Below the pieces are notes generated by a model. The model was not told the origin of the DNA and did no database searches. It was given only the letters and a program-made list of their open reading frames with translations. A program made the position numbers and the translations under genes. From an uncultured Desulfuromonadales bacterium (lineage in GTDB: Bacteria > Desulfobacterota > Desulfuromonadia > Desulfuromonadales > Geopsychrobacteraceae), in the NCBI GenBank assembly GCA_945787335.1, contig CALZHR010000041.1, forward strand, positions 1-64,000: 64,000 nucleotides of DNA. The letters are read 5' to 3'. Positions 1 to 64,000 of the stretch are shown in pieces; position 1 is the first letter of the stretch, and the number at the start of each line of letters is the position of its first letter.

Positions 1-2
1 TA

Positions 3-115
3 TGATTCTCTTTTTGGCTCTTGATCTTCTCTGCATCTCTCCGACTCCGCGTTAATGCTTATGATTTTCCTTGGTGTTCTTGGTGTCTTCGTGGCTAACC
101 TGCTTTTGGGTTATA
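3..115. repeat. Dispersed intergenic repeat, copy 1
   Basis: This stretch matches 41621-41733 at roughly 90% identity in the same orientation, including a central block of more than 30 identical bases. Read on the minus strand it is purine-rich, with short units of about 9-10 nt (CACGAAGA, CACCAAGAA, CGCGGAG). Both copies lie just beyond the 3' end of a minus-strand gene. Similar purine-rich intergenic repeats are common in environmental proteobacterial genomes. The window edge may cut the element. Confidence 0.8.
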
Positions 116-163
116 GAACCGAAAAAATATCCAGGCCTGCGATTGCAACGGGCTGGGGCAAAT

Positions 164-703
164 TCAGCTCGCGGCAATGGCAGAACTTAACACCAGAACG
201 ATGTAGATGAAGGTAAAGGTTGCGACCTTCTGAGTCCAGGCGTTGATGGCCATAACGGCGATATTGGCGCTCGAGGGTTTTTGTTTGCTTAAATCATTCG
301 AGGTGGACTTCGGCGTGCAGGAGAGTTGGATGGGGAAGAAGAGGATCGCAACGGTGCAGATCGCAAGCGGCAGCAGCGGCAGCCACAGTGGCATCCCGGT
401 TTCTCCGATCAGGCCGATCAGCTTGAGCTGTTCAGCGTGGTCGATGCGAAACAGGAAAAAGAGCATGCCGGCGCCATAAACGGCGATAAAATATGACATG
501 TAGGTTCGTGCCCTGGTTGAGGAATCCAGAACTTCCTGGGCGTTGCGATCGGGTACTTCCTTGATCAGCCATAAAGCATCCCAGATCGTGAAGAAGAGCA
601 GCGTGATCCACAGCGGCTTGCCCGATGCCGTCAACAGGCCAAGGCAAAGCATGCCGAAGGTGAAGAGGTATGCAATGGTGACCGGAAGCCAATGACCGAA
701 CAC
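164..703 (-). CDS. Small integral membrane protein of unknown function
   Basis: The product is about 179 aa with four hydrophobic segments: one near the N-terminus, one after it, one around the middle and one near the C-terminus. A polar loop rich in Ser/Lys precedes the last helix. I do not recognise a family. The GTG at 703 is preceded at 5 nt by a strong GGAGG; an ATG at 715 in the same frame is possible but has no clear Shine-Dalgarno. It follows the response regulator gene on the same strand and may be the last gene of that group. It is the last gene before the dispersed repeat at the window start. Confidence 0.6.
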   Translation of the reverse strand: MFGHWLPVTIAYLFTFGMLCLGLLTASGKPLWITLLFFTIWDALWLIKEVPDRNAQEVLDSSTRARTYMSYFIAVYGAGMLFFLFRIDHAEQLKLIGLIGETGMPLWLPLLPLAICTVAILFFPIQLSCTPKSTSNDLSKQKPSSANIAVMAINAWTQKVATFTFIYIVLVLSSAIAAS

Positions 704-796
704 AATAACCTCCATCAACCGTACTGTTTGAGACGACTCTTACGCTGGCACCAAGCTCGCTCAGGCTCATTATAGCATTTAAGAGATTACCGGTGG

Positions 797-1516
797 TCAA
801 GGTTGATGTGCGGCAGCCCTGGCATGACGATAACCGATGCCGTGCACGGTCACGATCACCTGCGGCGCCGCCGGATCAATTTCAATTTTTTTGCGCAGCT
901 GGACAATGTGCTGGTCGAGCGTGCGGGTCGTGCCGAGGTACTCGATCCCCCAGGCACTGTTCAGCAGGCGATCGCGGGAGAGGACTTCGTCGGGGTAGAG
1001 GAAGAACTGCTCCAGCAGCTTCATCTCACGCGCGGTGAGGTTGTGGCTGCAGCCGTTGAGTTCGACCTGGTAGGTTTTACGATTTATCTGTGCCGCACCG
1101 ATTTGGAAATGCTCGGGAACCGACCGGTCGCTGACATCGGTTTGCGGTTGCGAGCGACGCAGAACCGCGGCAATCCGGGCCCGCAGCTCGTGCAGCCCGA
1201 ACGGCTTGGTGATGTAATCGTCGGCCCCCAGCTCCAGGCCGAGCACCTTGTCGATCTCCTCCCCTTTTGCGGTCAGCATGATGATCGGTATAGTGGGATC
1301 TTCGCGGCGGATTTCCCGGCAGAGGTCGTAGCCGCTCTTCTCCGGCATCATCACATCAAGCAGCAGCAGATCGGGAGGTTCCTGCCGGTAGAGCTGCAAG
1401 GCTTCAGCACCATCCGCGGCAGCGGAGACCCGGTAACCTTCTCCATTGAGCAGGTCGATCAGTCCCAGACGCAGGTGCTGGTCATCTTCGGCAATCAGGA
1501 TATGGGTATTTCTCAT
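797..1516 (-). CDS. OmpR/PhoB-family response regulator
   Basis: The 239-aa protein has an N-terminal receiver domain with the acidic pair near residues 10-12, the phospho-acceptor Asp54 in LLLLDVMMP and the conserved Lys in ITKPFG. A C-terminal winged helix of the OmpR type follows (about residues 135-235). It should bind DNA when phosphorylated by the kinase encoded immediately upstream. The start codon overlaps the kinase stop as ATGA, and CAGGAG lies 8 nt before the ATG, so the pair is translationally coupled. The regulated genes are not evident; the VWA protein gene upstream in the same run is a candidate. Confidence 0.93.
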   Translation of the reverse strand: MRNTHILIAEDDQHLRLGLIDLLNGEGYRVSAAADGAEALQLYRQEPPDLLLLDVMMPEKSGYDLCREIRREDPTIPIIMLTAKGEEIDKVLGLELGADDYITKPFGLHELRARIAAVLRRSQPQTDVSDRSVPEHFQIGAAQINRKTYQVELNGCSHNLTAREMKLLEQFFLYPDEVLSRDRLLNSAWGIEYLGTTRTLDQHIVQLRKKIEIDPAAPQVIVTVHGIGYRHARAAAHQP

Positions 1517-3186
1517 TCGGCGGCTCCTGCCGGTAGATTCAGGATGAAACTGGCCCCGCTGGATTTATTGTTGTGGCACTCTAAGGTTCCCCCCAGCCCT
1601 TCCGCCAGCTGCCTGGCGATGCTCAGGCCGAGACCAGTGCCCTGCACCGGTGCGCTCAAGCGGTCGTCGATGCGGTGAAACTTATCGAAGATTTTCTGCA
1701 GGTGCTCCTGTTTGATCCCCGGTCCCTGGTCCCTGATGCAAAGCCGCCAGTTCTTCTCGACGCGTTGCAGCTCAACCTGCAGCTCTTTGCCGGCTGCGGC
1801 GTACTTGATGGCGTTGTCGAGCAGGTTCAGAATGATCTGCTCCAGCGCATCGCGGTCACTGATGATCGCTGCGGGTGTCTCCGGCAGTGTGCGCAGCAGT
1901 TTAAGGCCGGCATCGTTGATGCGCGGCAACTGCTGATCGAGCAGCTGCTGCAGCAGTTCCACAAGGTCGAGCCGCTGCTGGCGGTAACTTCTGCGCCCCT
2001 GTTCGAGGCGACTGAAATCGAGAACGTTGTTGACCAGTCGCGTCAGCCGCTCGCTCTCCTTGACGATCACCTGCAGGTAGCGATCGGTGCGTTCATCCAG
2101 GTTGTGCTGTTCATTGATCATTTCGGCGTACATGCGGATGCTGGTCAGCGGGGTCTTCAGTTCGTGGGAGACGTTGGAGACGAAGCTGGTTTTCTGCCGG
2201 GCCTCGCGCGCCTTCTGCCAGGCCTGCCAGAGCAGCAGGCCGCCGCCGGCCAGGATGCAGACGACAAAGCTGCCGACCAGCAGGCTGGTGACCAGCAGAA
2301 AGCTGCTTTGCCCCGCAGCGGTCAGATGTGCGTCGGCGATGATCCTGACCTGCCAATGGGGCAGGGAGCTCAGCTCGACGCGGGCCAGTTCCAGGCTGCC
2401 GAGGTCATTCTTCAGCAGCCCGCCGGTCTGGTGGAAGACCTCGCCGTTGCCATCGATCAGCTGATAGCTTTCCCCGGCCGGGGGGGCCGGCGGCAGGTTG
2501 CTGAGCAGGCGTCCGAGCAGAGCCATCATTTCGAGTTCCAGACCGATGCGCTGCCCGGTTGCTGTCGATTGATACCAGCCGAGCAGGTGCAGGCGGTTGT
2601 CGGCAAACCAGGGGCGCCAGCCGGATTCTCCGCGACCAGTATCCGGTGCCGGCGCTGCCGCCATTTCGGAGACCGCCGCAGCAGGTGCTTCAGTCGCCAG
2701 GTCGCGCAGCTTCTGGCGCTCCTGGTAGAGGTCGCTGCTGGCCGCCAGCGGGGTCGACTGAGGCTGATCCGCCTGTGGCGGGCGCCAGGATGTCTGGCTG
2801 CTGAACAGGCTCTGGTAGCGGCGGATAAAGTCACCTTCTTCGGCGCTGGTCGGCTGGGCGGGGTCGGGATGCAGCAGGCCTCGACCGCTCTGCCAGATAA
2901 AGACATTGCGCACCAGCGGATTGCTGCGCTTCCAACTCTCCAGAGCCTCTGTCTGGCCGGTTTGCGGCAGCTGCTGCAGGGTCTGCTGCAAGCCGTCCAG
3001 CACCTCGCCGACCGCCAGATCGATATTGCCGGCGATGGCCAGGGCCCGGTCGCTGGCGGTGGCCTGACCGCGTTGCTGCAGGGTCTGCTCCTGCTGACGC
3101 AGTAACTGCAGGGCTCCCAGCCCCAACAACAGGGTCGGGACCAGGAGCAGCAGGCAGGCAATGATCATGGTGCGGGTTTTCAGCAT
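1513..3186 (-). CDS. Membrane sensor histidine kinase
   Basis: The 557-aa protein has a transmembrane segment at about 7-29, a periplasmic sensor region of roughly 265 residues with no fold I recognise, and a second transmembrane segment at about 295-320. The HisKA domain carries the phospho-accepting His341 in VSHELKTP. The HATPase domain shows the N box (LNLLDNAIKY), G1 box (DQGPGI) and G2 box (GTGLGLSIA). No HAMP domain is obvious between TM2 and HisKA. It overlaps its OmpR partner by 4 nt and begins 51 nt after the VWA gene, so the three probably form one unit. The ligand is unknown. Confidence 0.92.
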   Translation of the reverse strand: MLKTRTMIIACLLLLVPTLLLGLGALQLLRQQEQTLQQRGQATASDRALAIAGNIDLAVGEVLDGLQQTLQQLPQTGQTEALESWKRSNPLVRNVFIWQSGRGLLHPDPAQPTSAEEGDFIRRYQSLFSSQTSWRPPQADQPQSTPLAASSDLYQERQKLRDLATEAPAAAVSEMAAAPAPDTGRGESGWRPWFADNRLHLLGWYQSTATGQRIGLELEMMALLGRLLSNLPPAPPAGESYQLIDGNGEVFHQTGGLLKNDLGSLELARVELSSLPHWQVRIIADAHLTAAGQSSFLLVTSLLVGSFVVCILAGGGLLLWQAWQKAREARQKTSFVSNVSHELKTPLTSIRMYAEMINEQHNLDERTDRYLQVIVKESERLTRLVNNVLDFSRLEQGRRSYRQQRLDLVELLQQLLDQQLPRINDAGLKLLRTLPETPAAIISDRDALEQIILNLLDNAIKYAAAGKELQVELQRVEKNWRLCIRDQGPGIKQEHLQKIFDKFHRIDDRLSAPVQGTGLGLSIARQLAEGLGGTLECHNNKSSGASFILNLPAGAAE

Positions 3187-3237
3187 CCTGGTGCTTTCTC
3201 TCTGCCAACCCGTAACGCGTCGGCAGGTTCAGGTCGT

Positions 3238-4563
3238 TTAGTACTTCTGCTGCTGGCGAACCTTGTAGCTCTCCGAGCGCAGTTCCTTCTTCCGCGGGCT
3301 CGGCAGCGCCGGGGCGGCGAATTCGGCGGCATCCTCTTCCAGAACTTCCGCTTCGGCCGCCAGGTCGCTGAAGCCGAGTGTACTGCTGCGTTTCTGCAGT
3401 TCGGCGCTGCTCTCTTTCAGCTCGCGGACCGCTTCGTCCTTGCGTCCGGCGTTATACAGGTCGAGGGCGCGGTCGCGGGAGATGGCGATTTCGTTTTCAA
3501 CCACCGCTTTCTGTACCGCCTTGCTGGCCGAGCGGCGGACCTCTTCCTGCTGCCGGGAGAAGCGCACGCTGGTCTGGGCCTGCCCGGTTTCGCCGCGGTT
3601 GGTCAGGGCGTTGTCATAGGAAACCTGGGCGCTGGCCAGCTGCTTGAGCTGGTCCGCTTCGCCCGGATCGACCATCACTTCGATTAAAGCATACTTTTCC
3701 TGCCCGCCGTAAAGTTGATTCAGCTGGATCATCACCTTGTTGTTGTAGACGCTCGCCTCACGGCCGATCACTCGCAAGGGGCGCACGCCTTGCGGGCAGT
3801 TGATTTCGATCTGGATATTGCGCGCGGCGATGCTCAGGACATCACCCAGTTCGGCGGCAAAGATCCGCGGCAGGTCGCGGCTCGATTCAACAAAATAATG
3901 GTTGCCGTCGCTGCGCTCGGCCAGCTGGGTCATCAGGTCTTCGTTGAAGTCGGTGCCGATGCCGATGGTCGTCACCGAGATCCCCTCTTTGACCAGCGCG
4001 GCGCCCAGTCGGCCCAGATCGGACGGATTGCTCGGACCGACATTGGCCAGCCCGTCGGAGAGCAGGATCACCCGCTGGATGAAGGGCCGGTGCAGGTTGC
4101 GGCGCACTTCGGCAGCGCCCTGGTTCACCGCGCTGAACAGGGCGGTGTTGCCGCCGGGCGTGATGCTGCGGATGCGCGCTTCGATCCATTCGCTGTTGGC
4201 GGCCGACTGGGCCGGCACCAGGGTCGTTACCTGGTGATCGTAGGCGATCAGCGAGAACAGATCCTGCGGACCAAGCCGGCGCAGGGCGGTGATCGCGGCC
4301 TCGCGCGCCTTGGCGATCTTCTGGCCGGACATGGAGCCGGAGCGGTCGAGCACCAGCGCCAGGTTGACCGCCGGTCGTTCGGTTTCGCGTGGGACCTCGG
4401 GGACGCGCAGGGCGAGTTTGATGATCGCTTTTTGTGCCTGACCGGCCGGCAGGACTTTGCGGTCGAGGTCCAGGTTGATGGCGACCAGCGGTTCGGCAAC
4501 AGCCGGAGTCGAAAGAAACAGGGCGAAAAGCAGCAGGGGGAGAAGGATCAGTTTTTGCGACAT
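3238..4563 (-). CDS. Secreted von Willebrand factor type A domain protein
   Basis: The 441-aa product begins with a clear Sec signal peptide ending in STPAVA. The VWA domain (about 60-235) contains the MIDAS sequence DRSGSMSG with downstream Thr and Asp residues, so it should bind a divalent cation and act in protein-protein contact at the envelope. The C-terminal part is a beta-rich region followed by a charged, helix-prone tail. The start at 4563 is chosen because AAGGAG lies 7 nt upstream and the signal peptide follows at once. A longer frame reaching 4707 would overlap the ptsP stop. It precedes the kinase/regulator pair by 51 nt. Confidence 0.85.
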   Translation of the reverse strand: MSQKLILLPLLLFALFLSTPAVAEPLVAINLDLDRKVLPAGQAQKAIIKLALRVPEVPRETERPAVNLALVLDRSGSMSGQKIAKAREAAITALRRLGPQDLFSLIAYDHQVTTLVPAQSAANSEWIEARIRSITPGGNTALFSAVNQGAAEVRRNLHRPFIQRVILLSDGLANVGPSNPSDLGRLGAALVKEGISVTTIGIGTDFNEDLMTQLAERSDGNHYFVESSRDLPRIFAAELGDVLSIAARNIQIEINCPQGVRPLRVIGREASVYNNKVMIQLNQLYGGQEKYALIEVMVDPGEADQLKQLASAQVSYDNALTNRGETGQAQTSVRFSRQQEEVRRSASKAVQKAVVENEIAISRDRALDLYNAGRKDEAVRELKESSAELQKRSSTLGFSDLAAEAEVLEEDAAEFAAPALPSPRKKELRSESYKVRQQQKY

Positions 4564-4666
4564 GGCGAGCTCCTTTGGCAAAAGTGTCTGCGGGCCTGAT
4601 TGGCTTGTTGAGGCCATTTGAGCACGCCGTTCGGCAGGAGTCGTCACGCGGGGGTAAAAGAGTTGT

Positions 4667-4696
4667 AAAAAAAATGTCATGGAGCAATCCGGCTCC
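4667..4696 (-). terminator. Possible intrinsic terminator of ptsP
   Basis: On the minus strand a short hairpin (GGAGC/GCTCC, loop CGGATT) is followed after about 6 nt by a run of eight T. The stem is short and the T-run is slightly displaced, so it may be weak and allow read-through into the VWA gene. Confidence 0.4.
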
Positions 4697-4703
4697 GTGT
4701 CAA

Positions 4704-7040
4704 TCACAGTCGGGCGATGGTTTCGTTCAGCAGCGCCCGGATGCTGGTGCTGTCAGGCAGTTCGAGGAATTGTGCGGCAACCTGTTCGGCGGTCGGCAGG
4801 TCGACCTTGGCGATGAAATCCTTGAGCATCGGGATGTAAGGGGCGGAGAGGGAAAATTGGCGGATGCCCAGCCCGACCAGGGCCATAAAGCAGGCCGGGT
4901 CGGTCGACATTTCGCCACAGACGCACAGGTCGATCTGCTGTTCGCGGGCGACCCTGGCCAGGGACTCGAGGGAGAGCAACACTGCCGGGTGCAGCGGATC
5001 GTAGTAGCGGTGCACCAATGGATTGCCGCGGTCGGCGGCCAGCAGGTACTGTATCAGGTCATTGGTCCCCAGGGAGAAAAAGTCGACCTCTTTGGCCAGG
5101 TGGGGTGCCAGCCGGACCGCGGCCGGAACCTCGATCATGGCGCCCAGTGGAATCTCCTCGGCAAACGGGATCCCTTCCTGGCGCAGATGCTGCCTGGCGT
5201 CCTCGACCACCGCCTTGCAGCTGCGGATCTCCTCGATATTGGAGATCATCGGAAAGAGCAGCCGGATCGGCCCGTGCACCGCCGCCATCAGGATCGCTTC
5301 GATCTGGGTCTGAAAGATCTCCTGGTTGTCGAGGCTGACCCGCACCGAGCGCCAGCCCATGAACGGGTTGTCCTCCTTGGGCGGGGTGAAATAGGGCAGC
5401 GCCTTGTCGCCGCCGATATCGAGGGTGCGGATGGTGACCGGTTGGCCGGAAAAATCTTCGATGACCCGCTTGTAGAGCTGGTACTGGTCATCGCGGTCGG
5501 GAAAGCTGCTGCGCGCCATGTAGGGGAATTCGGTCCGGTAGAGGCCGACCCCTTCGGCGCCGTTGCGTTTGGCGATGTCGATGTCGCTGACCAGGCCGAT
5601 GTTGGCGAACAGCTTGATCCGCTCTCCGTCGGCGGTCGCGGCCGGGATGTCGCGCAGCTTGGCGAGCCGCTCCTGCTCTTCGATCCGGTCATGTTCGAGG
5701 CGGAAATATTCATCCAGAATCGAATCGGTCGGGTTCAGATAAACAGCGCCGGCATTGGCATCGAGGATCAGTTCGGCGTCCGGTTCGATCAACGAGACCG
5801 CACCCTTGACGCCGATCAGCGCCGGAATGCCGAGGGCCTTGGCCATGATCACCGAATGCGAGTTGGTCTCGTTCGATTCGATGATCATGCCACGGATCAT
5901 CGCATGGTCGAGGATCGCCATGTCGGAAGGGAGCAGGCGTTTGGCGATCAGAATCCCGGCATGGTGCAGGTGCAGCGACTGTGGTTCCTGGCCGACCAGG
6001 TTGGCGAGCAGGCGGCGGCCGATATCTTCCATGTCGGCGGCCCGCTCCCGCAGGTAGACATCCTCCATGGTGGCGAAGGCTTCGATATAGCCGCCGATGA
6101 CTTTTTTCAGCGCGTAGGGCGCGCTGTGGCCGTCGTCGATCTGATCGTGGAGTTTTTCGATGAAGCCGCGATCCTCCAGGATCATCAGGTGGGTGTGGAA
6201 GATTGCCGCATCTTCCTGCGTCAGCTGGTCGGCGACCCGTTTCTCCAGGTAAAGGGTCTGGATACGGGTTTTGCGCAGGGCCTCATCGAGCCGCTGGATT
6301 TCCGCCTCGGTGTCGACGTTCTCTTCATCAAAAACATCCGCCAGCCCATATGTCTGATCGATCACGTTGGCGGTGCCGGAAACCACCCCGGGGTAAGCGA
6401 CCGTGCCACGCAGGACCGCCATCTCCTGTTCACTGGTTTCATCATCGCTGCCGTTTGCGACTGCAGCGGTGCCCGGCAGGGCGCCCTGCGGCAATGAGAT
6501 ATGCTGTTTGTCGATGGCGTCGAGCAGGCGGGCGTTGACAACAATCGAAGCGACCTGGAAGGCGATGGTCGTGAGGGTGGAGATCTCTTCGTCGGTGTAG
6601 TGGTGGCGGTCGCGGGTCTGCACAACCAGAACACCGATCGGCTCGCTGCGGTCGAACAGCGGAATGCCAACAAAGGTGTGAAACTGCTCTTCGCCGGTCT
6701 CGGCAAAATACTTGTAGTGGGGGTGGTTCTCGGGTTCTTCGATGGCCAGCACGCGCCGTTCCTTGGCCACCTGTCCGGTGAGCCCTTCGCCGATCTTCAG
6801 GCTGACTTTGCCGATCGCCGCCTGGTCGAGCCCGCGGCTGGCGCGCAGTAACAGGGTGTCGCCGTCGGCTTCGAGCAGGTAAAGAGAGCAGACCTCGGAA
6901 TGAGCCCGCTCCGCGACCAGGTTGACGATGTTGCTGATCGTCTCGTCGAGGTCGTGGGACTGCAGGATCAGGGCGCTGATGTCCTGCAGGGTGCTCAGGC
7001 CAAGTCTGCGATCGGTTTTTTTGCGTGATTTTGGCGTCAT
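4704..7040 (-). CDS. ptsP: Phosphoenolpyruvate-protein phosphotransferase PtsP (nitrogen-PTS enzyme I with GAF domain)
   Basis: The 778-aa cytoplasmic enzyme takes phosphate from PEP and passes it to NPr in the nitrogen PTS, linking nitrogen or carbon state to regulation. A GAF domain covers about 15-175, then the enzyme I N-terminal domain (205-340), the swivelling phosphohistidine domain with His395 in ETNSHSVIMA, and the C-terminal PEP-binding TIM barrel with the catalytic Cys in CVCGEMSTD. The length is normal for the family. No good Shine-Dalgarno precedes the ATG at 7040. Upstream on the same strand lie a terminator, a sigma-54 promoter and an array of palindromes, which may control it through attenuation. 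Confidence 0.95.
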   Translation of the reverse strand: MTPKSRKKTDRRLGLSTLQDISALILQSHDLDETISNIVNLVAERAHSEVCSLYLLEADGDTLLLRASRGLDQAAIGKVSLKIGEGLTGQVAKERRVLAIEEPENHPHYKYFAETGEEQFHTFVGIPLFDRSEPIGVLVVQTRDRHHYTDEEISTLTTIAFQVASIVVNARLLDAIDKQHISLPQGALPGTAAVANGSDDETSEQEMAVLRGTVAYPGVVSGTANVIDQTYGLADVFDEENVDTEAEIQRLDEALRKTRIQTLYLEKRVADQLTQEDAAIFHTHLMILEDRGFIEKLHDQIDDGHSAPYALKKVIGGYIEAFATMEDVYLRERAADMEDIGRRLLANLVGQEPQSLHLHHAGILIAKRLLPSDMAILDHAMIRGMIIESNETNSHSVIMAKALGIPALIGVKGAVSLIEPDAELILDANAGAVYLNPTDSILDEYFRLEHDRIEEQERLAKLRDIPAATADGERIKLFANIGLVSDIDIAKRNGAEGVGLYRTEFPYMARSSFPDRDDQYQLYKRVIEDFSGQPVTIRTLDIGGDKALPYFTPPKEDNPFMGWRSVRVSLDNQEIFQTQIEAILMAAVHGPIRLLFPMISNIEEIRSCKAVVEDARQHLRQEGIPFAEEIPLGAMIEVPAAVRLAPHLAKEVDFFSLGTNDLIQYLLAADRGNPLVHRYYDPLHPAVLLSLESLARVAREQQIDLCVCGEMSTDPACFMALVGLGIRQFSLSAPYIPMLKDFIAKVDLPTAEQVAAQFLELPDSTSIRALLNETIARL

Positions 7041-7114
7041 GAAAGCATCGGATGTCGAGTCAGAAAATGAAAAACAACAACAGTTTACCGTAAATGAGGT
7101 GGATTGGGGAATGC

Positions 7115-7155
7115 AAAAAAAAACGCCGTCAAGGGGAGAGAGATCCTTGACGGCG
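7115..7155 (-). terminator. Strong intrinsic terminator between the sigma-54 promoter and ptsP
   Basis: A perfect 11-bp stem (7124-7134 with 7145-7155, CGCCGTCAAGG/CCTTGACGGCG) closes a 10-nt loop and is followed on the minus strand by nine T (7115-7123). Polarity is clear because the T-run is only on the minus strand. It lies about 60-100 nt after the predicted sigma-54 start and 75 nt before ptsP. Confidence 0.9.
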
Positions 7156-7213
7156 AAAGAGGGATGTTTCTGATCCGTTCGGGCGGGAACGGGATGGATC
7201 CCTATGCATTGAC
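7115..7213 (-). ncRNA. Candidate sigma-54-dependent small RNA, or terminated leader of ptsP
   Basis: The interval from the predicted start (12 nt after the GC of the -12 element) to the T-run gives a transcript of about 95-99 nt. It can fold into a 5' hairpin (CCGTTC/GAACGG, 7187-7192 with 7175-7180), a CU-rich single-stranded stretch at about 7156-7169 and the 11-bp terminator hairpin. This is the architecture of a regulatory RNA, and the CU-rich part could pair with Shine-Dalgarno sequences. Alternatively it is a leader whose terminator is bypassed under some condition to express ptsP. No homology to a known RNA family was recognised. Confidence 0.6.
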
Positions 7214-7223
7214 CAATTAAGTA

Positions 7224-7239
7224 AGCAATGGTTGTGCCA
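7224..7239 (-). promoter_or_regulatory. Sigma-54 (-24/-12) promoter
   Basis: The minus strand reads TGGCAC-AACCA-TTGCT. The GG and GC dinucleotides and their spacing match the RpoN consensus TGGCACG-N4-TTGCW except for one base. Transcription would start near 7213 and run towards the terminator at 7115-7155 and ptsP. The palindromic array lies 110-220 bp upstream, the usual range for enhancer-binding activators. Confidence 0.8.
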
Positions 7240-7313
7240 GGTTTGTAAAAATCGTGAAAAGCCGGGAAAAGACGCGTTTGATGTGGTTTGTGAAAAGAGG
7301 GAGGTGTGCAGGG

Positions 7314-7331
7314 TGTGCCATGTTTGGCACA
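7314..7331. promoter_or_regulatory. Upstream activator site 1 (perfect palindrome)
   Basis: TGTGCCA-TGTT-TGGCACA is a perfect 7+4+7 palindrome centred about 110 bp upstream of the predicted sigma-54 start. The same inverted repeat with another 4-nt spacer occurs upstream of the activator gene at 9779-9796. Confidence 0.8.
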
Positions 7332-7355
7332 GAGAATAGGCAGAATATTGGCGAG

Positions 7356-7374
7356 TGTGTCTTATCGCGGCACA
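7356..7374. promoter_or_regulatory. Upstream activator site 2 (degenerate)
   Basis: TGTGTCT-N5-CGGCACA resembles the other copies, but the arms are imperfect and the spacer is one base longer. It is centred about 150 bp upstream of the predicted start. It could be a weak or relic site. Confidence 0.45.
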
Positions 7375-7391
7375 CTAAGGTAAAAAAACCA

Positions 7392-7409
7392 CGTGTCATG
7401 AGTGGCACA
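7392..7409. promoter_or_regulatory. Upstream activator site 3
   Basis: CGTGTCA-TGAG-TGGCACA keeps the 4-nt spacer and one perfect arm; the other arm matches at 5 of 7 positions. It is centred about 188 bp upstream of the predicted sigma-54 start. Confidence 0.65.
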
Positions 7410-7422
7410 CTATTGTAGGGTT

Positions 7423-7440
7423 TGTGCCACGTTTGACACA
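7423..7440. promoter_or_regulatory. Upstream activator site 4
   Basis: TGTGCCA-CGTT-TGACACA has one perfect arm and a single mismatch in the other. It lies 4 nt beyond the activator stop codon and about 219 bp upstream of the predicted sigma-54 start. Confidence 0.75.
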
Positions 7441-7444
7441 TAAG

Positions 7445-9742
7445 TCAGAGGCTGCGGTAGGACTGGCTGTTGATCTTGTGCCGCTCCAGCATCCGGTAAA
7501 AGGTCCGGCGGGGAATATCTGCCAGGCGGGCGGCGGCGGAGACATTCCCTCGGCTCTTCTGCAGAAAATGGATCAGCAGTTCCGCTTCGACTTTGCCGGC
7601 CTGCTGGTCGCGTTGCTGGCGCAGGCTGCTGCTGTTTTCCAGCGATCCGCCCGCCTCCTGCTTGCGCAGCAGTTCTCCGAAAACCACCGGCAGCTGCTCC
7701 AGGTGAATGATCTGGTCCGGCGAGAGGACCACGGCCCGTTCGATGATGTTCTGCAGCTCGCGGATATTGCCCGGCCAGTGGTAGCACATCAGCGCCTGCA
7801 GGGCCGGTTGATCGATCTTGTGGATGGTTTTGTTCAGGCGCCTTGCGGCCCGGTCGAGAAAATGATCGACCAGCTTCGGGATCGCGATCACCCTGCTGCG
7901 CAAAGGTGGCAGGGTGATGGAGAAGACGTTCAGCCGATAGAAGAGGTCCTCGCGGAACCAGCCCTGGCTGATCCCTTCCTCCAGCTGCTTGTTGGTCGCG
8001 GCGATCACCCGCACATCGACCTGCACATTGCTGTTGCTGCCGACCGGCTTGATCTCGCCGCTGTCGAGCACCCGCAGCAGTTCCGCCTGCAGTTTGGGCG
8101 TGATGTCGCCGATCTCGTCGAGGAAAATCGTCCCGCCGTTGGCCGCTTCGAACAACCCCTTTTTATTGGCGATCGCACCGGTGAAGGCGCCCTTTTTATG
8201 CCCGAACAGTTCCGATTCGAGCAGGCTGTCGGTCAGGGTGGTGCAGTTGACCGTGACCAGCGGCTTGTCGGCCCGCTGGCTGGCTTCGTGGATCGAGCGG
8301 GCGGTCAGCTCCTTGCCGGTGCCGCTCTCGCCGCGGATCAGCACCGAGGTCGGGGTCGGCCCGACCTGCTGAATCAGATGCAGTACCCCTTGGGTGCGCG
8401 GGTCGTCGCCGATGATCACGGTGCCGTCGTACTCCTGGTCCAGAGCGCGGCGGGCCAGGTCGTATTTTTGCTCCAGGCGCGAGCGATCCTCCTCGAGCTG
8501 ACGCAGCGAGTAGGGCAGGCACATGCGGGTGTCGGCCAGCCCCTGGTAGACCGCGACGGCATGCTCGCGGCAGGTCGGATAGCCGCAGCTGGCGCAGTTC
8601 AATTCATCCTGCTCGGTGAACTTGCCGGTCTCCTGCAGGATCCGCTTGATGGCATCGCCGCTGGGGCGGTCGAGCTGGTGCAGCTTGTTGGAGAAGCTGC
8701 GGTCGAATTGCAGCTTCTCCGGAACGGACAGGTAGTGGGCGGACGGCTGGTAGGGGAGCTCGCGCTTCTGGTAGTCGATGATCAGGTTGCGCTTGGAGAA
8801 GGAGGTCAGCCGGTTGGTGCGGCCGGGGCCGCCGATGCAGCCGCCGTTGCAGAAGCGCACGTCAACATAGTGCGGGGTGATCCGTTCGGCGGAGAGGTCG
8901 CGGATCACTTCCATCGAGGCTTCCTCGCCGACGGTGGCGACAAAGTTCGGGTCCAGCCCGTTGTTGACGATGCCGAAATTGTTGAACGGCCCGCCGAAGA
9001 TGGAGAAGCTGCGGCCGCTGCTGGTCGGCAGGCCGGCGAAAGGGGTTTTGCCCAGTCGTTGCGGATCGATCTGCCGCTCTTTGAGCATCCGGTTCAGTTC
9101 GCGGTAGGTCAGGACGGTGTCGATGGCGCCTTTCACCGACTCGGAGGTGATTTCGAATTTGCCGCCGATGCAGGAGCTGATGTAGACCACCTGGGTTTCG
9201 GCGCCGCGATGAGCCTTGACGAAGCGACCGATGGCGACCATCGGCGAGACTACCGGGACCAGGTTCTTCAGCAGCTTCGGGTAGTGCCGCTCGATCAGGT
9301 CGACGACCGTCGGGCAGTGGCTGGAGATCAGCGGTCGGTCGGTTTTTTTCGCGATCAGCTCGCGGTATTCCGGAGCGATCAGCTCCACTCCCGCCGCCCC
9401 TTCGAGCACTTCATCGAAGCCGAGTTTTTTCAACGCGGTGACCATCTGGGCCGGCTCGACGTCGTAGAAGAAGGCCGGAAAGGAGCAACCGAGCACCGCG
9501 ACCACCGGATTTCTGCCGCGCAGGCGGTCCTCGGTCTCCTTGATCGCGTCGGCGATCACCTTGGCCTGCTGGGAGCAGACCTGGATGCATTTACCGCAAC
9601 CGATGCAGCGGTGATGAATGACTTCAGCCGAATCCTGAAAGACCCCGATCGCCTTGGTCGGGCAGTTGCGGACGCAGGCGTAGCATTTGCGGCAGCTTTT
9701 GCTGATCGTGGTGATCGGGCCGGTGCTTTCGTTGTGGGACAT
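7445..9742 (-). CDS. Sigma-54-dependent activator with ferredoxin and [FeFe]-hydrogenase-like sensor domains
   Basis: The 765-aa protein starts with two [4Fe-4S] ferredoxin motifs (Cys17/20/23/27 and Cys46/49/52/56). A hydrogenase large-subunit-like domain follows (about 80-310) that keeps all four H-cluster cysteines: Cys143 in SSHCP, Cys191 in SSCIGGKFE, and Cys298/Cys302 in CNGGC. Next is a further Fe-S motif (Cys383/386/391/408), then the AAA+ domain with Walker A GESGTGKE and the sigma-54 contact loop GAFTGA (518-523), and a C-terminal Fis-type HTH (about 728-760). It probably senses redox state or hydrogen. The cysteine used for proton transfer in catalytic enzymes is His142 here, which favours sensing over turnover. 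It ends 4 nt before the palindromic array. Confidence 0.92.
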   Translation of the reverse strand: MSHNESTGPITTISKSCRKCYACVRNCPTKAIGVFQDSAEVIHHRCIGCGKCIQVCSQQAKVIADAIKETEDRLRGRNPVVAVLGCSFPAFFYDVEPAQMVTALKKLGFDEVLEGAAGVELIAPEYRELIAKKTDRPLISSHCPTVVDLIERHYPKLLKNLVPVVSPMVAIGRFVKAHRGAETQVVYISSCIGGKFEITSESVKGAIDTVLTYRELNRMLKERQIDPQRLGKTPFAGLPTSSGRSFSIFGGPFNNFGIVNNGLDPNFVATVGEEASMEVIRDLSAERITPHYVDVRFCNGGCIGGPGRTNRLTSFSKRNLIIDYQKRELPYQPSAHYLSVPEKLQFDRSFSNKLHQLDRPSGDAIKRILQETGKFTEQDELNCASCGYPTCREHAVAVYQGLADTRMCLPYSLRQLEEDRSRLEQKYDLARRALDQEYDGTVIIGDDPRTQGVLHLIQQVGPTPTSVLIRGESGTGKELTARSIHEASQRADKPLVTVNCTTLTDSLLESELFGHKKGAFTGAIANKKGLFEAANGGTIFLDEIGDITPKLQAELLRVLDSGEIKPVGSNSNVQVDVRVIAATNKQLEEGISQGWFREDLFYRLNVFSITLPPLRSRVIAIPKLVDHFLDRAARRLNKTIHKIDQPALQALMCYHWPGNIRELQNIIERAVVLSPDQIIHLEQLPVVFGELLRKQEAGGSLENSSSLRQQRDQQAGKVEAELLIHFLQKSRGNVSAAARLADIPRRTFYRMLERHKINSQSYRSL

Positions 9743-9778
9743 GGGAATCCTTTGCGGAATGACTTCAGGATTCCGGAT

Positions 9779-9796
9779 TGTGCCACTGCTGGCACA
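9779..9796. promoter_or_regulatory. Perfect palindrome upstream of the activator gene
   Basis: TGTGCCA-CTGC-TGGCACA has the same arms and 4-nt spacer as the array beyond the gene's other end. It lies 37-54 nt before the activator start codon, within the 60-bp gap after oppF. No sigma-54 -12 element follows it, so it may be an autoregulatory operator rather than an enhancer. Confidence 0.7.
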
Positions 9797-9802
9797 GGTG
9801 TG

Positions 9803-10798
9803 TCAAGCTGTGTCGCGCCGCAGCAGGTAGCGACCGACCTGGTCCTGATGATGACAGGCGCTCAAGTGCTCGGAGCCGATGTCGTTCAACGGCGGCTGCT
9901 GCTGCCGGCAGACTTCGCTGGCATAGGGGCAGCGGGGGTGGAAGTAGCAGCCGCTCGGCGGCGCGACCGGGGAGGGGATTTCGCCGGAGAGCGGCGCGGG
10001 GCGCGGCTGGCCCGGGTCGGGGATCGGCACGGCGTTGAGCAGTGCTTCGGTGTAGGGGTGGCGCGGGTTGCGGTACAGCTCGTCAGCGCTGGTCAGCTCG
10101 ACGATCCGCCCCAGGTACATGACCGCGACGCGGTCGCTGACATGCTCGATCACCGCCAGGTCGTGGGCAATGAACAGGTAGCTGAGGTTATGCTCCCGCT
10201 GAATATCCTGCAGCAGGTTGAGGATCTGCGCCTGCACCGACAGGTCGAGGGCGGAGACCGGCTCGTCGGCGATGATCAGCTCCGGCTCCACCGCCAGGGC
10301 GCGGGCGATACCGACCCGCTGCCGCTGGCCGCCGGAGAATTCATGCGGATAGCGGTTTTCATGCTCGGCGGTCAGGCCGACCTTTTCCAGCAGCTCGATG
10401 ACCCGCTCGCGGATCTGCCGGCCGCGCGCCAGCTTGTGGATCACCAGCGGTTCGCTGAGGATGGCGCCGACCGTCATGCGCGGGTTGAGCGAGGAGAAGG
10501 GATCCTGGAAGATCATCTGCAACTGGCGCCGGTAGGGGCGCATGCGGCTGGCGGAGAGCTGGGTGAGGTCGGTGCCCTGGTAAAGGATCTGTCCCCGATC
10601 GGCCTTCTGCAGCTGCATGATCAGCTTGCCGGTGGTCGATTTGCCGCAGCCCGATTCACCGACCAGGCCGAGGGTTTCCCCCTGGCGCAGGCCAAAGGAG
10701 ATATCGTCGACCGCCACCAGCCGGCCGCCCGCCTGACCGAGGGCGCTGGAGACGCGAAAGCTTTTGCGCAGGTTTTTGACCTCGAGCAGGTTTGCCAT
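9803..10798 (-). CDS. Oligopeptide/dipeptide ABC transporter ATPase, OppF/DppF type
   Basis: The 331-aa protein has Walker A GESGCGKS, the ABC signature [15 protein letters not shown], Walker B and an H-loop, plus the C-terminal oligopeptide-transporter extension with cysteines (YFHPRCPYA) that often holds an Fe-S cluster. It would energise peptide import together with the upstream ATPase. The start at 10798 overlaps the oppD stop by one base (TGATG) and has GGAG 6 nt upstream. No permease or binding-protein gene is next to the pair, so the transported substrate is uncertain. Confidence 0.9.
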   Translation of the reverse strand: MANLLEVKNLRKSFRVSSALGQAGGRLVAVDDISFGLRQGETLGLVGESGCGKSTTGKLIMQLQKADRGQILYQGTDLTQLSASRMRPYRRQLQMIFQDPFSSLNPRMTVGAILSEPLVIHKLARGRQIRERVIELLEKVGLTAEHENRYPHEFSGGQRQRVGIARALAVEPELIIADEPVSALDLSVQAQILNLLQDIQREHNLSYLFIAHDLAVIEHVSDRVAVMYLGRIVELTSADELYRNPRHPYTEALLNAVPIPDPGQPRPAPLSGEIPSPVAPPSGCYFHPRCPYASEVCRQQQPPLNDIGSEHLSACHHQDQVGRYLLRRDTA

Positions 10799-11754
10799 CA
10801 GTATCTCCAGCAGCGGACCCAGTGCCCCGGGTGCTGTTCCTTGAGCTGCGGCAGCTGATGGCCGCAGGGCGCGCAGGGGCCGGGACAGCGGTCGATGAAC
10901 AGGCAACCGTCATGGTGTTCGCGCAGGTTCGGCAGCTGCCCCGGAATGGTCGGCAGGCTATCTTTGCGCCCCAGGCGCGGAATGCATTTCAGCAAGCCTT
11001 GCGTGTAGGGGTGCAGGGGCTTGTCGAACAGCTGGGTGACCTCCGCCATTTCGACGATCTGCCCGGCGTACATCACCGCCACCCGGTCGGCGTTGCTGGC
11101 GATGACGCCGAGGTCGTGGCTGATCAGCAGGGTGGCCATCTGCCGTTCCTCTTTGAGGCGGGTGAGCAGATCCATGATCTGCGCCTGGATGGTCACGTCG
11201 AGGGCGGTGGTCGGTTCGTCGGCAATCAGCAGCTTGGGATCGCAGGCCAGGGCCATGGCGATCATCACCCGTTGCCGCTGGCCGCCGGAGAGCTGATGGG
11301 GGTAATCGCGCAGCCGCTGCTGCGGGTCGGAAATCCCCACCTTGTTAAGTAGCTCGGCGGCCTCGGTCAGCGCCTGTTCGGGGTGCTGCCCCTGGTGCAG
11401 GCGCAGCACTTCGGCGATCTGCTCGCCGATCTTCAGCACCGGGTTCAGGGAGGTCATCGGCTCCTGGAAGATCATCGAGATCTGGTTGCCGCGGATGCGG
11501 CGCATTTCCAGCTCGGGCAGCCGCAGCAGGTCGTGGCCGTCGAGGCGGATCTCCCCCTGGACGATCTTGCCCGGTTCCGGCAGCAGCCGCAGCAGCGAGA
11601 GGGCGGTCATCGACTTGCCGCAGCCCGATTCGCCGACCAGCGCCAGAGTTTCGCCGCTGTCGATGGTAAAAGAGACATCGTCGACCGCTTTGACCAGCCC
11701 CGAACGGGTGAAAAAGTAGCTGCGCAGATTTTCAACTTCAAGTCGCTGTGGCAT
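10798..11754 (-). CDS. Oligopeptide/dipeptide ABC transporter ATPase, OppD/DppD type
   Basis: The 318-aa ATPase shows Walker A GESGCGKS, the signature [15 protein letters not shown], Walker [13 protein letters not shown] and the C-terminal Opp extension with cysteines in [12 protein letters not shown]. The ATG at 11754 has GGAG 7 nt upstream and begins at the conserved N-terminal strand; an in-frame extension to 11829 looks unlike coding sequence. It is the first gene of the minus-strand run oppD-oppF-activator and is divergent from tex. Only the two ATPases are present here, so partner permeases must be encoded elsewhere. Confidence 0.9.
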
Positions 11755-11823
11755 GCTGCACTCCGGTTGCGTGACTGCCTCATGTGTACACGCTCGACCG
11801 GCGTTGGTCAAGCATCCTTCGCT

Positions 11824-11851
11824 TTGCAATTGCCCTGCGGCGTGCTAACAT
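11824..11851 (+). promoter_or_regulatory. Candidate sigma-70 promoter for tex
   Basis: TTGCAA and TAACAT are separated by 16 bp and lie about 57 nt upstream of the tex ATG, in the gap between divergent oppD and tex. Confidence 0.45.
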
Positions 11852-11907
11852 CGCCCACCTTTTTCACCCGCTGATAATGATAGATTATTGAGGATAAAAT
11901 TCAAACC

Positions 11908-14178
<2,271 letters not shown>

Positions 14179-14182
14179 CCAC

Positions 14183-15061
14183 ATGGACGAGAAGAAGCTG
14201 GTTGACTTGCATCTGCACTCCACCTGTTCGGACGGTCAGTATGCGCCGGACGAGGTGGTGCGCCTGGTGGCGGAAAAAGGGCTGGTGGCCATGGCGCTGG
14301 CCGATCACGACAACGTCGACGGCATCGAGGTTGCCCGGCAGACCGGCGAGCGGCTTGGCATCGAGGTGCTGCCGGCCGTGGAGCTGTCGACCCAGTGGTA
14401 CGATTTCGTCGACATGCACCTGCTCGGCTACCTGATCGATCACCGCGATCCCTACCTGATCCGCGAGCTGACCGATTTCCAGCAGTTCCGCGCCGGGCGC
14501 AATCGGCAGATCATCGAGCGGGTCAACGAGAAGCTGGCCGACGAGGGGCGGGCGCCGATCGATCCCGATTATGTCCACCAGCTGGCCGGCGGCACCCTCG
14601 GCCGGCCGCATATCGCCCAGGCGTTGCGCGAAGTCGGCTACGTCACGCACAACGAAGAGGCCTTCGAACGCTACCTGGTCCCCTGCAACGTGGCGAAGCG
14701 TTTCTTCCCGGTCGACGAGGCGATCAAGCTGATTCACGGCGCCGGCGGTGTCGCCGTGCTGGCTCACCCGCCGTATGTGACCCGCAATCGCACCAAGCTC
14801 GAAGGGTTGGTGGCCGAGCTGGTGACCCTCGGCCTGGATGGCATCGAGGTCTACAACAACGGCTCTTCCATGGAGGACAGCGACTGGCTGATCAAGCTGG
14901 CGCGCAAGCACCAGCTGATCATTACCGGCGGCTCCGATTTTCATGGCGACCCGGGTTCGAACATCGAAATCGGCAGCGGCTTTCGCGGCATGCAGATTCC
15001 CTATGCCTGTGTCGAGGAGATCCGCCAGGCGCAGCAAAAACGGCATGGCGCGAAGCAGTGA
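14183..15061 (+). CDS. PHP-domain metal-dependent phosphoesterase (YciV/RNase AM-like)
   Basis: The 292-aa protein begins with the PHP motifs DLHLHSTCSDG and ADHDNVDG, with later metal ligands in AVELS, LAHP and GGSDFHG. These fit the trinuclear-metal PHP phosphoesterases related to E. coli YciV (RNase AM), which degrade short RNAs or nucleotide phosphates. The ATG at 14183 is chosen because the PHP motif starts at residue 7; upstream in-frame sequence lies inside tex. No clear Shine-Dalgarno is present, consistent with coupling to tex 4 nt upstream. Confidence 0.85.
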   Translation: MDEKKLVDLHLHSTCSDGQYAPDEVVRLVAEKGLVAMALADHDNVDGIEVARQTGERLGIEVLPAVELSTQWYDFVDMHLLGYLIDHRDPYLIRELTDFQQFRAGRNRQIIERVNEKLADEGRAPIDPDYVHQLAGGTLGRPHIAQALREVGYVTHNEEAFERYLVPCNVAKRFFPVDEAIKLIHGAGGVAVLAHPPYVTRNRTKLEGLVAELVTLGLDGIEVYNNGSSMEDSDWLIKLARKHQLIITGGSDFHGDPGSNIEIGSGFRGMQIPYACVEEIRQAQQKRHGAKQ

Positions 15062-15072
15062 TGTCGCGCGGC

Positions 15073-15092
15073 GGGCGAGACATGTCTCGCCC
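15073..15092. repeat. Perfect 20-nt palindrome (REP-like, possible bidirectional terminator)
   Basis: GGGCGAGACATGTCTCGCCC is a perfect palindrome followed by CTACG. It lies 12 nt past the PHP stop and between convergent genes. A second imperfect GC-rich inverted repeat follows at about 15119-15146. Such units are widespread as intergenic repeats in this group of bacteria; here it could end both transcripts, but there is no strong T-run. Confidence 0.6.
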
Positions 15093-15157
15093 CTACGGAA
15101 TGATGTTTTTATCTGCAGGTCGGGGCAGACCATGGGGGGCCCGACAATAATAGGTTC

Positions 15158-15943
15158 TTATCGATCTTTCCAAGCTGGCGCGCGTTTTTCGAGAAACGCC
15201 GCCATCCCTTCCTTCTGATCCTCTGAGGCGAAGCAGAGCCCGAACAGCTCCGCCTCGTAGGCGCAGGCGCGGTTGATCTCCATCTCCAGGCCGTTGTCGA
15301 CCGCCTGCTTGATCAGCCGCACCGCCAGCTGCGACTTGCCGGCGATCTTCTCCGCCAGTTCCCGTGCTGCGGGCAGCAGCTGCGCCTTTTCAACCACCTG
15401 GTTGACCAGGCCGATCTTTTCGGCCTGCGCCGCGCCGATCATGTCGCCGGTGTACATCAGCTCCTTGGCCTTGCCCTTGCCGACCAGCCGCGCCAGCCGC
15501 TGGGTGCCGGCCCAGCCGGGGATGATCCCCAGGTTGACCTCCGGCTGGCCGAGCTTTGCGCTGTCGGCGGCGATGCGGATGTCGCAGGCCATCGCCAGCT
15601 CACAACCGCCGCCCAACGCGAAGCCATTGATCGCGGCGATGCTGATTTTCTGTGAATATTCGATGGCGTTGAACAGCTGCTGGGCTTTCTGCGCCACAGC
15701 GCGCGCCTCCAGCGGCCCGAGCGGCTGCATCACCGAAATATCGCCGCCGGCGACGAAGGCTTTCTCGCCGGCGCCGGTGATAATGATCACCTTCACCTCC
15801 GGGTTCGCTTCCAGTTCCGCCATCATCCGCGTCAGTTCGTCGAGGGTCGCCGGGTTCAGAGAATTGAGCGCCGCCGGACGATTGACGGTCAGCAGGGCGA
15901 GGTGGTCTTCAATCTGCAGCAGCAGGTTGGCATAAGTGTTCAT
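15158..15943 (-). CDS. Enoyl-CoA hydratase/crotonase family protein
   Basis: The 261-aa protein has the crotonase fold with the oxyanion-hole sequence AFVAGGDIS, the GFALGGGCELAMACD motif and both catalytic glutamates (Glu115 and Glu135 in GQPEVNLGIIPG). It should hydrate short-chain enoyl-CoA, as in butanoyl-CoA or fatty-acid oxidation, and resembles Crt-type 3-hydroxybutyryl-CoA dehydratases. Its start overlaps the hrpB stop (ATGA), although the two functions are unrelated. No other beta-oxidation gene is adjacent. Confidence 0.92.
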   Translation of the reverse strand: MNTYANLLLQIEDHLALLTVNRPAALNSLNPATLDELTRMMAELEANPEVKVIIITGAGEKAFVAGGDISVMQPLGPLEARAVAQKAQQLFNAIEYSQKISIAAINGFALGGGCELAMACDIRIAADSAKLGQPEVNLGIIPGWAGTQRLARLVGKGKAKELMYTGDMIGAAQAEKIGLVNQVVEKAQLLPAARELAEKIAGKSQLAVRLIKQAVDNGLEMEINRACAYEAELFGLCFASEDQKEGMAAFLEKRAPAWKDR

Positions 15944-18459
15944 CGGGATTGCTCCTGTTGGGCAAGTTTGCGTTTGGTTTTCGCCGTGGCCTGGAACGCG
16001 AGGGGATTGTCCGGCCAGGGGTGCTTGGGGTAGCGGCCTTTCATCTCTTTTTGCACCTCCGGATAGTTCTCCTGCCAGAAATGGCGCAGGTCCTGGGTGA
16101 TCTGCAACGGCCGGCCGGCGGGGGAGAGCAGGTGGATCAGCACCGCAACGCGGCCGTCGGCGACCCTCGGGGTGTCGATCTGGCCGAACATCTCCTGCAG
16201 CTTGACCGCCAGCACCGGCGGTCCCTCGGTGGAGTAGTCGAGCCGGATCTGCGAACCGCTCGGGACCTTGAGCCGCTCCGGGGCGTACAGATCGAGCTGC
16301 TGCAGCTGCTGCCAGTCGAAACGGGCGCGCAGCGCTGGCAGCAGATCAAGTTTCTGCAGGTCGGCGCGGTTGCGGGCGCTGCCGAGAAACGGCAGCAGCC
16401 AGTCGTCCAGGCTGGCGAGCAGTGCCGCGTCGCTGCAGTCTGGCCAGTTTTGGTCGGGAAAGCTGCGCTGCAGAAAAGCGCCGCGCATCAGCAGTGACTT
16501 GACCGCCGGGCTGTGCTTGAACAGTTTCAGCCCTTCGCTGCGGATTCCGGCCAATAGGGCGGTCTGGCGCAATTCGGAATCGGCCTGGCCGGGGCGCTCG
16601 GCGAGCACCAGGGCGCCAAGCCGCTGCTGTTCGCAGTCGATGACGCGCCCTTCGCCGCTGTCCCAGCGGCAGACCGGCTGCCAGGGGAGGTTGGGGCAGA
16701 GTTCCTGCAGACGCTGCGGAGTCAGGCGGCTCGCCAGGCTGATCTGCGCTTCGGCCTGCTGGCCGCCGCGCAGTTCGACGGCGAGCAGGTAGTCCGCCTG
16801 CTGAACCGCGGAGCGCTCGTCGAGCGTCGCCCCCTGGCCGCTGCTGAGCAGATAGCGTCTGCCGCCCGGCGTGCGGGCGCGGGCGATCCGGTCGGGGTAG
16901 GCCGCGGCCAGCAGTTCGGCCGCTTGGAGGTGAGAATAAGCGGCGGTCGTTTCGTTGAGCTGCGGCAGCTTAAAATAGGTCTGCCAGTAGCGGCTGCTCC
17001 GGTCAGCGCCGCTAAATTCGCCCAGGCGTTGCTGCCGCCGCCGCTTCCAGAGTTCCTCGAGCCGGTCGTGAATGTCGCAGTCGCTGCGTTGCGGAGCCGT
17101 CTGGCGACTGTGCCAGGGGCCGCGTTCCGCGAGCAGTCCCAGCAGGTCGCAGGCCAGCGGCAGCAGCTTCTGCTGCTGAGCCGCCAGCAGCAGGCAACCG
17201 AGGCGCGGGTGGGCCGGCAGCTGCGCCAGCGCTTTTCCTCTGGTCGTCAGCTGCTGCTGTGCGTTGAGCGCACCAAGGGTCTGCAGCAGCTCGAGGCCGG
17301 CTTGCCAGGCGGCCGGCGGCGGCGGATCGAGCCAGCTGAGCTGGAGCGGATCGCTGATCCCCCAGTTGAGCAGCTCCAGGGCCAGCGGCGTCAGGTCGGC
17401 GCTGCGGATTTCCGGTGGGGTGAACGGCAGCAGCTCCCCTTGGACCCCCTCGCTCCAGAGCCGGTAGCAGCGCCCCGGCCCAAGCCGCCCGGCCCGCCCG
17501 GCTCTTTGCGTGGCGCTGGCCCGGGAGATGCGTGAGAGTTCCAGGCGGGTCAGCCCGCTGCCGGCGTCAAATCGTGGCTGGCGGCAATAACCGCTGTCGA
17601 TCACGCTGCGGATCCCTTCGATGGTCAGGCTGGTTTCGGCGATATTGGTCGCCAGCACCAGCTTGCGCCGACCGGCGGGGCGGATCGCCCGTTCCTGCTC
17701 GGCAAAGGGGAGGTTGCCGTATAAGGGGCAGATCAGCAACTCCCCGGCGAGCTCTTTCAGTTCAGCGGCGCAGCGGCGGATTTCGCCTTCCCCCGGCAGG
17801 AAGCAGAGGATATCCCCGTCGGTCTCGCGCACCGCTCGGCGGACTCCGGCGACGACGGAATCGACCAGCCGCTGCCGGGGGGCTTGCGGCAGATGGCAGA
17901 CCTCGACCGGGTAGGCGCGCCCCTGGCTGGTGATAATCGGGGCAGAGAGCAGCTTTGCCAGCGGCTCGCTGTCGAGGGTCGCCGACATCACCAGGAGCTT
18001 CAGATCTTCCCTGAAGCCCTGCTGGACGTCGCGACAGAGCGCCAGCGCCAGGTCGGACTGCAGGTGGCGCTCGTGAAATTCGTCGAAGATCACCAGGCCG
18101 ACACCGGGCAGTTCCGGATCGTTCTGCAGCCGGCGGGTCAGAATTCCTTCGGTGACCACTTCGATGCGGGTCTGACGCGAGACTTTGCTCTGATAGCGGA
18201 TGCTGAAGCCGACCCGTTGGCCGACTGATTCTCCCAGCTGCCCGGCCATGTAGCGGGCCGCGTTGCTTGCCGCCAGGCGGCGCGGTTCCAGCATCAGGAT
18301 CAACCTGCCAGCCAGCCAGTCTTCATCGAGCAGGGCGAGGGGGACGCGGGTGGTCTTGCCCGCTCCCGGCGGGGCCTGCAGGATGAGTTGCGGATGGTTG
18401 CGCAGCTGCTGTTTCAGGTCTGGCAGCACCGCTTCGATGGGGAGTTTGGTCTGGGTCAT
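15940..18459 (-). CDS. hrpB: ATP-dependent helicase HrpB
   Basis: The 839-aa protein carries Walker A APPGAGKTT, the DEFH box (DEFHERHLQSD), the SAT motif and the helicase C-terminal motif QRAGRAGRLGPG, followed by the HrpB-specific C-terminal region. The length and domain order match HrpB of the DEAH/RHA superfamily, whose cellular role is still unclear. The ATG at 18459 (MTQTKLPIE) is preferred over the upstream extension because homologues begin shortly before the first helicase motif. It overlaps the enoyl-CoA hydratase gene by 4 nt. Confidence 0.93.
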   Translation of the reverse strand: MTQTKLPIEAVLPDLKQQLRNHPQLILQAPPGAGKTTRVPLALLDEDWLAGRLILMLEPRRLAASNAARYMAGQLGESVGQRVGFSIRYQSKVSRQTRIEVVTEGILTRRLQNDPELPGVGLVIFDEFHERHLQSDLALALCRDVQQGFREDLKLLVMSATLDSEPLAKLLSAPIITSQGRAYPVEVCHLPQAPRQRLVDSVVAGVRRAVRETDGDILCFLPGEGEIRRCAAELKELAGELLICPLYGNLPFAEQERAIRPAGRRKLVLATNIAETSLTIEGIRSVIDSGYCRQPRFDAGSGLTRLELSRISRASATQRAGRAGRLGPGRCYRLWSEGVQGELLPFTPPEIRSADLTPLALELLNWGISDPLQLSWLDPPPPAAWQAGLELLQTLGALNAQQQLTTRGKALAQLPAHPRLGCLLLAAQQQKLLPLACDLLGLLAERGPWHSRQTAPQRSDCDIHDRLEELWKRRRQQRLGEFSGADRSSRYWQTYFKLPQLNETTAAYSHLQAAELLAAAYPDRIARARTPGGRRYLLSSGQGATLDERSAVQQADYLLAVELRGGQQAEAQISLASRLTPQRLQELCPNLPWQPVCRWDSGEGRVIDCEQQRLGALVLAERPGQADSELRQTALLAGIRSEGLKLFKHSPAVKSLLMRGAFLQRSFPDQNWPDCSDAALLASLDDWLLPFLGSARNRADLQKLDLLPALRARFDWQQLQQLDLYAPERLKVPSGSQIRLDYSTEGPPVLAVKLQEMFGQIDTPRVADGRVAVLIHLLSPAGRPLQITQDLRHFWQENYPEVQKEMKGRYPKHPWPDNPLAFQATAKTKRKLAQQEQSR

Positions 18460-18670
18460 CTCTCGCTTGTTTCGCAGGGTTATGGTTGCGCGCAGTATCG
18501 CATGCGCCGCGGAAATCAACAACTCTCTGAGGGCGGCTGTCAGTTGAATTCTGCCAGCTTGGACGTTCTGTCTCAGTATGTCTGAATATTGGGTCGAACT
18601 GCATTTCGTGGGGCGCTGAAATGTTAGCGGCTATTTAAGAAATAAATATATAATATCAAATGTTTAGCGT

Positions 18671-18700
18671 TTGACGAAGTTCCACCGTTTGGTGTATAAA
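18671..18700 (+). promoter_or_regulatory. Candidate sigma-70 promoter for the REC-REC histidine kinase
   Basis: TTGACG and TATAAA are separated by 18 bp, leaving a leader of about 90 nt before the ATG at 18797. It sits in a 337-bp intergenic stretch (18460-18796) that is AT-rich in its middle. I see no other gene or RNA motif there; specifically no GEMM-type riboswitch. Confidence 0.55.
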
Positions 18701-18796
18701 TGACGTGGATGATAAATACCTCTTAATGACAATGTGGATTGTCTTATCCAGCGCTCGCCTCACGGGGGGATGGCGAAGCAGGGCGGGCTGTAGCGC

Positions 18797-20800
18797 ATGA
18801 ATGATAAAGTTCCTCATCTCCTTCTGATCAACCCTTCTGCCGAGGACCGTGCTGTTCTGCGCGGCATTCTTGACCAGTTCACCATGCGGATCTCCGAAGT
18901 CGCCTCCGGTCTCGAGGCGATTGAGCTGCTGCGATCGACGGTCTTTGATCTGGTCGTCACCGATATCGAGATCGGCAGCTTCGATTGCTGGCGCCTGGCG
19001 CGCATTATCCGTTCCGACATTTACCCTTCTGATAAATCCCTGCCGATCATCATTGTGACCCGCATCTGGTGTGAACGGATCACCCGGGTCACGGCGCGTG
19101 ATTTCGATATCAATGGCCTGCTCGCCTTTGATGACCGGGAACAGCTGCCGCAGCTGGTCTCCTCGGTGCTGGCTTCCGCTGTGGTCGGACTGGAGCCGCA
19201 ACGGGTCCTGGTGGTCGAAGACCATGCCGACAATGCCCGGCTGGTCGGCAAAGTTCTGCAGCAGCGGTTCGAGGTCGAAATCGCTCCGGACGGAGTTCAG
19301 GGCCTAGAAGCATGGAAGCAGCGTCGGCATGACCTGGTGCTGCTCGATGTGATGCTGCCCGGACTGTCCGGGGAGGATATCCTCGAGGAGATTTTAGCGA
19401 CCGATCCGCTGCAGCCGGTGGTGGTTATGACGGCGCACGGGACCATGGACCTGGCGGAGAAGATGATGCTGCGCGGCGCGGCCGATTTTATCACCAAGCC
19501 ATTCCGGAACGACCAGCTGCGCAAGGTGTGTGATCTGGCGGCCCGGCGGGAGGATTATCTGCTCAGTCATGGCCAGTTCGTGAGCAAGGTCGATGACCTG
19601 AAACAATTGCAGGGGCTGCTTAATAATATTATCGATTCAATGCCCTCGGTGTTGATCGGCATCGATCAGCATGGTCGGATCACGCTGTGGAATCAACAGG
19701 CAGAGCAGGTGACCGGCCAGGTCGCCGACGCTGTGCTCGGGGCTCAGCTGGCCGATGTTGCTCCAGGGTTGGTTGACCTGGCCTCGGTCGAGCTGGCGCT
19801 GCAGGAAAAGCGGCTGGTGAAGTTCGACAAGCAGGTGCGGCGGCAGGCAGGGAAACTTCACTACTTCGACCTGACCATCTATCCCCTGCAGGACAGCCGC
19901 GGCGCCGGCGCCGTCATTCGCGTTGATGACGTGACCCAGCGGACGCTCCTGGAGGGGCGGATCGTTCAGTCGGAGAAGCTCGCGTCGATGGGGGAGCTGG
20001 CCGCCGGAATGGCGCATGAAATCAATAATCCTCTGGCGGGCATTCTGCAGAATATCCAGGTGCTGCGTAACCGACTGGATGTGCAGGCGCCGAAAAACCT
20101 GTCTGTGGCAGAGAGCCTGGGGATCGATAAGAAGGCCTTCGCGGGGTACTTGGAGCAGCGGGACATTGTGTCGCGCCTGAATGCCATTATGGATTCAGGC
20201 GTCAGGGCTGCACGTTTGATCGAGACGATGCTGCGCTTCAGCCGTCAGGGGGAGGGCTCTCTGCAGCCGAATAATTTAGAGCAGTTGCTCGACCGGTCGG
20301 TGGAGCTTGCAGAAAGCCATTTCAGCTTGAAGCGCCGGTTCGATTTCCGCATGATCCAGATCGAACGCGACTATCCAGCAGAGCCGCAGACGGTTGAGTG
20401 CGATGCCGGACAGATTCAACAGGTCTTTCTCAGCCTGTTGCTGAACGGTGCGCTGGCGATGGAGGATAAATGCCGCTGCCGGAGTGATTTCGAGGACTAT
20501 CAGCCGGAATTTGTCCTGCGGCTCTCCTATGCCGAGCAAACGGCACAGATTCAGATCGTCGACAACGGTCCCGGGATGACTGCTGAGGCTCAAGAGAAAA
20601 TTTTCGAGCCGTACTTTACCGTTCAGGATCCCGGAGTGGGTCCAGGCCTGGGCCTTTCCGTCGCCTATTTCATCATCACGAAAAATCACCAGGGAAGCAT
20701 GAGCGTCGAGTCCACGGAAGGCTGCGGAACCAGGTTTATGATAACCCTGCCGTTGACGTCGCTCCGGCAGACACAAGCGGAAACGGCTCTTACGGAATAA
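18797..20800 (+). CDS. Soluble REC-REC-PAS histidine kinase
   Basis: The 667-aa protein has no transmembrane segment. REC1 (about 7-125) has Asp56 but its first acidic position is Asn (INPSAED) and the usual KP motif is missing. REC2 (about 132-250) is complete, with VVEDHADN, Asp184 and ITKPF. A PAS domain (about 270-390) follows, then HisKA with His407 in GMAHEINNPLAG and a HATPase domain with DNGPGM and GPGLGLSV. The G2 box has Pro in place of the usual Thr. Its REC-REC module is paralogous to that of the next gene, with identical Asp spacing. It may integrate two phosphorelay inputs; its output partner is not adjacent. Confidence 0.9.
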   Translation: MNDKVPHLLLINPSAEDRAVLRGILDQFTMRISEVASGLEAIELLRSTVFDLVVTDIEIGSFDCWRLARIIRSDIYPSDKSLPIIIVTRIWCERITRVTARDFDINGLLAFDDREQLPQLVSSVLASAVVGLEPQRVLVVEDHADNARLVGKVLQQRFEVEIAPDGVQGLEAWKQRRHDLVLLDVMLPGLSGEDILEEILATDPLQPVVVMTAHGTMDLAEKMMLRGAADFITKPFRNDQLRKVCDLAARREDYLLSHGQFVSKVDDLKQLQGLLNNIIDSMPSVLIGIDQHGRITLWNQQAEQVTGQVADAVLGAQLADVAPGLVDLASVELALQEKRLVKFDKQVRRQAGKLHYFDLTIYPLQDSRGAGAVIRVDDVTQRTLLEGRIVQSEKLASMGELAAGMAHEINNPLAGILQNIQVLRNRLDVQAPKNLSVAESLGIDKKAFAGYLEQRDIVSRLNAIMDSGVRAARLIETMLRFSRQGEGSLQPNNLEQLLDRSVELAESHFSLKRRFDFRMIQIERDYPAEPQTVECDAGQIQQVFLSLLLNGALAMEDKCRCRSDFEDYQPEFVLRLSYAEQTAQIQIVDNGPGMTAEAQEKIFEPYFTVQDPGVGPGLGLSVAYFIITKNHQGSMSVESTEGCGTRFMITLPLTSLRQTQAETALTE

Positions 20801-20883
20801 TTGCAGCACTTCAGCCTCAGACCATATCGCTAATTTTATCTGCGATCCGGCTGAAATCTAATCTAATCTGAACAGTTATCCGG

Positions 20884-20912
20884 TTGACTCATTATTTATT
20901 TGGTGCTAATAA
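20884..20912 (+). promoter_or_regulatory. Candidate sigma-70 promoter for the GGDEF-EAL gene
   Basis: TTGACT and TAATAA are separated by 17 bp in an AT-rich stretch about 80 nt upstream of the proposed start at 20994. It suggests that the gene is transcribed separately from the preceding kinase. Confidence 0.5.
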
Positions 20913-20993
20913 ATTTAATCTTACGTCTAGGTATATATATGGCTTGCATACTGTATATGCAGCCTGAATGTGTCGTCTTTCGAGAGGGATGCT

Positions 20994-23507
20994 TTGCAGA
21001 ACGCTAGGCCGCAAATACTGGTTGTAAATCAGGACCTCGCAGCACGGAACGCGTTGCTCAAATCTTTGGACGCCACCGGCCGCCGGGTGCTCGCTGTTGA
21101 GACCGGTCTTGAGGCGATCAAGGTGCTCCAGGGCACCGAGGTCGAACTGATCATTACCGATATTAATACGGGTCAGTTCGACGGCTGGCGGTTGGCTCGA
21201 ATCATCCGGTCCGGCGTTTTAAGATGCAAGAGCTCGGTACCGATTATCGTTGTGACCAAAAGCTGGTGTGAGCGGATTACCGAAATCACCGCTCGCGAGT
21301 TCGGCATCAATCATCTCCTTCCCTTCGAACATCTTCTCAATCTTCCCAGTCTTGTCCGGCAATGTTTTGAAACCACCAGCGCGGGCCTCCCCGCTCCGAA
21401 GGTGTTGGTGGTCGAGGACCACACCGACAACGCGCGACTGGCCGAGCGAATCCTGCGCCATCGCTTCAGCGTCGAAATCCAGCACGACGGACTGGCTGGA
21501 TTTAATGCCTGGCACGAGCGGCGGCATGACCTGGTTCTGCTCGATGTGATGCTGCCGAAGCTCTCCGGCTCGCAGGTGCTGGAAAAAATTATGGCGATTG
21601 AACCGCGCCAGCCGATTGTCATCATGACCGCGCATGGGACCATGCAGCTGGCCGAAGAGTTGATGACCAAAGGGGCGGTCGACTTTGTCTCCAAGCCATT
21701 TCGGGCCGAGCAGCTGCGTCAGGTTTGCGAACTGGCCAATCGCCGCGAAGATTATATGGTCAGCAACGCTCAGGTCGCCTCCCGTCTGCAGACGCTCAAA
21801 GAGAGCACTCAGGCCTACCGGAAAATTTCCGAGGATCATCAGCGGCTGCTCGATAACTTGAGTACGGTGGTTGTGGAGTTGGACGGGCAGGCGAAGATCC
21901 GATTTTTGAGCAAGGCCTGGAACCGTTTGACCGGTTTCGATATCGATGAATCGCTCGGGAAAAAACTGACCTCATACCTCTCTTTCGAAGGGCAGGCACA
22001 AAAATCCCATTACACCCAGAAGCTTCAGGAGCTGCTCTCTGGCAGTCTGCGGCAGAATGAATTTGAGTTGCCGATCATCACCCGCCGCGGCAAGCTGCTC
22101 TGGCTGAACTGCAGACTCGACCGAGTCTGTTCAGCCGACGGCAGCACCTCGCTGTTCGGTTGCCTGGAGGACGTCTCGAAGCGCAAGCTTGCCCAGCGGC
22201 AACTTGAATTTCTGGCGATGCACGATAACCTGACCGGCGTTAATAATCGCCATTATTTCGACACCGTGCTCAACCAGATGGCTGCTTCGGCGGCACGCGG
22301 CAGACCCACCCACGCGCTGCTGTATATCGACCTTGATCATTTCAAGGTCATCAACGACACCTTCGGCCACAATCATGGCGACATCGTCTTGCAGGATATC
22401 GCCAGCCTGCTCAAATCACGGTTGCGCAAGTCCGATGTGCTGTGTCGGATCGGTGGTGATGAGTTTGCCGTACTGATCTACGATACCGACCTGGTTCACG
22501 CGCAGGCGATGGCCAAGGCGATCCGCGACCTGGTCAAAGATTATCAATATCTGCAAGCTGGCCAGCAATTGGAAATCAGCTGCAGTATCGGCATCTGCGA
22601 AGTCGATGGCACGGCCGATTCGTCACAAATGTACCTGAAGCAGGCGGACAAAGCCCTGTATGTAGCGAAACGGCGGGGCCGCAACATGGTGCATCTGTAT
22701 AATCCGGAGGACAAGGAAAGCGAAGAACTCCGCAGCAGTATCGACTGGGCGCGTCGTTTCCGCAGAGCCATCAGCGACAATCAGTTACATCTTGTCTTCC
22801 AGCCCGTCCTTGACGTTAAAAGCGATAAAATCGCCTATTACGAGGCGCTGGTCCGTCTGCAGCCTCCCGGAGAACGTGAGATTCTGCCGGGTGAATTTAT
22901 TCCGGCTCTGGAATACGCCGGAGAAATGGCGTTACTCGATCACTGGGTCATCCAGCGGGCTTTCGAACACCTCGGAGAACTGCCGGAGCTACACCGGGTG
23001 GCGATCAACCTGTCTGCCCAGGCGTTTCGCGATGAGAGCCTGCTCACGCTCATCGAGAAGCAGCTTGAGGAGAAGCAACTGGATCCTGGACGGATCATTT
23101 TTGAACTCACCGAAAGCGCCAGTATGGCGAATGTCGCCGCCACGCAACGGATGATCAACAGTCTGCATCAGCTCGGCTGCAGTTTTGCTTTAGATGATTT
23201 TGGCACCGGTTTCAGTACCTTCAGCTATCTGAAACAGTTTCCGGCCGAGAGTATCAAGATCGACGGAAGCTTTATCGCTCAGCTTGATCAGAACCGCGAA
23301 GATCAGGCCGTCGTGCGGGCGATCACTGACGTCGCTCAGGCCCTTGGCAAACAGACTGTCGCTGAATATGTCGAGACTGAAGCGGTCTTGGCGGTCGTCA
23401 AGGAGCTGGGGATAGATTATGCGCAAGGCTTTTTTATCGGTCGTCCGGTACCGATCGATCAAATCCTCTCCCAGTCAAACGACGCTTCCCAACAAGTCAG
23501 CTGCTAG
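20994..23507 (+). CDS. REC-REC-PAS-GGDEF-EAL cyclic-di-GMP signalling protein
   Basis: The protein of about 837 aa has two receiver domains with Asp56 and Asp184, the same residue numbers as in the preceding kinase. A PAS domain, an intact GGDEF site (about 487-491) and an intact EAL site (Glu617) follow, with DDFGTGFS and the catalytic Lys in IKIDGSFI. It may therefore both make and degrade c-di-GMP, with phosphorylation setting the balance. The TTG at 20994 is chosen because GAGAGGG lies 5 nt upstream and it aligns the N-terminus with the paralogue. A GTG at 20970 is in frame but lacks a Shine-Dalgarno. Confidence 0.9.
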   Translation: MQNARPQILVVNQDLAARNALLKSLDATGRRVLAVETGLEAIKVLQGTEVELIITDINTGQFDGWRLARIIRSGVLRCKSSVPIIVVTKSWCERITEITAREFGINHLLPFEHLLNLPSLVRQCFETTSAGLPAPKVLVVEDHTDNARLAERILRHRFSVEIQHDGLAGFNAWHERRHDLVLLDVMLPKLSGSQVLEKIMAIEPRQPIVIMTAHGTMQLAEELMTKGAVDFVSKPFRAEQLRQVCELANRREDYMVSNAQVASRLQTLKESTQAYRKISEDHQRLLDNLSTVVVELDGQAKIRFLSKAWNRLTGFDIDESLGKKLTSYLSFEGQAQKSHYTQKLQELLSGSLRQNEFELPIITRRGKLLWLNCRLDRVCSADGSTSLFGCLEDVSKRKLAQRQLEFLAMHDNLTGVNNRHYFDTVLNQMAASAARGRPTHALLYIDLDHFKVINDTFGHNHGDIVLQDIASLLKSRLRKSDVLCRIGGDEFAVLIYDTDLVHAQAMAKAIRDLVKDYQYLQAGQQLEISCSIGICEVDGTADSSQMYLKQADKALYVAKRRGRNMVHLYNPEDKESEELRSSIDWARRFRRAISDNQLHLVFQPVLDVKSDKIAYYEALVRLQPPGEREILPGEFIPALEYAGEMALLDHWVIQRAFEHLGELPELHRVAINLSAQAFRDESLLTLIEKQLEEKQLDPGRIIFELTESASMANVAATQRMINSLHQLGCSFALDDFGTGFSTFSYLKQFPAESIKIDGSFIAQLDQNREDQAVVRAITDVAQALGKQTVAEYVETEAVLAVVKELGIDYAQGFFIGRPVPIDQILSQSNDASQQVSC

Positions 23508-23537
23508 ACAGTCAGTTTGCTGATATCTTTACAGTTT

Positions 23538-23560
23538 CCTGCAAAATTATTTATTGCAGG
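23538..23560 (+). terminator. Possible weak terminator after the GGDEF-EAL gene
   Basis: CCTGCAA and TTGCAGG form a perfect 7-bp stem with a 9-nt AT loop, followed by a T-rich but interrupted stretch. It begins 31 nt after the stop codon. Confidence 0.4.
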
Positions 23561-23734
23561 GTGTTTGTTATTTCATTAAGAGCTGGAAATACAATTATCC
23601 GTTGTGCTATATAAGGTATTCTGCTTAAGTGTTTTGCGCTATCTGGGAGGGGGTGGCGCAGGTTGATATCTGCCTGACAGCATTTGATGTCTCTATTCAC
23701 TGTTATTTAATTGTGTGATTCCCAGGAGTTCACC

Positions 23735-25522
23735 ATGACAACGACTCATTTCCCGCCCATTGTTGAAAATCGTCCGGCACAGCAGAAAGATTTAGCAGAT
23801 CTGGTCGTTGAGTATCTCGAACAGATCGGAGTCGAATATATCTTCGGCGTTCCCGGAGGCGCGATCGAGCCGCTTTATAACGCCATGGCGCGCAGCGCCA
23901 GGAGAGGTGGTCTCAGGCCGATTGTCGCCCGCCATGAAGCCGGTGCGGCGTTCATGGCCGACGGCTATGCCCGGGAAACCGGCAAGCTCGGGGTCTGCTG
24001 CTCGACCACCGGGCCAGGCGCGACCAACCTGATCACCGGGGTGGCCTCGGCCTACGTGGATAAGACGCCGATGCTGGTGATCACCGCCCAGACGGCCCTG
24101 CACCTGTTCGGTAAACAGACTCTACAGGAATCGTCCTGCACGGCGGTCAACACGGTCGCCATGTTCCAGTCCTGCACCCGCTACAGCAGCCTGATTTCCC
24201 ACCGCGGACAGCTCGAGGTGAAACTGGCCTCGGCGATCGCCGCGACCCAGGGACCACCATCCGGACCGGCGCACTTGAGTATCCCGATGGACGTGCTGGG
24301 CTCGCCACGACGGATGCGCTCGAACAGTTCAGCCGTGCGATTGCAGTCTCTCTTCAAGCGCCATACTCTGACCGACTCGCAGACCCTTGAGGTTTTGATC
24401 GCCGAGCTGGAACAGGCCAAGCGGGTCGTTCTGCTGTTGGGGGACGGTTGCGGCAGCGCCATCGAACAGATCATGACCTTTGCCGAACGCCTGCAGGCAC
24501 CGATCATTTCCGGCCCCTCCGGGAAGCGTTGGGTCAATCACCGTCATCCACTCTATCGCGGCGTTATTGGCTTCGCCAGTCACCAGACGGCCCGCGAGAC
24601 CCTGCAGGATGAACGGAACGACCTGGTGTTAGCGGTCGGGACGCGCTTTGGTGAGATGATGTTTGGTGGTTGGGAAGACGATGAAGACCTCAACGCCAAG
24701 CTGGTGCATATTGATGAGAACCTGGAACATTTCTCTCATTCGCCGCTTGCTAGATTGCATGTCTGCGGTACTTTGACGTCGGTGTTTGAAACCCTCAACG
24801 AGACTTTCGCCGAGACGCGTAAGAATGAAGCGTTCAAACTGGTCCCATCGGGATCAGGAAATGCAGATCAAGAGAAAGACGAGTTCCCGACGCGAAATAT
24901 CCGTCTCAATGAGCCGGAAAAATGCTTCTCGTCTGCTTCGCCGATCAAGCCGCAGCGGTTGATGTATGAGCTCTCGCAACGCCTGCCGGAAAACGCGCGG
25001 GTGTTTGCCGATGCCGGCAACAGCTGGGCCTGGGCGACCCATTATCTCCATTTACGCAGCCGTGGCCTTTACCGCATTGGCATGGGCTACGGTTCCATGG
25101 CCTGGGCGATCGGCGCCAGTGTCGGCAGCGCGCTTGGAACATCAGATGGGCCGACGGTCTGCATTACTGGTGATGGCAGCTTCCTGATGAGCGGCCAGGA
25201 AATCACGGTCGCAGTGGCGGAAAAACTTCCGGTGATTTTTATCATCCTCAACGACAAGGCCCTAGGGATGGTCAAGCACGGCCAGCGCCTGGGCGGAGCC
25301 GAAGAGGTCGCCTTCGAGCTGCCACCGGTCGATTTCGCTCAGCTGGCCAGAGCCATGGGAGCCCTGGCTGAGACGATTCATACCGTCGCGGACTTGGAGC
25401 ATCTGGACCTGGAGAGGATCTGCCAGCACGACGGTCCGACCCTGCTCGATGTGCATATCGACCCGGAAGAGGTGCCGCCGATGGGGGCGCGGATGAGGAC
25501 GCTGGGGCGAGATAATTCGTAA
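23735..25522 (+). CDS. Thiamine-pyrophosphate enzyme, acetolactate synthase-like
   Basis: The 595-aa protein has the three-domain layout of the POX/AHAS family. The N-terminal PYR domain has the catalytic Glu in RHEAGAAFMADGYAR, followed by a central Rossmann-like domain and the C-terminal PP domain with the TPP/Mg motif GDGSFLMSGQE through ILND. The substrate cannot be fixed: it lacks a neighbouring regulatory subunit or ilv genes, so biosynthetic AHAS is unlikely. The ATG at 23735 has CAGGAG 7 nt upstream. It is isolated, with its own terminator, and is convergent with the citrate-synthase-like operon. Confidence 0.85.
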   Translation: MTTTHFPPIVENRPAQQKDLADLVVEYLEQIGVEYIFGVPGGAIEPLYNAMARSARRGGLRPIVARHEAGAAFMADGYARETGKLGVCCSTTGPGATNLITGVASAYVDKTPMLVITAQTALHLFGKQTLQESSCTAVNTVAMFQSCTRYSSLISHRGQLEVKLASAIAATQGPPSGPAHLSIPMDVLGSPRRMRSNSSAVRLQSLFKRHTLTDSQTLEVLIAELEQAKRVVLLLGDGCGSAIEQIMTFAERLQAPIISGPSGKRWVNHRHPLYRGVIGFASHQTARETLQDERNDLVLAVGTRFGEMMFGGWEDDEDLNAKLVHIDENLEHFSHSPLARLHVCGTLTSVFETLNETFAETRKNEAFKLVPSGSGNADQEKDEFPTRNIRLNEPEKCFSSASPIKPQRLMYELSQRLPENARVFADAGNSWAWATHYLHLRSRGLYRIGMGYGSMAWAIGASVGSALGTSDGPTVCITGDGSFLMSGQEITVAVAEKLPVIFIILNDKALGMVKHGQRLGGAEEVAFELPPVDFAQLARAMGALAETIHTVADLEHLDLERICQHDGPTLLDVHIDPEEVPPMGARMRTLGRDNS

Positions 25523-25564
25523 CAAAGAAACGGCTGAGCAGAGATGCTCAGCCGTTTCTTTGTT
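25521..25564. terminator. Bidirectional terminator with a 20-bp perfect stem
   Basis: AACAAAGAAACGGCTGAGCA (25521-25540) pairs perfectly with 25545-25564 around a GAGA loop. The A/T-rich flanks of the stem give T-runs in both directions. It overlaps the stop codons of both convergent genes. Confidence 0.85.
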
Positions 25565-26388
25565 CAGTCTCTTTCCGGAACCGGCCGGTGAGGCGGGCCC
25601 TGGTAGACGATGTCGTCGCAGCGCAAGGGGAGGAAGGATTCGGGGGGGCGCTCGAAGGTATCGATGTAGCAGGCAGTGATGCCACTAGAAAGTAGAACAC
25701 TAAAGGTCTGATAAACCTCATTCGGTGAGAAGCCTTGATCTAGGAGAAAAGCTGATATGTAAGCATTGATATTCATTTTTTCATCAAATTTGCTGAGCAT
25801 TACGTTTTCTATTTCGTAGGCCAGGGCAAGGTGCTCTCCGATGTCGAATCCAAGGTGTTGGGAAGTTCTCTCCATCGCTGGAATTCGCTCGTCGCCCTTT
25901 ACCAGCGGTCGGGCAAATCCCATGATCTTAGGTTTTCCGTTATGTTTGCTACATTCGTTAGTTACAATTTCCTCTGCTGTTAATCCATTTCTTTTTTCTT
26001 TAATAGACTGTCGAATAAAATTCATTCCTTGCAACAATGTTTTTGGACCATAGGCACGTGAATCGCCAGCCATAATTCCTGCTGATGTTGCTGCAACGAC
26101 TGTAGTACGCATGCTGCCACCCAAGGCGCCAATTTGGTTACACCAAATTCGGGAATCTGGCCAGCTTAAGCAAATATGGATTGCCTCAAACCAGTCAGCT
26201 AAACGTTTTTCTGGAAAACGACCTGTAGCATTAAGTAGCACGACCTGCATATATGAAACATGACCGACAAAATCGTCCATCATGTTATATCCATGACAGA
26301 AAACGCCTTCACCAACACGCCAACCGCCTTTGCGACTGCGTATATTTCCCCGAGCTTGATCCCATATCTCGGTATTGTTTTTAACCAT
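25564..26388 (-). CDS. Citrate-synthase/citryl-CoA-lyase-fold protein, second copy
   Basis: The 274-aa protein resembles the citrate synthase/citryl-CoA lyase superfamily but is only lyase-sized. By eye, the position of the catalytic His in the GFGHR motif reads GFARP, and the catalytic Asp of NVD reads NIN, so ordinary citrate synthase chemistry is doubtful. It begins one base inside the stop of the preceding similar gene (TAATG), which implies coupled synthesis and possibly a heteromer. The 3' end (about 25567-25680) is GC-rich like the chromosome, while the rest is AT-rich. The function is unknown; handling of a citrate-like ligand is only an inference. Confidence 0.7.
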   Translation of the reverse strand: MVKNNTEIWDQARGNIRSRKGGWRVGEGVFCHGYNMMDDFVGHVSYMQVVLLNATGRFPEKRLADWFEAIHICLSWPDSRIWCNQIGALGGSMRTTVVAATSAGIMAGDSRAYGPKTLLQGMNFIRQSIKEKRNGLTAEEIVTNECSKHNGKPKIMGFARPLVKGDERIPAMERTSQHLGFDIGEHLALAYEIENVMLSKFDEKMNINAYISAFLLDQGFSPNEVYQTFSVLLSSGITACYIDTFERPPESFLPLRCDDIVYQGPPHRPVPERD

Positions 26389-28980
26389 TATTCATCCTCT
26401 ATTAGATAATCCTTGTCGGAAGGAAATGGCATGGCTGTGAAAGGTTTATTAGCGAGCTCGATTCCATGAGCTAGCAAACCAGGTGCACAAAGTAGTTGGA
26501 ATAGCCCGGGCCCTACCCGGGGGTGAAAACCAAGGTCGCAAAAAGTTGCAGCTGCAACTCCAGTAACAAGCCAGCCTATTCCATGCGGCTTTAGAGAGGT
26601 TGCGAATTCTTCACCCCACTGTAGCGCAGGTCCAGCGCCAAGCATGCAACTAAGACGTTTTGCAAATTCGTGAGTGAGCATATCTATGCCGTTAAATCGA
26701 CTGCCAAATCCAGGGGCAGGATGCCAGTCGCCTTCTGAGGGCGGCTTAGAATTTGAAAGTAAATTTTTAGCCAATATTCCCGGATTCTTATCGATGTTTT
26801 CACTCATAAAAATCATTGCTTCTTCAATACAGCCCGCCCCTACATGGGTGCCACTAAAAATACTCAGCGAAATGGGGAGGATGAGAGATGGATCTGTTTT
26901 GCCTACTCCAGCAATCATTGCGCCACGTGTTGCAGGGTGACGAGGTCCTGGATTAATCAGCGCGACCATCAGTTTTTCTAATAAATCTGATTGCTCTAAT
27001 GTAGGGAGTTCCCCACGAAAAATAAGATAAAAGACATCTGTGTAGCTGCGTTTATTAATTAATTCAAGTAGATCGTAGCCATAGCAATAGGCTGATTGGG
27101 GCAGGTATGGGTTTTCTGGACATGGATGTTCATGCCAGATTTGGGTGGAAATCTTTTCGGTGAATTGATATTTACGCTTTTCGATATTTCTGTGCTTAGA
27201 AGACATGTTAGAACCTGTATGTTGCTGCAGCCCAAAAACTCCGACCAGCTAATTTAATATCTTCTGCTAGAACGGGATTGCTCGGCTCCATGGCGTCTTC
27301 ATCGAAAATATTCATCGTTGTAATAGAAATATCCCAGTGCCCGGCGATGTTTTTTCTCGACAGCGTAATGTCAACAGTTGCGTAGTCTTCGATCTCTGCG
27401 CGCGTATCTGTTGCTGCTCTTTTTCTGCCAGCAACCCAATTAAATTGAGGGTGAAGATTCCAGTCCGGCAAAAATTTCCAGTTTGCATTTAAGAAGAGTT
27501 GTTTTCCTGGGGCATCCGCAATTCTGTGTCCAGTCGCCCTGTCTTCAGAGTGCTGCCAGGAAAAGTTACCATATAAGTCAAGTTGATTAGTAGCTTTCCA
27601 GGAGACTTCGAGTTCGAATCCATACCCGTCTTGATCACGATTATTTTGTGCGGTAATAGTTGATGAGCCAGAGTCTGGAACAAAATCGATCAGATCTTTC
27701 GCCCGGTAGGCAAAGAGACTGAACGCAGATTGGATGTCAAAGGTTGGGCGGTAGTCAAATGCTACTTCAATAGTGTCGATAGTTTCCGGGTCTAAATTCG
27801 GATTTCCCAAGGCCACTGGATTGTTAATGGAAAAGAGCTCATTGAATGATGGGGCTCTGAATGCGCGCCCATAAAGGAATTTAGTTGTCAGATTGTATCT
27901 TGTAGCCCATACCAGTGCTATACGTGGATTAATAGTGCTTCCAAAGTCTGAATAATGATCGTAACGAACTCCCCCGGTCAATTCCCAGTCGCTGGCAAAT
28001 TGCCATTCATCTTGAAGTGAAAGGTAATAGATGGTACGTGATTTATCCGGTGTAAAAACATTTGGGGTATTGGAAACATCGGTTAAAGTGCCATCTACGA
28101 ATAACTGAGTACCGTCAATTACACCCGGACCAAAATTCTTTAATTCTTTAGTTACTTCATTTTTGTAATATTTAATTCCTGCCCCTAAGCGCCATATGTG
28201 TGATAACTGCCCAGAATAGGTGGCAACTAGATCAAGTCCAGTACTCGATTCGGCAGTAATAGGTTCCCCTATTAATCCATCTGTAAAATTCACAAAGTTT
28301 GTCGAAGTAAATTCTAAATTTCCATCGCTGCCAATTGGCAAGACGGTTCCAGCTGGAAACAGAACAAAACGACTTTCATTCTTGCGGTGCATATAATTTA
28401 GATTTGCGCTTAAATTCCAATCTTTAATGAGCTCAGAGGTGTTGTAGCTGATATCGGCAAGATGCTGGCCAATATCTTCCCCCCCTTGAGGATCTAATAC
28501 TTGTGCTGCTCCTGCTCCTAGGCCGGCATCATCCTGCCGCCAATACCAGTAACGTAGTTTCCAGTTGTCACGTTTTATGGAAAGGTGGGTGTCGAAAATA
28601 TTGTATCGGGTATCAAGCGGGCCAGGCATGGATACTGCGTAAAGACGGCGGTCTTTATCGCCATCTGTTTTTTGCCATTCTAATGATAGTGCAATGTCCC
28701 AATTTCCCCAAGATTTTCCATGCTGAAACCATAAATCATGACTATTGAAAGATCCGTAATCCGCGCCAGCAGATGTTCCGTCCATATCGGATTTATCTTT
28801 AGTCAGGATGTTAATGACTCCAGCATATGCATCCGCACCATAAATAGCCGACCCCGGACCTCTAATGACTTCGATGCGTTCGATAGCAGCAACCGGCAGT
28901 CTAAACTGAAATGGCCGGCCTCCAGAGAAAAAAGGAAATGGGAGCCCGTTCATCAAGACCAGTACTTGCGGGTTAAATGA
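25682..28980. other. AT-rich segment with borders inside two genes
   Basis: Base composition falls abruptly from about 60% GC to the low 40s near 25682, inside the second citrate-synthase-like gene. It rises again over about 28920-29050, inside the receptor gene. The outer ends of both genes keep the composition of the chromosome. No integrase, repeat or tRNA marks the borders. This suggests replacement of the middle of a pre-existing operon by a diverged version through homologous recombination. Confidence 0.55.
26388..27206 (-). CDS. Citrate-synthase/citryl-CoA-lyase-fold protein, first copy
   Basis: The 272-aa protein shows superfamily features: YLIFRGELPT, a PATRGAMIAGVG helix region, FSGTHVGAG at the first-His loop, GFGSRFNG at the second-His loop and a C-terminal helix GLFQLLCAPGLLAHGIE. 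The second-loop His is Ser here, and the NVD Asp region reads KPHG. It may thus be a lyase-like or non-catalytic relative. It starts one base after the receptor stop (TAACATG) and overlaps the next gene by one base, so the three genes are tightly coupled. It is AT-rich throughout, unlike its surroundings. Confidence 0.7.
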   Translation of the reverse strand: MSSKHRNIEKRKYQFTEKISTQIWHEHPCPENPYLPQSAYCYGYDLLELINKRSYTDVFYLIFRGELPTLEQSDLLEKLMVALINPGPRHPATRGAMIAGVGKTDPSLILPISLSIFSGTHVGAGCIEEAMIFMSENIDKNPGILAKNLLSNSKPPSEGDWHPAPGFGSRFNGIDMLTHEFAKRLSCMLGAGPALQWGEEFATSLKPHGIGWLVTGVAAATFCDLGFHPRVGPGLFQLLCAPGLLAHGIELANKPFTAMPFPSDKDYLIEDE

Positions 28981-29313
28981 GGTATGAATCCCGCGGATCG
29001 AATAAATAGAATCGAGTCGGCCTTGGGTCGAGACGCCGACATGAAGTCCTGGTACTCGCTCCAGAACCTCATCCAACGTTCGTGCCCCCATCGCCTCAAT
29101 CTGCTTCGCCGTAATCACACTCGCAACCGCCGGGGCCTTATACACCGGCTTACTACTCCCCGTCGCGATACTGACGAACTCCTCATCGCCGTAGAGGGCT
29201 TCCATTTCTTCTTCTGAGCCGAGCAGCATCAGTTGATTCTGATCGGCGCCGGAAACCCCTGCCGCCATCAGCAACAAGAGTGCGACCCAGGTACATATCA
29301 TGTTTTTCGGCAT
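27208..29313 (-). CDS. TonB-dependent outer-membrane receptor 1
   Basis: The 701-aa protein has a Sec signal peptide (about 1-22), a plug domain (about 55-170, with RGIH, VLVLMNGLPF and ERIEVIRGPGSAIYG) and a beta-barrel ending in the aromatic YRF. It should import a large ligand such as a metal chelate, cobamide or carbohydrate; the ligand is not identifiable. AGGAGG lies 7 nt before the ATG. It is followed by two citrate-synthase-like genes with almost no spacing, and preceded by a kinase and a binding protein on the same strand. The signal peptide and plug start are GC-rich, the rest AT-rich. Confidence 0.92.
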   Translation of the reverse strand: MPKNMICTWVALLLLMAAGVSGADQNQLMLLGSEEEMEALYGDEEFVSIATGSSKPVYKAPAVASVITAKQIEAMGARTLDEVLERVPGLHVGVSTQGRLDSIYSIRGIHTSFNPQVLVLMNGLPFPFFSGGRPFQFRLPVAAIERIEVIRGPGSAIYGADAYAGVINILTKDKSDMDGTSAGADYGSFNSHDLWFQHGKSWGNWDIALSLEWQKTDGDKDRRLYAVSMPGPLDTRYNIFDTHLSIKRDNWKLRYWYWRQDDAGLGAGAAQVLDPQGGEDIGQHLADISYNTSELIKDWNLSANLNYMHRKNESRFVLFPAGTVLPIGSDGNLEFTSTNFVNFTDGLIGEPITAESSTGLDLVATYSGQLSHIWRLGAGIKYYKNEVTKELKNFGPGVIDGTQLFVDGTLTDVSNTPNVFTPDKSRTIYYLSLQDEWQFASDWELTGGVRYDHYSDFGSTINPRIALVWATRYNLTTKFLYGRAFRAPSFNELFSINNPVALGNPNLDPETIDTIEVAFDYRPTFDIQSAFSLFAYRAKDLIDFVPDSGSSTITAQNNRDQDGYGFELEVSWKATNQLDLYGNFSWQHSEDRATGHRIADAPGKQLFLNANWKFLPDWNLHPQFNWVAGRKRAATDTRAEIEDYATVDITLSRKNIAGHWDISITTMNIFDEDAMEPSNPVLAEDIKLAGRSFWAAATYRF

Positions 29314-29432
29314 AACCTACCTCCTGCCATACTAAGGCTGGTATTTGCCCCCTCAAACGGTTTTAAGAAGCGAAGCTTGGATCTATTGATCATTGTTTTG
29401 CGTCCAATATTTTTCTCGTTGGCGATCAGCCG

Positions 29433-31028
29433 TCAGGCGCTTAACGCGGGCTGCGCGCGGTTGTTTGCCATGTCCACCGGCAAAGGGATTCTCACGGTGA
29501 AGCAGGCCCCCTGGCCAAGCTTGCTGTCGACGCTGATGCTGCCGCCGAGCAGCTCGGTGAAGCGCCTGGTTATGGCCAGACCGAGGCCGGTACCCTCAAA
29601 GCTTCGGGTCGTGCTGCCGTCGACCTGACGGAACTCTTCGAAGACCACCCTCTGCTGTTCAACCGTCAGGCCGATGCCGGTGTCTTTGACGCTGATTTCA
29701 AGGTCCTGTGGGCTTTGTTTCGCCGTCAGCCAGATGGTGCCCTTCTGGGTAAACTTGGTCGCATTGCTGAGCAGGTTAAGAACGATCTGCATGAGCTTTT
29801 CGCGATCGATGACTATTTCATTATCGGTCTCGGGAACATCGAAGATGATGCGGTTGTTGTTATATTTCAGGATCGGCTTGATGGTGTCGGCGGTCTCCTG
29901 CAGTGCCTCCGTCAGATAAACCGGTTGGAGATTGATATCCATATGCCCCGACTCGATTTTGGCCATGTCGAGGATGTTGTTGATCATGGCCAGCAGTCGC
30001 TGGGCGTTGTTGATGACCCGTTCCAGCTCCGTGGCGTTCTCTTCCAGCCCTTCCATCTCCAGATCTTCGCGAACCAGGTCGGTGTAGCCGATGATGGCCT
30101 GCAGCGGGGTCCGTAATTCGTGGCTGATGTTGGCGAGAAATTCCGATTTATGTCGGCTGGCGGTCAGGGCGACGTCGCGAGCTTCCACCAGTTCGCGGGT
30201 CCGGATGGCGACTTCAGATTCCAGCTTTTCGCCATGTTCGCGTAAGCGCCGGTCGCGCTCTTCGATGCTCGATAACATGTTGTTGAACACCTTGGTCAGG
30301 TGGCTGAACTCTTTCGGGCCTTTCAGGTCGGCATAGACGCGGGTGCCGTCCTTTTCGTTCTCTTCCATGACCCGGATCAGCTGGAACAGCGGCCTGGTCA
30401 GCCGGTCAATGCCGAAGTTGACGAAAATGATCAAGAGCAGGGCAAAGGACAGGGCGATGACGATATTGTTTAAAAAGACATTTATCTGCATGGTGCGCAG
30501 GGTCGACTTGTCCATGATCACATGTGCATAGCCGAGTAGTTCGGTATTGGTTGTGTCCAACTGGAACTGGTGATCTTCATCGGTTTCCTGATCGGCCGAC
30601 CTCCCTGTCAACACAGGTGCGGCGAAGTGCCAGGCCGTGCGGTCTTCGCTGGTCAGGGTGGCAGTCTCTGTCGGCAGGTTGATGTCAGGCGAAAGAGCGC
30701 CCAGCCCCCGTCCTTTTCTGGAGAGCGGTTCTCGATCGGTTCGGTAGATTCCGGCTTGAATAATATCGGGAAAGCTCATGATCGCATCGAGCGGTCGGGC
30801 AGCGTTCTCCGGGCTTTCGTACAGCAGCGCCAAAACACTCTGGTTGGCCAGGGTCTCGACCACCTGCAGCCCCTGGGCGATCATCTGCTCGGCCGCACTT
30901 CGACTGGTGACCCAGGCCGTTGTCAGCGAGGCAATCAGCGCCAGACCGAGAATGCCGAGCGTGACAATCGTCAGTAAGCGACTGCGAAAGCCCGATGTTT
31001 GCTGAAGAATGCTGTCGATGATGCCCAT
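29433..31028 (-). CDS. Membrane histidine kinase with HAMP domain
   Basis: The 531-aa protein has a TM segment at about 18-40, a periplasmic sensor domain of about 145 residues, TM2 at about 185-207, a HAMP domain, a short coiled coil and HisKA with His303 in ISHELRTPLQA. A HATPase domain follows with NLLSNATKF, DTGIGL and GTGLGLAI. No receiver domain or response regulator is adjacent. It starts 13 nt after the binding-protein gene, whose product probably supplies its periplasmic signal. The TonB receptor gene follows after 119 nt. Confidence 0.92.
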   Translation of the reverse strand: MGIIDSILQQTSGFRSRLLTIVTLGILGLALIASLTTAWVTSRSAAEQMIAQGLQVVETLANQSVLALLYESPENAARPLDAIMSFPDIIQAGIYRTDREPLSRKGRGLGALSPDINLPTETATLTSEDRTAWHFAAPVLTGRSADQETDEDHQFQLDTTNTELLGYAHVIMDKSTLRTMQINVFLNNIVIALSFALLLIIFVNFGIDRLTRPLFQLIRVMEENEKDGTRVYADLKGPKEFSHLTKVFNNMLSSIEERDRRLREHGEKLESEVAIRTRELVEARDVALTASRHKSEFLANISHELRTPLQAIIGYTDLVREDLEMEGLEENATELERVINNAQRLLAMINNILDMAKIESGHMDINLQPVYLTEALQETADTIKPILKYNNNRIIFDVPETDNEIVIDREKLMQIVLNLLSNATKFTQKGTIWLTAKQSPQDLEISVKDTGIGLTVEQQRVVFEEFRQVDGSTTRSFEGTGLGLAITRRFTELLGGSISVDSKLGQGACFTVRIPLPVDMANNRAQPALSA

Positions 31029-31041
31029 AATTCCAGTTCCG

Positions 31042-32040
31042 TCAGCGCGCTGGGAAAACCATGTTAAAGGCCTGTTGCTGCAGATTGAAATTCAATCCGA
31101 GGTGCGCAGCGGTTCGGGTGTTCACGGCGACCTGGAGCCGCTTAAGAGGAATAATCATCGGCGACTGGCTGCTTTGGAGCCGCTGCTCGGCCAGCTTCGC
31201 CAGTTCCTGCCCCAAGCCAAGATAGTCGGCATAGAGAGCGAAAAGTGCACCGCGTTCTACGTGGTTCGGTTTGCTCGAGCAGAGCACAAGGTCTTTGTCC
31301 CAGGCCTCTTGCAGCAGCATCGGCAGTACGATTTCCTCATTCGCTGTCACATGATCGAGAGGCAGCCAGATGGCATCTCTCCGACCGCGGGCCGTCTTCA
31401 GCAGTCGCTGATATTGTTGCATGGCTTCGCGCAGATTTTTCGCCGGGAAAGAGTGCAGTTCCAGGCCGTTCTTCTGGGCGGCCTCTGCTGCCAATGGCAT
31501 CAGCCAGCCGTTGAGGTTCGGGGAGTAGACTACGAAGACGCGTTGACTGTCGGGAACCATTCTCTTCAGGCGGGAGAAGATCTGTTCCGGGTCGGCGGAA
31601 AGGCTGATGCCGGTGACGCCGTTCGGGATCAACGGCAGCGCGCCCGCCACGGTCGGCAGGATGCCATCCAAACTGTTCGCCGCCACGTAGCCGCGTTTGC
31701 CTAGGGCGATGAGCGCGTTGGCCTGGTCGTTTCGAAGCTCAGCTTTCAGTTGTTCGGAATCATAGTCTTTTTGAAGCGGATAGATTTTATAGTCGTGAGA
31801 GTTCTGCGATTGGATGCCTTCAAGAATGGTTTCGAAGACGGCCTTGTAAGGTGCTGAAACATCAGGATAGATAATGGCGATTTTAGCCGCAGTGCACTCC
31901 AGGGGCAGGAGCAGGCTGACAAGCAGCAGGCAAAGAAACCACTTGAGAGAATGGCGCAGGGCATTCTTCGGCGGCTTTGCATTTTTCTGCCACTGAACTT
32001 TAACTGGGCAGGTGCTGTTTTTAGAGCTGATCAGGTTCAC
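31042..32040 (-). CDS. Periplasmic ABC-type substrate-binding protein (PF04392-like)
   Basis: The protein of up to 332 aa has a hydrophobic export segment at about 33-50 and then a two-lobed binding fold like the ABC_sub_bind family (KIAIIYPDVSAPY, NALIALGKRGY, VFVVYSPN). No ABC permease is present. Its place directly before a sensor kinase suggests a periplasmic ligand sensor rather than a transporter part. The GTG at 32040 gives a long cytoplasmic lead and has no strong Shine-Dalgarno, so the true start could be further in. The 217-bp gap upstream (32041-32257) shows no gene. Confidence 0.75.
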   Translation of the reverse strand: MNLISSKNSTCPVKVQWQKNAKPPKNALRHSLKWFLCLLLVSLLLPLECTAAKIAIIYPDVSAPYKAVFETILEGIQSQNSHDYKIYPLQKDYDSEQLKAELRNDQANALIALGKRGYVAANSLDGILPTVAGALPLIPNGVTGISLSADPEQIFSRLKRMVPDSQRVFVVYSPNLNGWLMPLAAEAAQKNGLELHSFPAKNLREAMQQYQRLLKTARGRRDAIWLPLDHVTANEEIVLPMLLQEAWDKDLVLCSSKPNHVERGALFALYADYLGLGQELAKLAEQRLQSSQSPMIIPLKRLQVAVNTRTAAHLGLNFNLQQQAFNMVFPAR

Positions 32041-32257
32041 GGTCAGTCTGAATCACTTACCATTTAGAGTTGGCAATAACATCATTAAAGATCAGGAAGT
32101 TATTAATGATCTGTAAAAATCCCACAAGACAGCGGTTAGGTCAATAAGTATTCGTGAGCACAGGCAAATTTTTCATTTGCTGGCGTTCGTCGGGTCGAAA
32201 ATGATTGGGCGCGGGTGCGCGGTCCTGAACCGAGGCCAGGCGCGCCTGAAACTGAAA

Positions 32258-33421
32258 TCATTCGGGCTGTGTGCAAAATCGATTAACCGCAGAAGGGATC
32301 TGCGTTTGGTCGATGTTGCCGAATGCCAGCCGCAGGTAGCTCTCCATCCCGGGCCCGAAGACTTCACCCGGAAGGCAGATCAGGTTGGCCTGTTCGGCCA
32401 GTTTTCTCGCGGCCTGTCTGCCTGTCAGCTCTGGCCAGGGATGTCTGACCCAGGCGAAAAAGGAGCCGCTGGCGATTAATTTGAAATCAGTTGCTGCTGC
32501 ATTGAAGGCAGCGCGGAACTGGTCGTGGCGTTGCTGCATCATTGCAGCATTGCTCGTCACCCAGGAATCCAGATGCTGGCAGCCGTATGCCAACGCCTGC
32601 TGCGCCGGGCGTGGCTGGCAGACCGCCATGCTGTCCTGAATCTTCAGCGCCTGTTCGATCAGTTCGCTGGCCGCGATCAGCGCGCCGCAGCGCAGACCGG
32701 TCAGGGCGAAGGTTTTGCCGAACGAGGCGAGCTGAATAAATGTTTCCGGCCAATCGTCGCGGCTGAACAGCTGGTGAGGGGGACTGTCGATAAAAGCGTT
32801 GTAGGTTTCGTCGAGCACCAGGGCGATATGATGGGTTTTTGCCAGTGCGAACAGCTGCTCAAGCTGCCACGCCGGGATGACGGTGCCGGTCGGGTTGCTC
32901 GGACTCACCAGCAAGATGGCGCGGGTTCGCGGTGTGATCAGCTGCGTGAGAGTTTCGCTGTCAGGCAGCCCGGCTTGCTCGGGGACAAAGGGCGCGTAGA
33001 CCGGTTTGATGCCCATCGCCTGCAGCCCCATCGGATGATCGAAGTAGGCCGGCAGCTGCAGGATCACCTCGTCGCCCGGGCGGCAAAGAAGCTGCATTGC
33101 CAACCAGAAGGCCTGGCTGGCGCCGATGGTGAGGCAGAGCTGGTCGGGGTGCGGCGCGGCCAGGTAGCGGCGCTGATACCAGTGGCAGACCTCCTGGCGG
33201 ACCTGCGGCAGCCCTTCGTCCGGGCTGTACTTGAAGGTCAGCGGGTCATCAAGCGTTGCTTTCAGGTGGTCGATCAGCTCTTGCGGCGGCGGATAGTCGG
33301 GGATCGCCTGACAGAGATCGATCAGCGGCCGGTCGGCGGGAAATGTCCGCCCGGCGATCCATCGCTTCACCTCAGTGATCGGTGGCGCCTGGATCCGCTC
33401 TATCTGCTGGGTGACCCGCAT
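32258..33421 (-). CDS. PLP-dependent aminotransferase, class I/II
   Basis: The 387-aa protein has fold-type I aminotransferase features: Asn176 in SPSNPTG, Asp204 and Tyr207 in VLDETYNAF, the Schiff-base Lys236 in SFGKTFALTGLRCG, and a C-terminal Arg in YLRLAFG. It probably transfers amino groups from an aromatic or aliphatic amino acid to a keto acid; the substrate cannot be told from sequence alone. It begins 4 nt after the M20 peptidase stop on the same strand, which suggests a small amino-acid or peptide catabolic operon. Confidence 0.88.
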   Translation of the reverse strand: MRVTQQIERIQAPPITEVKRWIAGRTFPADRPLIDLCQAIPDYPPPQELIDHLKATLDDPLTFKYSPDEGLPQVRQEVCHWYQRRYLAAPHPDQLCLTIGASQAFWLAMQLLCRPGDEVILQLPAYFDHPMGLQAMGIKPVYAPFVPEQAGLPDSETLTQLITPRTRAILLVSPSNPTGTVIPAWQLEQLFALAKTHHIALVLDETYNAFIDSPPHQLFSRDDWPETFIQLASFGKTFALTGLRCGALIAASELIEQALKIQDSMAVCQPRPAQQALAYGCQHLDSWVTSNAAMMQQRHDQFRAAFNAAATDFKLIASGSFFAWVRHPWPELTGRQAARKLAEQANLICLPGEVFGPGMESYLRLAFGNIDQTQIPSAVNRFCTQPE

Positions 33422-33425
33422 GCTT

Positions 33426-34559
33426 TCAGGCGCGGCGGAGAATTTCGACCAGCAGCTCAGTCACTTTGACCAGGTCATCGACCTTGACCTGCTCGTTGAC
33501 CGTGTGCACTTTGTCCATGCCGGTGGCCAGGATCACCATGTCGATCCCCTGGCCGTTGTAGATGTTGGCGTCAGAGCCGCCACCAGCGGCGCGGATCTGC
33601 TGCGGGCGGCCCAGGGCGTCGCCGGCCGCGCGGATCAGCTTCAGGACCGGCGCATCTTCGGCGACCTGCATCAGCGGAAAGTCCTCTTTGAGTTCCAGTG
33701 TCATCGCGGCCCGCTTGGTTTCGCCGTTGACGACGATACTGGCTTTGTCGACTTCTTCTTCGAGGGCTTTGACAATCAGTTCGGTCTGCTGTCTCAGCTT
33801 GTCAGTCGAGTGGCTGCGAACTTCGCCCTGCAGGCTGACCTGGCGGGGGACGATGTTGGAGGCCTGGCCACCTTCGATGGTGCCGATATTGGCAGTGGTC
33901 TCATCATCGATCCGGCCGTGGGGCATCCGGGCGATCGCCCGCCCGGCAACCTGAATCGCCGAAATCCCCTGCTCCGGACAGACTCCGGCGTGAGCCTCGT
34001 GGCCGAAGATGTCGACCTTGAACCGGTTGGCCGCCGGCGCCCGGTTGATGACCACATCGACCCCGGTGGTGTCCAGCGCCACCCCCTGCTTCGCGGTCAG
34101 CAGGCTGAAGTCGAGGTGCTTGGCCCCGAGCAGCCCCTGCTCCTCGCAGACGGTGACGACGATTTCCAGCGGCACATGCGGTATCTGATGTTCTTTGAGG
34201 ACTTCGATCGCCTCGATGATCTCGACAATGCCGGCCTTGTCATCGGCGCCGAGAATGGTCTCGCCGGCGCTGGTGAAGACGCCGTCTGTAAGGACCGGTT
34301 CTACATTCTCCGCCGGGGTGACGGTATCCATATGGACCGACAGCAGGAACGGTGTCCCCGGCTTGCTGCCGGGCAGCCGGGCCAGCATATTCCCGCTCTG
34401 GCTGCCGATTTTCGGGCCGGCGTCGTCATAGCTGACCTCGGCCCCCAGCTGGCGGAAGCGTTGTTCCAGGTAGGCGGCGATCTCCGCTTCCTGGTAGGAT
34501 GGGCTGTCGATAGCCGCCTGGCGGGCGAATTCATCGGTAATCCGTTGTCTGTTGATCAT
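33426..34559 (-). CDS. M20-family metallopeptidase, peptidase T-like
   Basis: The 377-aa protein has the di-zinc site of M20 peptidases: His76 and Asp78 in SVHMDTV, the bridging Asp in GADDKAG, the catalytic Glu139/Glu140 in VCEEQG and the late His in DKVHTVNE. It resembles PepT-like tripeptidases that release N-terminal residues in the cytoplasm. The aminotransferase gene follows after 4 nt. The 190-bp gap upstream is shared with the divergent M23 gene. Confidence 0.9.
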   Translation of the reverse strand: MINRQRITDEFARQAAIDSPSYQEAEIAAYLEQRFRQLGAEVSYDDAGPKIGSQSGNMLARLPGSKPGTPFLLSVHMDTVTPAENVEPVLTDGVFTSAGETILGADDKAGIVEIIEAIEVLKEHQIPHVPLEIVVTVCEEQGLLGAKHLDFSLLTAKQGVALDTTGVDVVINRAPAANRFKVDIFGHEAHAGVCPEQGISAIQVAGRAIARMPHGRIDDETTANIGTIEGGQASNIVPRQVSLQGEVRSHSTDKLRQQTELIVKALEEEVDKASIVVNGETKRAAMTLELKEDFPLMQVAEDAPVLKLIRAAGDALGRPQQIRAAGGGSDANIYNGQGIDMVILATGMDKVHTVNEQVKVDDLVKVTELLVEILRRA

Positions 34560-34645
34560 GGGCAGTCCTTGCTATGAGAGTCTGGTGCTGGGGTATGTTA
34601 GCCGGAACGGCGGCGCCTGGCAATCGAATCCGCCGCTTAGTTTTC

Positions 34646-34675
34646 TGGACAAAAGGGTTGCAGGGCTGTTATGAT
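34646..34675 (+). promoter_or_regulatory. Candidate sigma-70 promoter for the M23-AOR operon
   Basis: TGGACA and TATGAT are separated by 18 bp and lie about 75 nt upstream of the M23 start, in the divergent gap after the M20 gene. Confidence 0.45.
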
Positions 34676-34749
34676 TCTCTAATTCTCAATACCAGTCTTT
34701 TTTTCGTTGTTCCAGGGCCGTCCGATCGGTCTGTTTCTTTGGTTTGTTC

Positions 34750-36114
34750 ATGAGCTTGAATCACGATTTTCAACCACCCCGCAGTTCTTTTTCACTGAGA
34801 GGCCGCCGGCGCTCCTATCGTCGCCACTTCGTCGGTGGAGTCGTTCTTGTGAGCGTTGCCGTAGTTGCTCTGGTCCTTTTCGGCAGCGGTTCCAGCCCGC
34901 AACTCGAAGCACGGACGACCCCGGTGGAGATCAGCGCATCATCGCAGCCTGCGGCACCGCCACCACCACCGCAGCCGGTCCGCCGCGAGCTGCATAATGT
35001 TGTGCAGCCGGGGGAGACGATCACCGCGCTGCTGGGGAATTTTTTCTCGCCGCAGGAGATCCATACCCTGAACCAGGAGAGTCGCAAGGTCTTCCCCTTC
35101 ACGAAGATTTGCGCCGGGCAACCGTACCTGATCTGCACCACCGACGGTGAATTCGACAAATTCGTTTACGAGATCGACGACGAGGAACAGCTGGTCATCA
35201 GCCGCCTGGAAGATGATACGAAGATGCAGATCGAACCGATCCTCTACGATGTGAAGACCGAACTGGTTCAGGGGACGATCGAGACCAGCCTGTTTGACGC
35301 TGTTCTGGGCATTGGCGAAACCAGTGAGTTCGCTATCGCTCTGGCTGATATTTTTGCCTGGGATATCGATTTTATCCTCGATCTGCGGGTTGGTGATACA
35401 TTTCAGGCATTGGTAGAAAAGCGTTTCCGGGAAGGCAAGCCGGCCGGGTATGGAAAAATTCTCGCCGCGCGTTTCATCAACCAGAAGCAGACCTATCACG
35501 CCTTCCTCTATCAGGATGGTGATCAGCATCCGTCTTACTACGACGAAGATGGCCGCAATGTGAAAAAAGCCTTCCTCAAGGCCCCGCTTTCATTTACCCG
35601 GATCTCTTCCGGCTTTTCCATGAAGCGCTATCATCCGATCACCAAAACCTGGAAGTCTCATCCGGCGATCGATTATGCGGCATCAAGAGGGACTCCGATC
35701 AAGACGGTCGGTGACGGAACCATCACCCGGGCCGGCTACACCAAGGGGAACGGCAACTTTATCGAGATCCGCCACCGCAACGGTTACTCGACCCTTTACC
35801 TGCACATGAAGGGCTTTGCCCGTGGCATGAAGCGCGGCAAGAAAGTCAGTCAGGGGCAGGTGATCGGCTACGTCGGCAGCACCGGCCTGGCAACCGGGCC
35901 GCACCTCTGTTTCCGGATGCGTAAAAATGGCGCCCCGGTCAATCCGAATCGGGTCAAGGTTCCCGCCGCCAAGTCGGTTTCAAAAAAACGCCTGGCCGAG
36001 TTCAAAACCCTGGTCGACGAGCGTTTGGCATTTTTTACCAGCAACGATCCGCCACTGCAGACCGCCGAAGTCAAGGTTGATGACGGAGTGCCGGTTCTGG
36101 AGTCGGCGCAATGA
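34750..36114 (+). CDS. Membrane-anchored M23 peptidase (peptidoglycan endopeptidase)
   Basis: The 454-aa protein has one N-terminal transmembrane segment (about 27-47), a proline-rich linker, a LysM/OapA-like region starting at NVVQPGETITALL, and a C-terminal LytM domain. The metal site is present as SHPAIDYAA and LYLHM; the last motif reads GPHLCFR where many homologues have HxH, a variant known in part of the family. It should cut peptidoglycan cross-links in the periplasm, as MepM does. The ATG at 34750 has no strong Shine-Dalgarno. The stop overlaps the next start by 4 nt although that gene is metabolic. Confidence 0.88.
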   Translation: MSLNHDFQPPRSSFSLRGRRRSYRRHFVGGVVLVSVAVVALVLFGSGSSPQLEARTTPVEISASSQPAAPPPPPQPVRRELHNVVQPGETITALLGNFFSPQEIHTLNQESRKVFPFTKICAGQPYLICTTDGEFDKFVYEIDDEEQLVISRLEDDTKMQIEPILYDVKTELVQGTIETSLFDAVLGIGETSEFAIALADIFAWDIDFILDLRVGDTFQALVEKRFREGKPAGYGKILAARFINQKQTYHAFLYQDGDQHPSYYDEDGRNVKKAFLKAPLSFTRISSGFSMKRYHPITKTWKSHPAIDYAASRGTPIKTVGDGTITRAGYTKGNGNFIEIRHRNGYSTLYLHMKGFARGMKRGKKVSQGQVIGYVGSTGLATGPHLCFRMRKNGAPVNPNRVKVPAAKSVSKKRLAEFKTLVDERLAFFTSNDPPLQTAEVKVDDGVPVLESAQ

Positions 36115-37847
36115 CCGGCTGGCATGGCCGGCTGCTCAATGTTGATCTGACCAGCGGCCGCATCTGGCCGGAAGCTCTTCCCGCCGAGCTGCTGCAGACC
36201 TACCTGGGGGGGCGCGGTCTGGGCGTCCGGCTGCTGCGCGATTACTACCAGCTCGACCCCTTTGCCGCCGAACTCCCGCTGATCTTTGCTGCCGGCCCGC
36301 TCTGCGGCACCGCAGCCCCCACGGCCGCCCGCTTAAGCGTCGTCTCCCGCTCGCCACTGACTGGAACCATCTACGACTGCTCGGCCGGCGGCCGGTTTGC
36401 CTGGCGCCTGAAGGCGGCCGGTTACGATGCGCTGAAGATCGTCGGCCGAAGCAGCAGTCCCGTCGTGCTCAGGGTCCGCCCCGATGGGGGGAAGCTGCTG
36501 CCGGCGGAGAAGCTCTGGGGCGAACCGATCGGCACGACGGTCAAGGCACTTGCCGATCACGGCAGCGTCGCGGCCATCGGCCCGGCCGGAGAAAACCGGG
36601 TGCTCTACGCCAACATCATGATGGGAGAGGGGAACTCGGTCGGCCGCGGTGGCCTGGGCGCGGTCATGGGGGGCAAGAACCTCAAGGCCCTGACCGTCAG
36701 CGGCGAGCAGAAGGTCGCGATCGTCGACCGGCAGCGGTTCGACGAGGCCCGACAGGATATCATCCGGCTGTTCAAGGCTTCACCGGTGATTTTCGGCGAC
36801 CTCGGGATCGCCGAGTACGGTACCCCGGCGCTGGTCGACCTGATGGCGCAGCGGCGCATGGCGCCGACCGAGAATTTCCGCAAAACCATTTTTTCTGCGG
36901 CTGACCACTACTCAGGGCCGGCGATCCGCAAAGCCTACCAACCGAAGAACCACGGTTGCTACGGCTGCCCGATCCAGTGCAAGAAAAGTATGCAGGATGG
37001 CACGCCGCTGCCGGAGTACGAGACGGTCAACCATTTCGGTGCGCTCAACGGCATCGACGACCTGCGTTCGATCGTCAACTCCAACAACCTGTGCAATCAG
37101 CTCGGCATGGACACGATCTCGGCGGCCGCCAGCATCTCCGCCTGGGGTGAGGTCAATGGCCGGTTTCCGCGCGCCGAAGAGATCGGCGCGCTGCTGCAAG
37201 CGATCGCCCGGCGCGAAGGGGAGGGGGAACTGCTCGCCCAGGGGGCAGCCCGGCTGACCCGGCAGCTGGGGCGGCCGGAGCTGAGCATGAGCGTCAAGGG
37301 GCTGGAGCTGCCGGCCTACGATCCGCGCGGCGCCTACGGCATGGCGCTGGCCTATTGCACCAGCAACCGGGGCGGCTGCCACCTGCGGGCCTACCCGATC
37401 TCACACGAAATTCTGCGCAAGCCGGTGCCGACCGATCGCTTCGATTTCGCCGGCAAGGCGCGGATGATCAAGATCGCCGAAGACTGCAACGCCACCATCG
37501 ACTCGCTGGTGGCCTGCAAGTTCTCCTTTTTCGGCGCCAGCCTTGAAGAGTATGCCGAGCTGCTTGCCGCGACCACCGGCGTTGAATACAGCCCGCAGTC
37601 GCTTAAGGAGATCGGTGAGCGGATCTACCTGACGGAACGTTATTACAATCAGCAGCTTGGTTTTTCCGCCGAGCACGACATGCTGCCGGAACGTTTTTTC
37701 AGCGAACCGGGCAGCAGCGGCGACGGCATCGAGGTGCCGCCGATCGAGCGTGCCCGATTCGTCGAGGAACGCGAAAAATATTACCGGATTCGCGGTCTGA
37801 ATGAGCGGGGTGAATTTAACGAAAATTACCTGGAGCGGCAGCCGTGA
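36111..37847 (+). CDS. Tungsten-type aldehyde:ferredoxin oxidoreductase
   Basis: The 578-aa protein has the AOR N-terminal domain (LGGRGLGVRLL, then AGPLCGTAAPTAAR) and the [4Fe-4S] cysteines Cys283, Cys286 and Cys290 in CYGCPIQC plus the distal Cys469 in LVACKF. These bind the cluster next to the bis-pyranopterin tungsten or molybdenum site. It should oxidise aldehydes to acids, or run in reverse, with ferredoxin as partner in the cytoplasm. It overlaps both neighbours by 4 nt, so it is translated together with the class II aldolase-like protein, which could make or remove an aldehyde. Confidence 0.93.
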   Translation: MTGWHGRLLNVDLTSGRIWPEALPAELLQTYLGGRGLGVRLLRDYYQLDPFAAELPLIFAAGPLCGTAAPTAARLSVVSRSPLTGTIYDCSAGGRFAWRLKAAGYDALKIVGRSSSPVVLRVRPDGGKLLPAEKLWGEPIGTTVKALADHGSVAAIGPAGENRVLYANIMMGEGNSVGRGGLGAVMGGKNLKALTVSGEQKVAIVDRQRFDEARQDIIRLFKASPVIFGDLGIAEYGTPALVDLMAQRRMAPTENFRKTIFSAADHYSGPAIRKAYQPKNHGCYGCPIQCKKSMQDGTPLPEYETVNHFGALNGIDDLRSIVNSNNLCNQLGMDTISAAASISAWGEVNGRFPRAEEIGALLQAIARREGEGELLAQGAARLTRQLGRPELSMSVKGLELPAYDPRGAYGMALAYCTSNRGGCHLRAYPISHEILRKPVPTDRFDFAGKARMIKIAEDCNATIDSLVACKFSFFGASLEEYAELLAATTGVEYSPQSLKEIGERIYLTERYYNQQLGFSAEHDMLPERFFSEPGSSGDGIEVPPIERARFVEEREKYYRIRGLNERGEFNENYLERQP

Positions 37848-39019
37848 TCCGGCAGATCGAAAGATATGCCGCCAAGCTGCACGCTGACGGCAGCGCCAGG
37901 CCGGATCGCACCACGCTGCTGGCGCGGGATGATCGTCTGCTTTGCTGGGGCGCGGAAGAGTTGCTGCCCCTCGGCAAAGCGGTGATCGAGCGGCTGAACG
38001 TGATCTCGCTGGTGGTGGCCGAGCCGCAGCTGCCGTTTCTCGAGCTGCTGCTGCGCAGAACTGATCCGGCGACCGCTGAGCTGATTCCGCTCGATACCGA
38101 AACCCGAACCTTTCTGCATGATATCCCGTTGGTGCGCAAAGGAGAGTTCTCCGCCAGCGACCCGCAGCGGCTGGTCGAGCTGCTCGGCCAGCGCAAAGGG
38201 GTTCTGGTCGAAGGGGTCGGGATCATGGCGACCGGCAGCGTGACCGTGGAGCAGGCCTACATCAACTATTCGTCGGTCTATCACGCGATCTTCGTCAAAA
38301 CCTTGTACGATCTGCTCAAAGCGCCGAGTCCGACCCGGGAGGAACTTGCTCTGCTGCGACCTCTCTGGGAGCAGCTGCGTCTGCAGCCGATCGAGGCGCT
38401 GACCGACGACCTGCAGCGCGGCGGGTTGGCCGGGAAGGCGCAGGTCCTCTCCGCCATGCAGCAGGTCGGGGAGCGAACGGTTGCATTAAAACTGGTCGAT
38501 TCATTCTTCGGTAACATTTCCTGTCGCTGCGGTGACCAGTTGTACATTTCGCAGACCGGGGCCAGTCTGGAGAGCTTGGCCGGCTGTATCGATCAGGTCC
38601 CGAACGATAACTCAAGCACGGCCGGGATCACCGCCTCGAGCGAGTTGATCGCGCACCGCGCTATCTTTCGGCAAACCGGTGCGGCAACGATACTGCACGG
38701 GCACCCGAAATTTTCCGTAATTCTCAGTCTGCTCTGTGAGGAAACCGCTTGCCGGATCGCGGATTGTTGGAAAAATTGTGCTAAAATCAGGTATCTGAAA
38801 GATGTTCCGGTGGTTGCCGGTGAAATCGGTGCCGGGGGGATCGCTAAAAACGTTCCACCGGTAATCGGGCAGGAGGGAGTCGCTGTCGTCTATGGGCACG
38901 GGGTGTTTGCCATCGGGGAGGAGGATTTTCATCAACCCCTGCTGGCCATGGTCAACCTGGAAAACTGGTGTCGCGAAGAGTACCTGCGGCGCCTGCAGAG
39001 CTGTTGCCCGCAAATGTGA
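37844..39019 (+). CDS. Class II aldolase/adducin-like protein with extended N-terminal half
   Basis: The 391-aa protein has a C-terminal class II aldolase domain (about 180-380) with SFFGNISCR, a SELIAHRAIFRQT helix and the metal-binding HGHP. The N-terminal half (1-150) also resembles part of the fold, with VLVEGVGIMATGS matching the pattern GVAVVYGHGVFAIGE near the C-terminus, so it may be an internal duplication. Metal ligands are visible only in the C-terminal copy. It starts with GTG overlapping the AOR stop (GTGA). The pairing suggests an aldehyde-yielding retro-aldol step, but the substrate is unknown. Confidence 0.75.
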   Translation: MIRQIERYAAKLHADGSARPDRTTLLARDDRLLCWGAEELLPLGKAVIERLNVISLVVAEPQLPFLELLLRRTDPATAELIPLDTETRTFLHDIPLVRKGEFSASDPQRLVELLGQRKGVLVEGVGIMATGSVTVEQAYINYSSVYHAIFVKTLYDLLKAPSPTREELALLRPLWEQLRLQPIEALTDDLQRGGLAGKAQVLSAMQQVGERTVALKLVDSFFGNISCRCGDQLYISQTGASLESLAGCIDQVPNDNSSTAGITASSELIAHRAIFRQTGAATILHGHPKFSVILSLLCEETACRIADCWKNCAKIRYLKDVPVVAGEIGAGGIAKNVPPVIGQEGVAVVYGHGVFAIGEEDFHQPLLAMVNLENWCREEYLRRLQSCCPQM

Positions 39020-39034
39020 ATCTCAGGAGTCAAA

Positions 39035-40165
39035 GTGAAGCAACCAGAAGACAGCGCTTCGAGCGCCAGCCGGGGCAGGCCACAGCCCTCAGTGATTGAA
39101 ATCTCGAAAAAAGCGCGGCAGAAATTTCGTGCCCGTCGCTATACCGAAGCTCGTGACCTGTTCCGGGTGGGACTGGAGCGGGAACCGGACAACCCTTATC
39201 TGCTCTCCGGAATGGGCGACGCCTGTCGGGAGTCGGGTGATTTCGACGAAGCGGAGCGCTGCTACCGGCGGCTGCTCGATGTTGATCGGAAGAATCTCTT
39301 CGCCCTGCGCGGTTTGGGGGATGTCTGCAAGAAGCTGCAGCGCCATCAGGAAGCGATCCGGCTCTGGAACCAGTACCTCGACCTGCGTCCGCGCGATAAG
39401 CACGTGATGACCCGGATCGCCGACAGCTGCAAGGCGCTGATGCAGTTCGACCGCGCAGATGAGATGTACCGGCAGATTATTCAGGCAGATCCCCGTGACC
39501 GCTACGCCCTGACCGGCATGGCCGATCTGCAGCACCGCATGGGAAATGACGAAGCGGCGATCCGCTATTATGAAAAAGTTCTCGTTTTCGATGAGAATGA
39601 ACTGCATATCCTGACCATCATCGGCAAGCTCTGCTGGCGGATCAACGATTTCGAAAAGGCGGAAAATTTCTTCCGCCGTGCGCTCAAGATCGATCCGCAC
39701 AATCCTTACGCGCTCTATGGGTTGGGGAACTGTTATCGCTGGCATCGGCAATACCGCAAGGCGATCGATATCTGGTGCGAGATCCTCAAGTTTTCCGATG
39801 GTACCCAGGCGCTGCATTCGCGGATGGGGGACGCCTGGGTCAACCTGGGCGACCTTGATGCGGCCGAACCCTGTTACCGGAGGTCCCTCCTGGAGGGATA
39901 TGACCGCTATGCTTATATCGGCCTGGTGCGCCTCTACTGCGATCGGGAGCAATTCGATCAGGCGACCGAAGCCTTCAGCGCGATCATGGCGGCCGAGGAC
40001 AAGCCTTTACTGCAACTGGAGGAGTTGAGCCGGCGCTTTGTCCGCAGCGGTCGCCGCGAGGCCATGTTGCGGTTCTTTCGGCATCTGCTCGCACTCTCCG
40101 AACTTGAGCCGCTGGTTCTGCAGGAGTTGCGGTCCCTGTTGGATAAGCTGGATGGGAACAACTGA
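39035..40165 (+). CDS. Tetratricopeptide-repeat protein
   Basis: The 376-aa protein is made of about eight TPR units, such as YTEARDLFRVGLEREPDNPYLLSGMG with its ANP-like pattern. It has no signal peptide or transmembrane segment, so it is probably a cytoplasmic scaffold. The GTG at 39035 has CAGGAG 6 nt upstream. It follows the aldolase-like gene after 15 nt and is likely in the same operon. It ends with an acidic/Leu-rich tail. Partners are not known. Confidence 0.85.
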   Translation: MKQPEDSASSASRGRPQPSVIEISKKARQKFRARRYTEARDLFRVGLEREPDNPYLLSGMGDACRESGDFDEAERCYRRLLDVDRKNLFALRGLGDVCKKLQRHQEAIRLWNQYLDLRPRDKHVMTRIADSCKALMQFDRADEMYRQIIQADPRDRYALTGMADLQHRMGNDEAAIRYYEKVLVFDENELHILTIIGKLCWRINDFEKAENFFRRALKIDPHNPYALYGLGNCYRWHRQYRKAIDIWCEILKFSDGTQALHSRMGDAWVNLGDLDAAEPCYRRSLLEGYDRYAYIGLVRLYCDREQFDQATEAFSAIMAAEDKPLLQLEELSRRFVRSGRREAMLRFFRHLLALSELEPLVLQELRSLLDKLDGNN

Positions 40166-40195
40166 AGTCCAGCGTTCGCCGGATTCCCCACGCTG

Positions 40196-40795
40196 ATGAA
40201 TTATCTGGCCCACCTCTATTTTTCCGAACCGCGTCCGCTGGCCTGGGCCGGTTCTTTGATGGGCGATTTTGTCAAAGGGACCGTTTCCGATGACTTGCCA
40301 GCCGAATTGGCGCAGCATCTGAGACTCCACCGCCGGATCGATTCGTACACCCAGCAGAATACTCATTTTCAAACCAGCCGTCAGCGTCTCGATCCGAGGT
40401 TCCGTTACGCGCGCAGCGTTCTGGTCGATGTCTTTTACGACCATTTTCTCGCCTGCCGCTGGCAGCAGTTTTCTCCTTGCGCGTTGCTTGGTTTCTCGCA
40501 GCAGGTTTACGCCGGGCTGCAATCCTGCTGGGCTTATCTGCCTCTGCCGTTGCAACAGCAGTTGCCGCGGATGATCGAGCACAACTGGCTTTATTCCTAC
40601 CGCCGGCCGGAAATCGTCGCGCGGGTGTTGCAGCGGCTTGAAGCGCGTTTGCAACATCGCATCCCGCTGGCGGACGGTTTCGGCGAGCTGGCTGTCTGCC
40701 GAGCGCAGCTTGAGGATGATTTCACGGCCTTCATGCAGGATACACAGCAGCTGGTTCAGGGCTGGAAACAGGAGCTGGGAATTATCCATCCCTGA
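40196..40795 (+). CDS. Acyl-carrier-protein phosphodiesterase (AcpH-like)
   Basis: The 199-aa protein matches the ACP phosphodiesterase family over its length: MNYLAHLYFSEP start, GSLMGDFVKG, LHRRIDSYTQ and DVFYDHFLA with metal-binding His and Asp residues of the HD-like fold. It would remove the 4'-phosphopantetheine arm from holo-ACP. It begins 30 nt after the TPR gene. No fatty-acid biosynthesis gene is adjacent. Confidence 0.85.
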   Translation: MNYLAHLYFSEPRPLAWAGSLMGDFVKGTVSDDLPAELAQHLRLHRRIDSYTQQNTHFQTSRQRLDPRFRYARSVLVDVFYDHFLACRWQQFSPCALLGFSQQVYAGLQSCWAYLPLPLQQQLPRMIEHNWLYSYRRPEIVARVLQRLEARLQHRIPLADGFGELAVCRAQLEDDFTAFMQDTQQLVQGWKQELGIIHP

Positions 40796-40828
40796 CATTT
40801 TGCGTTGCTATGATTCGAGGAGGGAAAG

Positions 40829-41515
40829 ATGAGTAAAGACGCCTGGGTTCGTATTCTCCCCTTTGCCGTTTTCATGGGTTTTATCGGGATTCAACAGGGC
40901 CTGGAATGGCTGGTTGAGCAGGGACATGTTGCTCTCTCCGCCCAGCAAATGCTTTACCTGTATCCGGTCAAGGCGTTGGTTGTCGCCGGACTGCTGTTGT
41001 TTTTTCTGCGCCAATACCGCGAGCTGGACTGGTCCGATTTCAAGGATCTCAAGTGGACCGCGGCAAGCGTCGCCCTCGGCCTGCTGGTTTTTGTGCTGTG
41101 GATCAACATGGACTGGGACTTCGCAACCCTGGGCGAAGCTGCCGGGTTCAACCCGAACCTGGTCGCGGATGACACAAGTCGCGCCCTGCTGATCGCCTTC
41201 CGCCTTTTCGGCGCTGCGCTGGTGGTTCCGGTAATGGAAGAGATCTTCTGGCGCTCGTTTCTGCTGCGCTACATCATCGATTCAGATTTTATGGCGGTCA
41301 GGATCGGCACCTATACTCTGGCGTCATTTGCAATCAGTGCGGTGCTGTTCGGGCTGGAGCACAACCTGGTGCTGGCCGGCGTGATGGCCGGGGTGGCCTA
41401 CAACCTGCTGCTCTATAAGACCCGCAGCATCGCCCAGTGTGTGCTGGCTCATGCGGTGACCAACCTGGTTTTGGGGATTTATGTGCTGCAGACCGGCAAC
41501 TGGCAGTTCTGGTGA
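40829..41515 (+). CDS. CPBP-family intramembrane metalloprotease
   Basis: The 228-aa protein has about six or seven hydrophobic helices and all CPBP/CAAX-protease motifs: Glu137-Glu138-x3-Arg142 in EEIFWRS, Phe174-x3-His178 in FGLEHN, and His208-x3-Asn212 in HAVTN. These form the intramembrane zinc-type site. The bacterial substrate is unknown. GAGG and GGAAAG precede the ATG. A clear terminator follows the stop, ending the plus-strand run that began at the M23 gene. Confidence 0.9.
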   Translation: MSKDAWVRILPFAVFMGFIGIQQGLEWLVEQGHVALSAQQMLYLYPVKALVVAGLLLFFLRQYRELDWSDFKDLKWTAASVALGLLVFVLWINMDWDFATLGEAAGFNPNLVADDTSRALLIAFRLFGAALVVPVMEEIFWRSFLLRYIIDSDFMAVRIGTYTLASFAISAVLFGLEHNLVLAGVMAGVAYNLLLYKTRSIAQCVLAHAVTNLVLGIYVLQTGNWQFW

Positions 41516-41540
41516 GCGCCAACGGAAGATCTGAAAAAAG

Positions 41541-41576
41541 AAGACGGCACCCTCATTTGGGACGCCGTCTTTTTTT
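41541..41576 (+). terminator. Intrinsic terminator after the CPBP gene
   Basis: AAGACGGC (41541-41548) pairs with GCCGTCTT (41564-41571), followed by a run of T to 41576. The loop is 15 nt. An A-run on the other side could also give weak minus-strand termination. Confidence 0.85.
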
Positions 41577-41620
41577 ATCGGATCTATAATCAAAACAAAG
41601 GCTGTTGCCACCGCCAAAAG

Positions 41621-41733
41621 TGATTCTCTTTTTTGGTTTTGATCTTCTCTACATCTCTCCGACTCCGCGTTAATGCTTATGATTTTCCTTTGTGTTCCTG
41701 GTGCCTTAGTGGCTAACCTTCTTTTTGGTTATA
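41621..41733. repeat. Dispersed intergenic repeat, copy 2
   Basis: This is the second copy of the element at 3-115, in the same orientation, with scattered substitutions. It ends 11 nt before the stop codon side of the minus-strand radical SAM gene, so it lies just downstream of that gene, as copy 1 does relative to the membrane-protein gene. Confidence 0.8.
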
Positions 41734-41743
41734 TATCCGTTTG

Positions 41744-43081
41744 TTATAGCCCGGCCGGCAGGGGCCAGTCGCTTTCGTAGCCGGGGGGATAGAAGTTCTC
41801 CCGGGTGCGGTTGAAGTACCCGTACTGCAGGCGCGGGACCTCCCGTTTCAGCCGGTCGAGCATCCGTTTCATGCCACTGCCGTGCCCCTCGGCGCCCAGG
41901 CTGTTCCAGTAGAGCAGCGGGTCGATACTCAAGTTGCGCATCTGGATCAGATCGACGCCGGCCGACTCGATCAGCTGCAGCAGCGCCTCGATCTCGTCCT
42001 CGCGGTCGTTGATGCCGGGAAAGACCAGGTAGTTGAGCATGGTGAACAGTCCGTTGCGCTTGGCGCGGTGCACCGCGTCGACGACGTCGGCCAGGCGATA
42101 GCCCTGCGGGCGGTAGTACGCGTTATAGAAACGCTCCTGCACCGAGTTCAGGGAGACGCGGATCGAGTCGATGCCGGCTTCGGCCAGGCGGTCGATCGCC
42201 TCCGGCAGCGAGGCGTTGGAGTTGAAGTTGATCGTGCCGCGGTCGGTCTGGCGGCGCATCTCCCGCACCGCCGCGCAGATGGTGTCGGCCTGCAGGATCG
42301 GATCCCCCTCGCACCCCTGGCCGAAGGAGACAATGGCGTTCTCGGCGCTCTGCAGGTGCGGCACAGCGACTTCGCACAGCTCCTCCACCGTCGGCACGAA
42401 GTTCAGCCGCTCCTGGCTGGAAGGGCAGCAGTCGGGGGCTTCCTGCAGGGAGATGCAGCCGACGCAGCGGGCGTTGCAGGTTGGTGAGCAGGGCAGCGGT
42501 GCTTCCCAGCGACCGAAGAACAGGTTTTTCGCGGCGAAGCAGTGGTAATCGAGGGCGCAGCGGGAGAGCTGTTCGATCAGCCGGTTGTCCGGCTGTGCGG
42601 CGATCCGTTTGCGCACCAGCGGCTCCAGCTTGCGGTCATCGAAGTGCTCCGGCTGCCACTGCCGGTTGCGATCGACCCGCACCGCGGCCACGTAAAACCG
42701 CTCTTCTTCGACGCACCAGCCGACCGCGGTGTACGACCAGAGGGTCAGGTTGACATCCTTCTGCGTGTAGGCGGCGGCCGGTAGCAGGGTGCGGGTGAAT
42801 GCCGGTGTGACAAAGGCCGATACCGCCTGGATTTTTCCGCCTCCCCAGCTGCGCGGCAGATGTTCGGCGACGATCTGCTTGCCGCTGCGGCGGTCGATGC
42901 CGATCGGCGGCGTTCCCGGAATGGTGAACAGCCGGCTGCCTTCCGGCAGCGGGATCAGTTCGTCGGCTTCGGGCCGCCTGATCTGCATGCCGTTCATACC
43001 GGCCAGCAGCAGGTCGGGGTGTTCGAAGACCTCGCCGGTCTCGTCCGCGACCACGGCGAGGATGGTTTTGCGCTTGCTCAT
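41744..43081 (-). CDS. Radical SAM protein of unknown specificity
   Basis: The 445-aa protein has an N-terminal region of about 190 residues without a recognised fold, then a radical SAM domain with Cys202-x3-Cys206-x2-Cys209 (TCNARCVGC) for the [4Fe-4S]-SAM cluster. Another CC pair follows at EAPDCCPSS. FGQGCEGDPIL matches the SAM-binding glycine-rich strand. The start at 43081 has AAGGA 8 nt upstream. It is divergent from a second radical SAM gene 94 bp away. The reaction is not known. Confidence 0.85.
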   Translation of the reverse strand: MSKRKTILAVVADETGEVFEHPDLLLAGMNGMQIRRPEADELIPLPEGSRLFTIPGTPPIGIDRRSGKQIVAEHLPRSWGGGKIQAVSAFVTPAFTRTLLPAAAYTQKDVNLTLWSYTAVGWCVEEERFYVAAVRVDRNRQWQPEHFDDRKLEPLVRKRIAAQPDNRLIEQLSRCALDYHCFAAKNLFFGRWEAPLPCSPTCNARCVGCISLQEAPDCCPSSQERLNFVPTVEELCEVAVPHLQSAENAIVSFGQGCEGDPILQADTICAAVREMRRQTDRGTINFNSNASLPEAIDRLAEAGIDSIRVSLNSVQERFYNAYYRPQGYRLADVVDAVHRAKRNGLFTMLNYLVFPGINDREDEIEALLQLIESAGVDLIQMRNLSIDPLLYWNSLGAEGHGSGMKRMLDRLKREVPRLQYGYFNRTRENFYPPGYESDWPLPAGL

Positions 43082-43175
43082 CGGTTGTTCCTTTCGTTGC
43101 CGGCGGAGCATAGCACAGTTGCTTTTGCGGCGACAATTTCATTGACAAGCTCCGGCCGCACGCTATCCTGCGGCC

Positions 43176-44855
43176 ATGCGCACCCTGCTGACCACCCTGC
43201 ATAGCAAGTATGTCCACGCCAGCCTGGCGCTCCCCTGTCTGGCGGCTTTCTGCGGTGATGATTGCGGCGAACTGCTGATCCGTGAATACACGGTCCACGA
43301 GCCGAAGGAATCGCTGCTGGCGCAAATTATCAGCATTCAGCCGGATGTGGTGGCGTTTTCGGTCTATCTCTGGAACCGCACCGCGACCCTGGAACTGGTT
43401 GACTGCCTGAAGCGGATTGCGCCCGATCTGCGGATTGTGCTCGGCGGCCCGGAAATTTCCTTCGAGGGGGCGGATTTTTTTCTTCGCTATCCGGTCGATG
43501 CGCTGATCTGCGGCGAGGGAGAGCTGCCGATGAAGCAGCTGCTCTCGGCCTGGCGGGCCGGCCGGCAGCCGGAACCCTGCCCCGGGCTGCGCACCCTGTT
43601 GGCGCCGGCCGAGAACGGGCAGAGCCAGCTGGCCGAGCTGGATTTGCTGCCGTCCCCCTTTGCCGCCGGCCTGGTCGATCTGTCGCGCACCCTGGTCTAT
43701 TACGAATCGAGCCGCGGCTGCCCCTACAACTGCAGCTTCTGTATGAGTTCGCTGGACGATCAGGTCCGCTCATTTTCGCTGCCGCGGATCCAGGCCGATC
43801 TGCTCTATCTCATGGAACGGGGGGTGGCGCAGATCAAGTTCGTCGATCGCACCTTCAACTACCACAGCGAACGCAGCCGAGAGATCTTCAGGTTTATTCT
43901 GCGGCATAACCGGTCGAGCCGCTTCCACTTCGAAATCGGAGCCCACCTGCTCGACGAGGAGCTCCTGCAGCTGCTGCAGCAGGTGCCCGAAGGGATTTTT
44001 CAGTTCGAAATCGGCGTTCAGTCGACGCTGCCGGAAACCCTGGCGCGGATCGACCGAGCCGCCTCGTTGGAAAAGCTCGCTGCCAATGTCCGGCGCCTGC
44101 GTGAGATCGGCAACATCCATCTGCACCTCGATCTGATCGCTGGACTGCCGGGGGACGATTTCGAGCAGTTCCTGCGCTCTCTCGACTGGGTGGCCGAACT
44201 GAAGCCCCACCATCTGCAGATCGAGCCGGTCAAGCTGCTGCCCGGTTCGCCGCTGCGTGCGCAGGCGGCAGATCTTAAGCTGCGCTTCGATCCCAATCCT
44301 CCCTACGCCGTTCTTCGTTCACCTGACCTCAGTTACTTTGAGCTTGAGAGGTTGCGCGGCATTGGCCGGCTGCTTGACCTGCTGGTCAACAGTGGCCGCT
44401 TTGTTCGCCTGTTGGTCGAATTTGAGAAACCGTTCGGCTCTCTGTCGCAGGGCCTTCTGAATCTGGATGAATACTGGCGGGAGGAAGGGTTGTATGTGCG
44501 GAGCATCTCGCAACCTGAGCTTTTTGCGCAGCTCTATGCCTATCTGCAAAAACAGTTCTCCCCGGCGGAGCTGCCCCGCCTGCGTGATGCGCTGGCCAGG
44601 GACTTCGCCCATCAGGAGCGGGTCGTCAAGGGGCGGACGCCGGAGTTTTTCAACACAGATCTCAGCGACGAAGAGCAGCAACAGGTTCGGGCGCGGGTCA
44701 AGACGGCAATATCTGACCTCCCTCGTGAGGGAAAGGTTCAGTATTTTGCCGCAGTGTTTGAGTGTCTGGGCGGGATTTCTGAACGCAAGGTGCTGATCTT
44801 TCTTTACCTGACGCGCAGCGGCGGCGGGCAACAGGTCAGAGAGATCGCCCTGTAA
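43176..44855 (+). CDS. B12-binding-domain radical SAM protein (DUF4080-type)
   Basis: The 559-aa protein has an N-terminal cobalamin-binding-like Rossmann domain (about 1-125, with VVAFSVYLWN and IVLGGPEISFE). It lacks the DxHxxG cobalt-ligand His, as is usual for this subfamily. The radical SAM core has Cys182-x3-Cys186-x2-Cys189 (GCPYNCSFC), and a C-terminal extension of about 170 residues resembles DUF4080. It may be a methyltransferase or RNA-modifying enzyme; the substrate is unknown. A strong terminator lies immediately after the stop. Confidence 0.85.
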   Translation: MRTLLTTLHSKYVHASLALPCLAAFCGDDCGELLIREYTVHEPKESLLAQIISIQPDVVAFSVYLWNRTATLELVDCLKRIAPDLRIVLGGPEISFEGADFFLRYPVDALICGEGELPMKQLLSAWRAGRQPEPCPGLRTLLAPAENGQSQLAELDLLPSPFAAGLVDLSRTLVYYESSRGCPYNCSFCMSSLDDQVRSFSLPRIQADLLYLMERGVAQIKFVDRTFNYHSERSREIFRFILRHNRSSRFHFEIGAHLLDEELLQLLQQVPEGIFQFEIGVQSTLPETLARIDRAASLEKLAANVRRLREIGNIHLHLDLIAGLPGDDFEQFLRSLDWVAELKPHHLQIEPVKLLPGSPLRAQAADLKLRFDPNPPYAVLRSPDLSYFELERLRGIGRLLDLLVNSGRFVRLLVEFEKPFGSLSQGLLNLDEYWREEGLYVRSISQPELFAQLYAYLQKQFSPAELPRLRDALARDFAHQERVVKGRTPEFFNTDLSDEEQQQVRARVKTAISDLPREGKVQYFAAVFECLGGISERKVLIFLYLTRSGGGQQVREIAL

Positions 44856-44858
44856 GCC

Positions 44859-44898
44859 GCAGCAAAAAGGCCGGGAACCCTCCCGGCCTTTTTGCTGC
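44859..44898. terminator. Bidirectional terminator with an 18-bp perfect stem
   Basis: The arms 44859-44876 and 44881-44898 pair perfectly (core AAAAAGGCCGGGA/TCCCGGCCTTTTT) around an ACCC loop, giving T-tracts on both strands. It separates the convergent radical SAM and OmpA-family genes. Confidence 0.9.
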
Positions 44899-44915
44899 GT
44901 TTCTTCGATTGACTC

Positions 44916-46106
44916 TTATTCGGTTGCGCCGCAGGCGACTTCGACCCGGCGGTTTTCGGCCCGGCCTTCATTGGTCGTGTTGTCGGCGATCGGCTGGCTT
45001 TCGCCGAAGCCCCGCGCGGTGAGGCGGGAGGCGGCGATGTCGAATTGGTCGACCAGCGATTTCACGACGGCCGTGGCACGACGTTCCGACAGTTTCTGAT
45101 TGTAGTCCGCCGAGCCCTGGCTGTCGGTATGCCCGTCGATATAGACGAGGTTGCCGGGGAACTGATTGATGCATTTTGCCGCCTTGGCGATCTCGCCGAG
45201 ATACTGCTCGCCGATGAGGTTGCTGTCCGGGCGGAAGTTGATCCGCAGGGTCAGCTTGCTCGGGCAGCCGTTCTCATCGACAGAGACCCCTGCTGCGGTG
45301 GCCGGACAGCTGTCGCGATAATCGAAGACGCCGTCGCCGTCGCTGTCCAGCGGACAGCCGGAGGTGTCAACCGACGCGCCCCGGGGGGTGTCCGGGCACT
45401 GGTCGAGGTAATCGGCTATGCCATCGCCATCAGTGTCGATGGGGCAGCCGATCGAGTTGACCGGAGCGCCTGCGGGGGTCCCAGGACAGCGGTCCATGTC
45501 GTCGTTGATGCCGTCGCCATCGCTGTCCAGCGGCGTTGGCTCGCCCGCCGGGGGGGTGGCAACCGGTTCCGGTGCGGCTTCAGGAGTGCCGAACTGAATC
45601 AGCAGGCCGGCCGAATAGAGCAGGTTGTTTTCCGGCTCCGGGAAGTCGAGCAGGTGGCGGACATCGGCGCGCAGGGCCACCCATTGGTCGAGAAAGTATT
45701 TGATTCCGAAACCATAATTGGCCATGAAGTGATGGCTCGATTTGCCGGATTTCGGGTTGCTGTGAATACCGCCGAAGCCGACCCCGAAATAGGGCACCAG
45801 GTTCTGCTCAGGCATGAAATGGTAGAGAGCGTCGAGCCGGTAGGTTCTGACTTTGCTGCCACTGGCGGCGGCAGTATCGCCATTGGCGTCAGCTTGCGTG
45901 TAGACAGCTTCCAGGGCGGCAATTTTGCTCAGGTTGTAGCCGAGCCCGATGCTGGCCATCATGGCATCTTTGAGGGGCTGGTCAGCGTCAAAGATCTGTC
46001 CGCCGACCATCGGTGACAGGGTGAAACTGTTCGGAGTGATTCCCGCCCAGGCCGGGGCGCAGAGAACACCCAGGAATGCAGCCAGGATCAGCAGTTTGTT
46101 CAGCAT
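44916..46106 (-). CDS. OmpA-family outer-membrane protein with TSP3 calcium-binding repeats
   Basis: The 396-aa protein has a signal peptide (about 1-21, ending APAWA), an eight-strand-type beta-barrel (about 25-175), a proline-rich linker and three thrombospondin type 3 calcium-binding repeats (DSDGDGINDDMDRCPGTP pattern). A C-terminal OmpA peptidoglycan-binding domain follows (about 285-396, with DGHTDSQGSADYN and AENRRVEV). It tethers the outer membrane to the cell wall. AGGAGG lies close upstream of the ATG. It is the second gene of a minus-strand pair, 120 nt after the DUF6178-like gene. Confidence 0.93.
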   Translation of the reverse strand: MLNKLLILAAFLGVLCAPAWAGITPNSFTLSPMVGGQIFDADQPLKDAMMASIGLGYNLSKIAALEAVYTQADANGDTAAASGSKVRTYRLDALYHFMPEQNLVPYFGVGFGGIHSNPKSGKSSHHFMANYGFGIKYFLDQWVALRADVRHLLDFPEPENNLLYSAGLLIQFGTPEAAPEPVATPPAGEPTPLDSDGDGINDDMDRCPGTPAGAPVNSIGCPIDTDGDGIADYLDQCPDTPRGASVDTSGCPLDSDGDGVFDYRDSCPATAAGVSVDENGCPSKLTLRINFRPDSNLIGEQYLGEIAKAAKCINQFPGNLVYIDGHTDSQGSADYNQKLSERRATAVVKSLVDQFDIAASRLTARGFGESQPIADNTTNEGRAENRRVEVACGATE

Positions 46107-46226
46107 TATTCTCCTCCTGTAGATAGCAGATTTGCCAGACTGTCTGAAGCAAGCTTAACCGGCTAACTTTACACAAATTATTGTCATATGTCTGCAGAAC
46201 AGGCCGGATCTGGGATTAAATCTCTT

Positions 46227-47894
46227 TTACGTGGCGCTCAGTTGCAGCCAGCTTGATTGATAAGACTCCGGCTCGGCACGATAGGCGGTCAGCTCTTCGA
46301 ACCAGCATTCCAGGCAGAACTGGCTGAAAAATTCACAGCCGGGGCAGAGGGAGTCAACCAGCTGGTGCACATCCTGGTGAAAGCCTGGCTGAAGATCGTC
46401 GGTCTGCAGGCTTTTTTCACAGAGTTCCGGTAACAGGTCAATTGTGAGCGGAGCCGGTGCAAACGGCCTGCCGAGCAGCTGGTTGGCGATGGCGGTCAGG
46501 AACAGGCTGGTCAGCGAGAGTTCCGCTCCGGCAAACTCGTCTTCCTCCGGCAGGTCGAAGGGGAGTTGCCGCGTGAAGAGGTCTTGCAGTTGCCGAATCT
46601 GCGCCAGGCGCCGGTCGACCAGGGCAAGGTCGCTGAGCGTAGAGATTTCCTGCAGCTGGCTCGGCCTGTCGTCACGGGCTTCCTGGTAGAGATAGGGCGG
46701 CTTTTGCCGCAGCGAATCGATAAACAGCTGTTCCGGGTAATCAAGGAGCTTGCCGATCGGCCCGGCGGCGAGCTGTTCGGCCTCGATTTGGCGCTTGCGC
46801 AGCAGGCTGTAGCCGTATTGGTAAAGTCGCTGCAGATAGGTGGTCTTGAAGATCTGTTCCGCTTTGGGCAGGTCTTTGCCGGCCAACGCCTCCAGGGCCA
46901 GATTGAGGGTCCGGTACAGCGATTGGAGCGCTGCGGAAATCGCCTCGGCGGAGGAGATATCAACCTGATCGGCGCTCATTTTGCGATTGGCCAGCATGCT
47001 CAGTTCGACCGCCAGGGAATGATTGATGCTGGTTGAGAGCACCTCTTCCAGCAGGTTTTCCGGCGTGGCCTGGGCCAGCAGCGCGCCCGGATGCTGCATA
47101 TCATCGGCTTCGAGGCGGAAATCCTCTTTGCCGCCGGGTGTAAAGGTCTGCGGATCCAGATAGCTGTAGAGGGCTCTTGCTTCAGCCGCCGGAATGATAC
47201 CGAGATCGAGCAGGCGGTTGTTCCGCCCCTGGTAGACCTCTTCTTCAAGGACCGAGATTATTTCGCTGCGGATCATTTCCATCAGCAGCAGATAGCATTC
47301 CTGCTCCTGCTGCATCAGGATCTGCAGCAGCGCGCCGATGATTTTGGCCGCGTCCTCGCTGGCGTATTCGACATCGTAGAGGGCTTCGAGGCGACGGGCA
47401 TTCTCCGCCTCATCGTCGTCGTAGGCCTCAAGTCCGCGGATGATGCGCAGGTGTTTTTTCAGAAACAGCACCAGCAGCTCTGGTTCGATCTCTCTGGCCA
47501 GCTGGCAGACCTTCTCCGGGCCGGTCGCCAGGAGCAGCTCCAGCCAGTGCAGGGAGAGGACCGGGCTGAGACTGTCATCGTTCCAGCAGTCGAGATCGAG
47601 CAGCGTGGTCGTCTGCTCGGCGCTGGCGAGCATCAGCAGCTCGCTCGAATACTCAGGTCCCAGCTGGTTGACGGTCAGGTACAGCTCCTGCGGGTGCAGC
47701 TGCGGGACCAGCTGTTCGGCATCGACGGCGTTGAGCAGCAGGTCGTATTTCTGCTTGCCCTGGGCCTGATGGATAATTTCCAGCCGTTCTGAGGAACTTA
47801 ACGCATTAAATTCTTTGAGCGAAAGTTTGCGTCCCTGGCGGTGCAGGGTAAGGTGACCGACCCGACGTTCTGGCGGTAGATTGATGCTGGCCAT
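46227..47894 (-). CDS. DUF6178-family-like protein of unknown function
   Basis: The 555-aa soluble protein is helix-rich and acidic, with no signal peptide or transmembrane segment. Its pattern (SLKEFNALSSSERLEII, LYLTVNQLGPEYSSELLMLAS, LLDLDCWNDD) is like the DUF6178 proteins I recall from Geobacter relatives; this assignment is from memory of the family. A cluster of cysteines near the C-terminus (LCPGCEFFSQFCLECW) could bind metal. The ATG at 47894 is preferred over an in-frame start at 47921; AGGAG lies 10 nt before it. The function is unknown. Confidence 0.65.
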   Translation of the reverse strand: MASINLPPERRVGHLTLHRQGRKLSLKEFNALSSSERLEIIHQAQGKQKYDLLLNAVDAEQLVPQLHPQELYLTVNQLGPEYSSELLMLASAEQTTTLLDLDCWNDDSLSPVLSLHWLELLLATGPEKVCQLAREIEPELLVLFLKKHLRIIRGLEAYDDDEAENARRLEALYDVEYASEDAAKIIGALLQILMQQEQECYLLLMEMIRSEIISVLEEEVYQGRNNRLLDLGIIPAAEARALYSYLDPQTFTPGGKEDFRLEADDMQHPGALLAQATPENLLEEVLSTSINHSLAVELSMLANRKMSADQVDISSAEAISAALQSLYRTLNLALEALAGKDLPKAEQIFKTTYLQRLYQYGYSLLRKRQIEAEQLAAGPIGKLLDYPEQLFIDSLRQKPPYLYQEARDDRPSQLQEISTLSDLALVDRRLAQIRQLQDLFTRQLPFDLPEEDEFAGAELSLTSLFLTAIANQLLGRPFAPAPLTIDLLPELCEKSLQTDDLQPGFHQDVHQLVDSLCPGCEFFSQFCLECWFEELTAYRAEPESYQSSWLQLSAT

Positions 47895-48068
47895 GCTGTT
47901 TGTTCTCCTGATGCCGTCCAAGCTACTTTTTCAAACGGACGCTACTCTAAAGCAGGTGAATCATTTTCGCAATGCTTCATTGCCATAATTGTCGAATTAT
48001 CAACCTTTTACTTCAATTTGCTGGAGTAAATTGCTAATCTGATACGTCAATTTCGGCAAGGAATTTTA

Positions 48069-50465
48069 GTGGTGCAGAATTTTTTACCAAATGCGTCGGT
48101 GCGCAACAAGCTGACCCTGGTCATCATGGCCTGCAGCCTGTTTATTCTGCTGCTGGTCAGCGGCACCTATGTTGCGGTTGAGATTCACACCACCCGCACG
48201 GCCCTGGTGCGTGAAACCGCAACGCTGGCTGGTTCGCTTGCGGAGAACTGTCGCCAGCTGCTGTTACTCAATAAGTATACCGAGGCGGAGCAGGTTCTGG
48301 CTTCCCTCAAGCTGCAGCCGAATATACATGCCGCCTACCTGTTCGATGACAGTGGCAAACCGGTCGCTGAATACCTTTCCTCGCTCAATTCGCATTTCCT
48401 GCTCGAACAGATCGAGAACGATTTTGTCGATCAGAACCGCGCCTACTGGTCTGGTGCGACGAACCAGAACCTCTTGTTCGACTGGCAGCACCTGGGACTT
48501 TTTCTGCCGGTTTTGCAGGGGGAGCAATATCTGGGCAGCCTTTATCTGCTTTCAGACATGCAGGGCCTATATGGGCGGCTGAGCGGTGTTGGTGTCGGGG
48601 TGCTGCTGGCACTTGGTCTGTTGCTGCTGCTGTCCTGGCTGTTGAGCGGACAGTTGCAGAAGCCGGTCTTGACGCCACTGCTCTCCCTGGTCGGTACCAT
48701 GGGGCTCATCTCGACGCAAAAGGACTATTCCCTGCGGGCGCAGAAGCGGGGCCGGGATGAAATCGGCCTGCTGGTGGATGGCTTTAACCAGATGCTTGAC
48801 GAGATAGAACAGCACCGCCGGCAACTCGAAGAGCATCAGGATTCCCTGGAAAAGACCGTTCTACAGCGAACCAGTGAGTTGCGTCAGACCGTTGCGCAGC
48901 TGGACCAGGCCAGGCAGCAGGCAGAAGCGGCCAGCGAAGCGAAATCACAGTTCCTGGCCAACATGACCCATGAATTGCGCACCCCTCTGATCGGCGTGCT
49001 CGGGATGAATGAGCTGTTATTCCGCACCGCCATGTCGGAGCAGCAGGAGATGTTGGCCAAGACCGTCCAGAAATCGGGGGAGGATCTGCTGCGGCTGATC
49101 AACGATGTCCTCGACTTCTCCCGCATCGAGGCGGGCAAGCTGCGGCTTGAAACGGAAGAGGTCAAGCTGTATCAGGTGCTGGAGGATGCCGTCAACCTGC
49201 TCTGGCCAAGGGCGCACGAGAAGGGCCTGAAGCTTACAGCGGATATTCCGCTGCAAACCGCCTGGACAGTACGTGGCGATGAAAAACGCCTGCAGCAGAT
49301 CATCATCAACCTGCTTGGCAATGCCATCAAATTCACGGCGGCTGGTGAAGTGCGGGTCCGGCTTCGGCTGTTGTCGCAGCAGGATCATCAGGGGCGGTTC
49401 CGTATTGAGGTGGAGGATACCGGGATCGGGATGGATGCTGCCGCTCAGCGGCAGATTTTCTCCGCTTTTTATCAGGCGGACGGCACGACGACCCGAGAGT
49501 ATGGCGGCACCGGGCTGGGACTGGGGATTGTCCGGCAGCTGGTCGAGCTGATGCAGGGCGAGATTGTGCTGGAGAGCGCGCCGCAGCAAGGCAGCTGTTT
49601 TCAGGTGCAACTCAAACTGCCGCTGGTTGCCCCGGGCGATTTCAGCCTGCCGGCTCAGTTGCGGCAACAGAAGGTTTTGATCCAGGAAGATGACCCCGTC
49701 ACTCGCCAGTTGCTGCTGCAGCGGTTGACAGATCTCAGTTTGCGGCCGGTCGAATCTGTGTCGAGCCACGACGCCTGGTATCAGTTGACGGCGGCCCAAC
49801 GCAGCGGCCACCCCTTTGCCATGATGATCCTCTCGGCTGACGCCTGCCTGCCGGATGGTCAGCGGTTGCTGGAGGCGGTTCGCGGACACGAGACGGCCAG
49901 CAACCTGCGGCGGATTCTGTTGCTCTCCAGTCAGGCGGAATCGGTTCATCCGCTTGCCCAGGAGACGCGCCTCTATCGGCCGTTGGGTTGGGCGAAGCTA
50001 ACCGAAGCTTTGAATAAATCCTGGCATGAACTGCATCTGGTCCAGGTTCCCACGGCGAGCGATAAGCCGGCGACGAAAAAGGCCAGGGCGGATCAATCGA
50101 CAAAATCGCTGGCGCTGGTTGGTGTCGGCGTCGCCAGCCGTGAGTTGATTCGGATGGCTCTGCGGAGCTCGGAGTATGCCGTTGAGGTGGTCGCTTCACT
50201 GGAACAGTTGATCGAAGAACAGACCGATCGCCGCTATTCAGCTGTGGTGCTTGATCTGGCGGCGATCGAACTGGACAAGCTTGCCCGGTTACTCAAGGTG
50301 CAGCCGCTGAGCAACCTGATCCTGCTGCACCAGGCTGATGATCAGGTCGAACTGTTGCGGCCGTTGGTCGCGGGTCTGCTGGAAAAACCGTTTCATTCCA
50401 AAGCACTGCTGGAACTTCTGGCACAGCGGGCCGAGGTTCAGACGGTCGGACAGGAGGGGATATGA
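48069..50465 (+). CDS. Membrane hybrid histidine kinase with two receiver-like domains
   Basis: The 798-aa protein has TM1 (about 15-38), a periplasmic sensor region of about 125 residues, TM2 (about 175-198), HAMP and HisKA with His301 in MTHELRTPLIG. A HATPase domain follows with NLLGNAIKF, DTGIGM and GTGLGLGI, then two receiver-like domains. The first keeps acidic residues (QEDDP) and an Asp in SADACLP. The second keeps Asp in VVLDLA and LEKPF but lacks the acidic pocket. It starts with GTG (48069 or 48072) after AAGGAA. Its stop overlaps the start of the beta-propeller gene, so the propeller protein may provide its signal. Confidence 0.88.
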   Translation: MVQNFLPNASVRNKLTLVIMACSLFILLLVSGTYVAVEIHTTRTALVRETATLAGSLAENCRQLLLLNKYTEAEQVLASLKLQPNIHAAYLFDDSGKPVAEYLSSLNSHFLLEQIENDFVDQNRAYWSGATNQNLLFDWQHLGLFLPVLQGEQYLGSLYLLSDMQGLYGRLSGVGVGVLLALGLLLLLSWLLSGQLQKPVLTPLLSLVGTMGLISTQKDYSLRAQKRGRDEIGLLVDGFNQMLDEIEQHRRQLEEHQDSLEKTVLQRTSELRQTVAQLDQARQQAEAASEAKSQFLANMTHELRTPLIGVLGMNELLFRTAMSEQQEMLAKTVQKSGEDLLRLINDVLDFSRIEAGKLRLETEEVKLYQVLEDAVNLLWPRAHEKGLKLTADIPLQTAWTVRGDEKRLQQIIINLLGNAIKFTAAGEVRVRLRLLSQQDHQGRFRIEVEDTGIGMDAAAQRQIFSAFYQADGTTTREYGGTGLGLGIVRQLVELMQGEIVLESAPQQGSCFQVQLKLPLVAPGDFSLPAQLRQQKVLIQEDDPVTRQLLLQRLTDLSLRPVESVSSHDAWYQLTAAQRSGHPFAMMILSADACLPDGQRLLEAVRGHETASNLRRILLLSSQAESVHPLAQETRLYRPLGWAKLTEALNKSWHELHLVQVPTASDKPATKKARADQSTKSLALVGVGVASRELIRMALRSSEYAVEVVASLEQLIEEQTDRRYSAVVLDLAAIELDKLARLLKVQPLSNLILLHQADDQVELLRPLVAGLLEKPFHSKALLELLAQRAEVQTVGQEGI

Positions 50466-52606
50466 AGCGCTCCCCGATGTTCAGCCTGCTCTTCGTTCTG
50501 CTCGCAGGGTACCTGCTGGCACTTGTCTGGTTTGGCCGGACCTTCGTTTCCTACGCATTCTTTTCTGAACCGCTGCAGGTGGACAGGGTCGATAAAATTG
50601 CGGCTCGCCTGGGGGAGCCGTTGCAACTGGACATGACCGGCCGTGGATTCGACCGCAACACCCGCGTCAATCTGCTGCTGGATGTCAACAACCGGGAAGC
50701 GATTGTCGGCCGGTTGCCAATCCCCGGCTATCCCGCCGATATGCATCTTAGTGGCGACAAGCTGCTGGTGGCCAATATGCATGAAGGATTGCAGGCTTTC
50801 GATGTGAGTGTCCCAGCTCGACCGAAGTATCTCTGGCGGTCGCTGCGCAATTATTCAATTCTGGATATTGAGCCGATTGACGATCAGCATTTTGCTTTAA
50901 GTTGTGCGACCCAGGGAGTGAAAATCGCCAATATCAGGTCGGGAAACGCAGTCATCATTGAGTCTGCCCACTGGCCCAAAGCGTTGACCGAGAGCAAGTA
51001 TCATCGCGGCTTTTTGTACGTCGCCGCCCACCTTGATGGCTTGCTGGTTTATGACTTGAATGATCTATCGGCGATTAAGCCGGTCGGCAAGGTCAGTTTT
51101 CCACCGACCGCCAGAATCAAGGCGCTGCTGATTCATCAGGAGTATCTTTTTGCGGCGACCAGTGACCATGGCGTCAGGATTTATCATCTGGCCGACCCTG
51201 CGGCACCGAAACTGGTCAATCAGATTGAGGTGGGACACTCCATCTACGATATGGCGCGGATTCATGGAGAACTTTTTCTGGTCGAAAAAGACATAGGCGT
51301 TCGGCGTTATGACCTCAGTGATCCGGCAGAACCGCGTCAGATATCAAACCTCACAACGGTTGGTTCGCCGCGCTGGATCGATTCCTACAAGGATTTTCTG
51401 GTTGTTGCCGACAGCCAGAACGGGTTGATGACAGTCCCACTGCCGCTGGAAAATGCGCCAGCCAGCTACGCTCATCTGGATGCCGGCAGAGCACCGAAGG
51501 CCAAAGTGCTGGTGGGAGATTATCTCTATCTCGGTCTGGATTCCAAAGGTCTGGTGATTGTCGATCCGCAGCAGATCAAACCAAAGCAGCAGCTGCAGTC
51601 TGTTGCGGTGCCGGGGTACAGCCATGATCTCACTCGGGATGGGCGCTGGCTATATATCGTGGCGGCGGCCGGACTGTCTGTCTATGACCTGGAGGCGCAG
51701 AAGATTGTCGCCGCTCTGCCCATCGAAGGGGTTTCGCGCCTGACGCATCAGGACAAGCGGCTTTATCTGGTTGGCAACAATAAAACGGTCTTCATTGTCG
51801 ACGTCGCCGACCCGCAGCAACCGCGGATCCTTCACCAGTTTCAAGCCCGGTCAAGTTTGCAGAATATTGCTGTCGCAGCAGACACGCTGGCGCTTTCCGG
51901 TCCGGGAGGTGTTTCCATTTATGACCTTTCCGGGCCCGAAGAGCCGACGCTGGTTGATCATTTTCCGCTGGAGCGGGCAACGGATGTCCATATTGCCGAC
52001 CAGCTGATTTACGTCGCGGCAGATCAGCAGGGGATGGTTATCCTTGAACTCATGGACCAGGAGAAATTAAGGGAGGTCGGCAGAAGCGTGCCGCCCTGGC
52101 CGCTGAGTGAATTCGCCAGCGCCCAGGAGCTGGTGGCGGCGGGTGGATTTGTCTATCTCGCCAACGGCCGCTCCGGGCTGTCGGTTATCGATGTGCAGGA
52201 CCCTGCCCGACCGAAGCTGGTCAGCACGTTGAAATTGCCGGGCTATGCTCTGGGGCTCGGAATCAATGGCCAGCATCTCGCGATCAGCAGTCGATTTGCG
52301 GGGGTTCATTACCTCGATATCCGCAATCCCCGCGAGCCGAAACTGCTCGGTTCATTCGATGTTCTGGATACCGCACGTGGTGTGCTGCTTGAGGATGGAA
52401 AGATATATATTACCAGCGGTAACCAGGGGGTGAGTGTTCTTCCTGCGCCGGTCGAAATGAAGCGGGTGGATAGACTCTCTTCCTCGCGAATGCATGTGGA
52501 GTTGTCGGACGTAAGTCATCCGGGACGTTACAGCCTGCAGGTCAGTAATGGACGAGAGCTCAGTGTTGAAGAGGGGGTGGTGAGTTTTTCCCGGCGTGCC
52601 GAGTGA
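50462..52606 (+). CDS. LVIVD-repeat beta-propeller protein, membrane-anchored
   Basis: The 714-aa protein begins with one hydrophobic segment (about 7-27) that acts as a signal anchor. The rest is about a dozen repeated blades of the LVIVD type, recognisable by G..VYDLSDPAEP, GLSVIDVQDPARP and GVHYLDIRNPREP. Such proteins form surface or periplasmic propellers for binding. It overlaps the hybrid kinase gene (ATGA-like) and ends 3 bp from the convergent TonB receptor stop, with no terminator between them. A role as a periplasmic interaction partner of the kinase is an inference. Confidence 0.85.
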   Translation: MKRSPMFSLLFVLLAGYLLALVWFGRTFVSYAFFSEPLQVDRVDKIAARLGEPLQLDMTGRGFDRNTRVNLLLDVNNREAIVGRLPIPGYPADMHLSGDKLLVANMHEGLQAFDVSVPARPKYLWRSLRNYSILDIEPIDDQHFALSCATQGVKIANIRSGNAVIIESAHWPKALTESKYHRGFLYVAAHLDGLLVYDLNDLSAIKPVGKVSFPPTARIKALLIHQEYLFAATSDHGVRIYHLADPAAPKLVNQIEVGHSIYDMARIHGELFLVEKDIGVRRYDLSDPAEPRQISNLTTVGSPRWIDSYKDFLVVADSQNGLMTVPLPLENAPASYAHLDAGRAPKAKVLVGDYLYLGLDSKGLVIVDPQQIKPKQQLQSVAVPGYSHDLTRDGRWLYIVAAAGLSVYDLEAQKIVAALPIEGVSRLTHQDKRLYLVGNNKTVFIVDVADPQQPRILHQFQARSSLQNIAVAADTLALSGPGGVSIYDLSGPEEPTLVDHFPLERATDVHIADQLIYVAADQQGMVILELMDQEKLREVGRSVPPWPLSEFASAQELVAAGGFVYLANGRSGLSVIDVQDPARPKLVSTLKLPGYALGLGINGQHLAISSRFAGVHYLDIRNPREPKLLGSFDVLDTARGVLLEDGKIYITSGNQGVSVLPAPVEMKRVDRLSSSRMHVELSDVSHPGRYSLQVSNGRELSVEEGVVSFSRRAE

Positions 52607-52609
52607 GGA

Positions 52610-55069
52610 TCAGAATTTATAGGTCATACCGGCCCAGTATTGGCGGCCGAGTTTGAATTCATTCTCTTCTGTGCCGACATGGACTTTGCGGTTAAAGACA
52701 TTATAGATGTCGACGCTCAGTTCCACGGCCTGTTCGTTCAAAAGCTGTTTCCACCAGCTAATGCGCCAATCAAACGTCAGCGAACTCGGCTTGGAGACTT
52801 CATCATAGATATCATACTTTTCGCCGTCGATTATTTCGTCGTCACCCGTGTTGCCGAGGATCCGATAGCGACTTTGATACCTGGTCGTGTTTGTGAAGGA
52901 GAATCCGTATGGCAGGTCAGCGAAATAGATCATGTTGACGGTCCAGGGGCGGCTGAAGTCCTCGCGGGGAAGTTCGCTTTTCAGCTTCAGCCCACCATCG
53001 TGAAAAACTAGGTCTTGAGTATCTTCCTCGTCAAATGTATCTGCATAGCTTTCGTTGCTGCTTTCAACTTCCTCATAGGTTGCATTGATCGATAACGAAT
53101 GCTTGGTCCACTGCTTTTCAATCGCCAGTCGATAGCTCCGGTATTTACTGCGGCCGTTATTGTTCAAGGTGATGTCGCGAGTCTCTTTGTTATTCAGCGG
53201 GTCAAACGGAGTGGTCTCTTTCGCCAATTGATCCTTGTTGTCCCGCTGGACATAATCGAACGAAAACAGACTCGTAAAGATCTCTTGGCTGATCCCCGCA
53301 CTCAGCTCATCGGAGTGGGGCGTCTTCAGGTCAGATAATTGCCACCGGGAGTTGGCGACAGTTTTTTCTGCCTCGTCCCAAGGTGTCAAATGACTCGTTC
53401 TTCGCGCCTCTGCCAATGGCTGAATCGCCTCACGCATTTTCGCCGTTAATATATTCTGCCCGTAATAGCGGTTGGCCCCGGCCCGCAAGATGGTATTCCC
53501 ACGACCTGTTAGATCAAGCGATACAAAAAGGCGAGGGGCAGCGTTAAAGTTTTCCATCAAGTCATCATAGGAAAGGCGTAAGCCTGGCCTTATTGTTACT
53601 CGGTGCACCGTTTGCTGCACCTCAGTATAGGCAGCAAACTGGTTCACGCGTTCGCTGGCGCTGCCGGCAGCATAGACCAGCCGTTTGCTGAGATACTGTT
53701 CTTCATCCACACATGCAGGATCGTCGGGAAGGCAGATATCACCGGCCGCCAGGGCTTTTGGGGTTTTATAGGAATAAGCCGTATTCGGCCTGTTGAATTT
53801 CGCAACGGCATGTTCGAATTCCAGGCCAGTGTTTACCCTGGCGGCTGTTGCTCCACTGACTTCAGGGAAATAACTCCAATGTCCCTGGAGGCTTAAGGAA
53901 TGCTCCGTGTTGCGGAGATCGCCGAAGCCGCCTTCATTGCTCGAACTGGTCGGGCTAAAAAACAACCCCCAGTTTTTTGAGGGGCCAAAACTAGATTTCC
54001 AACTGAAAAAATCGGCCGGAGCCTTTCGTTCATTGACATGCTTTTTCAGCGCAAGTTTGTATTCAGCTGTTCCCGTTGCAAAATTGCTGATCAGCTCAGA
54101 TTGTAAGGCATAAGTTTCCTGGCTGTTTGTAAAACCACTGTTTCGTGATCGGTTGAGAAATGCTTTTTCGTCGTATGGCGCATAAATTAGAGAGGTTTTG
54201 AGTGTTCGATTCAGGGAGAGGTCGTGAACGTGCTTGAGGAAATAATTTTCCGACCGGCGTGTTTGTTTCTCTTCAGCACCGAATGGGTTCAGTGGAATTT
54301 TAGAGTAAAGCTGGCTGTAGGCGAACAGAATCCCATTCGATTCATTGATCGGACCGCCCAATTGTAGATTGACGTTGTGCTTTTCGAACTTCGGTTGCCT
54401 CGACGTCCGCTGAGCGAGGTCAAAATCTTCCTGATCGTCCGGGTGAACATAGAAGTTCGCCCATTTATCGCGTGTTGTTCGATAGTCTATTTCTCCGGAA
54501 AAAACGTCACCGGGGTCAATTGTGTCTGCATCGACAACCCCGCCGGTAAAACCGCCATAACGAGCCGAAATGTTATGGTCGAATACGGTCAGTTTTTTTA
54601 CCAGGCTGCTGCCTAAAAAGATCTGTTGCGGGTGGCCAGGGAGGAAGTTGATGTCGTCAATTTTATCGGCGGCCGGGTCGAGATTGCTTGAATTGCTGAT
54701 ACCATCAATCAGGAAATTGTTTTCATAGCTTCGACCGCCGGAGATTGAAACGTTTTCCGGTTTGATTTCCCCGGCCTGAAAAGAGGGGTCGGTTTTCTCT
54801 GCGAAATGAGTTGCCGGTGTGATCTTGAGAAAATCGTTGAGAGTGCCGTTCTTGTTCGGGAGCTTTTCTAACTGGTTTTCTGATAAAATGGTGCTTCCTG
54901 CAACAGGTGGTTTCTGCTGTGCCGTGACTTCAATCTGGGGCAAAACCGTAACAGTGCTATCTGCCTCGCCGACGCTCTGCTCGGCTGAGACACCCTGTGC
55001 CAGAAGCACACAAACGAAAACGGTTAAGGCTCGGTAAGGGAGTACTCGCGCGTTGAACAAGTGTGACAT
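52610..55069 (-). CDS. TonB-dependent outer-membrane receptor 2
   Basis: The 819-aa protein has a signal peptide (to about residue 29, GVSA-E), a possible TonB box near DSTVTVLPQ, and a plug domain (about 45-165) with IEVTAQQ and the less usual GGRSYENNFLIDGISNSS pattern seen in receptors of the Oar/carbohydrate type. A large barrel ends in YKF. The ATG at 55069 starts the signal peptide; in-frame sequence upstream is not needed. It is divergent from a tonB-like gene 141 bp away, which suggests a dedicated energiser. The ligand is unknown. Confidence 0.9.
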   Translation of the reverse strand: MSHLFNARVLPYRALTVFVCVLLAQGVSAEQSVGEADSTVTVLPQIEVTAQQKPPVAGSTILSENQLEKLPNKNGTLNDFLKITPATHFAEKTDPSFQAGEIKPENVSISGGRSYENNFLIDGISNSSNLDPAADKIDDINFLPGHPQQIFLGSSLVKKLTVFDHNISARYGGFTGGVVDADTIDPGDVFSGEIDYRTTRDKWANFYVHPDDQEDFDLAQRTSRQPKFEKHNVNLQLGGPINESNGILFAYSQLYSKIPLNPFGAEEKQTRRSENYFLKHVHDLSLNRTLKTSLIYAPYDEKAFLNRSRNSGFTNSQETYALQSELISNFATGTAEYKLALKKHVNERKAPADFFSWKSSFGPSKNWGLFFSPTSSSNEGGFGDLRNTEHSLSLQGHWSYFPEVSGATAARVNTGLEFEHAVAKFNRPNTAYSYKTPKALAAGDICLPDDPACVDEEQYLSKRLVYAAGSASERVNQFAAYTEVQQTVHRVTIRPGLRLSYDDLMENFNAAPRLFVSLDLTGRGNTILRAGANRYYGQNILTAKMREAIQPLAEARRTSHLTPWDEAEKTVANSRWQLSDLKTPHSDELSAGISQEIFTSLFSFDYVQRDNKDQLAKETTPFDPLNNKETRDITLNNNGRSKYRSYRLAIEKQWTKHSLSINATYEEVESSNESYADTFDEEDTQDLVFHDGGLKLKSELPREDFSRPWTVNMIYFADLPYGFSFTNTTRYQSRYRILGNTGDDEIIDGEKYDIYDEVSKPSSLTFDWRISWWKQLLNEQAVELSVDIYNVFNRKVHVGTEENEFKLGRQYWAGMTYKF

Positions 55070-55210
55070 GGGGCAACTCTCATTCTTTATTAGAGTCTTA
55101 ACATCATAATAAATATTCGGTAAACTACCAGCCACGCACAGTGGAATGCAAGAAAAAATCAGTTTTTCCAGACAATTATGTGATTTTGTTTAGTTTCATT
55201 TAACCAAAGG

Positions 55211-56041
55211 TTGACGTCAACGTTGTTCTGTACCGTTCGATTTACTGCATTTGTATTTCTTTCATGTTTGCTTCATCTGGCGATTCTGCAGTTTGAAGTG
55301 AGCCGGGACCCAAAGCCGCAGCGCCTGCTGGCAGATGGTGTCGGGATGGTTGTTATGACGGCTGCGCAGTTTCTTCCATCTTCTCCTGTTGGAAATACGA
55401 TCCTTGCTGACGAGGCGATTTTACCGCCGCAGGAAGATTCTCGGCCTCGCGCAGAGCCCATTGTTGAAGAACCCGATCAGCAGGCTCATGCGCGTTCAGA
55501 GCCCATGCCGCAGGTGAAGACGCGAGTAACGCCCGATAATCGCCGGCCAAAACGGGTCGCCGAGCCGATCCGGTCGGCAGAGCGGCCCACCGTTGAAAGC
55601 CGCTTAGATAAAGAGCCGGTGCTCCCATTGACGCGGGAGTTGCTCAGCCCGGTTCATACCGTAGATGATACTGATTTGTGGCGCGCTGAATCCAAGGGGC
55701 TTACCAGGCAGGCGGGAACCTCTGCAAATCGACCGCAAAATGCTGCGGATGCTGGTGCGCTGAACCAACAGGCAAAGCCTCACTATGCCAACAACCCGCC
55801 ACCGGTTTATCCTGAAACGGCGGTCAGTAATGGCTGGCAGGGGCATGTCCTGCTGGATGTGCTGGTGAAGGCCGATGGACATGTCGCCGCGGTTGAAATC
55901 GAAGAGTCGTCCGGGTATCGGAGCCTCGATCGTGCCGCCCAGCGGGCGGTAAAGAATTGGACATTCAGCCCGGCGAAGTCTTTTGGCCGTGCCATTGAAA
56001 GCCGGGTGATCGTTCCGATCAAATTTTCTTTGCTGAAATAA
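55211..56041 (+). CDS. TonB-family energy-transducing protein
   Basis: The protein of about 276 aa has an N-terminal membrane anchor (about 8-27), a long Pro/Glu/Arg-rich periplasmic linker and a C-terminal TonB domain (about 188-275, PPVYPETAVSNGWQGHVLLDVLV through AVKNWTFSPAK). The TonB domain contacts TonB boxes of outer-membrane receptors, most likely the divergent receptor here. The start is uncertain: the TTG at 55211 directly abuts AAAGG, and a TTG at 55223 is an alternative. No exbB or exbD gene is nearby, so it must use partners from elsewhere. Confidence 0.85.
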   Translation: MTSTLFCTVRFTAFVFLSCLLHLAILQFEVSRDPKPQRLLADGVGMVVMTAAQFLPSSPVGNTILADEAILPPQEDSRPRAEPIVEEPDQQAHARSEPMPQVKTRVTPDNRRPKRVAEPIRSAERPTVESRLDKEPVLPLTRELLSPVHTVDDTDLWRAESKGLTRQAGTSANRPQNAADAGALNQQAKPHYANNPPPVYPETAVSNGWQGHVLLDVLVKADGHVAAVEIEESSGYRSLDRAAQRAVKNWTFSPAKSFGRAIESRVIVPIKFSLLK

Positions 56042-56216
56042 AACCTTTCCTGCTGAGATAACAATTTGAATTGGTTTAGATTTTTGTTTGACCTGCTAGG
56101 CACAATCACCTAAGTTGTTCTGTAAGAAAATTTTTATGACAATGGGTGAAGATTTAGCGCACAGCAGGTAAAATGGATCTGTTTTTGATCGCCACCAGCA
56201 TTAAATGAGGAATTAT

Positions 56217-56579
56217 ATGGCCAGGATTCTGATCGCCGATGACAGTGATACCGATGTCGCCTACCTGCAAGAAATTCTTAAATCGACCCCACACGAGATC
56301 GCGACCGCACGCGATGGTTTGGAAGCGGAAAAGCTGGCCACCTCCAGTGCCTTCGATCTGTTTATTCTTGATGTGATCATGCCGGGAAAAAATGGTTTTC
56401 AAGTGTGTCGCAGCTTGAAGAAGAACCCTCAGACCTCAGGCGTCCCGATTATTCTAACCACGTCGAAATCGGCCGACAGCGATAAGTTCTGGGGGCAGAA
56501 GCAAGGGGCCAATGTCTACATCACCAAGCCTTACACGCCCGACCAGCTGCTTGACGCCGTCAAGCGGTTTCTTGGATAA
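56217..56579 (+). CDS. Single-domain response regulator (PilH/CheY-like)
   Basis: The 120-aa protein is one receiver domain with ADDSDTD at the acidic pocket, the phospho-acceptor Asp52 in FILDVIMPG and Lys in ITKPYTP. The lack of an output domain indicates action by protein contact, as for PilH or CheY. The ATG at 56217 has GAGGA 5 nt upstream; the in-frame ATG at 56205 contains that site and is less likely. It is the first gene of the chemosensory run reaching 61666. Confidence 0.92.
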   Translation: MARILIADDSDTDVAYLQEILKSTPHEIATARDGLEAEKLATSSAFDLFILDVIMPGKNGFQVCRSLKKNPQTSGVPIILTTSKSADSDKFWGQKQGANVYITKPYTPDQLLDAVKRFLG

Positions 56580-56608
56580 ACATTTTCAACTGTTTCCGGG
56601 AGAGTTTG

Positions 56609-57892
56609 ATGGGGAAAGATGGGGTTAAAGTTCTGTTGGTTGACGATTCTCCGACGGTGCGCCGCCTCGGAGAATTGATTCTGGCCCAACAGGGGTATCG
56701 GGTCTTTACCGCCGAAGATGGTCAGCAGGGGCTGGAACTGGCGAAAAAGGTCATGCCGGCGGTGATCCTGGTTGACTTCATTATGCCGAACATGAATGGC
56801 CACACTTTCTGCAGGCTGTTGCGGCAGGATACAGCCATGAAGGATATCCCGCTGATTTTAATCTCGTCCAAGGGCGAATCGGTCGGTCAGGCCTTCGAGC
56901 AGGAGTTCGGCGTTCTGCACTATTTTGCCAAGCCGTTCGAACCGGAGGATCTTATCAAGAAGCTTGAAGATGTTCTCGGAGACCTCGAAATGGCGGAAAT
57001 GCCTGCTGCTCGGGCTGAACAGGCCGAGCCCGCTTTAACCAGTTCCATGCACGAGATGATCGACAAACTGCTGCGGCAGTATTTTCAGAAAGACTTTCCG
57101 CTGCTGATGCGCAATGTCATGTCGGACATGCTCATCGAAGCCGGGCTGGTGAAAAAAGGTGGAGTTGTTCTCTCCGGCTCGCTGGCCGAAGTGCCGCTGC
57201 CCGATATCATCAACTTTATTTACAATTCAAGACTCTCCGGGCGGTTAACCATTTTTGCCGCGGATACCTTCGGGGAAATCTTCATTGAAGAAGGCATGTT
57301 TGTCTTTGCGTCCTGCAGCACCAAGGGGGCCACACAGCCCTTTTTGACCGACATCATGCGGCGCCAGCAATTGCTGCGGGCCGATGATGATGCCATCCGC
57401 AGCGTGGTGGCAAAGGCCCGGGAGCGGGACCTGCCGATCGGCCGGTTACTGGTTGAAGAGGAGTTGGTGACCGAGCCGCAGTTGATGGAGGCGCTGCGTC
57501 AGCATGCTCAGGACGCATTCGGCGCCATTCTGGAGGCCAGCGGCGGGAGCTTCTTTCTGGAGCGGGACGAGCTGCCGGCCAACCTGCGTGACCTGCGCAT
57601 CCGCGTGCCGCTGATCAACGTGCTGATGGAGGGGATCGGGCATCTCGATGAACGTCATCTCGCAGCAGGTGAATTCAAGGATGAATCGATCGTTCTGGTG
57701 CGTCTGATCACCAACGAAGACGCCATGGAAACCGTGCAGCTGAAACCACGGGAGCTGGAAATCTTTGCTCTGATCGATGGTCGCAAAACCCTGGCGCAGA
57801 TTCTTGCCGAGAGCCATCTGAACCCCAAGGAGACCAAGCGGATCTGCTACGCCTTGCGCAAAGTCGGTTTGCTGAGGGTCAGGGAAGGGTAG
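56609..57892 (+). CDS. Receiver protein with PATAN (DUF4388) output domain
   Basis: The 427-aa protein has a receiver domain (about 6-125, VDDSPTVRR, Asp56 in VDFIMPN, FAKPFEP), a helical linker and a PATAN/DUF4388 region (about 175-330, beginning LSGSLAEVPLPDIINFI and GRLTI). A winged-helix-like C-terminus follows (FALIDGRKTLAQIL). PATAN-REC proteins link chemosensory arrays to pilus or polysaccharide outputs in other bacteria. The ATG at 56609 has GGGAG 6 nt upstream. It lies between the CheY-like and HPt-CheW genes, which makes it the probable output of this array. Confidence 0.85.
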   Translation: MGKDGVKVLLVDDSPTVRRLGELILAQQGYRVFTAEDGQQGLELAKKVMPAVILVDFIMPNMNGHTFCRLLRQDTAMKDIPLILISSKGESVGQAFEQEFGVLHYFAKPFEPEDLIKKLEDVLGDLEMAEMPAARAEQAEPALTSSMHEMIDKLLRQYFQKDFPLLMRNVMSDMLIEAGLVKKGGVVLSGSLAEVPLPDIINFIYNSRLSGRLTIFAADTFGEIFIEEGMFVFASCSTKGATQPFLTDIMRRQQLLRADDDAIRSVVAKARERDLPIGRLLVEEELVTEPQLMEALRQHAQDAFGAILEASGGSFFLERDELPANLRDLRIRVPLINVLMEGIGHLDERHLAAGEFKDESIVLVRLITNEDAMETVQLKPRELEIFALIDGRKTLAQILAESHLNPKETKRICYALRKVGLLRVREG

Positions 57893-57902
57893 GGACCGGG
57901 AG

Positions 57903-59405
57903 ATGGATATGCGGCAGAAACTGCTACCGATCTTTCTCGCGGAAGCGGGGCGGAACCTGAAAATTCTCAAGCGCTACCTGCTTCAGGGGGAGGTGTTGAT
58001 CGGCGATCCCGACGAGCTTGAAGATGCTTTTCGCGCCGCCCACACCATGAAGGGCACCGCGCAGCTGGTTGAAGCGCAGGCCATTTATCGGATCGCGCGG
58101 CGGCTCGAAGCTCTCCTGGAGAAACACGTCTCAGCCGCGTCGGCACCCACGCCGGTCGAGTGCGAGGCGATGCAGCTGGCGATTGACTGGCTGTATCAGT
58201 TGCTCGATGCCCTCAGGGAGAACGAGCCGGAAAGCAAAACCCTCGTTGAAGACGCTTTGCAGGCCCTTGACCTGGCTGAACGCTATCCCGGCTCAACCCG
58301 TCTGATTGAGCTGATGAAGAGTGTCTCCGACCAGCGCGCGCCGGACTTGAGCGATCCTTTTGCCGATGATGCCGATTTTCTTCCCGAAGCCGACCCCTCG
58401 CCTGAGAGCACAGACCCCTTCGCCGACGACCCTGATTTCGGTCTTGAGCTGGATGTTGTTTCCGGAACATTCGGCTCCCCGGCGGCTGACTTTAAGGAAA
58501 TTACCGTAGAAGAGCCGGAAGCAGAAATTGAGGATCCGTTTGCCGATGACCCATTGGTTGAGGGGGCGGCTGAAGCTCATTCAGTCGAAGGGGTGCCTGA
58601 TCTGTTTGGCGAGGATCCCGACCTGAGTCCGGTGCCGTTGCCCGACAAACTTCCAGAGAATCTGTTTGATCCGTTCGCCGGTGATCCGGGGATGCTTGAG
58701 GATGATGATCGTGAGCTGTCTCTGTGGTCAGACGAACACAATCAGGCCGCGAAAGATACGACCTCAAGAGATGCAGAAGAGGACCCGGCTGCAGTCGCAG
58801 AGGTGGAGGAGATCCAGCTTGAAGCCGCAGTTGAAGTCGCTTCGCCTGAAAGAGTTGTGGATGATCCTTTTGCGGATGACCCGACGCTTGAGATGGCGAT
58901 CGAAGATGAGTTTCTTTCTTCAACAGGGGAATCACTCACCGAGGATCTGCCACAAGCAGAGCCCGACAGCCCAGCAGAACTGCCAGGCCCCGACCCCCAG
59001 GAGCTCGTCACGTCCTTGCTGCTGGGACGCGACGCGGAACAGCCGCGTCGCGACTATGTGGCCTGCGCATTTCAGCTCTGCGGCCGCGATTATTATTTGC
59101 CGATCGAGCAGATGCTTGAGATCGCCGAGCTGCCCCAGATCCTGACGTTGCCTCTGGCGCCACCGCTGGTGGCGGGCCTTATCAACCTGCGCGGCCAGGT
59201 GATGCCGGTGATCGATCTTTCGGTCCTGCATCCAGGGGGAAGCCAAGGCAGTGCAGTGCGGCGTCTGGTCGTGAGCGAGTATCGCGGCGAGCAGGCGGCC
59301 TTTCTCGCCGAGGGGATTCCTTACTTGAGTGAAGAGAGACAGGGCGAAAAGATCGACCTGGCCGTATTTCTTGCCGAGCACCGGATCTCTGGAGTTGACA
59401 AATGA
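57903..59405 (+). CDS. HPt-CheW fusion with DPFADDP repeat linker
   Basis: The 500-aa protein starts with a histidine phosphotransfer domain (His47 in FRAAHTMKGTAQ) and ends with a CheW domain (about 380-495, YVACAFQL, PLAPPLVAGLINLRGQVMPVIDL). The acidic linker of about 230 residues carries five copies of DPFA(D/G)D near residues 151, 171, 211, 256 and 321, plus a related DLFGEDPD. The domains suggest a docking/phosphotransfer subunit that couples the receptor array to the CheA encoded next; the start codon of cheA overlaps its stop by 4 nt. The meaning of the repeats is unknown. Confidence 0.85.
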   Translation: MDMRQKLLPIFLAEAGRNLKILKRYLLQGEVLIGDPDELEDAFRAAHTMKGTAQLVEAQAIYRIARRLEALLEKHVSAASAPTPVECEAMQLAIDWLYQLLDALRENEPESKTLVEDALQALDLAERYPGSTRLIELMKSVSDQRAPDLSDPFADDADFLPEADPSPESTDPFADDPDFGLELDVVSGTFGSPAADFKEITVEEPEAEIEDPFADDPLVEGAAEAHSVEGVPDLFGEDPDLSPVPLPDKLPENLFDPFAGDPGMLEDDDRELSLWSDEHNQAAKDTTSRDAEEDPAAVAEVEEIQLEAAVEVASPERVVDDPFADDPTLEMAIEDEFLSSTGESLTEDLPQAEPDSPAELPGPDPQELVTSLLLGRDAEQPRRDYVACAFQLCGRDYYLPIEQMLEIAELPQILTLPLAPPLVAGLINLRGQVMPVIDLSVLHPGGSQGSAVRRLVVSEYRGEQAAFLAEGIPYLSEERQGEKIDLAVFLAEHRISGVDK

Positions 59406-61666
59406 GCATCATGGACAATGTCTTCAGCTTCTTTGTCGAAGAAGCCAAAGAGCATCTCAGTGTCCTCGAAGAAGGTCTGCTCGAACTGGAAAAGAACCCC
59501 TCGGCCGGCGATAGTGTCATTGAGCCCCTGTTCCGCGCTGCTCATACCCTCAAGGGCTCGGCCAACCTGGTCAATGTCACCGACGTCGGTGCGATTGCCC
59601 ACCGTCTGGAGGATATCCTCGAAGAAATCCGCGATGGCCAGGCCCTGCCGACCAAGCCGCGGATTAACGCCATGCTTTTTGCCCTTGATCAGATTCGTGA
59701 ACTGGTCGAGCTGCGCAAGCTGGGAGAAAAGGACACCGAAGACCTGGTCGCCGTTGCCTTGAGCCGGCTGGCCGAAGCGGATAACCTGGATCTGGCCGCT
59801 GGGCTGAATGCCGCAGGCCCGCCGCGCGAAAGTGATGCGGAAAGGGCCCTTGCCGCTGATGAGCTGTTGTACGCCGGGCGCGAACGGCGCGAAACCGGTC
59901 GCCGTGTCGATGAAGCTGGTGCGGTGCGGGTCGGAATGCAGCAGATCGAAGCGCTGATGGGTTTGGTCGGGGAATTGACCATTGCCAAGAACCATCTGCT
60001 GAATCGCGTTCCGGAGCTCGACCGGATGCGTGGCGAGGTGGATTTTGCCGGCAAGCGCCTGCTGCAGGAAGTCACCGGTTTTGCCGATCGCTACGATTAC
60101 AACCTTCCGCAGCAATCCCCTTCAGCAGAGGGGGGCGATTTTCGCGACCTTGAGTTTGATCGTTATGGCGATCTCAATCTTTTCTCCCGCAAGCTGCGTG
60201 AGATCACGCATGATATTGACGAGGCCCTCGATCAGATCAACGGCTTTTTCAACGGTTTTTCCCGTGATGTGCAGGCCCTCGACCGGATGTCGGAAGAGAT
60301 CAAGGAGCGGATTTCTATCGCCAGGACGGTACCGGCCAGCCAGCTGTTCCAGCGCTTCAATCGGCCGATTCGCGATCTGGCGCAGGAGAATAATCGCCTG
60401 GTCGAGCTGTGTGTCGCCGGTGGTGAAACCGCCATTGACCGGGTCATTTATGATGGCTTGTTTGATCCCTTGCTGCACATTATCCGGAACGTTTTCGCCC
60501 ACGGCATCGAGCCTGCTGCCGAACGGCTGAAAAAAGGCAAAGCGCCTAAAGCGAACGTCTGGTTGAAAGCCGAGCGGCGCGGCAACACGGTGGAAATCAG
60601 CGTCGAGGACGATGGTCGTGGCATCGACCTGCAGCGGGTTCGGCAACGGGCGATCGATAAGGGCTTCATCGCTGCCGATGAGCAGTTGTCAGACCAGGAA
60701 CTGGTTCAATTGATCTTCCGGCCCGGCTTCAGCACCACCTTGGCGGCAGATGCCGAATCGGGGCGCGGGGTCGGCATGAGCGTGGTCATGGACCGCCTCG
60801 CGAGTTTGAACGGTACCATCGATGTCTGGACGGAACCGGACCTCGGCACCAGTTTCAAGCTGCGGTTGCCGATGTCTCTGGTGATCGTCAACGTCATTCA
60901 GTTTGCCTGCCGTGGAACGGTTTTTGTTATCCCCTCAGCCCTGGTCGATGAAATTGTCGATCTGGATTACGAGTCGAAACGGGAGCCGCAGGAGACTGAG
61001 AGAGCGTCCATCAGTCGCATCGATCTGGCCGCCTTGTTCAATCTGCCGCCTCAGGCGGCGGCTCCCGCGATCGGCATTGTCACCCAGTCAGAAGGGGCGC
61101 CGGTGATGTTGCTGGCCGATGGCGTTTTGGGGCAGGAAGATACCGTGATCAAGCCGTTCGGCTCCTTTTTGCAGGAACTGCAATATTTCTCCGGTTCAAG
61201 CATCTCCGGGGACGGCACCCTGCGCCTGGTGGTGAATCCGGCGCGGATGAAATATGCCCGGTTTGACCAGTTGCCAGCCGCAACGGCACCTCAGCCGGCG
61301 GACAAGGAGAAAAAGGTCCTGGTGGTCGACGATTCACTCAGTGTGCGAAAATATGCCTCACTGCTGTTGAGTCATCAGGGGTTTTCAGTTCTGAGCGCGG
61401 CCAATGGCCAGGAGGCGCTTGAGCTTCTGGCGCAGGAGGCGATCTTTTCGGTTATCACCGATTTAGAGATGCCGGTAATGCACGGGTATGATCTGCTGCG
61501 GGAGCTTCGGCGGCGGGGTAGTGCGGTGCCGGTTGCCGTTTTAACCTCAAGGGCCGGGGAGCAGCATCGGCAGGAAGCTCTTGCACTTGGCGCGACAGAC
61601 TATCTGGTGAAACCGTTCGATGAAGAGGCCTTGATCGCAGTGGTGCGCGCTCACGAATCGGTCTAA
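59402..61666 (+). CDS. CheA-type histidine kinase with C-terminal receiver domain
   Basis: The 754-aa protein has an HPt P1 domain (His48 in FRAAHTLKGSANLV), a dimerisation region, a HATPase domain (IIRNVFAHGIE, DDGRGID, GRGVGMSVV), a CheW-like P5 domain (about 500-620) and a receiver domain with VVDDSLSVRK, Asp687 in VITDLEMP and LVKPFD. It phosphorylates itself and then the array's regulators; the fused receiver may act as a phosphate sink. The domain layout resembles the PilL/ChpA and FrzE type rather than flagellar CheA. Confidence 0.93.
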   Translation: MSIMDNVFSFFVEEAKEHLSVLEEGLLELEKNPSAGDSVIEPLFRAAHTLKGSANLVNVTDVGAIAHRLEDILEEIRDGQALPTKPRINAMLFALDQIRELVELRKLGEKDTEDLVAVALSRLAEADNLDLAAGLNAAGPPRESDAERALAADELLYAGRERRETGRRVDEAGAVRVGMQQIEALMGLVGELTIAKNHLLNRVPELDRMRGEVDFAGKRLLQEVTGFADRYDYNLPQQSPSAEGGDFRDLEFDRYGDLNLFSRKLREITHDIDEALDQINGFFNGFSRDVQALDRMSEEIKERISIARTVPASQLFQRFNRPIRDLAQENNRLVELCVAGGETAIDRVIYDGLFDPLLHIIRNVFAHGIEPAAERLKKGKAPKANVWLKAERRGNTVEISVEDDGRGIDLQRVRQRAIDKGFIAADEQLSDQELVQLIFRPGFSTTLAADAESGRGVGMSVVMDRLASLNGTIDVWTEPDLGTSFKLRLPMSLVIVNVIQFACRGTVFVIPSALVDEIVDLDYESKREPQETERASISRIDLAALFNLPPQAAAPAIGIVTQSEGAPVMLLADGVLGQEDTVIKPFGSFLQELQYFSGSSISGDGTLRLVVNPARMKYARFDQLPAATAPQPADKEKKVLVVDDSLSVRKYASLLLSHQGFSVLSAANGQEALELLAQEAIFSVITDLEMPVMHGYDLLRELRRRGSAVPVAVLTSRAGEQHRQEALALGATDYLVKPFDEEALIAVVRAHESV

Positions 61667-61694
61667 GTTTGTACGGCAGAAATGTCATAGAGAG

Positions 61695-61728
61695 AAAAGG
61701 GCGGCCCCTGTCACGGAGCCGCCCTTTT
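61695..61728. terminator. Bidirectional terminator between cheA-REC and MCP genes
   Basis: GGGCGGC (61699-61705) pairs with GCCGCCC (61718-61724), extended by AAAA/TTTT on the flanks, so T-runs appear on both strands. It lies between convergent genes. Confidence 0.85.
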
Positions 61729-61752
61729 TTTGTCTGAGTAATAAGTGTTTGA

Positions 61753-63720
61753 TCAGACAGCCGGAGATTCGTCTTTCTGCTCCGGTACCTTCTCGATCGG
61801 TAAAAAAGTTTCCGCCACGATATCATCGGCGGCAACTTCAAGTCTGACTTCCTGAGCGGAGCTATCCGGCTTACGCAGCTGGAACTGCGCCAGGGAGTGC
61901 AGCAACGAGTCGGAAACTCCGTTGAGCCCTTCGGAAATCTCGGAGGCCTCGGTGATCAGCGCCGAAGTGCGCGCGGTGATGTCAGCCATGTTGCGGATGG
62001 TGGCCACAACGCCCTCTGAAATCTGCTGCTGCTCCTGGGAAAGCTCGGTGATTTCGGTGACCACCAGCTTTGATTCGCTGGTCGCCTGGTTGATGGCCAT
62101 CAGTGCTTCCCCGGTTCCCTGGGCGATACGGGTCTGTTCTTCGACCGTGCTGGTTTCCTCTTCCAGGGCTGTGGTGACCTCATTGGCCTCCGACTGGATT
62201 GCCTTGATGATCCCGCCGATCTGCTTGGTCGCCGCCGAGGCTTCGTCGGCCAGACGTTTGATCTCATCGGAGATGACCAGGAAGCCACGCCCCTGCTCTC
62301 CGGCTCGGGAGGCCTCTATCGAAGCATTCATCGCCAGAATCGTGGTGCGGGTGGCGACATCCGAGATCAGCTGGGAGATGGTGCCGATCTCCAGCAGGCG
62401 TTCGGAGAGGGACTTCATTTTCTTGTTGATGACCTGCACCGTCACGCGAATCAGCTGCATCCCTTCGATGCTGCGGTTAATCTGTTCGTTCCCCAGGGTG
62501 GTTGCCTGTTCCACCTTGGCCGCGGCCTGCTGGGCGAGGGCGGCCTTGTCGGCAACCTGTTCGGCGGTCTTGGCGGTCTCTTCTGCAGAGTCGATGGCGT
62601 CGCTGACATGCTGCAGCTGGTCGTCGGCTCCCTCTTTCATTTTCTGGAAGATTTCCAGCAGCTGGCGCGATTCTTCCCCCACCTCCTGGGCATTGATGGT
62701 GGTGTCGGTGAGCAGCTCGGCGAGACTTTCGACCATCAGGTTGTAGGCGTCGGCGATTGAGCCGAACGCGTCTTCGGTCACCGGAGCGCGCAGGGTCAGG
62801 TCGCCATCGGACGCCTCGCTGACGACCTCGAGGAAATTGATGACGTTCTCCTCGGTTTTCTGGCGTTGTTCATCGGTTTTGATGTAGCCCTTGATCCGAT
62901 CCATGGTTTCGTTGAAGACCCGGGCGATTTCGGCGAATTCATCTTTTGAGGGGGCCGTGACCTCGACGACCTCGCCGCGCCCGACCGCCTCGATCCCCTC
63001 CATCAGTTTGTTCAGCGGGGTGGTGATGCGGCTGGAGACGAACAGTCCGGCGATGATGCCGAACAGCGCCATCCCGAGGCTGAGCGCCATCAGGGTCTTG
63101 ATCATATTTGCTTCGAAGACGATAGCGTCCTGCCGCTGTTGATGCATGGCTTTGGCAACCTGGGCCCGAAGCTCGGCCACCGCATCTTCCAGGTCATGGA
63201 CGTTGCTTTTGTAGCTTGCGTAGGGTTCCGCAGAATCAGGAAAGCTTTTTCCGTCGAGCATCTGTTGGGTCAGGGGGACCAGGGTTGCCAGGGTCCTCTC
63301 ATAGGCGGATTTGGTCTTTTCCAGCAGGGCGCGCTTTTGGTCGTTGCTCTGAGTTTTCCCCAGCGGGTTGATTCCTGATTCGTCCTCGAGCTGAAGGAAG
63401 TTTTGCATGAGAGGAGCAAGGCTGTTAAAGGTATTAAACAGCTTGGAGTGATAATCTTCCTGCTTTTCCTTATATGCAGGGTTGGCTCCAATGCTGGAAA
63501 ACAGAAAAAATTCCTTTTCGTAGCGCCGGGCCTTTGCTGTCAGCGCATCCATTTCCTGAGCGGATTCGAGTTGGGGCAGGAGGTGCGACTGGTTTTGTGC
63601 CAGCCCCTTGGAAAGACCATAGAAAGAAAGCATTCCGATGCCGATCGACACAAGCACAAGTAGCATGATCATCGCCAACAGTTTGGTTCTGATGTTCAGT
63701 CCCTGGGTTTTTGTTGCCAT
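61753..63720 (-). CDS. Methyl-accepting chemotaxis protein (PilJ-like)
   Basis: The 655-aa receptor has TM1 (about 12-34), a helical periplasmic domain of about 170 residues, TM2 (about 208-232), HAMP and a second HAMP-like stretch, then the MCP signalling domain with the hairpin tip MNASIEASRAGEQGRGFLVISDEIKRLAD. The tip is the site of CheA/CheW contact. The C-terminus is an acidic extension without a pentapeptide tether for CheR/CheB. It is convergent with the cheA gene and very likely feeds this array. Confidence 0.92.
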   Translation of the reverse strand: MATKTQGLNIRTKLLAMIMLLVLVSIGIGMLSFYGLSKGLAQNQSHLLPQLESAQEMDALTAKARRYEKEFFLFSSIGANPAYKEKQEDYHSKLFNTFNSLAPLMQNFLQLEDESGINPLGKTQSNDQKRALLEKTKSAYERTLATLVPLTQQMLDGKSFPDSAEPYASYKSNVHDLEDAVAELRAQVAKAMHQQRQDAIVFEANMIKTLMALSLGMALFGIIAGLFVSSRITTPLNKLMEGIEAVGRGEVVEVTAPSKDEFAEIARVFNETMDRIKGYIKTDEQRQKTEENVINFLEVVSEASDGDLTLRAPVTEDAFGSIADAYNLMVESLAELLTDTTINAQEVGEESRQLLEIFQKMKEGADDQLQHVSDAIDSAEETAKTAEQVADKAALAQQAAAKVEQATTLGNEQINRSIEGMQLIRVTVQVINKKMKSLSERLLEIGTISQLISDVATRTTILAMNASIEASRAGEQGRGFLVISDEIKRLADEASAATKQIGGIIKAIQSEANEVTTALEEETSTVEEQTRIAQGTGEALMAINQATSESKLVVTEITELSQEQQQISEGVVATIRNMADITARTSALITEASEISEGLNGVSDSLLHSLAQFQLRKPDSSAQEVRLEVAADDIVAETFLPIEKVPEQKDESPAV

Positions 63721-63858
63721 AGGTAAATTCTCCCGCTAGCATGACTGTCGGGTCATGAGAAAAAATCAAATTTTTCCAATAATAGACTTTGGTTAATAAG
63801 AATTCAAATAATTTTTAACAATAATTCATTTTCTAAATGCTTCATAAAGGTTGGACAG

Positions 63859-64000
63859 TTGGAACTTCTGGATATCGTGGATGAAGACGACAGGGTCATC
63901 GGGCAGGCACAGCGGAAGATCTGCCATGGCGACCGGCGCCTGATTCATCGTGCCGTTCACGTTCTGGTCTTCAGTGCCACCGGAAGGTTGCTGCTGCAGA
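63859..64000 (+). CDS. NUDIX hydrolase, YfcD/IPP-isomerase-like (partial, cut by window end)
   Basis: The visible 47 codons read as LDIVDEDDRVIGQAQR and then LIHRAVHVLVFSATGRLLLQ. This is the typical N-terminus of YfcD-like NUDIX hydrolases and isopentenyl-diphosphate isomerase relatives. The NUDIX box itself lies beyond the window. The TTG at 63859 is the likely start because AAAGG is 8 nt upstream. The gap to the divergent MCP gene is AT-rich and holds no other gene. Confidence 0.8.
   Translation, partial: MELLDIVDEDDRVIGQAQRKICHGDRRLIHRAVHVLVFSATGRLLLQ

Follow-up and report, generated by a model that had tools for sequence, protein, structure and literature searches.

The window, that is, the whole stretch of 64,000 nucleotides that was analysed, comes from a genus of Desulfuromonadales that is Malonomonas-like, and its nearest named relative is Malonomonas rubra, strain DSM 5091 of which also has the locus (L039). 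On its minus strand a predicted small RNA gene lies between the gene of a sigma-54 activator and ptsP. Both neighbours had been named in an earlier note on this DNA, as a hydrogenase-like sigma-54 regulator and ptsP, and domain matches agree with this. The features of the locus, in minus-strand order, are as follows.

10798-11829, minus strand: dppD, the first gene in this order
9803-10906, minus strand: dppF, between dppD and the activator gene
9779-9796: putative activator palindrome TGTGCCACTGCTGGCACA, 0 mismatches, immediately 5' of the activator gene start
7445-9742, minus strand: sigma-54 activator gene, 765 aa, with two ferredoxin-like clusters, [FeFe]-hydrogenase-like and FeS domains, AAA+ with GAFTGA, and a Fis-type HTH
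Between activator gene and RNA gene: palindrome-bearing stretch of about 230 bp
7423-7440: putative activator palindrome TGTGCCACGTTTGACACA, 1 mismatch to TGTGCCA-N4-TGGCACA
7392-7409: putative activator palindrome CGTGTCATGAGTGGCACA, 2 mismatches to TGTGCCA-N4-TGGCACA
7314-7331: putative activator palindrome TGTGCCATGTTTGGCACA, 0 mismatches to TGTGCCA-N4-TGGCACA
7225-7239, minus strand: sigma-54 (-24/-12) promoter TGGCACAACCATTGC, exact TGGCAC-N5-TTGCT
7115-7213, minus strand: small RNA gene of about 99 nt, 5' end predicted (+/- 2 nt), covariance model match
7160-7203, minus strand: 5' stem-loop of the RNA, AGGGAU/AUCCCU around CCGUUC-CCGCCC-GAACGG, from folding and covariation
7124-7155, minus strand: terminator hairpin of 11 bp, then nine T at 7123-7115, from folding and covariation
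7135-7143, minus strand: proposed seed UCUCUCUCC in the terminator loop, complement of GGAGAGAGA within this genome's own gltA ribosome-binding site
4704-7040, minus strand: ptsP, 3' neighbour of the RNA gene, outside the unit

The consensus -24/-12 promoter that had been reported on the minus strand is exact at 7239-7225, and it is the sole match to TGGCA[CT]N5[CT]TGC[AT] on both strands of the 64 kb. A -24/-12 element is found at the equivalent position in the relatives (75 loci of the order). Four activator palindromes had also been claimed upstream of it. Three of them (7314-7331, 7392-7409 and 7423-7440) were recovered, whereas the one at about 150 bp is merely a loose AGTGTG-N11-CACACT (7354-7376), outside the spacings commonest in the relatives (90-110, 160-180 and about 200 bp upstream of the -24 element). 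With up to 2 mismatches to TGTGCCA-N4-TGGCACA allowed, the 64-kb window contains only 4 sites, at 7314, 7392, 7423 and 9779, against a mean of 0.2 in the shuffled window; the last of these had been overlooked. At the same threshold, at least one palindrome lies 5' of the promoter in 72 of the 75 loci of relatives and at least two in 51, compared with 0.0007 per locus after shuffling. The position of the perfect palindrome at 9779-9796, just 5' of the activator gene start, suggests that this gene is autoregulated, which we consider likely; palindromes near the activator gene start were also seen in four relatives (G016, G034, G063 and G075). When ten relatives were searched genome-wide, near-perfect palindromes clustered at the RNA/activator locus, including the site near the activator start, and this concentration suggests that the RNA is a main output of the activator. 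That the adjacent activator binds the palindromes is inferred, as there are no binding data.

Folding of the predicted RNA gives two hairpins and a minimum free energy of -34.7 kcal/mol (z -4.9; 0 of 200 shuffles equally stable). The 5' hairpin and the terminator with an 11-bp stem and nine T are those that the earlier note had described, and the terminator loop is 10 nt long. The RNA alignment is based on promoter-plus-RNA segments taken from 75 different loci in the order; the RNAs are 87-122 nt long and alignable over their length, and no conserved ORF was seen in the alignment. The covariance model built for this RNA (R1) gave the window RNA 81.4 bits (E 1.5e-16, whole genome) and, at E<=2.3e-7, located it in 88 of the 136 genomes of the order Desulfuromonadales, at a single such place in each. 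In the same kind of search, no genome of the sister order Geobacterales gave a match better than E=0.001, the RNA was not found elsewhere in the class, and among 395 genomes sampled across the phylum matches (E<=1e-4) were confined to Desulfuromonadales. No Rfam 15 family matched the window or 11 relatives at the gathering threshold. LhrC, a Listeria sRNA with CU-rich loops, was the best weak match (RF00616; 21.7 bits versus gathering 110, E about 1) and was rejected, as was anti-hemB, also sub-threshold (18.5 versus 49.5). No report of this RNA family was found in the literature searched, the coverage of which was partial.

The activator consists of Fer4, Fe_hyd_lg_C, FeS, Sigma54_activat and HTH_8 domains and has full-length orthologues throughout the class. 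When only full-length proteins (E<1e-200) were counted as present, 81 genomes had both activator and RNA, 0 had the activator without the RNA, 7 had the RNA without the activator and 48 had neither. The sigma-54 contact motif GAFTGA is intact in the window protein and strongly conserved among orthologues. Across 64 orthologues, 16 Cys do not vary: 8 in two ferredoxin-like motifs, 4 in the [FeFe]-hydrogenase-like domain and 4 in the FeS domain. Like the sensory [FeFe]-hydrogenases of the HydS type, the activator has a homologous sensor domain and retains four cluster-ligand Cys, and the cubane-ligand Cys C143, C191, C298 and C302 are invariant in the 64 proteins. It differs from them in that the H-cluster pocket is degenerate in the alignment, with His for the proton-relay Cys (TSCCP to SSHCP) and Gly at the active-site Lys position (PCxxK to SCIGG), and in that HydF is absent. 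HydF is required to build the H-cluster. It was without a match in 79 of the 81 activator-bearing genomes, being present only in G124 and G029 (with stop codons) and not in G000; of the maturases HydEFG, only HydF was searched for. Because HydF is missing and the proton-relay Cys and active-site Lys are replaced, we regard the activator as a probable Fe-S redox sensor rather than a classical H2-binding one, and H2 sensing through an H-cluster was rejected. Of the suggested redox or hydrogen sensor, the redox half is favoured, with the 16 Cys being invariant. A clade with HydF (family f17, G109-G122) lacks the RNA, a full-length activator and GGAGAGAG at gltA.

In Geobacterales the orthologous activator gene is followed by the same palindromes (37 of 41 loci), a -24/-12-type promoter and a gene for a protein of about 60 aa (MGRMRENPRYNVISMRISDEER...), which is ribbon-helix-helix (RHH)-like but under the Pfam threshold and whose ORF is present at the 41 loci. 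In Geobacter, an RpoN promoter has been predicted for GSU3364, with the gene of an enhancer-binding activator upstream (PMC2725144), and GSU3364 is HgtR, which is induced by H2 and represses citrate synthase (gltA) and other energy genes (PMC7894505, PMC7726332). From the synteny with this published context, the Geobacterales protein is with high probability HgtR, although no comparison with the GSU3364 sequence stands behind this. HgtR and the window RNA are alike in their equivalent position after an orthologous activator, the shared palindromes and the -24/-12 promoter; they differ in that HgtR is a small RHH-like protein repressor and the product in the window is an RNA. This raises the possibility of an exchange of effectors: a single Fe-S sigma-54 activator, its DNA sites and chromosomal position unchanged, would control citrate synthase by way of HgtR in Geobacterales but of a base-pairing sRNA in Desulfuromonadales. 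We consider such an exchange about as likely as not. One Geobacterales genome (G235) has two full-length activator copies (L175 and L176), and an RHH gene follows just one of them. HgtR-like RHH genes also occur elsewhere in several Desulfuromonadales (L402-L411 and L418-L428, e.g. G042:C1:2069214-2069375). Their upstream regions contain a strong -24/-12 promoter, about 90 bp before the start, and a palindrome of the TGTGCCA-N4-TGGCACA type at about 257 bp; the genes are therefore a second probable target, and in those genomes the activator probably controls both the RNA and the HgtR-like protein.

Since gltA is the published target of HgtR, it was inspected as a candidate target of the RNA. 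In 24 of the 25 genomes with the RNA that were compared, the terminator loop CUCUCUCC is perfectly complementary over 8 nt to GGAGAGAG, the ribosome-binding site of gltA. The site in these genomes reads AAGGAGAGAG, a perfect complement to 8-11 nt of the loop, and the 24 sites span many families with diverged upstream sequence; the exception, G034, has a 7-nt match. In the window's own genome the perfect match is 9 nt long, and the loop of the window RNA has an unpaired probability of 0.98-1.0. The loop duplex with gltA amounts to -16.4 kcal/mol, but 2 of 63 ORF starts in the window score equally well, so the gltA match is good, not unique. Duplex energies of the full-length RNA did not single out gltA, and the target claim therefore rests on the loop seed.

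On this basis, with moderate confidence, we interpret the RNA as a sigma-54-dependent trans-acting sRNA under the adjacent Fe-S activator that represses gltA post-transcriptionally, as an RNA counterpart of HgtR; its expression, signal and repressive effect are inferred. When electron donors (H2 or formate) are plentiful, the cell would become reduced and the Fe-S clusters of the activator would change. The activator, on its TGTGCCA-N4-TGGCACA sites, would then drive the sigma-54 promoter, and the RNA of about 99 nt would expose CUCUCUCC in its terminator loop and pair with GGAGAGAG of the gltA ribosome-binding site. Such pairing is predicted to block translation of gltA, and probably also of other acetate-oxidation genes (those for malate dehydrogenase, mdh, and succinyl-CoA:acetate CoA-transferase), and entry of acetyl-CoA into the cycle would be slowed while H2 or formate provides electrons. 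This putative action at the RNA level would parallel that of HgtR, made from the equivalent Geobacterales locus, at the promoter level. The gene, its conservation, structure, sites and co-occurrence, the swap and the complementarity were computed, and the signal, binding, transcription and repression are inferences from them. If the loop-gltA pairing is under selection, lineages with the loop UUCUCUCC are expected to show GGAGAGAA at gltA.

It is also possible, although we think it unlikely, that the sRNA is real and controlled by the activator but has other mRNA targets, or titrates an RNA-binding protein with its CU-rich loops, and that the match to gltA is only a by-product of ribosome-binding sites being strong and conserved. 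A CU-rich loop is able to pair with many purine-rich ribosome-binding sites, and this one looks like a generic anti-Shine-Dalgarno sequence; the AGAG extension, however, exceeds the pairing reach of the 16S anti-Shine-Dalgarno. Fumarase, which GGAGAGAGATC precedes in three genomes, was tried as a target and gave near-matches regardless of RNA presence, the ribosome-binding sites being nearly identical in genomes with and without the RNA, and it was dropped as evidence. An order-wide search of start-codon regions for the 11-nt complement of the loop yielded mostly singletons and the RNA gene itself. The distribution of the full GGAGAGAG at gltA argues against a by-product: it is found in 0 of 21 Geobacterales, where the sites are GGAGAG[TC], GGAGAT, GGAGAA and similar, and in 0 of 6 genomes of family f17, which have no RNA, and it is also missing in G134. 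The Fisher P values are 3e-12 (RNA-bearing versus Geobacterales) and 1e-4 (within the order), uncorrected for phylogeny, and the order-level contrast is phylogenetically non-independent. There are counter-cases on the other side, since G050 and G088 keep GGAGAGAG at gltA without the RNA, and the draft G127 keeps it too. In the finished genome G063, about 14 convincing genes have GGAGAGAG beside the start and 3 of them are gltA, mdh and the gene for succinyl-CoA:acetate CoA-transferase, an over-representation of citric-acid-cycle genes (P about 2e-5 if 15 of 3,700 genes are taken to serve acetate oxidation) that again speaks for the proposed pairing with gltA.

In two genera of the window's family that have lost the locus (g3 and g9; L239 and L240), the 3' ends of other transcripts carry CUCUCUCC or related CU-rich hairpin loops (GGAACUCUCUCC; CACUCUCUCC and GGAUCUCCUCC). 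These weak matches to the RNA model (27-35 bits) have just the CU loop in common with the RNA. They might be substitutes for it, and the retention of GGAGAGAG at gltA in these genomes could be due to this.

Transcription of sRNAs from sigma-54 promoters under NtrC-type activators is already known (PMC8657755, PMC7073468). The window locus meets what characterizes sRNAs of the CrcZ, GlmY and Qrr kind, namely a -24/-12 promoter at the right distance, upstream activator-type sites and a structured, non-coding, terminated unit, the transcript being inferred. In Pseudomonas and Azotobacter, the NtrC-family sigma-54 activator CbrB drives CrcZ/CrcY, which retune carbon metabolism (PMC8657755). The two systems are alike in the family of the activator and in having an sRNA as output; CbrB-type activators, however, have a receiver where the window activator has Fe-S domains, and CrcZ sequesters Crc/Hfq whereas the window RNA is shorter, with a CU-rich loop matching gltA. 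The sigma-54 promoter of the enterobacterial sRNA GlmY absolutely requires its activator QseF (GlrR) (PMC7073468). GlmY is a decoy for RapZ and has no sequence relation to the window RNA. The pairing site of RepG, a Helicobacter pylori sRNA, is its pyrimidine-rich terminator loop. RepG acts on a G-rich stretch in the leaders of its mRNAs, with which it pairs to control expression (PMC8295292). It differs from the window RNA in targeting G-repeats rather than the GGAGAGAG ribosome-binding site, and there is no relation in sequence, structure or host. To our knowledge, neither a swap of RNA and protein under one activator nor an Fe-S activator of an sRNA has been described, few small RNAs are described from the metal- and sulfur-reducing Desulfuromonadia, and throttling of acetate oxidation under H2 or formate is known in this class only via HgtR in Geobacter. 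The family has about 90 orthologues, for which a sensor and its DNA sites, a structure and one specific, testable target can be named; if true, it would be a rare case of orthologous control points that rely on an RNA in one of two sister lineages and on a protein in the other.

A conserved promoter and terminator could also stand at the locus without a functional RNA, as transcriptional noise or as insulation 3' of the regulator gene. Expression data are absent, which leaves room for this, but we judge it very improbable because the 5' helix covaries as well as the terminator, because the loop is nearly invariant although loops normally vary freely, and because the RNA outlives loss of the regulator. 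In the model-fitted alignment, the covariation score of both helices was 0.303, compared with 0.150 +/- 0.007 in shuffles (0 of 500 reached it) and 0.06-0.11 in slid controls. Double-sided changes occur at 3 of 5 pairs of the 5' stem and at 7 of 10 pairs of the terminator, in which 98% of cells are paired; the terminator result (7 of 10 pairs) was also obtained on a plain MAFFT alignment. The loop CUCUCUCC is present in 70 of 75 RNAs, as is the seed-region sequence CTCTCTCC, and the variant loop UUCUCUCC occurs at three loci (L079, L081 and L133). The search of related genomes for this arrangement with a covarying RNA, which the earlier note had proposed as a check, was thus successful: promoter, palindromes and terminator recur with the RNA, 88 of the 136 genomes of the order having it.

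In seven genomes (G047, G093, G094, G132, G133, G024 and G084) the activator gene is gone and the RNA is kept, with dppF directly 5' of it. Most of the activator-less loci keep the -24/-12 element without clear palindromes, so either another activator serves them or the promoter is decaying. Several other loci have the RNA without ptsP next to it (e.g. L057, L060, L065, L072, L079 and L090) or with an extra gene in between (L231). Neither neighbour therefore accounts for the conservation of the RNA. That the RNA is merely a terminated leader with read-through controlling ptsP, the second option of the earlier note, is scarcely credible: ptsP does lie downstream in the same orientation at most loci, but the RNA is retained where the activator gene is absent or ptsP is non-adjacent or separated by a gene, and the consensus fold shows no conserved pairing alternative to the terminator. 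The other option, a new regulatory RNA, is strongly supported by the conservation, the covariation and this persistence. We concluded that 7115-7213 on the minus strand is a sigma-54-type small-RNA gene and no ptsP leader, its transcription being inferred.

The order dppF - RNA - ptsP (L228-L234) arose by loss of the activator gene, which happened at least several times. Further weak matches to the RNA model, L235-L238, scored in the same range of 27-35 bits; on inspection they proved to be terminators with no relation to the RNA, or a different RNA. Three of these loci (L236, 2168-2249 on the plus strand; L237 and L238 on the minus strand) carry a different, near-identical RNA-like element, AACCATCAACAGCAGGAAACGGTTTTTCCACA...CCTCCTAC plus a terminator, found in several Desulfuromonas-type genomes. 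This element is located about 100 bp 3' of a recurring ORF of about 120 aa (MAKPGKTG...).
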